From the IMG/VR virus record IMGVR_UViG_3300044678_000020, positions 1 to 20,119 of that record: 20,119 nucleotides of DNA. The stretch is one strand, 5' to 3'. Positions 1-20,119 of the stretch are shown here, piece after piece. Position 1 is the stretch's first letter; every line of letters starts with the position of its first letter. A program made the position numbers and the translations under genes. This DNA is from a virus. The notes under the pieces were generated by a model. That model was not told the DNA's origin. It saw nothing but the letters and a program-made list of their open reading frames with translations, and searched no databases.

Positions 1-248
1 GTTGGCTTTTCCTGAAGGTGGCAGTAGCCGATGAAAACAGTTCTGCCGTTTATCTCATCCCAAGCCGACTGCACCAGAACATGACCAAGTATCGAAGACC
101 ACTTGACAGCTTGAACTGTTCCCGCTGCAACCGCAGGAATCGCCTTGCCTTCTTTCGGTGCGTAGTCAAGACCTCGGTGTGCGGTGAGTCTCCTCGCCGT
201 TGTTCCGAAGCGTGAGGTTATGAGTTTCTTAGAGAAAGGGTGTCTCAT
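1..248 (-). CDS. M23-family peptidase endolysin, N-terminal part (cut by window edge)
   Basis: Probable cell-wall hydrolase of the LytM/M23 zinc metallopeptidase family, which cuts peptide bonds in peptidoglycan cross-links. Reading from ATG at 248 to base 1 gives an open frame of 82 residues with no stop. It has the first zinc-binding motif, H24-R-G-L-D28, in the usual family setting after a T-S-R-F-G segment, then a beta-strand rich stretch (A-V-A-A-G-T-V) and G-Y-C-H77-L, which corresponds to the usual Y-A-H-L element. The second HxH zinc motif would lie beyond the left edge, so completeness cannot be judged. The start overlaps the stop of the holin-like gene as ATGA, which indicates coupled translation and supports a lysis cassette. 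The position after the tail genes also fits an endolysin. A virion-associated tail peptidase is the main alternative. Confidence 0.82.
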   Translation of the reverse strand, partial: MRHPFSKKLITSRFGTTARRLTAHRGLDYAPKEGKAIPAVAAGTVQAVKWSSILGHVLVQSAWDEINGRTVFIGYCHLQEKP

Positions 249-487
249 CTAATCAAAGCCCAAAGTGCTGCGATGAAGCCTGTAATGCCCGAACCGAGTG
301 CTGTAAAGACCAGCTTCTCAATCCACTCCATGCGAGCGAGCTTCTGCTCTACTCGATTCATGCGGGCAGGTAGGTCTTTGAGGTTTTTGATATCCGAGAC
401 CAGTTCTATTTGAACGGCCTGTAATTCCAGCAATTTTTCATACACATCTCGCTGCGTTATGCGAACGCCGTTTGTTTCCTCAGCCAT
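245..487 (-). CDS. holin-like / XhlA-like small membrane protein
   Basis: An 80-residue protein with a soluble N-terminal helix of heptad-like character (about residues 13-55, rich in L, E, K and V) and one C-terminal hydrophobic segment (about residues 59-79) ending in arginine. This is the layout of XhlA/haemolysin-type and other one-helix phage lysis proteins, which sit in the membrane and help the endolysin reach the wall. It directly precedes the M23 endolysin, with an ATGA overlap, and follows the last tail gene by 2 bases. The lysis role is inferred from topology and position; no holin-specific motif is visible. It could also be an anchoring partner of the endolysin rather than the pore former. 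Confidence 0.6.
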   Translation of the reverse strand: MAEETNGVRITQRDVYEKLLELQAVQIELVSDIKNLKDLPARMNRVEQKLARMEWIEKLVFTALGSGITGFIAALWALIR

Positions 488-489
488 GA

Positions 490-738
490 CTAGCCTAGAA
501 GTGCGAGTATCTCAGCCTCTGAGAGACCTAGTGCTTCAAGCTTTGCCTTTGCACTTTCTTTGTTTGCCTGTTTCTGAGCCTCGGCAGCTTCCCTCTCGGC
601 CTGTTCGATAGCGGCTTGTGCGGCTTGTGCCTCACGCTCTGCTATCTCAGCATCGGTTAGGGGAATAATCTGCACCTTGTCAGGGTGGCCTTCGGGAAGG
701 CTGCAATCTACAACTAGGCGTGTTGGTCTGTCTGTCAT
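490..738 (-). CDS. small charged helical protein at the end of the tail cluster
   Basis: An 82-residue protein. The N-terminal third looks beta-rich (V-V-D-C-S-L-P, V-Q-I-I-P-L), followed by a long Ala/Glu/Gln/Lys helix from about residue 28 to 70. It ends in a short amphipathic segment, L-G-L-S-E-A-E-I-L-A-L-L-G. Small proteins of this build often follow tail fibre genes in phages, where some act as fibre chaperones or caps, but no named family can be assigned from the sequence alone. It lies 20 bases after the third fibre paralogue and 2 bases before the holin-like gene. AGGTAG stands upstream of the ATG as a possible ribosome binding site. Function unknown. Confidence 0.7.
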   Translation of the reverse strand: MTDRPTRLVVDCSLPEGHPDKVQIIPLTDAEIAEREAQAAQAAIEQAEREAAEAQKQANKESAKAKLEALGLSEAEILALLG

Positions 739-758
739 GTTTTTATTCTACCTGTCTT

Positions 759-1289
759 TTAGCTAACGACTACTCCACCGCTTGAACCCTTGGTTATGCC
801 GTAGAGGGTTGCGGAGCTGTATTGAACGAAGTCATTGAATTGAGGGTCTAAAGCGATTGAACTAATTGCAGCGGTTTGTGACCAAAGAGTTGCTCCAATT
901 AGTTGTAAGGAGTAAGTGGCATTATTTTCCATCACAACATCTACGCTGATTGACTTATTAGTTGAGCCAGCATAGTTAGGAATGTAAATTTCCCCATTAC
1001 CAAAAGTGCTTGCAGTAGTGCTTGCCGCTCCGACAATACCACCAGCAACCTCAACCTGTGTAGCACTAGCTGGACTTGAGCCATCACCATAAAGAAAGCG
1101 TGTTGTCAGATTCGTATTTACACCCTGCCCATTTATGTTGAGCTGAATATTGTCAACATTTGCACTTCTATTTCCTCGAACAGAGAACTTTAGACAAAGG
1201 TCTGTGTAGGTCGCAGGGATAGAAGAAAAAGTAATTGAAGCTTGTGTGCCGCCAAGTTCCTGATGTTGTATAACTGTCCAAGCACTCAT
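759..1289 (-). CDS. tail fibre-like protein, paralogue 3
   Basis: A 176-residue, beta-rich protein with no signal peptide. It shares with the two genes upstream a core starting with S-I-T-F-S-S-I-P-A-T-Y-x-D-L (about residues 18-31), then a strand with basic residues, a Q-L-N-I-N-G element matching Q-F-N-G-D-T-G-S-N-Y in its neighbour, and F-L-Y-G-D-G-S-S matching F-L-Y-G-T-G-S-S in the first paralogue. It ends in a short L-Y-G-I-T-K-like strand also seen in the others (L-Y-G-I-V-S, L-Y-G-M-R-S). Such small tandem proteins at the distal end of siphovirus tail clusters are probably adhesion or receptor-binding components. The role is inferred; the duplication is seen directly, including an exact DNA repeat shared with the adjacent gene. 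Confidence 0.75.
   Translation of the reverse strand: MSAWTVIQHQELGGTQASITFSSIPATYTDLCLKFSVRGNRSANVDNIQLNINGQGVNTNLTTRFLYGDGSSPASATQVEVAGGIVGAASTTASTFGNGEIYIPNYAGSTNKSISVDVVMENNATYSLQLIGATLWSQTAAISSIALDPQFNDFVQYSSATLYGITKGSSGGVVVS
1206..1235. repeat. 30-bp direct repeat, copy A (fibre paralogue 3)
   Basis: This stretch is identical over 30 bases to 1685-1714 in the adjacent paralogue, encoding I-T-F-S-S-I-P-A-T-Y in both. The surrounding DNA is clearly diverged, so the identity is much higher than the rest of the paired genes. Confidence 0.9.
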
Positions 1290-1291
1290 GT

Positions 1292-1774
1292 CTAGCTCAC
1301 TATTCCGTAAAGAGCGAAGGTTGTTCCAGATGTAAAAGTAGAGGATGGGCTAAAACCAGTCGTTGTTGTCAAAACCTTGATGCTGTTTATCGCACTTGTA
1401 TTTGCCCAACGAGAGGCGAACATATAGACAATAGCCGTTCCAACAGATGACCTTGTTAGCAATGTTTTATGTTTGTCTGTTGCTGAATAATCCATGATAT
1501 GGGTTACTGAGGGAAACCGGCCAAGACCATACATAAATTCAGCAGCAACATTGCTCCTTGTTTCTGAGCTTGTGTTGGCTGTCAAAACTGTTGTGTAGTT
1601 TGAACCAGTATCGCCATTGAACTGATAAACAGCTCGTCTGTCATCGTCAGTTATTGAGCCGTTGATTACTACGACTAAATCTCGGTAGGTCGCAGGGATA
1701 GAAGAAAAAGTAATAGATGCAGTTGCTGAGCTAAGTGTCGTATTAGCCAAAGCAATATAAGTAGCAGTAGGCAT
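1292..1774 (-). CDS. tail fibre-like protein, paralogue 2
   Basis: A 160-residue protein of the same family as its two neighbours. Residues 19-31 (A-S-I-T-F-S-S-I-P-A-T-Y-R) are nearly identical to those in paralogue 3, and Q-F-N-G-D-T-G-S-N-Y (about residues 51-60) matches Q-F-N-N-D-T-G-S-N-Y in paralogue 1. F-M-Y-G-L-G replaces the F-L-Y-G-T-G element. The C-terminus (A-L-Y-G-I-V-S) matches the closing strand of the others. The start ATG overlaps the stop of paralogue 1 by one base (TAATG), and paralogue 3 starts 2 bases after this stop. Probably a receptor-binding or fibre component; no enzymatic motif seen. Confidence 0.75.
   Translation of the reverse strand: MPTATYIALANTTLSSATASITFSSIPATYRDLVVVINGSITDDDRRAVYQFNGDTGSNYTTVLTANTSSETRSNVAAEFMYGLGRFPSVTHIMDYSATDKHKTLLTRSSVGTAIVYMFASRWANTSAINSIKVLTTTTGFSPSSTFTSGTTFALYGIVS
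1685..1714. repeat. 30-bp direct repeat, copy B (fibre paralogue 2)
   Basis: Second exact copy of the 30-base repeat at 1206-1235, 479 bases away in the same orientation and in the same reading frame relative to its gene. It could be a recombination or gene-conversion tract between the tandem fibre genes. Confidence 0.9.
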
Positions 1775-2340
1775 TAGCTAGACCTCATTCCATATAGGGA
1801 AATGCGAGTGCCAGTTTCCCAAGTTGACGCTCCCGAAGATGGCTCTGTTTGAACAACATCAATTTCGGTCAAGGCATTTGTATTCAGCCAAACACCTGAA
1901 TAAAGAATGATAAGACCATTTATCTGATTTCCTGTAAGTGAGCGAACTGTTGTATTTTTTGTCGTCTCAAATGGGTCAAGAATATCGACTATGGAAGCTC
2001 CAACTGAATCGTTACCACCTGCTGTTCTTCCAACATTTGTAGTAATCGCTGTCTGGCTGGTCAAAGAACCAGAGGCAACAGATGAGCCAGTCCCATAAAG
2101 AAAATGCATTGCATAATTTGAACCAGTATCGTTGTTAAATTGGACACCAAATCTGTTAGAGCCACGCTTTGAGACAATTCTCAATTGCAAATGTTGATAC
2201 ATGTTGTAATTTGAAAGATTTGCAAATGTGACTGTTGAATCTCCAGTTGACGGATAGGCAGTCTCTAGTAGCTCATAGGCAGCACCGCCACCAGCCGCCC
2301 CTGCTCCCGCAACAGCAAGAACTCCTAAAGGAATAGGCAT
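1774..2340 (-). CDS. tail fibre-like protein, paralogue 1 with Gly/Ala-rich N-terminus
   Basis: A 188-residue protein. The first 25 residues are rich in Ala, Gly and Val and could pass for a membrane or signal segment, but they more likely form a packed interface in the fibre. The rest follows the plan of paralogues 2 and 3: S-T-V-T-F-A-N-L-S-N-Y, then L-Q-L-R-I-V-S-K-R-G, Q-F-N-N-D-T-G-S-N-Y, F-L-Y-G-T-G-S-S and a closing S-L-Y-G-M-R-S. It is the most divergent of the three at the start of the core and the only one with the Gly/Ala N-terminal extension, so it may be the base on which the others assemble. It overlaps both neighbours by one base (TAATG). Confidence 0.73.
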   Translation of the reverse strand: MPIPLGVLAVAGAGAAGGGAAYELLETAYPSTGDSTVTFANLSNYNMYQHLQLRIVSKRGSNRFGVQFNNDTGSNYAMHFLYGTGSSVASGSLTSQTAITTNVGRTAGGNDSVGASIVDILDPFETTKNTTVRSLTGNQINGLIILYSGVWLNTNALTEIDVVQTEPSSGASTWETGTRISLYGMRSS

Positions 2341-2909
2341 TATGCAGTTATCTTTCCAACTACTCGGTAGGTGTTAGCTGCAACCTTTTGAACAGTTGCG
2401 GCATTAAAAGTTTGGTCAATGCGAAATTGGACTGAAGTGCCGCTCGTCCCCGCACCTGCCCAGTCGCTTACGCCCGTCCCCGCAGCTATTGTTACAGTTC
2501 CGCCAGCGTTACGCCAGATGGTCAGGGTGTCCCAAGTGTTTAGAACATCGGGGACTGTAATCGTCACAGCCGAAGTTCCGTTGACAAATATTGTTCCGTT
2601 GTCGAGAGCGGAAGTAGCAGTCATGGAGGTTGTGGTTGTAGTTCCGCCGAAGGCAACCTGTGAGCCTGCGATTGAGGTCACCGATGCAGGGTAAACCTGC
2701 TGCCATACTGAGCCGTCATAAACAGTTATGGTGTTTGAGTCGGTCTGGTATGTGACCATTCCCTCGCCGATGACGGAAGTGCCGAGGGCTGAGCCTCTAG
2801 CGGCAGTTCCCGAAAAGACCATGACTGCTTGGTCTTGTAGGTAATCCTGAACATTCGCAGCGGTTAGAACCTCACCTGCGGTAAATACTTTGCGGCCTAA
2901 ACCTGACAT
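2340..2909 (-). CDS. minor tail / fibre protein
   Basis: A 189-residue protein that starts with a helical adaptor-like segment (V-F-T-A-G-E-V-L-T-A-A-N-V-Q-D-Y-L, residues 9-25). A strand-turn module follows around residues 35-70 (A-A-R-G-S-A-L-G ... G-M-V-T-Y-Q-T-D ... Y-D-G-S-V-W-Q). The remainder is Thr/Ser/Ala/Gly/Val-rich and looks like a beta-structured fibre domain. The N-terminal pattern is familiar from short tail fibre proteins that plug into the baseplate. It sits between the hub-like tail protein (7 bases upstream) and the three paralogous fibre genes. A ribosome binding site, TAGGAG, lies just before the ATG. Probably the connector between tail tip and fibres. Confidence 0.68.
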   Translation of the reverse strand: MSGLGRKVFTAGEVLTAANVQDYLQDQAVMVFSGTAARGSALGTSVIGEGMVTYQTDSNTITVYDGSVWQQVYPASVTSIAGSQVAFGGTTTTTSMTATSALDNGTIFVNGTSAVTITVPDVLNTWDTLTIWRNAGGTVTIAAGTGVSDWAGAGTSGTSVQFRIDQTFNAATVQKVAANTYRVVGKITA

Positions 2910-2916
2910 TTTGCTC

Positions 2917-4149
2917 CTAGAAGGCTAACGCGTTGCCTGCGTCTAGCTTACCAAATTGTGCGTCATCCAAGACTAACAGGGCAAAGTCGAGTGTTGAGAA
3001 GCCCAAGCTCATTACATGGTTAGTCAGGTCTATGCCATTGTCAATGCGGATGATTTCAGCGTATTTAGAGATTGCAGGGGCGATGCCATTAGGGGTGAAT
3101 TTGATTTCTACAACATCGCCAATTTCAAGCCCTAGAAGGTTCTGCTGCTGCTGGTCAGTTAGCTCGTCTAAAAGAATATCTACCGACTCAAAGCGGTATT
3201 CGGGCTGTGAGTATTTGTTGGCATAGAAGTCGGACAGGTCGTCAACATCCTGATTGGCATTTATCAAAAGCCCTGTTCGGGTCAGGTTGAAGATTCCATA
3301 AGTGTCAATTGAGGGCAGGTCTAGCGTTGTGACTTCATAGTTTGTAATTTCCGAGCTGACAACAATCTCGTTTGCTAGAAGCTCAGAGCCGTATTGAACC
3401 CGAATGGATTGGTATTTGATACCTGAGCCGTCATCTGCAAGAACTACACCGCCTGAAGTTGGTGCTGCAATTCTGTCGCGGAAAATTACATTGCCGCCCT
3501 TACCAATGAAGAATGCACCTGGTTCGCTTCTCTCGACAAGACGAAGGTAGGTAAGAGTGTTTGTGTTGTCAGGAATTGTGTCAGCACCGAGAGTCATCAA
3601 GCCTGTGTCAATATCTCTTAGGTCAACAGGCCAGTTTATTTCAGGCAGGTCAAGGATTGCATTTATTCTTTCCCCTGACTTCTGGACTGAGTTTGTTCTT
3701 GTTGCGATGGTTTGAGTTGCAAAGGAAGATGTTGCATCCGAGCAAGCTGCTGCTGCGGTTGAGTCACCATTTGGTTGATATGAAAGATTCCAATCATCCA
3801 CAAGACCAACAAATTGAACTATGCCACCTGATGAAATTCTCACCTGACGCTTCGGAACTATCTGCCCTGCGTATGGGGAGAGTGCATATTCAGGGTCAAA
3901 GGTTCGGTCATTGTTATTGAACACAATGTTTGCCAACCCTGACTCGAACTGGTCAAGCTGTCGGTTCTTGCCTCGCTGAATTGCAACCGACTGCACCAAA
4001 TCGGTGACATCGAAGAACAGCGTTCCCGCAAGTAGAAACTCTGTGTTGTTTAGCTTGCCCTTTATAGGGTCATCAAGAATAAAGTAAGGGCCGAGACCAG
4101 ACGACAGAATGTCAAAACCAATCTCTACCTTCTGGACTGGCTGGCTCAA
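2917..4149 (-). CDS. minor tail protein, probable distal tail / hub component
   Basis: A 410-residue protein directly after the tape measure, the usual place of distal tail (Dit) and tail-hub (Tal) proteins. The N-terminal 120 residues are beta-rich, with V-T-D-L-V-Q-S-V-A-I-Q-R-G-K and F-N-N-N-D-R-T-F-D-P, a pattern recurring in actinophage minor tail proteins. The C-terminal 150 residues include G-L-E-I-G-D-V-V-E-I-K-F-T-P, a beta-barrel-like strand seen in hub proteins. The start is TTG at 4149, overlapping the tape-measure stop as TTGA; no in-frame ATG would preserve the N-terminal strand. Only one gene of hub size is present where many siphoviruses carry separate Dit and Tal genes. The exact structural role is inferred. 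Confidence 0.75.
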   Translation of the reverse strand: MSQPVQKVEIGFDILSSGLGPYFILDDPIKGKLNNTEFLLAGTLFFDVTDLVQSVAIQRGKNRQLDQFESGLANIVFNNNDRTFDPEYALSPYAGQIVPKRQVRISSGGIVQFVGLVDDWNLSYQPNGDSTAAAACSDATSSFATQTIATRTNSVQKSGERINAILDLPEINWPVDLRDIDTGLMTLGADTIPDNTNTLTYLRLVERSEPGAFFIGKGGNVIFRDRIAAPTSGGVVLADDGSGIKYQSIRVQYGSELLANEIVVSSEITNYEVTTLDLPSIDTYGIFNLTRTGLLINANQDVDDLSDFYANKYSQPEYRFESVDILLDELTDQQQQNLLGLEIGDVVEIKFTPNGIAPAISKYAEIIRIDNGIDLTNHVMSLGFSTLDFALLVLDDAQFGKLDAGNALAF

Positions 4150-6803
4150 TTTGTCGGACTCACTAGAACTTGACCACCTGCCGAGACATACTTTGTGATG
4201 GTGTTACCTAAAGTCTTACCAACCATTGCCAAAGACTGCGTTGAATCAGTCTTGACATTTATGTTAATTGTTGTTCCAACCGCACCTGTGCCTAGTGACT
4301 GGATTAGACCTAGCTGGGAACGGAACTCATTTCTCAAGTTGACTGCACTCATCGCCTCTGTTGTTCTACCAGCGATAGCTGCCTCGTTAGCAAAAGTGTT
4401 AGCTGCGGTAATGCGCTCTTGCAAGTAAGCAATAACTCTTCCAACATCATTCATTGAGTCAATGAAGATGCCTGTGGCATTTGTGACCGCTGATGCAGCC
4501 GTAACAACCCCACTCATTGCGCCCCCAGTTGTGCCTGTTGCACCTGAGGTTGGACCTGTTACATTCTCAACTCGGTTCTTTGCATCGGTCTCGACCTGTC
4601 CGAGCTTTCTCATAAACTCATCCACAACCTTGCCAAGCCCCCCAAGGTCGCCCTTCATTGAGTCAATGTTTTCTTTGAATGCTTCACGAATGCTCTTGAT
4701 AGAGTCAATTAGGGCAAGGTTAGCGTCAACAACCTCTTCATTGAATTGAGCCTGCAACTCTTTGAGAGCATCGGCAAGCTGCGTCTGCGTGGTCTCATAA
4801 AGCCCTGCAAGTTCGCGAGTTGCGAAACCTGCCTTGTCAAAAATCTCGCGAGCCAGACCATCCATGCCAGTTTCAGCCTGTTGGTTTATCTCATTGAAAA
4901 GCTCTTGAATACGGCGCAGGGTTTCAGGGGAAGACTCAAGCAACCCCATTGCTACAGCATCGCCACCCTCTGCACCCGATGAGAGCATCTGCTCAATGAA
5001 TACCTGAGAGAAGCCAGCCTCAAACAGCTTTGCACTAAGGGCCAGTAATCTGCGGTTGTCGTTAGCCTTTTCTTCTAGGCTCTTGAGTAAAGCGGTTACT
5101 GGGTCTGTAGCAATAAAGTCTTCTGTGAAAGCCTTGTTGTTTTTCTTTGCTTCTTCCTGCGCCTTATAGTAAGCCTCAAGTCTCTTGTCTTCAGCTTGGT
5201 TGAACTGTGTCAAGAAGTCATTGAAAGTAAGAGATGCAGCCTGTCGAAAAACATTTCTCAGTCTGTCCTGCGACTGCTGAATAATGTCGCCAAGCTTCTT
5301 AGCAAAGTCAGCCTCGGTCTTGATTACTGCATCTGCATAACGCTTCTGAGCTGCTGCAATTGTCTTGTTGTATTGCTCTTGCGCCCTGGCAAGGTCTTTC
5401 TGAGCGTTCTGAATAAATTTGCGAACCTTGTCAAATGCTGACTCCACATTCTTTGCAACAGCGGTCGTTGTGCTGGTTGCGGCATCCGTAGTTGCGGCAT
5501 TCGGCGCAATAAATCCCTGAGCAATGTTGCGGAATCTATTTAGTTCTCCAGCGGTATCGCCAATTTGTTTTCTGAGATTATTGAGCTTGAGATTGTCGAG
5601 GTCTCTAATGTGTCCAGCGGCGGTGTTTCCTTGAGTGCCTAAATCAGTAACAGCTCCAGTCGTTCCCTCGACTGACTCCATGAATTCGATAGTGTCTGTT
5701 GTTAGGAATCGGAAGTAAGTTCCAAGGTCACCACGCTTGAAGGCCTCAATTGCCACTCCTGCGCCCTGGATAAAAGCGACAAAAGAAGCACCAGTTGTTA
5801 CTAAGAACTCAATTATTCTGACAAGGTTTGATAGAAGGTCGGAGAAGCCCTTTGCGTCCTTTTGCCCACTTGTAATAGCCGAGAAAAGAAGGTCAAACGC
5901 ACGCTTTAGGTCACCCAATGCCCTATTCAGATTTGTTCCGCTTGTTCTTGCCTCTTCGAAAACCTCACCAATAAATTGCAGAACACCAGCGACAGCTGGA
6001 CCAATCTTTTCGCCCAAGTCCTTGAATATCGGCAACACATCATCTACAACAACACCGACCAAGGCCTCAAAAGCTGGAAGCATGGCTGTTCCGATTTCAG
6101 CCTGAATGTCTGTGAAGGTTGCCTTGAGGATTCTTTGTCTGTTGGCTAACGAGTCAGAGGTGTTTGCAAAGTCACCAGCGGTTTTAGCTGTTGACTCTAA
6201 GAGCAACCCATAGCGAGCCTGAACCTTTTGTTGTTCGGTCATTGTCTCGCCGACCTTGATTAGTCCAGTTCTTAGCGCATAGGCTTTGACCTCGGACTCA
6301 AGAAGGTTTATACCAAATCTCTTTAAGGGCTCTGCTTCACCCGAAAGACCAGACTGGAACACCTGCAAAGCCTCGGCAACCTCAATGTTGAATACCGATG
6401 CAAAGTCAGCGGCGCGAGTTGTAATGTCTCCAATGAATCCAGCAACATCGCCACCTTCGCCAACAATTCTTTCGGCAAAGGCTGAGAACCTAACGGCAGC
6501 TTGGTTGAACTCTGTGCGAGCCAGACCCAATGACTGAGCAGCATTCTCACCAATCTTTAGGACTTCATCTGCGGAGCGACCAAACGCAACATTGATAGCG
6601 TTAGTAGATTCTTGAAGGCTAGAAGCAGCCTTGATTGAATCGGCCGAGAGCTTGGCAATAGCCGCGCCAGCCGCGACAGTTGCAACACCAATAGCTTTGA
6701 AAGCTGTAGTAATTCCGTCACTAATCCCCTGAAAGGACTTCTGTGCGTTCTTGATTCCCTTGTCATCCCAGACGGATTTGAGGACTACGCGGACTTGTGA
6801 CAT
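4146..6803 (-). CDS. tape measure protein
   Basis: An 885-residue protein, the longest in the window, placed after the tail chaperones. It sets tail length and is packed inside the tail tube until genome ejection. The N-terminal 200 residues resemble the TP901/phage-related tape-measure core: a basic start, a hydrophobic helix at about residues 31-55, then alternating helices with A-S-S-L-Q-E-S-T-N-A-I-N-V-A-F-G and F-Q-S-G-L-S-G-E-A-E-P-L-K-R-F-G-I-N. A hydrophobic stretch lies near residues 335-355, and long Ala/Gln/Lys/Glu coiled-coil segments near 455-545 and 690-790. By the rule of about 0.15 nm per residue it predicts a tail of about 130 nm. No peptidase motif was noticed. Its ATG overlaps the preceding stop by one base (TAATG). 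Confidence 0.93.
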   Translation of the reverse strand: MSQVRVVLKSVWDDKGIKNAQKSFQGISDGITTAFKAIGVATVAAGAAIAKLSADSIKAASSLQESTNAINVAFGRSADEVLKIGENAAQSLGLARTEFNQAAVRFSAFAERIVGEGGDVAGFIGDITTRAADFASVFNIEVAEALQVFQSGLSGEAEPLKRFGINLLESEVKAYALRTGLIKVGETMTEQQKVQARYGLLLESTAKTAGDFANTSDSLANRQRILKATFTDIQAEIGTAMLPAFEALVGVVVDDVLPIFKDLGEKIGPAVAGVLQFIGEVFEEARTSGTNLNRALGDLKRAFDLLFSAITSGQKDAKGFSDLLSNLVRIIEFLVTTGASFVAFIQGAGVAIEAFKRGDLGTYFRFLTTDTIEFMESVEGTTGAVTDLGTQGNTAAGHIRDLDNLKLNNLRKQIGDTAGELNRFRNIAQGFIAPNAATTDAATSTTTAVAKNVESAFDKVRKFIQNAQKDLARAQEQYNKTIAAAQKRYADAVIKTEADFAKKLGDIIQQSQDRLRNVFRQAASLTFNDFLTQFNQAEDKRLEAYYKAQEEAKKNNKAFTEDFIATDPVTALLKSLEEKANDNRRLLALSAKLFEAGFSQVFIEQMLSSGAEGGDAVAMGLLESSPETLRRIQELFNEINQQAETGMDGLAREIFDKAGFATRELAGLYETTQTQLADALKELQAQFNEEVVDANLALIDSIKSIREAFKENIDSMKGDLGGLGKVVDEFMRKLGQVETDAKNRVENVTGPTSGATGTTGGAMSGVVTAASAVTNATGIFIDSMNDVGRVIAYLQERITAANTFANEAAIAGRTTEAMSAVNLRNEFRSQLGLIQSLGTGAVGTTININVKTDSTQSLAMVGKTLGNTITKYVSAGGQVLVSPTN

Positions 6804-7465
6804 TAGTTATCTCCAAATGCTTTATTGAAATACTTTTGCAAAACCTTATCTATCTCTCTAGCAACATCGTCAATCTGCTTTTCTAGTGCAGGCCATCCAA
6901 AGCGAGAAGCCTTGCCATATCTACTCGTCAGCTCTTGAATCATTGCCCGACCCTGACCATTGACCCTGTGTCTGCGCTTTACAATTTCACCATTGCGTTT
7001 TCTGTAAACATATTCTCTTGACCTTGTTCCCATGTTGCCGTTGGACTTCCTACCAGCCATGTCAGCCATAGAAACAGCAGGGCTGTTAATAATGACCTTG
7101 GCAATTGGCGTGGTGAGACTGCGACCTGATGCTTTTATTGCGCTTGAAATAGTCAAGGACTTGGGTCCAGTTCCCTTGCCTTTTAGCGACAATCCTTGCT
7201 TGCCAGTTCCCTGCCAGTTCAGTCTGCCTTCGTTTATTACATAGCTCTGAAGACCAGTTAGCTTGCTCGTCCTAGAAATGACAAAGCCCATCCCCGAAAG
7301 GGGTGGCTGATTAGGAATGTTGAGCTTAATCTCATCGGCAACAGGCTTGGCAATTCTGTTTATTTCTTTTCTAAATTCCTTGACACCATCGGGTTCGATG
7401 TTTTTGAGCTTTCTTAACATGGCTTTTACATCAGCCGAGTTCAGCTCAAGAATTGGATTCAACAT
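6803..7465 (-). CDS. uncharacterised basic tail-region protein, possibly HK97 gp10-like
   Basis: A 220-residue, strongly basic protein rich in Lys, Arg and Gly. It starts with an amphipathic helix (L-N-S-A-D-V-K-A-M-L-R-K-L-K-N) and a second helix (E-F-R-K-E-I-N-R-I-A-K-P-V-A-D-E-I), then a Gly/Ser-rich middle, an R-K-R-N-G-E-I-V-K-R-R-H-R patch near residues 155-167, and a C-terminal helix. The opening helix followed by a basic body recalls HK97 gp10-like neck/tail-completion proteins, but those usually precede the tail terminator. Here the gene lies between the chaperones and the tape measure. It is preceded by an intrinsic terminator and an AGAGGTG ribosome binding site, and is coupled to the tape measure by TAATG. 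Function uncertain. Confidence 0.72.
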   Translation of the reverse strand: MLNPILELNSADVKAMLRKLKNIEPDGVKEFRKEINRIAKPVADEIKLNIPNQPPLSGMGFVISRTSKLTGLQSYVINEGRLNWQGTGKQGLSLKGKGTGPKSLTISSAIKASGRSLTTPIAKVIINSPAVSMADMAGRKSNGNMGTRSREYVYRKRNGEIVKRRHRVNGQGRAMIQELTSRYGKASRFGWPALEKQIDDVAREIDKVLQKYFNKAFGDN

Positions 7466-7495
7466 CAGACACCTCTGGTCAATTCTACCTAATAG

Positions 7496-7518
7496 AAAAC
7501 CGACCCCGAAGGGTCGGT
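7496..7518 (-). terminator. intrinsic terminator with UUCG tetraloop after the tail chaperones
   Basis: On the minus strand an 8-bp perfect stem, ACCGACCC / GGGTCGGT (7518-7511 and 7506-7499), closes a TTCG tetraloop and is followed by a T-run, TTTTC, counting the last stem base. It begins 2 bases after the stop of the frameshifted chaperone product. A UUCG loop on a GC-rich stem with a trailing U-tract is a typical Rho-independent terminator. It separates head, tube and chaperone genes from the tape measure. Confidence 0.85.
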
Positions 7519-7520
7519 CT

Positions 7521-7924
7521 CTACTTCTTCGACATTTCTTGCGCTCGCCAGACTAGGTAGCGGCCCATTGTCCAAAGCATTCTCTCGTCAAGCTTTAGCA
7601 ATTCCAACGGACTCAATTTGTATTCGTAAGCAATGCTGACGAGATACCAATGAGCTGAGGTATCGCCTAGCCCTTCGATGCTTTTGGGTCAACCGCTCCA
7701 ATGGAAGCAACTGTTTCAACCCATGCGTCAAAGCCAAGGGATGTTTGCTTCTCTCTGGTAAGTGATGACCATGCGAGCCAGAGCAGGTGTGTGACTTTCA
7801 TCTCCTGCCCCAGCTTCGCAATGCTGATGTTGTATTCAGACTCAAACTTCACCATGTCAGCCATGATGACCTTGATGTCCTTCTTGGTCTCGTCATTGAA
7901 CTCGACCTCTAGTTGCATCCGCAT
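7521..7924 (-). CDS. tail assembly chaperone, -1 frameshift fusion product (G-T type)
   Basis: This is the 134-residue fusion expected from -1 slippage in the upstream chaperone gene. The first 81 residues are shared; the ribosome then slips at C CCA AAA (7688-7682) and reads S-I-E-G-L-G-D-T-S-A-H-W-Y-L and on to a TAG at 7523-7521, adding 53 residues. The added domain is helical, with I-A-Y-E-Y-K-L-S-P-L-E-L-L and W-T-M-G-R-Y-L-V-W-R-A-Q, the style of the second tail chaperone domain in siphoviruses. Phage lambda gpG/gpGT and many long-tailed phages make the two forms in a fixed ratio to load the tape measure. The extension has no good start of its own in this frame before the slip site, which supports expression by frameshift. 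Confidence 0.86.
7667..7924 (-). CDS. tail assembly chaperone, short zero-frame product (G type)
   Basis: An 85-residue acidic protein between the major tail protein and the tape-measure region. In long-tailed phages this place holds the first tail assembly chaperone, which coats the tape measure before tube polymerisation. A short strand (M-Q-L-E-V-E-F-N) is followed by helices including H-L-L-W-L-A-W-S-S-L-T-R-E-K, a segment common in actinophage chaperones. The zero-frame stop (TAG, 7669-7667) lies 4 codons after the slippery AAA. The start has a strong AAAGGAAA site upstream; an alternative ATG two codons later is possible. It is 27 bases from the tail tube gene, so both probably share one transcript. 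Confidence 0.85.
   Translation of the reverse strand: MRMQLEVEFNDETKKDIKVIMADMVKFESEYNISIAKLGQEMKVTHLLWLAWSSLTREKQTSLGFDAWVETVASIGAVDPKASKG
7682..7688 (-). promoter_or_regulatory. -1 programmed ribosomal frameshift site (C CCA AAA)
   Basis: On the minus strand the bases CCCAAAA fit the canonical X XXY YYZ heptamer in the frame of the 85-residue chaperone: codons GAC CCA AAA re-pair as CCC AAA after slipping one base back. The zero frame ends 4 codons later, while the -1 frame stays open for 53 codons of recognisable chaperone sequence. No clear stimulatory hairpin was established immediately downstream. Confidence 0.85.
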
Positions 7925-7951
7925 TTGGTTTCCTTTCTCTTATTTAGTTGT

Positions 7952-8362
7952 TTAGACTGTGCCGCGAGTTACTGCGCCTGTGATGGTCCAGGTTAGGTTC
8001 TGGACAGCCAAGTCGCCGACTGCTCCGCTTACTGGAGCAACATTGTCAACTAGGGCTGTGAACTCATACTTAGGTGCGTTCGTTCCCGCTGGAGTTCCAG
8101 CAGGGAAGATTGCGACAGTTGCAACTGTGTTGAACAGGTTGTAAAGAATGCCGTCCAAAGCAGTTGAAGCATAGTCGTTGTGAAGCGAGAGGGTAACCGA
8201 ACCTGATTTTAACCCGCCCAGGTAGGTGCGCCAGCCAGAGCTTCCGAAGCTGCTGGTCTCCACCGCATCCGATGTTGTAGTTAGCTCGACTGAGTTTACA
8301 TTCTGCGAGATTGCAGTTCCGTTGAGCTGGACAACAACATCTGTCAAGATTTGTTTTGCCAT
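7952..8362 (-). CDS. major tail (tube) protein
   Basis: A 136-residue, beta-rich protein in the tail tube position, between the tail terminator and the chaperones. It opens with M-A-K-Q-I-L-T-D-V-V-V-Q-L-N-G, then has V-E-L-T-T-T-S-D-A-V-E-T-S-S-F-G and L-G-G-L-K-S-G-S-V-T-L-S-L-H-N-D-Y, typical of short tube proteins of the gpV/HK97 gp11-like fold, which polymerise into stacked hexameric rings. It is at the small end for the family and lacks an extra C-terminal Ig-like domain. Its ribosome binding site, TAGGAGA, is strong, as expected for an abundant structural protein. Confidence 0.85.
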   Translation of the reverse strand: MAKQILTDVVVQLNGTAISQNVNSVELTTTSDAVETSSFGSSGWRTYLGGLKSGSVTLSLHNDYASTALDGILYNLFNTVATVAIFPAGTPAGTNAPKYEFTALVDNVAPVSGAVGDLAVQNLTWTITGAVTRGTV

Positions 8363-8380
8363 TTAGTTTTCTCCTATGTG

Positions 8381-8788
8381 TTAGCTAGCTAAAACACGAA
8401 CATTGAACTCGGCAGCTAAGTAGGTGATGTCCGAAATAGTTACCGAGCCATAGTTCGTCATTTCAGTCACTATGACAGAAAAGGCCTTACCGCCAAGTGA
8501 CTTATCTGATTCTACCGCAAGGGAAACAGAGGAATCTCCTGTGCTTGCACAGAACGCATCAAGATTGCGCTGTGCCGTTCTCTCATCTACCCTGCCAACA
8601 ATTACCTGAACAGCGAAGTTGTATTCGGTCATTCCACGCTGAAAGTCTTGGTGATATTGAACGCGAGACAACTGGACTATGGCAATTGGTGGCGATGGGT
8701 TGTCTGGAATTATCGGAGAAACTCTTAGTCCTGGAATGGTCGAAAGATTAGTAGCGAGACCATCGCGCAGTTCTGTAATTGAGGCCAC
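8381..8788 (-). CDS. tail terminator / tail completion protein
   Basis: A 135-residue protein between the head-tail connector and the tail tube, where siphoviruses encode the terminator ring that caps the tail and joins it to the head. It has an N-terminal helix (I-T-E-L-R-D-G-L-A-T-N-L-S-T-I-P-G-L), a P-D-N-P-S-P-P loop, then alternating strands and a helix (D-E-R-T-A-Q-R-N-L-D-A-F-C), which agrees with the gpU-like alpha/beta fold. The start is GTG at 8788, sharing one base with the stop of the connector (TAGTG), so it probably depends on coupled translation. Confidence 0.76.
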   Translation of the reverse strand: MASITELRDGLATNLSTIPGLRVSPIIPDNPSPPIAIVQLSRVQYHQDFQRGMTEYNFAVQVIVGRVDERTAQRNLDAFCASTGDSSVSLAVESDKSLGGKAFSVIVTEMTNYGSVTISDITYLAAEFNVRVLAS

Positions 8789-9381
8789 TATGCCATCCTG
8801 ATTCGGCGGTATGGCTCGACTAAGTGTTGAACATCTGGGTCAAGTCGGAAACCAATTCTCATAGAACCAAGCTCACCAGAGATGATGCCAAGTGGAGAGT
8901 CGAGACGCTTGAAGATTCTTGAGGCAAGAATGACAGTTGCCTGAGTAATTGCTACTGGAACTGCTGACCAGCCCCATGTTCCAGTTATGCGAACTGTTGC
9001 CTCGCCCTGTCGGTCTGGAAACAGGTAATCCTCAATTGCTCGAATTTGATAATAGGCAGTTGCAATTCCACCCGCTCGACCATTCAGAGGCTCAGCTTGC
9101 CAATCCTTAGCAGCCCAGGTGGTGTCAAAGGTTTCTCCATCTTCTGATGTTTGAACCTGACTTAGAGTGATGAAGTCTTCTGTCTCACAGACGAAGTTGT
9201 CTATCGGTGAGAAAAGTTTTGTCGCAGTTCCAGCGTTGTAAAAGTATCTTTCGGTGTATGAGTCAATTTGGCGTGATGCCGACTCAATTGCCATTTCTAA
9301 AGCCTGGTCGTCTATTCCATCGGCAATTCGGAGAGCTGCCTTGATTTGGGTTAGAGTCGCATATCCGTTAACGATTGCCAT
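8788..9381 (-). CDS. head-tail connector protein (gp6-like)
   Basis: A 197-residue protein with the features of the phage gp6-like connector that forms a ring under the portal: a start like T-L-T-Q-I-K-A-A-L-R-I-A-D-G-I-D-D-Q-A-L-E-M-A-I-E-S (shown in part) with two helices, then I-D-S-Y-T-E-R-Y-F-Y. A Trp/Gly beta region (I-T-G-T-W-G-W-S-A-V-P) and a C-terminal helix (A-T-V-I-L-A-S-R-I-F-K-R) complete it. It is preceded by a strong GGAGGAATC ribosome binding site. In most related phages it comes directly after the capsid gene; here three sugar-related genes lie between them. Confidence 0.85.
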   Translation of the reverse strand: MAIVNGYATLTQIKAALRIADGIDDQALEMAIESASRQIDSYTERYFYNAGTATKLFSPIDNFVCETEDFITLSQVQTSEDGETFDTTWAAKDWQAEPLNGRAGGIATAYYQIRAIEDYLFPDRQGEATVRITGTWGWSAVPVAITQATVILASRIFKRLDSPLGIISGELGSMRIGFRLDPDVQHLVEPYRRIRMA

Positions 9382-9395
9382 GATTCCTCCAGCCT

Positions 9396-10190
9396 CTATT
9401 CTACCGACATTGTTCTGACCATCTCCGAAATCATCGGCCCTCTGAGGTAGCGACTATTGCGCCAGAGCAGTCGGTTGGTGTAGCTGAATTTGGTGGCAAG
9501 TCTGCGGTCAATCATGTTCGTTATGGTTGGTATCACTTCGATATCATCTCTACCTAGTCGCTTGGCAATCATCTTCACTAGGTCGTATTTGGAAACCCAG
9601 TCATCGGGGACTAGGTGCTGAGTTCCAGCCAATAGGTAATTCTGTTTCATTATCCCTGCGACCACCCTTGCAAACGCCTCAGTTGTCACGCCGTTCCAGT
9701 AGTGATTGACAAAGCCGTTTATCCTTGCACCTTCGGGTTGGTTCTTTACCCAGTCAAATAGCGAGCCTGTGCCGTTCGCTCCAATTATCGAGCATCGCAG
9801 ATTGAGCCAGTTCGCTGCTGAGACCTCACCTCGCTTCTTGCTTACGCCGTAGGGGTCGGTTGCGTCTCGCTCGGAGTCTTCTGTATAGAAACCCTTGTCA
9901 CCTGCAAACACGCAGTCAGTTGCAATCTGAACGAAGTAGAGGTCTTTGCGAGTTGCGAGCAGGTGAGGAAAATCTCCGTTTATCTTTTCCAGCTTTTCGA
10001 CTGTTGGCTTCTTCTGTGGGATTACGCCGATGCAGTTAATCACAACATCGCCTTCGGTCAGCATGAATTGGTCAATCGAGTCAGGTGCTTCATACTCCAA
10101 GCGTGATGGTGCAATCAGGTCAAAAGAAGAAAGCTCTTTGACCATCGCCGAGCCAAGCATCCCCTCAGCTCCCAAGATGAGAACCTTCAC
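9396..10190 (-). CDS. NAD(P)-dependent sugar-nucleotide reductase/epimerase (RmlD-like SDR)
   Basis: A 264-residue extended short-chain dehydrogenase. It has the Rossmann dinucleotide loop G-A-E-G-M-L-G (residues 7-13), N-C-I-G after strand 4, T-D-C-V-F (91-95), and the catalytic Y114-G-V-S-K118 pair, so the active site looks intact. The arrangement resembles RmlD (dTDP-4-dehydrorhamnose reductase) and related sugar-nucleotide 4-reductases or epimerases; its substrate cannot be named from the sequence. The start is GTG, with a GTGA overlap on the stop of the upstream glycosyltransferase, so the two are coupled. It probably makes or modifies an activated sugar used by the two glycosyltransferases. 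The family is common in bacterial envelope loci, so acquisition from a host is likely. Confidence 0.85.
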   Translation of the reverse strand: MKVLILGAEGMLGSAMVKELSSFDLIAPSRLEYEAPDSIDQFMLTEGDVVINCIGVIPQKKPTVEKLEKINGDFPHLLATRKDLYFVQIATDCVFAGDKGFYTEDSERDATDPYGVSKKRGEVSAANWLNLRCSIIGANGTGSLFDWVKNQPEGARINGFVNHYWNGVTTEAFARVVAGIMKQNYLLAGTQHLVPDDWVSKYDLVKMIAKRLGRDDIEVIPTITNMIDRRLATKFSYTNRLLWRNSRYLRGPMISEMVRTMSVE

Positions 10191-10882
10191 CGAAGCGACC
10201 TAGCAAGTTGTCTAATCTGTTCCATGCCCTCTGCTCTTTCATCAGGCCCAACCAATGCTCCAGAGGTTGTCATGCGGTCATAACCTCTGTCAAAAACTAT
10301 CCTCATCGTAGGGGTGTTGTAAGGCTTTACCAGACCAGTTTTTCTCATGTGTAGCGCGAGACCCCAGTCGGCGAATCTTATGCCCTCAGGGAAGCCTCCA
10401 GAGGCTTGCCAGAGGTATCTGGTCATAGGGTTAGCACCGCCTAATTCGAACTCATAATCAAGGGTCTCTGGCAGCCACTTGGTCTGTTGGACATAATCTG
10501 TGCCTTTGGTTCTAAGCCAGTCGCAAACTAGGTTGCAACCTGCCGCCTCTGCCTCAGGTATCGAGTTCAAGGCTTTAGGCAGGAAGTAGTCGTCAACATT
10601 ACAAATGGCTATCCACTTGCCAACGCATAGATAGATTGCTTGATTCCAATACTCCGCATAGCTATTCAGGTTTTCTTTTATTACCCTGACAACACCCTCA
10701 TTTGGAACGCTTGCTTTGACAGCTTCCCAGTTCTTGTCATCGGTGACAATGTTTATCTCAAAAGGCTTGGTCTCAAGCGACTGCACTCCTGCCCACCATT
10801 GAGGCAGAAATTGAGAATAACCATCTCCCCAAATTGCTAGGGGCAGAGAGATTAGACTAGGGTCTTGAGGAATGGTAGCCAA
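10187..10882 (-). CDS. glycosyltransferase, GT-A fold (family 2-like)
   Basis: A 231-residue protein with the pattern of a small family-2-like glycosyltransferase, which moves a sugar from a nucleotide donor. The N-terminal half alternates strands and helices (L-P-L-A-I-W-G-D-G-Y, then I-N-I-V-T-D-D). It ends in I-A-I-C-N-V-D97-D98-Y, the metal/nucleotide-binding DxD-like element. A second acidic motif, F-A-D-W-G-L-A-L-H-M-R (about residues 170-180), occupies the place of the acceptor-side ED motif. No membrane segment is seen, so it should be cytosolic. The start is TTG at 10882, overlapping the upstream gene by 31 bases and lacking a clear Shine-Dalgarno, so the true start may differ by a few codons. 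Acceptor unknown; a virion protein or a host envelope glycan are both possible. Confidence 0.8.
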   Translation of the reverse strand: MATIPQDPSLISLPLAIWGDGYSQFLPQWWAGVQSLETKPFEINIVTDDKNWEAVKASVPNEGVVRVIKENLNSYAEYWNQAIYLCVGKWIAICNVDDYFLPKALNSIPEAEAAGCNLVCDWLRTKGTDYVQQTKWLPETLDYEFELGGANPMTRYLWQASGGFPEGIRFADWGLALHMRKTGLVKPYNTPTMRIVFDRGYDRMTTSGALVGPDERAEGMEQIRQLARSLR

Positions 10883-12054
10883 TAGTGATTCCAGACCTTT
10901 ACATCGTCAAACTGCTGAGCAAACTTGCGTGAGGTTTCTGAATAGCGACCTTCCCTCTTAGAGACTTCATAAGCCTTTTCAAGCTGTTGTGCAATTGAGG
11001 GTATTGACGGAATTTTCCACCATGCAGCTTGAGCCTCATCCCAGAACAACTGTCCCGAAACTTTGAACCCATCCTCTGCCACTAGGTCTCTTGGTCCAGT
11101 CCAGTCAGATGCGATGACCCTGCAACCCGATGCCTGTGCCTCGATGATTGGAATTTCAAACCCACCTCCGAGTGAAACCTGAAGTGCAACATCGGCTGCT
11201 GAGTAAAAGCCAGCTAGGTCGTGTCGGTCAATTCCCAATCGGTAGTCAATTGGGTCGGGGAAGATAACAGAACTCATGTCAAGCCCGCAAGCCTCGACTA
11301 ATCGTGGCAAGTGAAAGCCACCATAAACGCCCTTGGGTTCGGTGTGAACATACATATAAGCGTTTGGGTGATTCTGCCTAAACATCGAAAAAGCCATAAA
11401 CACAGTATCGAATGATTTTCTGTGAACTGATTTGTTTGCTTTGTTAGCGGCATTGACCACAACAAGAAAGTCGTCTTCCTTGAGTCCTAGAAATTCTCTT
11501 GCGCCTTGCTTGCCAATTTTGTTAGTTGGCTTAAAGGTAGAAACTGTGTCAATCGAATGAGGGATATAGATTCCCTCGACTCCAACATCATTAAGTTGCT
11601 CCATGCCGAAGGGTGACATTGCAATCGGCGTTACATTGTCTTTGTCTAGCCAACGCTTGACCGCAGGGGGCATCGAGATATGGTCGAGCGGTATCCAGCT
11701 CAGAATGTTTGGCCACTCATCTGTCGGCCACATCTCAGGCTTCAGAACCCAAACATCACAAAGAGTCAGGATGTAATCTTTCCAATCCTTCTTTGCCATC
11801 TGCATCTTGTGTCCAACTGCAAGTGCATCTTGAGACATTGGGTCAAAGCCTCTTGCGTAATGCGGAATTTCTCCGTAAGGGGTTTTGAGCGTTGAGTTGT
11901 TTCCTTCTAGCCCATAGTTAGAAACATGGCCAACATTGACTCCATGCTTTACAAGATTGTCAACGAGATAACCAATCTGTTGTCCATATCCAGTCGGCTG
12001 ATATGGGCTGTTGGAATAGGTCGTGACAGTAAGGTCTAATTGTTCTGGTTTCAT
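10852..12054 (-). CDS. glycosyltransferase, GT-B fold (family 4/1-like)
   Basis: A 400-residue glycosyltransferase of GT-B build. The N-terminal domain has Y-Q-P-T-G-Y-G-Q-Q-I-G-Y-L (residues 18-30), the glycine-rich acceptor loop common in this group. The C-terminal donor domain has V-V-N-A-A-N-K-A-N-K-S (about 199-209) and G-G-G-F-E-I-P-I-I-E-A-Q-A-S-G (296-310), the site of the EX7E nucleotide-sugar motif. The second Glu (E305) is present, but the first position (297) is Gly, with a Glu at 300 instead. It heads the sugar cassette, directly after the terminator of the capsid gene, with an AGAAAGGAAAC ribosome binding site. No membrane segment is visible. It may glycosylate a virion protein or modify a host glycan; the acceptor is not shown. 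Confidence 0.85.
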   Translation of the reverse strand: MKPEQLDLTVTTYSNSPYQPTGYGQQIGYLVDNLVKHGVNVGHVSNYGLEGNNSTLKTPYGEIPHYARGFDPMSQDALAVGHKMQMAKKDWKDYILTLCDVWVLKPEMWPTDEWPNILSWIPLDHISMPPAVKRWLDKDNVTPIAMSPFGMEQLNDVGVEGIYIPHSIDTVSTFKPTNKIGKQGAREFLGLKEDDFLVVVNAANKANKSVHRKSFDTVFMAFSMFRQNHPNAYMYVHTEPKGVYGGFHLPRLVEACGLDMSSVIFPDPIDYRLGIDRHDLAGFYSAADVALQVSLGGGFEIPIIEAQASGCRVIASDWTGPRDLVAEDGFKVSGQLFWDEAQAAWWKIPSIPSIAQQLEKAYEVSKREGRYSETSRKFAQQFDDVKVWNHYWLPFLKTLV

Positions 12055-12080
12055 TGTTTCCTTTCTAACCCCACAATAGC

Positions 12081-12107
12081 AAAATCCCCCGACTTTTGGT
12101 CGAGGGA
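12081..12107 (-). terminator. intrinsic terminator after the major capsid gene
   Basis: On the minus strand TCCCTCGAC / GTCGGGGGA (12107-12099 and 12093-12085) forms a 9-position stem with one A-C mismatch around a CAAAA loop, followed by TTTTGC (T-run 12084-12081). It starts 22 bases after the capsid stop and ends 27 bases before the next start. It should stop or attenuate transcription into the sugar cassette. Confidence 0.75.
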
Positions 12108-12129
12108 CTTGCTAGATATCGGAGGTTGA

Positions 12130-13302
12130 CTATGCAGCCGAGCCTCTGAAAATCTGGAAGTGGCTCTGGTGAGACAGGTTTCCGTCAACGCGAATCATGA
12201 AACGGAAGACGCTCAAGTCGTTACCGAACTTGAAGTCATCGCTTCTGTCAACGCGAAGTCCGCCTGCAAGGCGAATCTTATATGACGGGAGATATCCGAA
12301 GCCCAGGCTGGCTGCGGCTGAGCCGACTGCGGCCATTCCACTGTTCTCGTTTACGCGGTAGCCAAGAAGAGTGTCAGCGGTTGCGCCGTTGAGACCAGGC
12401 TCAAACAGGTAGTAACCATCTGTCGTCTTTAGCTTGCGAGCGTTACGAATTGCGGTTGGAGACATGAGCCATCCAGTTCCAGGCAATCTCCTAACAGCTG
12501 GGTCAACAGAGTAGACCATGTCTACAAGCTGGTCAGCGGTGAATAGACCACCTGCGATAGTTCCTGCAACGCCAGTTCCAGCAGCAGTTACGATACCAGT
12601 TGGCTGAGCAGTTCCCGAACCAGTTGTTAGGGCAGCGTTAACTGCAACACCGATTGAGTTACCAGCAGCGCGAGCAAGAACTTCTGCGAGGTCTATCGAA
12701 GAGTCCTGTAGAAGTTCGGAACTTACAGGCACGAGAAATGCATATTTATAAGCTCCGAGGGTGATTGAGCTGAAGGTTGGCTCTGACTCATCAATTGCCG
12801 AACCTGGTGTTTCGATAACAGCAGTTGCGTAATTTGTGAGCACAGGTATTTTCAAGTCTTCGCCCCCCTGAGTTTCAAAACGCTCTCCGAGGTCTAGCAT
12901 CGGTCCTACAGCCCTCGCCAAATCGTATACACGATTCACAAAAGACTGAGGCACAACGCCAGAAGAGTTTGATGGGGTCATTGTTCCGCGAGTCTCGAAC
13001 TGGTGAGAGCGAATCTCACCCTTTGCAAGTGCGCGAACATAGTCGTAGTCAGACTTGGAAGCCTGTGCTACTTCGTATCCACTAGCAGCAGCGGCGGCCT
13101 TAGCCTCACGCTCTTCTGCATTGCGGATGGTTTCGATTGCGGCTGCACGCTCGTCAAGGTCTGCGTTAATGCGGTCGAACTTGCTCTGCTCTTCAGCAGT
13201 CAAGTCGCGCTTCTCAGCAGCGGCGGAGTCAAGCAGGGCCTTTGCTTCCTCCCATGCCTTTGCACGAGCCTCAGCCTGTGCCTTAATAAAGGACTGTGAC
13301 AT
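12130..13302 (-). CDS. major capsid protein, HK97 fold
   Basis: A 390-residue capsid subunit of HK97 type. Residues 1 to about 100 form the Ala/Glu/Lys-rich coiled-coil delta domain, which acts as an internal scaffold and is normally removed by the maturation protease encoded upstream. The body starts around R-G-T-M-T-P-S-N-S-S-G-V-V-P with the N-arm. It continues with V-G-P-M-L-D-L-G, P-V-S-S-E-L-L-Q-D-S at the spine helix, T-G-S-G-T-A-Q-P-T-G-I, and the terminal V-D-R-S-D-D-F strand, all usual for the family. No separate scaffold gene is seen. The ribosome binding site AGGAGA (13313-13308) has ideal 5-base spacing. The gene is flanked by terminators on both sides, so it may form its own strongly expressed transcript. 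Confidence 0.95.
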   Translation of the reverse strand: MSQSFIKAQAEARAKAWEEAKALLDSAAAEKRDLTAEEQSKFDRINADLDERAAAIETIRNAEEREAKAAAAASGYEVAQASKSDYDYVRALAKGEIRSHQFETRGTMTPSNSSGVVPQSFVNRVYDLARAVGPMLDLGERFETQGGEDLKIPVLTNYATAVIETPGSAIDESEPTFSSITLGAYKYAFLVPVSSELLQDSSIDLAEVLARAAGNSIGVAVNAALTTGSGTAQPTGIVTAAGTGVAGTIAGGLFTADQLVDMVYSVDPAVRRLPGTGWLMSPTAIRNARKLKTTDGYYLFEPGLNGATADTLLGYRVNENSGMAAVGSAAASLGFGYLPSYKIRLAGGLRVDRSDDFKFGNDLSVFRFMIRVDGNLSHQSHFQIFRGSAA

Positions 13303-13403
13303 TTTGGTCTCCTAATAGTTTTATTGACTTCAGCCGCGCTTACGCAGAACTGAATAACAGGCGGTGCTTACACTCAACCCTGTTTATATTCTACTAGGTA
13401 AAG
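13303..13403 (-). promoter_or_regulatory. capsid gene leader, possible promoter region
   Basis: About 100 bases without a gene lie between the terminator after the 74-residue gene and the capsid ATG. They hold a -10-like TAGAAT (13393-13388) followed by TATAAA-like bases, and a TTGAGT near 13375, but no spaced pair that matches the sigma-70 consensus. Since the terminator should cut read-through, the highly expressed capsid gene needs either a promoter here or incomplete termination. This is inference. Confidence 0.3.
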
Positions 13404-13440
13404 GAAAACCCCAGAGGTAGAAAGGAAGACCCTCTGGGGT
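13404..13440 (-). terminator. intrinsic terminator upstream of the major capsid gene
   Basis: On the minus strand a perfect 10-bp stem, ACCCCAGAGG / CCTCTGGGGT (13440-13431 and 13417-13408), encloses a 13-base loop and runs into TTTTCCTTT. It lies 23 bases after the stop of the 74-residue gene. The stem is strong; the loop is larger than average and the T-run is interrupted, so partial read-through is plausible. Confidence 0.75.
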
Positions 13441-13463
13441 GGTTACTCGCTAAAACCTTGCGC

Positions 13464-13688
13464 TCAGGGGATGCGCGTTTCAGTTGGTTTGATAATGCGA
13501 GTTTCCTTTATAGCGGCTGTCGCCGATGCGCCGCTGTTTCTATCGCTGTCATCATTGACTGCGACATCTTTGTTGTCTAACTTCCAAATGGCATCAGCCC
13601 ACTTGTCAGCTAGTGAATAAACCTCGCCGACCGATGGGTCTCCTGCGATTGCGAGAATGGTCTGTTTTATTTGTTCTTTGTTTGCCAT
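13464..13688 (-). CDS. small hypothetical protein between protease and capsid genes
   Basis: A 74-residue protein that I do not recognise. The first 45 residues look helical (K-E-Q-I-K-Q-T-I-L-A-I-A, then V-Y-S-L-A-D-K-W-A-D-A-I-W-K-L-D). The tail is polar and disordered in appearance, with a twice-repeated E-T-R-I near the C-terminus. Its ATG overlaps the protease stop by one base (TAATG), so it should be made alongside the protease. The place between protease and capsid is often used for scaffold or decoration proteins, but it is too short and lacks the coiled coil of a typical scaffold. Function unknown. Confidence 0.68.
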   Translation of the reverse strand: MANKEQIKQTILAIAGDPSVGEVYSLADKWADAIWKLDNKDVAVNDDSDRNSGASATAAIKETRIIKPTETRIP

Positions 13689-15211
13689 TAGTTCCTCTTT
13701 AGTAGTAGGTCAAGTTGCTTGCGCTTTAGGTCTAGCAGGTTTGGCTCTTCGGTCTTTTCTTCTTCTACCTGCGTCACAGGGGAAAGAGTGTCAACAACCT
13801 TCTTGATTAGCTCTGCCTCAGAGTCACTTAGGTCTGCGCCTTCTTCTAGCTTTAGAACTGCATCAGCTAGTTCGTCAGCGTCAACCTGTGCGCGAGTGGC
13901 TGCCTTGTCTAATGAGCGAACCATTGCTTCGGTTGAAGCATATGCTGGAAAAGCCACAATACTTGCCTCAAATAATCTGACCGACTTCAGAGTTCTTTCG
14001 GTCATTTCATTGTTCCATGAATCCTTGATGACAGAGAATCCGAATGACATCTTGTTGAGGTCTCCTCTGCGGAGTAGCTCTGCCATGTCTCTGCCGTCAG
14101 TTGTGTTTGGCAAACTTGCCTCTACCCTGAGACCAACCTCGTCTTCATAGAGTTTCATTGTGCCCGAGCGAGTGGATGCAAGAACTCGGCCTGTGTCGTG
14201 ATTGACCAAGAGCTTGACATCGTTGCGAGAGCGTAGCGAACGGCGGAATGCGCCAGGTTCGATAGTCTCAACGAATCCACCCAAGTCTTCTGATGGTGAG
14301 TTGAACTTTGCAGCATAACCAACGAAAGTCATGCCATCGCCTTCGGCTCTTAGCTCAAAGTCAGCTTCAAAGTTTCTAGTTTCGTGTTTCATCTTTGCTC
14401 TCTCTTGCTCCGCTTCTAGTCTAGCGACCACACCTTCTGCGTAAGTCTGTGCGCGTCTTGCAGAACGCTTAGTTGTTCCGCCACCCCAAAGTGCCATTGC
14501 AACAACACCTGGCGATGGGAAGTTTTCTGAATTTGGGTTTGCGTCAGGTGCGTCAAGGTCTCCCAAGTGTCTTGCAATCCAAGCCGCAATGCGAACCCAC
14601 TTGTCGGCCGAAACATTGCCCTCAGCCATTGAGCGAGCTTCGCGGATTGTGCGGTCAACTAATCCGTCTCCGCCAAGCCCTTCTGAATACCATTGCAAAC
14701 CTCTGCGAGCAGACGCTCTCATGTAGGCAGGTGCTTCTAGGTTTACCTGACGAACCTCGTCATCGTCTTCATCATCTTCTGGCTCATCCATTGGTTCTGG
14801 TAGCGGGTCAATCTTTGTGAGAGTTGAGAACTTGTGTCCGACATAGACATCGGTGTCTTCCCAGCCACCCTCTACTCTTTGGTAAACCTGAATCAAAGCA
14901 GCGGGGTCATCGGGAGTGCCTGTGATTGTGAATGAGGAATCGGGAACATTTATTGTGCCATCTCGCTCAATCTGGACAATCTCGCCTCTGGCTCGACCGC
15001 CTGAAGTATTCCAAGAAACATAATCGCCAACCTCTAACTCAGTTGGTCTTGCTCTTTCTCCTCCTGGCTGAATGCCCTCTGCGATAGAGACAGCGACCAT
15101 CTGGTCAATGGCATCTTGCTTGGTTGTGTGACAGCCGATTACTTCGCCGTCTTCTTTGATAGTTGCCCATCCAGCGCAGTCAGGTGATGAATCAGTTATG
15201 AAGTATGGCAT
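13688..15211 (-). CDS. capsid maturation protease (S78) with three N-terminal fused domains
   Basis: A 507-residue fusion, far longer than the roughly 200 residues of a lone HK97-type prohead protease. In order: residues 1-50 a small cysteine-containing module (M-P-Y-F-I ... G-C-H-T-T-K-Q-D-A); about 58-135 an Hva1-Tudor-like barrel (V-G-D-Y-V-S-W, G-R-A-R-G-E-I-V-Q-I, T-G-T-P-D-D-P-A-A-L-I); an acidic linker at 139-153; about 157-268 a helical domain (A-P-A-Y-M-R-A-S-A-R-R-G-L ... P-S-P-G-V-V-A-M-A-L-W-G); 278-435 the S78 protease; and 440-507 a charged helical tail. The catalytic site appears intact, with N-H338-D, K-M-S389-F-G-F and the downstream F-E415-A-S. It should cut the capsid delta domain inside the prohead and then itself. 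Similar fusions are known in actinophages, where the N-terminal part has no settled role. Confidence 0.88.
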   Translation of the reverse strand: MPYFITDSSPDCAGWATIKEDGEVIGCHTTKQDAIDQMVAVSIAEGIQPGGERARPTELEVGDYVSWNTSGGRARGEIVQIERDGTINVPDSSFTITGTPDDPAALIQVYQRVEGGWEDTDVYVGHKFSTLTKIDPLPEPMDEPEDDEDDDEVRQVNLEAPAYMRASARRGLQWYSEGLGGDGLVDRTIREARSMAEGNVSADKWVRIAAWIARHLGDLDAPDANPNSENFPSPGVVAMALWGGGTTKRSARRAQTYAEGVVARLEAEQERAKMKHETRNFEADFELRAEGDGMTFVGYAAKFNSPSEDLGGFVETIEPGAFRRSLRSRNDVKLLVNHDTGRVLASTRSGTMKLYEDEVGLRVEASLPNTTDGRDMAELLRRGDLNKMSFGFSVIKDSWNNEMTERTLKSVRLFEASIVAFPAYASTEAMVRSLDKAATRAQVDADELADAVLKLEEGADLSDSEAELIKKVVDTLSPVTQVEEEKTEEPNLLDLKRKQLDLLLKRN

Positions 15212-16053
15212 TAGCCGAGCCTCGCATTCACAGTTATTGTTCCCCCTAGTGCAACCGCTGTGCCGTTTATTGTGATGCCACCTGCGGTTGTGTTTATGCT
15301 GATTGTTTGAGTTTCAGCGTTGTAAACAATCGGCGATGTTGCAGCTACAACTCCAGATGGCCCCTGTGGGCCAGTTGCTCCAGTTGCGCCTTGCGGTCCT
15401 GTTGCGCCTGTTGGTCCTGTCGCCCCAGTAGCTCCTGTCGGTCCTGTTGGTCCAGCAGGTCCAGTCTCACCCTGAATACCTTGTGGGCCTTGTGCGCCAG
15501 TCGCGCCAGTAGGACCAGCAGGGCCAGTTGCACCAGTATTGCCTGTGTCACCCTTATCGCCTTTGTCGCCCTTGAGTCCTTGAATGCCTTGCTCGCCCTG
15601 AATACCTTGTGAGCCTTGTGGTCCTGTTGCTCCCGTTGCTCCCGCTGGTCCTGTGTCCCCTGTGTCACCCTTTTCCCCCTTGTCGCCCTTTACACCTTGA
15701 ATACCTTGCGGACCTGTTGCACCTGTCGCTCCAGTTGCGCCAGTCAATCCTTGAATACCTTGAATGCCTTGCGTTCCCTGAATGCCTCTTGGAATTACAA
15801 GATTCAAAGTTTGATTAGGAGCTGTGCCTGTAATTGTTGCACCAGCATCTCCGCCAGCTGCACTAGCGGTTACAGTTCCAATTGTTAATGTGTTGGCAGG
15901 TCCAATCTGACCCTGTATTCCCTGCGGACCTTGCGGTCCTGAATTGCCTAGCGTCACAGATGTAGAAGTTTCAATGACCGCAATGTCAACGCTAGTTTCT
16001 GTAACTGTAAGCGTGGAATTGGTTTCAGTTATTGCGACAACTGACCGAGACAT
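15211..16053 (-). CDS. collagen-like protein among head genes
   Basis: A 280-residue protein with uninterrupted Gly-X-Y triplets from about residue 90 to 234 (near 48 triplets) and a short run at 39-51, rich in G-P-Q, G-A-T, G-I-Q and G-D-K. Residues 52-89 form a non-collagen insert (L-T-I-G-T-V-T-A-S). The N-terminal 35 residues are Thr/Val strand-like and the last 45 residues look like a small beta domain that could start trimer folding. By known collagen geometry (about 0.29 nm per residue) the main rod would be near 40 nm. Phage collagen-like proteins are usually tail fibres. This one sits between portal and protease, linked by TAATG to both neighbours, so a head fibre or capsid-surface spike is a serious alternative. 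The role is inferred. Confidence 0.85.
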
Positions 16054-16397
16054 TACCGAGTGACCTGCGCTTCAACAGTAAAGTTACCCTGCACAAGTCT
16101 TGTAATCGCAGAGCCAGAGTTCAATTCAAGGTCGTAAAGATATTGACCTGCGACTATTGAACCCATTGTGTTTGCGCTGACGCTGATGTCAATAGTTCCA
16201 GCAGTTCCGCCGAGAGTTATTCCTGACCCATTAGTCAAGCTAAGAACTGGAGTGGTTGCGTCATATGCTTCCCTTACCTGCATGGCTGCTGTGTAGTTAG
16301 TTAGATTGACCGCTGTGCCACCAATTGACCAACTTAGAGACAGGTCATAAGTTGCACCTTGATAAGCGGTGATGTTGTATCTGCCTGGTGTTATCAC
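16053..16397 (-). CDS. small beta-rich protein next to the collagen-like gene
   Basis: A 114-residue protein with alternating strands and many Thr, Ser and Gly: [19 protein letters not shown], then [10 protein letters not shown] and a closing G-N-F-T-V-E-A-Q-V. It looks like a single beta-sandwich domain, and the opening resembles N-terminal domains that attach phage adhesins to a platform (BppU-like), though not closely enough to assign. The start is GTG with a GTGA overlap on the upstream gene; the stop overlaps the collagen-like ATG by one base. It could be the base to which the collagen-like rod attaches. This is inference from position. Confidence 0.65.
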
Positions 16398-16654
16398 TTG
16401 CTTAACCTTAGAACTCTTACATTTCTAGTTGCTCCGTCTGAAATGCACCAAAGGCTGTCTCCTGGTGTCAGATAAAACTCTTCAGTTGTTTGCTTAGGAA
16501 GATTCAATCCTGTTGTGGTCGTGACATCGCTTCCGCCAAGATACACAGTATGTTCTGAGTTGTTATGAATGTGAACACTTACAGGGTTGGAGTCAGCAGG
16601 TGCAATTTGAGCTGCAACTGTTCCGATGCTGAAATTGATTGCTAGTAGTCCCAT
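16394..16654 (-). CDS. small beta-rich head-region protein
   Basis: An 86-residue protein, mostly beta in appearance: N-F-S-I-G-T-V-A-A-Q-I-A, V-S-V-H-I-H-N-N-S-E-H-T-V-Y-L-G-G, then F-Y-L-T-P-G-D-S-L-W-C-I and a basic C-terminus. Small proteins of this style follow portal genes in several actinophages, without a proven role. It overlaps the portal stop by one base (TAATG) and the next gene by 4 bases. A capsid decoration or head-attachment role would fit its place; I cannot assign a family. Confidence 0.65.
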   Translation of the reverse strand: MGLLAINFSIGTVAAQIAPADSNPVSVHIHNNSEHTVYLGGSDVTTTTGLNLPKQTTEEFYLTPGDSLWCISDGATRNVRVLRLSK

Positions 16655-18009
16655 TATCCCTCCAGATAAACAGAGCTTGGGTCGGCAGGATTAATCTGTG
16701 CGACACCTTGAAGTTGAACGCTTGGAACGCCTGTGTGTGCGATTGCGGGCAAGCCCATAGCAGCGAGTGTTTCGGCAGGGTCGAAACCTGCAACGATTAG
16801 TCGCTGTGCCATCAGGACACGCTTGTCGGTTGCAGATAGGTCTGCTGCATCAATGTTGACATTCGCAAGTGGAACTCTAAGGATGTCTCCGCCGTCAATC
16901 TTTGAAAGACCCTCTGCGACTCTTGCGTCATTCGTCGTCAGGATTCCCGCTTGGATTCCCTGCGAGTATGCATTGAATCGTGATTGAACATCGCCTCTTA
17001 GAAGAGCATTCATGTTGAACTCAACAAATGCGCCCTGTCCGTTTGGATAGACCTGAAGCAAGGTTGAGAGTGAGTTCTCAATAATTGCAACATAGGGTCT
17101 GAGCGTATGGGTGACAAACTCGATTTGAGTGGCCTCGACCGATGAGAAAGTTTGAGTGCCTGGCAGATTCATCATGTGCGAAGGAATGTTCCAGATTCGA
17201 CACAGGTCTTCAATAAACATCCTGCGTGAGTCAAGTAGCTGTGACTCTTCTGGGTTTATGCCTATGTCTTTGATGTCAAGACCAGAGTGCAGAACGATTG
17301 TCTTGTGAGCTTTTCTCCAACCGCCATGACGAGCATCTACAGACTTAGCAAGCATCTTGGCTTGGTCCTCTGTCAAAGACTGAGGAGTCACTAGAGCGTA
17401 GTTACCTGATGCGCCTTGTCCAAAGAATCGCTGAGCGTATGAGTCAAGAGCAAGTCCAAGACCAAGAGCGTCTTTCATCTCTTCGACTCTTGAGACACCG
17501 CGAATAGCACCTGGTCTCATAACCGATTCAACAATGTGCAGAATCTCGTCTGAGTTGTAAGTCTTCTGGTCTTCTTCATAAACGAACATGACGCGACCAT
17601 TGCGGTTGCGCTTGACTTCAATCTTGGTCGGGTTTAGAACCATAAGATTCAGAGGTAATCCGTTTTCGTCTCTGAAGACTCGGATAAAAGCGTTGCCGTC
17701 AAGCATGAGGGAAGCGATGATTGAGCTGATGAATGGGGTGCGGTCAACAAACGAAACATCTGGTCTGTTTACCCAGTCGGGCTTTGGTCTCATCAAAAGC
17801 TTCTGCCCATCTCTTCGAACCCATGCTTCCATCGGCAGGGTTGAGATTGTTCCAGCGATTAGCGAGATTGCAGCCGAGACTCCAGCGAGCTTATAAATGT
17901 TGTCTTCGGTTATGTAAGTGCCAGAGTTGTTCTGTAGTTCAAAGTCAAGACCTGCACCCCAAAGGCTGTTAGGTGTGACTGCTCGTCTCTCGAATAGGTT
18001 ATTGAGCAT
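16654..18009 (-). CDS. portal protein, HK97 family
   Basis: A 451-residue portal subunit, whose dodecameric ring forms the DNA gate at one capsid vertex and docks the terminase. Family features are visible: an early L-A-G-V-S-A-A-I-S-L-I-A-G-T-I-S helix (residues 42-57) with L-P-M-E-A-W; L-D-G-N-A-F-I-R-V-F-R-D (about 103-114); E-I-L-H-I; and the stem/wing part with R-R-M-F-I-E-D-L-C-R-I-W-N-I-P and the conserved T-Q-T-F-S-S-V-E-A-T-Q-I-E-F. The length is normal. The ATG overlaps the stop region of the small membrane protein upstream by 11 bases. Confidence 0.94.
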   Translation of the reverse strand: MLNNLFERRAVTPNSLWGAGLDFELQNNSGTYITEDNIYKLAGVSAAISLIAGTISTLPMEAWVRRDGQKLLMRPKPDWVNRPDVSFVDRTPFISSIIASLMLDGNAFIRVFRDENGLPLNLMVLNPTKIEVKRNRNGRVMFVYEEDQKTYNSDEILHIVESVMRPGAIRGVSRVEEMKDALGLGLALDSYAQRFFGQGASGNYALVTPQSLTEDQAKMLAKSVDARHGGWRKAHKTIVLHSGLDIKDIGINPEESQLLDSRRMFIEDLCRIWNIPSHMMNLPGTQTFSSVEATQIEFVTHTLRPYVAIIENSLSTLLQVYPNGQGAFVEFNMNALLRGDVQSRFNAYSQGIQAGILTTNDARVAEGLSKIDGGDILRVPLANVNIDAADLSATDKRVLMAQRLIVAGFDPAETLAAMGLPAIAHTGVPSVQLQGVAQINPADPSSVYLEG

Positions 18010-18151
18010 TTGTTCTCTCTAGTGCTAGACCGAATAAGACTGAAAAGACTCCAAGTCCGATTAGACCTAGAGGCAAGAAAATTATTCCTAACCCTGTGCT
18101 GATTAGGATTGCCCCTGCAACCTGTAGAGCTGTGACCAATTTAGAAGACAT
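17999..18151 (-). CDS. 50-residue two-helix membrane protein between terminase and portal
   Basis: A short open frame fills the gap between terL and portal: ATG at 18151, TAA at 18001-17999. It overlaps the terL stop by 11 bases and the portal start by 11 bases. The product has a short polar start (M-S-S-K), then two hydrophobic stretches, about residues 5-26 (L-V-T-A-L-Q-V-A-G-A-I-L) and 28-45 (P-L-G-L-I-G-L-G-V-F-S-V-L-F-G), with only a short turn between them, and a polar E-R-T-N-A-Q tail. That the frame exactly fills an otherwise empty 131-base gap argues that it is real. Its role is unknown; a small membrane protein here is known from some phages but not explained. Confidence 0.7.
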   Translation of the reverse strand: MSSKLVTALQVAGAILISTGLGIIFLPLGLIGLGVFSVLFGLALERTNAQ

Positions 18152-19646
18152 AGACACCTGGAGTTAGTTGTTCGGGTTCTATTCTACTTGTTGTCGCCCT
18201 ATCATAGGCAATCACCATCGCCACAGCCGCGTCAATGCGCCTCGCTGACTGTCTGTTCTCTTTCACTATTCTCACCCCTAAGTTATCTGATTTGACTACA
18301 GCATTGTCTAGATGACGAGCCAATAAAGGGTCGCCGTCATGGACAAGTCTTTTCTCAACTACAGCATCGAACGCCTTAGCGCAAGCAGGAATCATGCGCC
18401 TTGCGTTAGTCGAAGGATACTCGACAATTGGGTAGCCTTCTTCTGCTAAGACCTGCATGGACCTTTGCCAGCGGTAAGGGTCACAGACAATCTCTTTGAC
18501 ATTCGGGTTAGCTTTGACAAACTCACGAATTTGGTTCTCAACATCGAGAATGTCTACACGCCACAAGTCGTCATGGATGTTGGGGTCTTTCTCCCAAGCC
18601 TTAATCATGAAAACCTGCGGGAGTGGTTCGATGGTTACACCGACTAAGACAGTCGAGTCGCCAGAAAACGAACCATCAAAGCCAATGACATAATCCTTGC
18701 CTGCGATGTTTACCTCACCCTTGCAGGCTTCCCATGTGCCAGTTGGTAGCCATGAGACTTGCGAAGAAACCCATTGGTTGCATCGCTTAGTTCTAAACTC
18801 CGCTTCAGGTGTTCGGCGAACTGCGGACTCAAAGTCTGCGGGGTCTGATAAGTCTCCGAATCCTGGGTTGGCAAGTTTCCAAGTCTCAGGGTCGCGGTGG
18901 TCTGAATCGGCTGGAGCTTCCCACCATGCCATGAAGAAGGATGGGTCATTTACTTCACTCGATGCGACTCTCTTGCCGTAGTTATACAAACTGAAAGCAA
19001 TTGAGTCTTGGCCTGTTGAATCTGTCTTTACACCTGCGGTTGTAATTGCAACAAGATGAGCGAGCGAACCTCTTGCACCCATAGCCAGAGACATAACATC
19101 GAACAATTCTCGATTGGGTTGAGCGTGAAGCTCATCGAACCAACAGGCTGAGATGTTGAGACCTTCGGCCGAGAATGCTTCCGCTGATAAGACTCGATAA
19201 ATAGAACCAGTAGAGGGAATCTCAATTGCGTCACGATAAAGCTTTGCCATTTTCGCAAGTTCCTCGTTTGCTTCGACAATTCGCTTAGCGTCAGAGAAAA
19301 CAATGCGAGCCTGTTCTCTAGTAGCGGCAACCGAATAGGTCTCACCTCCAGAAGGTCCGAAGTAGGTGTCGAAAATTGCCATTGCAGAAGCGATGGCTGA
19401 CTTGCCCGACTTTCTTGGCATTCCGACTAAGTTGACTCTTGAGCGAAATCCGCTTCCGTCACTTGCGTAGATGTTACGAATCAAATCTTTCTGCCACTCT
19501 CTTAGAACAAGCTTTTCCCCTTGCTTACCTGCAACCGAGTCTTTGGTGATTATGCCGAAGCCTTCGATGAAGTCAATGACAAGTTCGCCTTCGCCCTTAG
19601 CGACAGACTCAGACGGAACTGGAGTTAGCCATTGAGGAGGCCACAC
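18141..19646 (-). CDS. terL: terminase large subunit (Terminase_1-like)
   Basis: The DNA-packaging motor ATPase and headful/cos nuclease, 501 residues, a normal length. The ATPase half has an adenine/arginine region (R-E-W-Q-K, 49-53), Walker A V-G-M-P-R-K-S-G-K-S-A (74-84), and Walker B C-W-F-D171-E172-L-H. A coupling motif with I-T-T-A-G follows at 201-205. The RNase H-like nuclease half shows its acidic residues in G-F-D324-G-S-F-S-G-D, V-C-D389-P-Y-R-W and R-R-I-D472-A-A-V-A-M, so both activities look intact. The start is GTG at 19646 with AAAGG upstream, inside the last codons of terS (38-base overlap). The N-terminal W-L-T-P-V-P matches the family's usual opening, which supports that start. 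Confidence 0.96.
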   Translation of the reverse strand: MWPPQWLTPVPSESVAKGEGELVIDFIEGFGIITKDSVAGKQGEKLVLREWQKDLIRNIYASDGSGFRSRVNLVGMPRKSGKSAIASAMAIFDTYFGPSGGETYSVAATREQARIVFSDAKRIVEANEELAKMAKLYRDAIEIPSTGSIYRVLSAEAFSAEGLNISACWFDELHAQPNRELFDVMSLAMGARGSLAHLVAITTAGVKTDSTGQDSIAFSLYNYGKRVASSEVNDPSFFMAWWEAPADSDHRDPETWKLANPGFGDLSDPADFESAVRRTPEAEFRTKRCNQWVSSQVSWLPTGTWEACKGEVNIAGKDYVIGFDGSFSGDSTVLVGVTIEPLPQVFMIKAWEKDPNIHDDLWRVDILDVENQIREFVKANPNVKEIVCDPYRWQRSMQVLAEEGYPIVEYPSTNARRMIPACAKAFDAVVEKRLVHDGDPLLARHLDNAVVKSDNLGVRIVKENRQSARRIDAAVAMVIAYDRATTSRIEPEQLTPGVYVF

Positions 19647-20070
19647 GCTCAGCCTTTCTCTTCATCAGTTCTTCTAGCTTGCTTGCAACCTTGACCTCAG
19701 CGATGCCGAGGCGGGTTCTGTCTGTCGGGGTGAATCCTAAGAGCGAGAGATTTGAGGTAATCATTTTCTCTAAGTCATGCAAGGCTCGGTAAAGTCGCCA
19801 CTCACTTGTCTCATGGATTTTAGTGATGAGGTCATTGCGCCTGTCCATCTGCTCACAGGTCAAGAGCAAGAGTTGAGTGTCTGAGTTGCGAGCAATCCAT
19901 CGCTCGCCTGTTTTCATGGCTGCATCCCAAAGCTGTTGGCCTGCGAACTCAAGCGGTCGAGCTGGCGCAATGTAGCCGCCTTCGATGTATTCAATTGGCT
20001 GAGGCAACGCACGCTTCCCTGGGTTGCCTGTGGCTCTTTTCTGTTCGGCTGGTTTCGGCGGATTCGGCAT
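19609..20070 (-). CDS. terS: terminase small subunit (P27-like)
   Basis: A 153-residue DNA-recognition subunit that selects the phage genome and presents it to the large subunit. The opening R-A-T-G-N-P-G-K-R-A-L-P (residues 12-23) is the hallmark N-terminal motif of the P27-type small terminase, followed by a helical core (L-W-D-A-A-M-K, E-W-R-L-Y-R-A-L-H-D-L-E) and the conserved-looking L-L-G-F-T-P-T-D-R-T-R-L-G segment (about 114-126). A basic Lys/Arg-rich helix closes it. A TAGGAAA ribosome binding site stands directly before the ATG. The 49 bases to the right edge do not reveal an identifiable upstream gene. Confidence 0.88.
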   Translation of the reverse strand: MPNPPKPAEQKRATGNPGKRALPQPIEYIEGGYIAPARPLEFAGQQLWDAAMKTGERWIARNSDTQLLLLTCEQMDRRNDLITKIHETSEWRLYRALHDLEKMITSNLSLLGFTPTDRTRLGIAEVKVASKLEELMKRKAERVASSMANSSSV

Positions 20071-20119
20071 TTTCCTAGCTTACCCGAAAAGGTTTGAACT
20101 GCGGTGGTATGCAGACAAG

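Follow-up and report, generated by a model that had tools for sequence, protein, structure and literature searches.

Why would a phage keep sugar-handling enzymes between its capsid gene and its head-tail connector? The question is raised by a virus record of 20,119 bases, treated here in its entirety as the window, whose phage genes lie on the minus strand in the order terminase, portal, collagen-like protein, S78 protease, HK97-type capsid, three sugar genes, connector, tail terminator, major tail protein and tape measure (Table 1). A preliminary description of this DNA, made from its letters, recognized two glycosyltransferases and an RmlD-like reductase inserted into the late structural block. 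The open reading frames and Pfam profiles agree with it on the positions, on the overlaps (31 bases between GT4 and GT2, 4 bases between GT2 and the reductase) and on the enzyme classes, and the placement is confirmed by Phage_capsid upstream and Phage_connect_1 downstream. The sole named relative across the structural block is the Pontimonas phage phiPsal1 (MG835450), which comes from an actinobacterium culture, and WhiB genes are present in 15/15 related records tested. The window is therefore most likely from an aquatic actinophage. A foreign base composition was considered for the cassette and gave no signal, its GC content being 48.0% vs 48.3% in the remainder of the window. Elsewhere in the window, the adjacent genes at 759-1289 and 1292-1774 share the N-terminal motif ASITFSSIPATYxDL; they look like paralogues and are possibly tail or fibre parts.

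Table 1. Position and basis of the features discussed; coordinates are those of the window unless residues are given.
Feature	Position	Strand	Basis or remark
Head-tail connector (gp6-like), downstream border of the slot	8788..9381	-	Phage_connect_1 1.9e-6; phrog_442 7.2e-19
Junction TAGAATAGAGGCTGGAGGAATC before connector start	9382..9403	-	Returns with small changes behind different modules of the clade
RmlD-superfamily NAD(P)-dependent sugar-nucleotide reductase, 264 aa, second gene of module	9396..10190	-	
GT2-family (GT-A fold) glycosyltransferase, 231 aa, first gene of module	10187..10882	-	Glycos_transf_2; alignment; fold matches
Exchangeable GT2-reductase module	9396..10882	-	dS contrast; identity steps at about 10.85 and 9.4 kb
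GT4-family (GT-B fold) glycosyltransferase, 400 aa	10852..12054	-	Pfam, PHROG, structure model, 67/67 loci
GT4 motif GGGFEIPIIEA	about residues 296-306		
Terminator-like hairpin, capsid/GT4 interval, U-rich 3' arm	12077..12114	-	z-score -4.5 vs shuffles
HK97-type major capsid protein, 390 aa	12130..13302	-	Phage_capsid 2.8e-54; phrog_10 9.5e-71
Second terminator-like hairpin, just upstream of capsid gene	about 13405-13440	-	CCCCAGAGG...CCTCTGGGG, then TTTT
Collagen-like gene, portal/protease interval	15211-16053		

Profile and fold together place the first of the three proteins in family GT4. It matches Glyco_trans_1_4 (PF13692; 1.1e-8, 35.8 bits vs a curated cut-off of 27) as well as PF00534 (29.8 bits, cut-off 26.4). 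Its structure model (pLDDT 82) has the two-domain GT-B fold, and the top PDB matches are GT4/GT-B enzymes (MshA, BshA, PimB' and 3oy2, with Z about 27-33 over 330-350 residues). With Foldseek, the top match is 3oy2, the GT4 enzyme of chlorovirus NY-2A, at 15% identity. The EX7E motif has an unusual form in the window's clade, GGGFEIPxxEA, in which the first Glu has become Gly and a Glu stands three residues further on. Sister lineages retain GEGFGxPxxEA, and the second Glu is invariant. Because the first Glu is Gly in this clade, we only infer catalysis by the window's GT4, and the change possibly reflects an altered donor sugar. The near relatives L061 and L062 have different states at this position. 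In a pattern-based scan of 84,980 species genomes, which distant relatives may escape, no close cellular relative of GT4 was found among the matches listed; the best long match there is 29% identical, with higher values over short stretches only. A host-derived cassette is rejected on this basis, since the cellular GT4 matches listed are weak and partial. Homologues confined to host envelope loci would have counted against the preliminary description, and the matches listed do not show this pattern.

The second protein matches Glycos_transf_2 (9.3e-6, 26.1 bits vs a curated cut-off of 23.3), and its acidic DxD-like motif, Asp97-Asp98, is invariant in an alignment of 14 relatives. Its structure model (pLDDT 82) matches GT-A sugar transferases. 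The fucosyltransferase WrtF ranks first in the fold search, with many enzymes of other specificity below it, and no sugar specificity is claimed. The third protein matches RmlD_sub_bind above the curated cut-off (1.3e-17) and 2ggs at 1.8e-9. Its GxxGxxG, Thr-Asp and YxxxK motifs are intact, and the alignment shows conservation of GAEGMLG/GASGMLG and of Y114-K118. It falls far below the RmlD equivalog cut-off (TIGR01214, 60 bits vs 224), and its identification therefore stops at "RmlD-like"; a finer substrate call, such as rhamnose, is not supported. The partner enzymes RmlA and RmlC were sought as PF00483 (nucleotidyltransferase) and PF00908, and both are absent from 13 related phage records, some possibly incomplete, in a search whose controls were positive. 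The activated precursor must thus be supplied by the host, and the complete pathway envisaged in the preliminary description is not borne out.

How constant is this arrangement? With the capsid and each of the sugar proteins as queries, 67 distinct loci were gathered that show both the capsid and the connector. A GT4 gene lies between the two in all 67, phiPsal1 included, down to about 47-51% capsid identity; these counts rest on loci that similarity-ranked searches drew from metagenome contigs, some of them fragments, and the samples are not independent. Among control phages that have related capsids and belong to other lineages (phiC31, Shawty and Mae-JY02), none has sugar genes at the capsid-connector junction. 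The genes that follow GT4 vary, with about 22 layouts among the related loci. Besides GT2 and the RmlD-like reductase, they encode an NAD-epimerase, a cytidylyltransferase, additional GT-like proteins, several methyltransferases and a few unassigned proteins, and nearly all that are recognizable are transferases, sugar-nucleotide enzymes, the cytidylyltransferase or methyltransferases. One accessory protein of 319 aa (L056, 1097-2056; L113, 8291-9250) combines a methyltransferase-like domain with a C-terminal HGDLTTHNTILQGDDVQFIDWFD, which resembles a kinase catalytic loop. Two anomalies were seen in the gathered loci. The capsid gene of L055 (2643-3813) seems to be broken into two ORFs, the result of either a frameshift or faulty assembly, and L026/L093 carry two capsid genes in inverted arrangement on one contig, probably an assembly chimera.

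The window's own GT2-reductase pair bears the marks of such variation. In comparisons with the homologues of other phages, dS within the pair is mostly 0.16-0.55. The GT4 and connector genes on either side give about 0.4-2.9, and about 0.8-2.9 in most of these comparisons. At the stop codon of GT4, identity jumps from about 75% to 93%, and it falls back at the start of the connector. The low dS relative to the neighbors and the sharp breakpoints indicate that the pair has moved between phages as a unit. The junctions are short conserved stretches: the 3' end of GT4, inside which the next gene starts, and TAGAATAGAGGxxGGAGGA ahead of the connector. Different modules also lie between flanks that are 94-98% identical in DNA, as in L048/L050 (epimerase vs cytidylyltransferase) and L181/L186, and swaps between flanks so alike appear to be recent. 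All three sugar genes have a dN/dS of mostly 0.04-0.14, which points to strong purifying selection on each. As judged from these comparisons, GT4 is a core gene of the lineage, and just the GT2 and reductase genes act as an exchangeable insert. The description of an inserted trio therefore holds for these two genes, GT4 being a fixed neighbor of the capsid, and the idea that the three travel together is contradicted by the layouts, the dS values and the identity steps.

GT4 and capsid alleles are not strictly co-inherited. In L015/L018 and L015/L023, the GT4 genes are 94-97% identical beside capsid genes that are just 73-77% identical. A capsid acceptor would then require either an enzyme that tolerates this variation or a conserved modification site. 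The collagen-like protein was also considered as an acceptor. Collagen repeats occur in 7/7 testable loci with the GT2-reductase module and in 0/3 with a methyltransferase module, and are mixed elsewhere, an association that is suggestive and confounded by ancestry. As a general acceptor the collagen-like protein is rejected, since GT4 occurs without it in phiPsal1, L051, L057, L101, L108, L113, L114 and others.

The linkage extends beyond this type of capsid. A search seeded with the relative of GT4 in Microcystis phage Mae-JY09 (PP395641) yielded 78 new GT4-carrying loci, 75 of them with enough upstream sequence to be read. The window-type capsid precedes GT4 in 24 and a different capsid family in 38, so that the transferase gene is capsid-linked in 62/75; among the remaining 13, some have other head genes nearby. 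In the 38 second-type loci, the capsid follows scaffold, head-morphogenesis and portal genes. No sequence relation between this capsid and the window-type capsid was detected by hhalign (probability 5%) or BLAST, and it is called a capsid on the strength of weak PHROG matches (7e-5), its place in the gene order and the annotation deposited with Mae-JY09. In that phage, the order is capsid, GT4, a weak GT-like gene, NAD-epimerase and head-tail adaptor. Since the same family sits behind two sequence-unrelated capsids, linkage to the head module is a property of the GT4 family and not an accident of one genome.

Expression of the cassette may be set by the hairpin between the capsid and GT4. It is seen in nearly all relatives, which keep its GC stem and U-rich arm, and 5 of its 14 pairs have changed on both sides among 23 sequences. 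A standard terminator scan does not list it, because the stem splits its U-run. The hairpin is probably a transcription attenuator, which would allow much capsid and little enzyme to be made. Given the second hairpin upstream of the capsid gene, that gene may be a transcription unit of its own between two terminators.

The best-supported reading is a late virion glycosylation cassette with a constant and a variable part, producing sugars that differ between strains, and we give it a probability of about 0.6. The capsid protein would be produced in bulk, and read-through past the hairpin would yield the sugar enzymes at a low level, together with the head and neck genes. Drawing on a host nucleotide sugar, GT4 would place the first or core sugar on a virion protein, the likeliest acceptor being the capsid protein made next to it. 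The reductase would complete a host-supplied 4-keto nucleotide sugar and GT2 would attach the completed sugar, the pair in this way extending or altering the glycan made by GT4. As the module is exchanged as a block between related phages, an exchange visible in the loci themselves, the outer sugar would become strain-specific. The strongest support for a virion target is the positional constancy with two capsid types, along with a cargo largely of sugar chemistry; the position of the genes by itself does not establish the virion as the target. The proposal of virion glycosylation is hence retained from the preliminary description, and its collagen-like rod is given up as a general acceptor. 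More tentatively, the locus could be a widespread "glycan-typing" slot of aquatic phages, in which a capsid-linked GT4 lays down the core sugar and exchangeable modules switch the outer one; by exchanging cassettes, populations would vary the glycan on their particles independently of capsid type; we lean slightly against this wider formulation.

The main rival to virion glycosylation is the late modification of a host cell-envelope glycan, which would, for example, stop released virions from sticking to debris or exclude other phages, with modules that match strain-variable host glycans. We consider this unlikely, while taking it seriously. The fold matches of GT2 include the envelope-polymer transferases TarP, TarS and RmlT, and those of GT4 also include WaaG, TarM and PimB', but a common fold reveals no acceptor. 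The phiPsal1 host has many cell-wall glycosyltransferases, and its wall sugars are said to be based on polyrhamnose (PMC6106888). Glycosyltransferases have been noted in Planktophila phages, with superinfection exclusion as one suggested role (PMC10202952). Late expression, however, is poor timing for exclusion, and the genes lie in the head block behind two sequence-unrelated capsids, not among early or lysis genes. It is very improbable that they are mobile morons, gathered in a recombination-tolerant slot and serving a function unrelated to the virion: modules do swap between conserved junctions, yet all three genes are under purifying selection, GT4 is invariant and the cargo is largely limited to sugar or methyl chemistry. 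Least probable of all, and less likely than envelope modification, is glycosylation of phage DNA against host nucleases, the other role suggested in Planktophila phages (PMC10202952) and echoed by a viral "DNA alpha-glucosyltransferase" among the weaker fold matches (rank 48), against which stand the late head-block location, accessory genes suited to building a glycan (a cytidylyltransferase and several methyltransferases), the absence of thymidylate-synthase/hydroxymethylase (PF00303) from 15 related, partly incomplete records in a search whose positive controls worked, and the absence of TET/JBP (PF12851) in a search that had no positive control signal.

Few phages, chiefly phages of Mycobacterium, are known to glycosylate their virions with enzymes of their own. 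In the freshwater actinophage lineage considered here, the capsid-linked transferase is invariant; it turns up again with a second capsid type, and the genes that follow it are swapped in the manner of a serotype locus. Should the particle be the target, free-living aquatic phages, which face no antibodies, would vary their sugar coat. The purpose of particle glycans would then become testable, with Mae-JY09 as a named isolate. The locus suggests, too, that among the phage glycosyltransferases now classed as auxiliary metabolic genes, some serve to build the particle.

Several known systems share parts of this arrangement. No description of a capsid-connector sugar slot or of its module exchange was found in the literature, within partial coverage. 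The nearest named genome, phiPsal1, has capsid, GT4 (45% identical to the window's), GT2 and neck protein in the same order; it differs in having a reverse-strand methyltransferase between the two transferases and in lacking the RmlD-like gene, and its paper does not discuss a sugar cassette (PMC6106888). In Mae-JY09, a GT4 32% identical to that of the window likewise follows the capsid and precedes an NAD-epimerase and the head-tail adaptor region, whereas the capsid has no detectable sequence relation to the window's. Cluster O mycobacteriophages such as Corndog encode an O-methyltransferase, two glycosyltransferases and a GlcNAc-transferase inside the block of virion genes, and the poor detection of capsid peptides led to the proposal that the capsid is modified (PMC4351075). 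The likeness lies in several glycosyltransferases and a methyltransferase among virion structural genes. The Corndog block is however situated between portal and protease, no RmlD-like reductase is mentioned for it, and no mycobacteriophages appeared among the phage matches to the window's genes. PMC11256854 cites glycans on the major capsid proteins of Che8 and Rita; Che8 and other cluster F1 phages resemble the window in having phage-encoded transferases, with glycans reported on their capsid proteins, but in the F1 phage that this paper describes the transferase genes lie near the 3' end of the genome and not at a capsid-connector junction. PMC12619734 likewise cites Mycobacterium phages that carry glycans on their capsid and tail-tube subunits.

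The closest logic is, by analogy, that of the chloroviruses, with constant core transferases and a variable remainder acting on the major capsid protein. PBCV-1 and NY-2A encode the glycosylation of their own major capsid protein; the core of the glycan is conserved, its outer sugars differ from virus to virus, and all chloroviruses share two transferases, the others varying (PMC5408694). These are large algal viruses, and their likeness to the window's GT4 is one of fold, at 15% identity, in a family whose folds are very common. The modular sugar locus tied to the capsid gene is real and selected; should the virion prove to be the target, it would represent a new form of virion glycosylation by phages.
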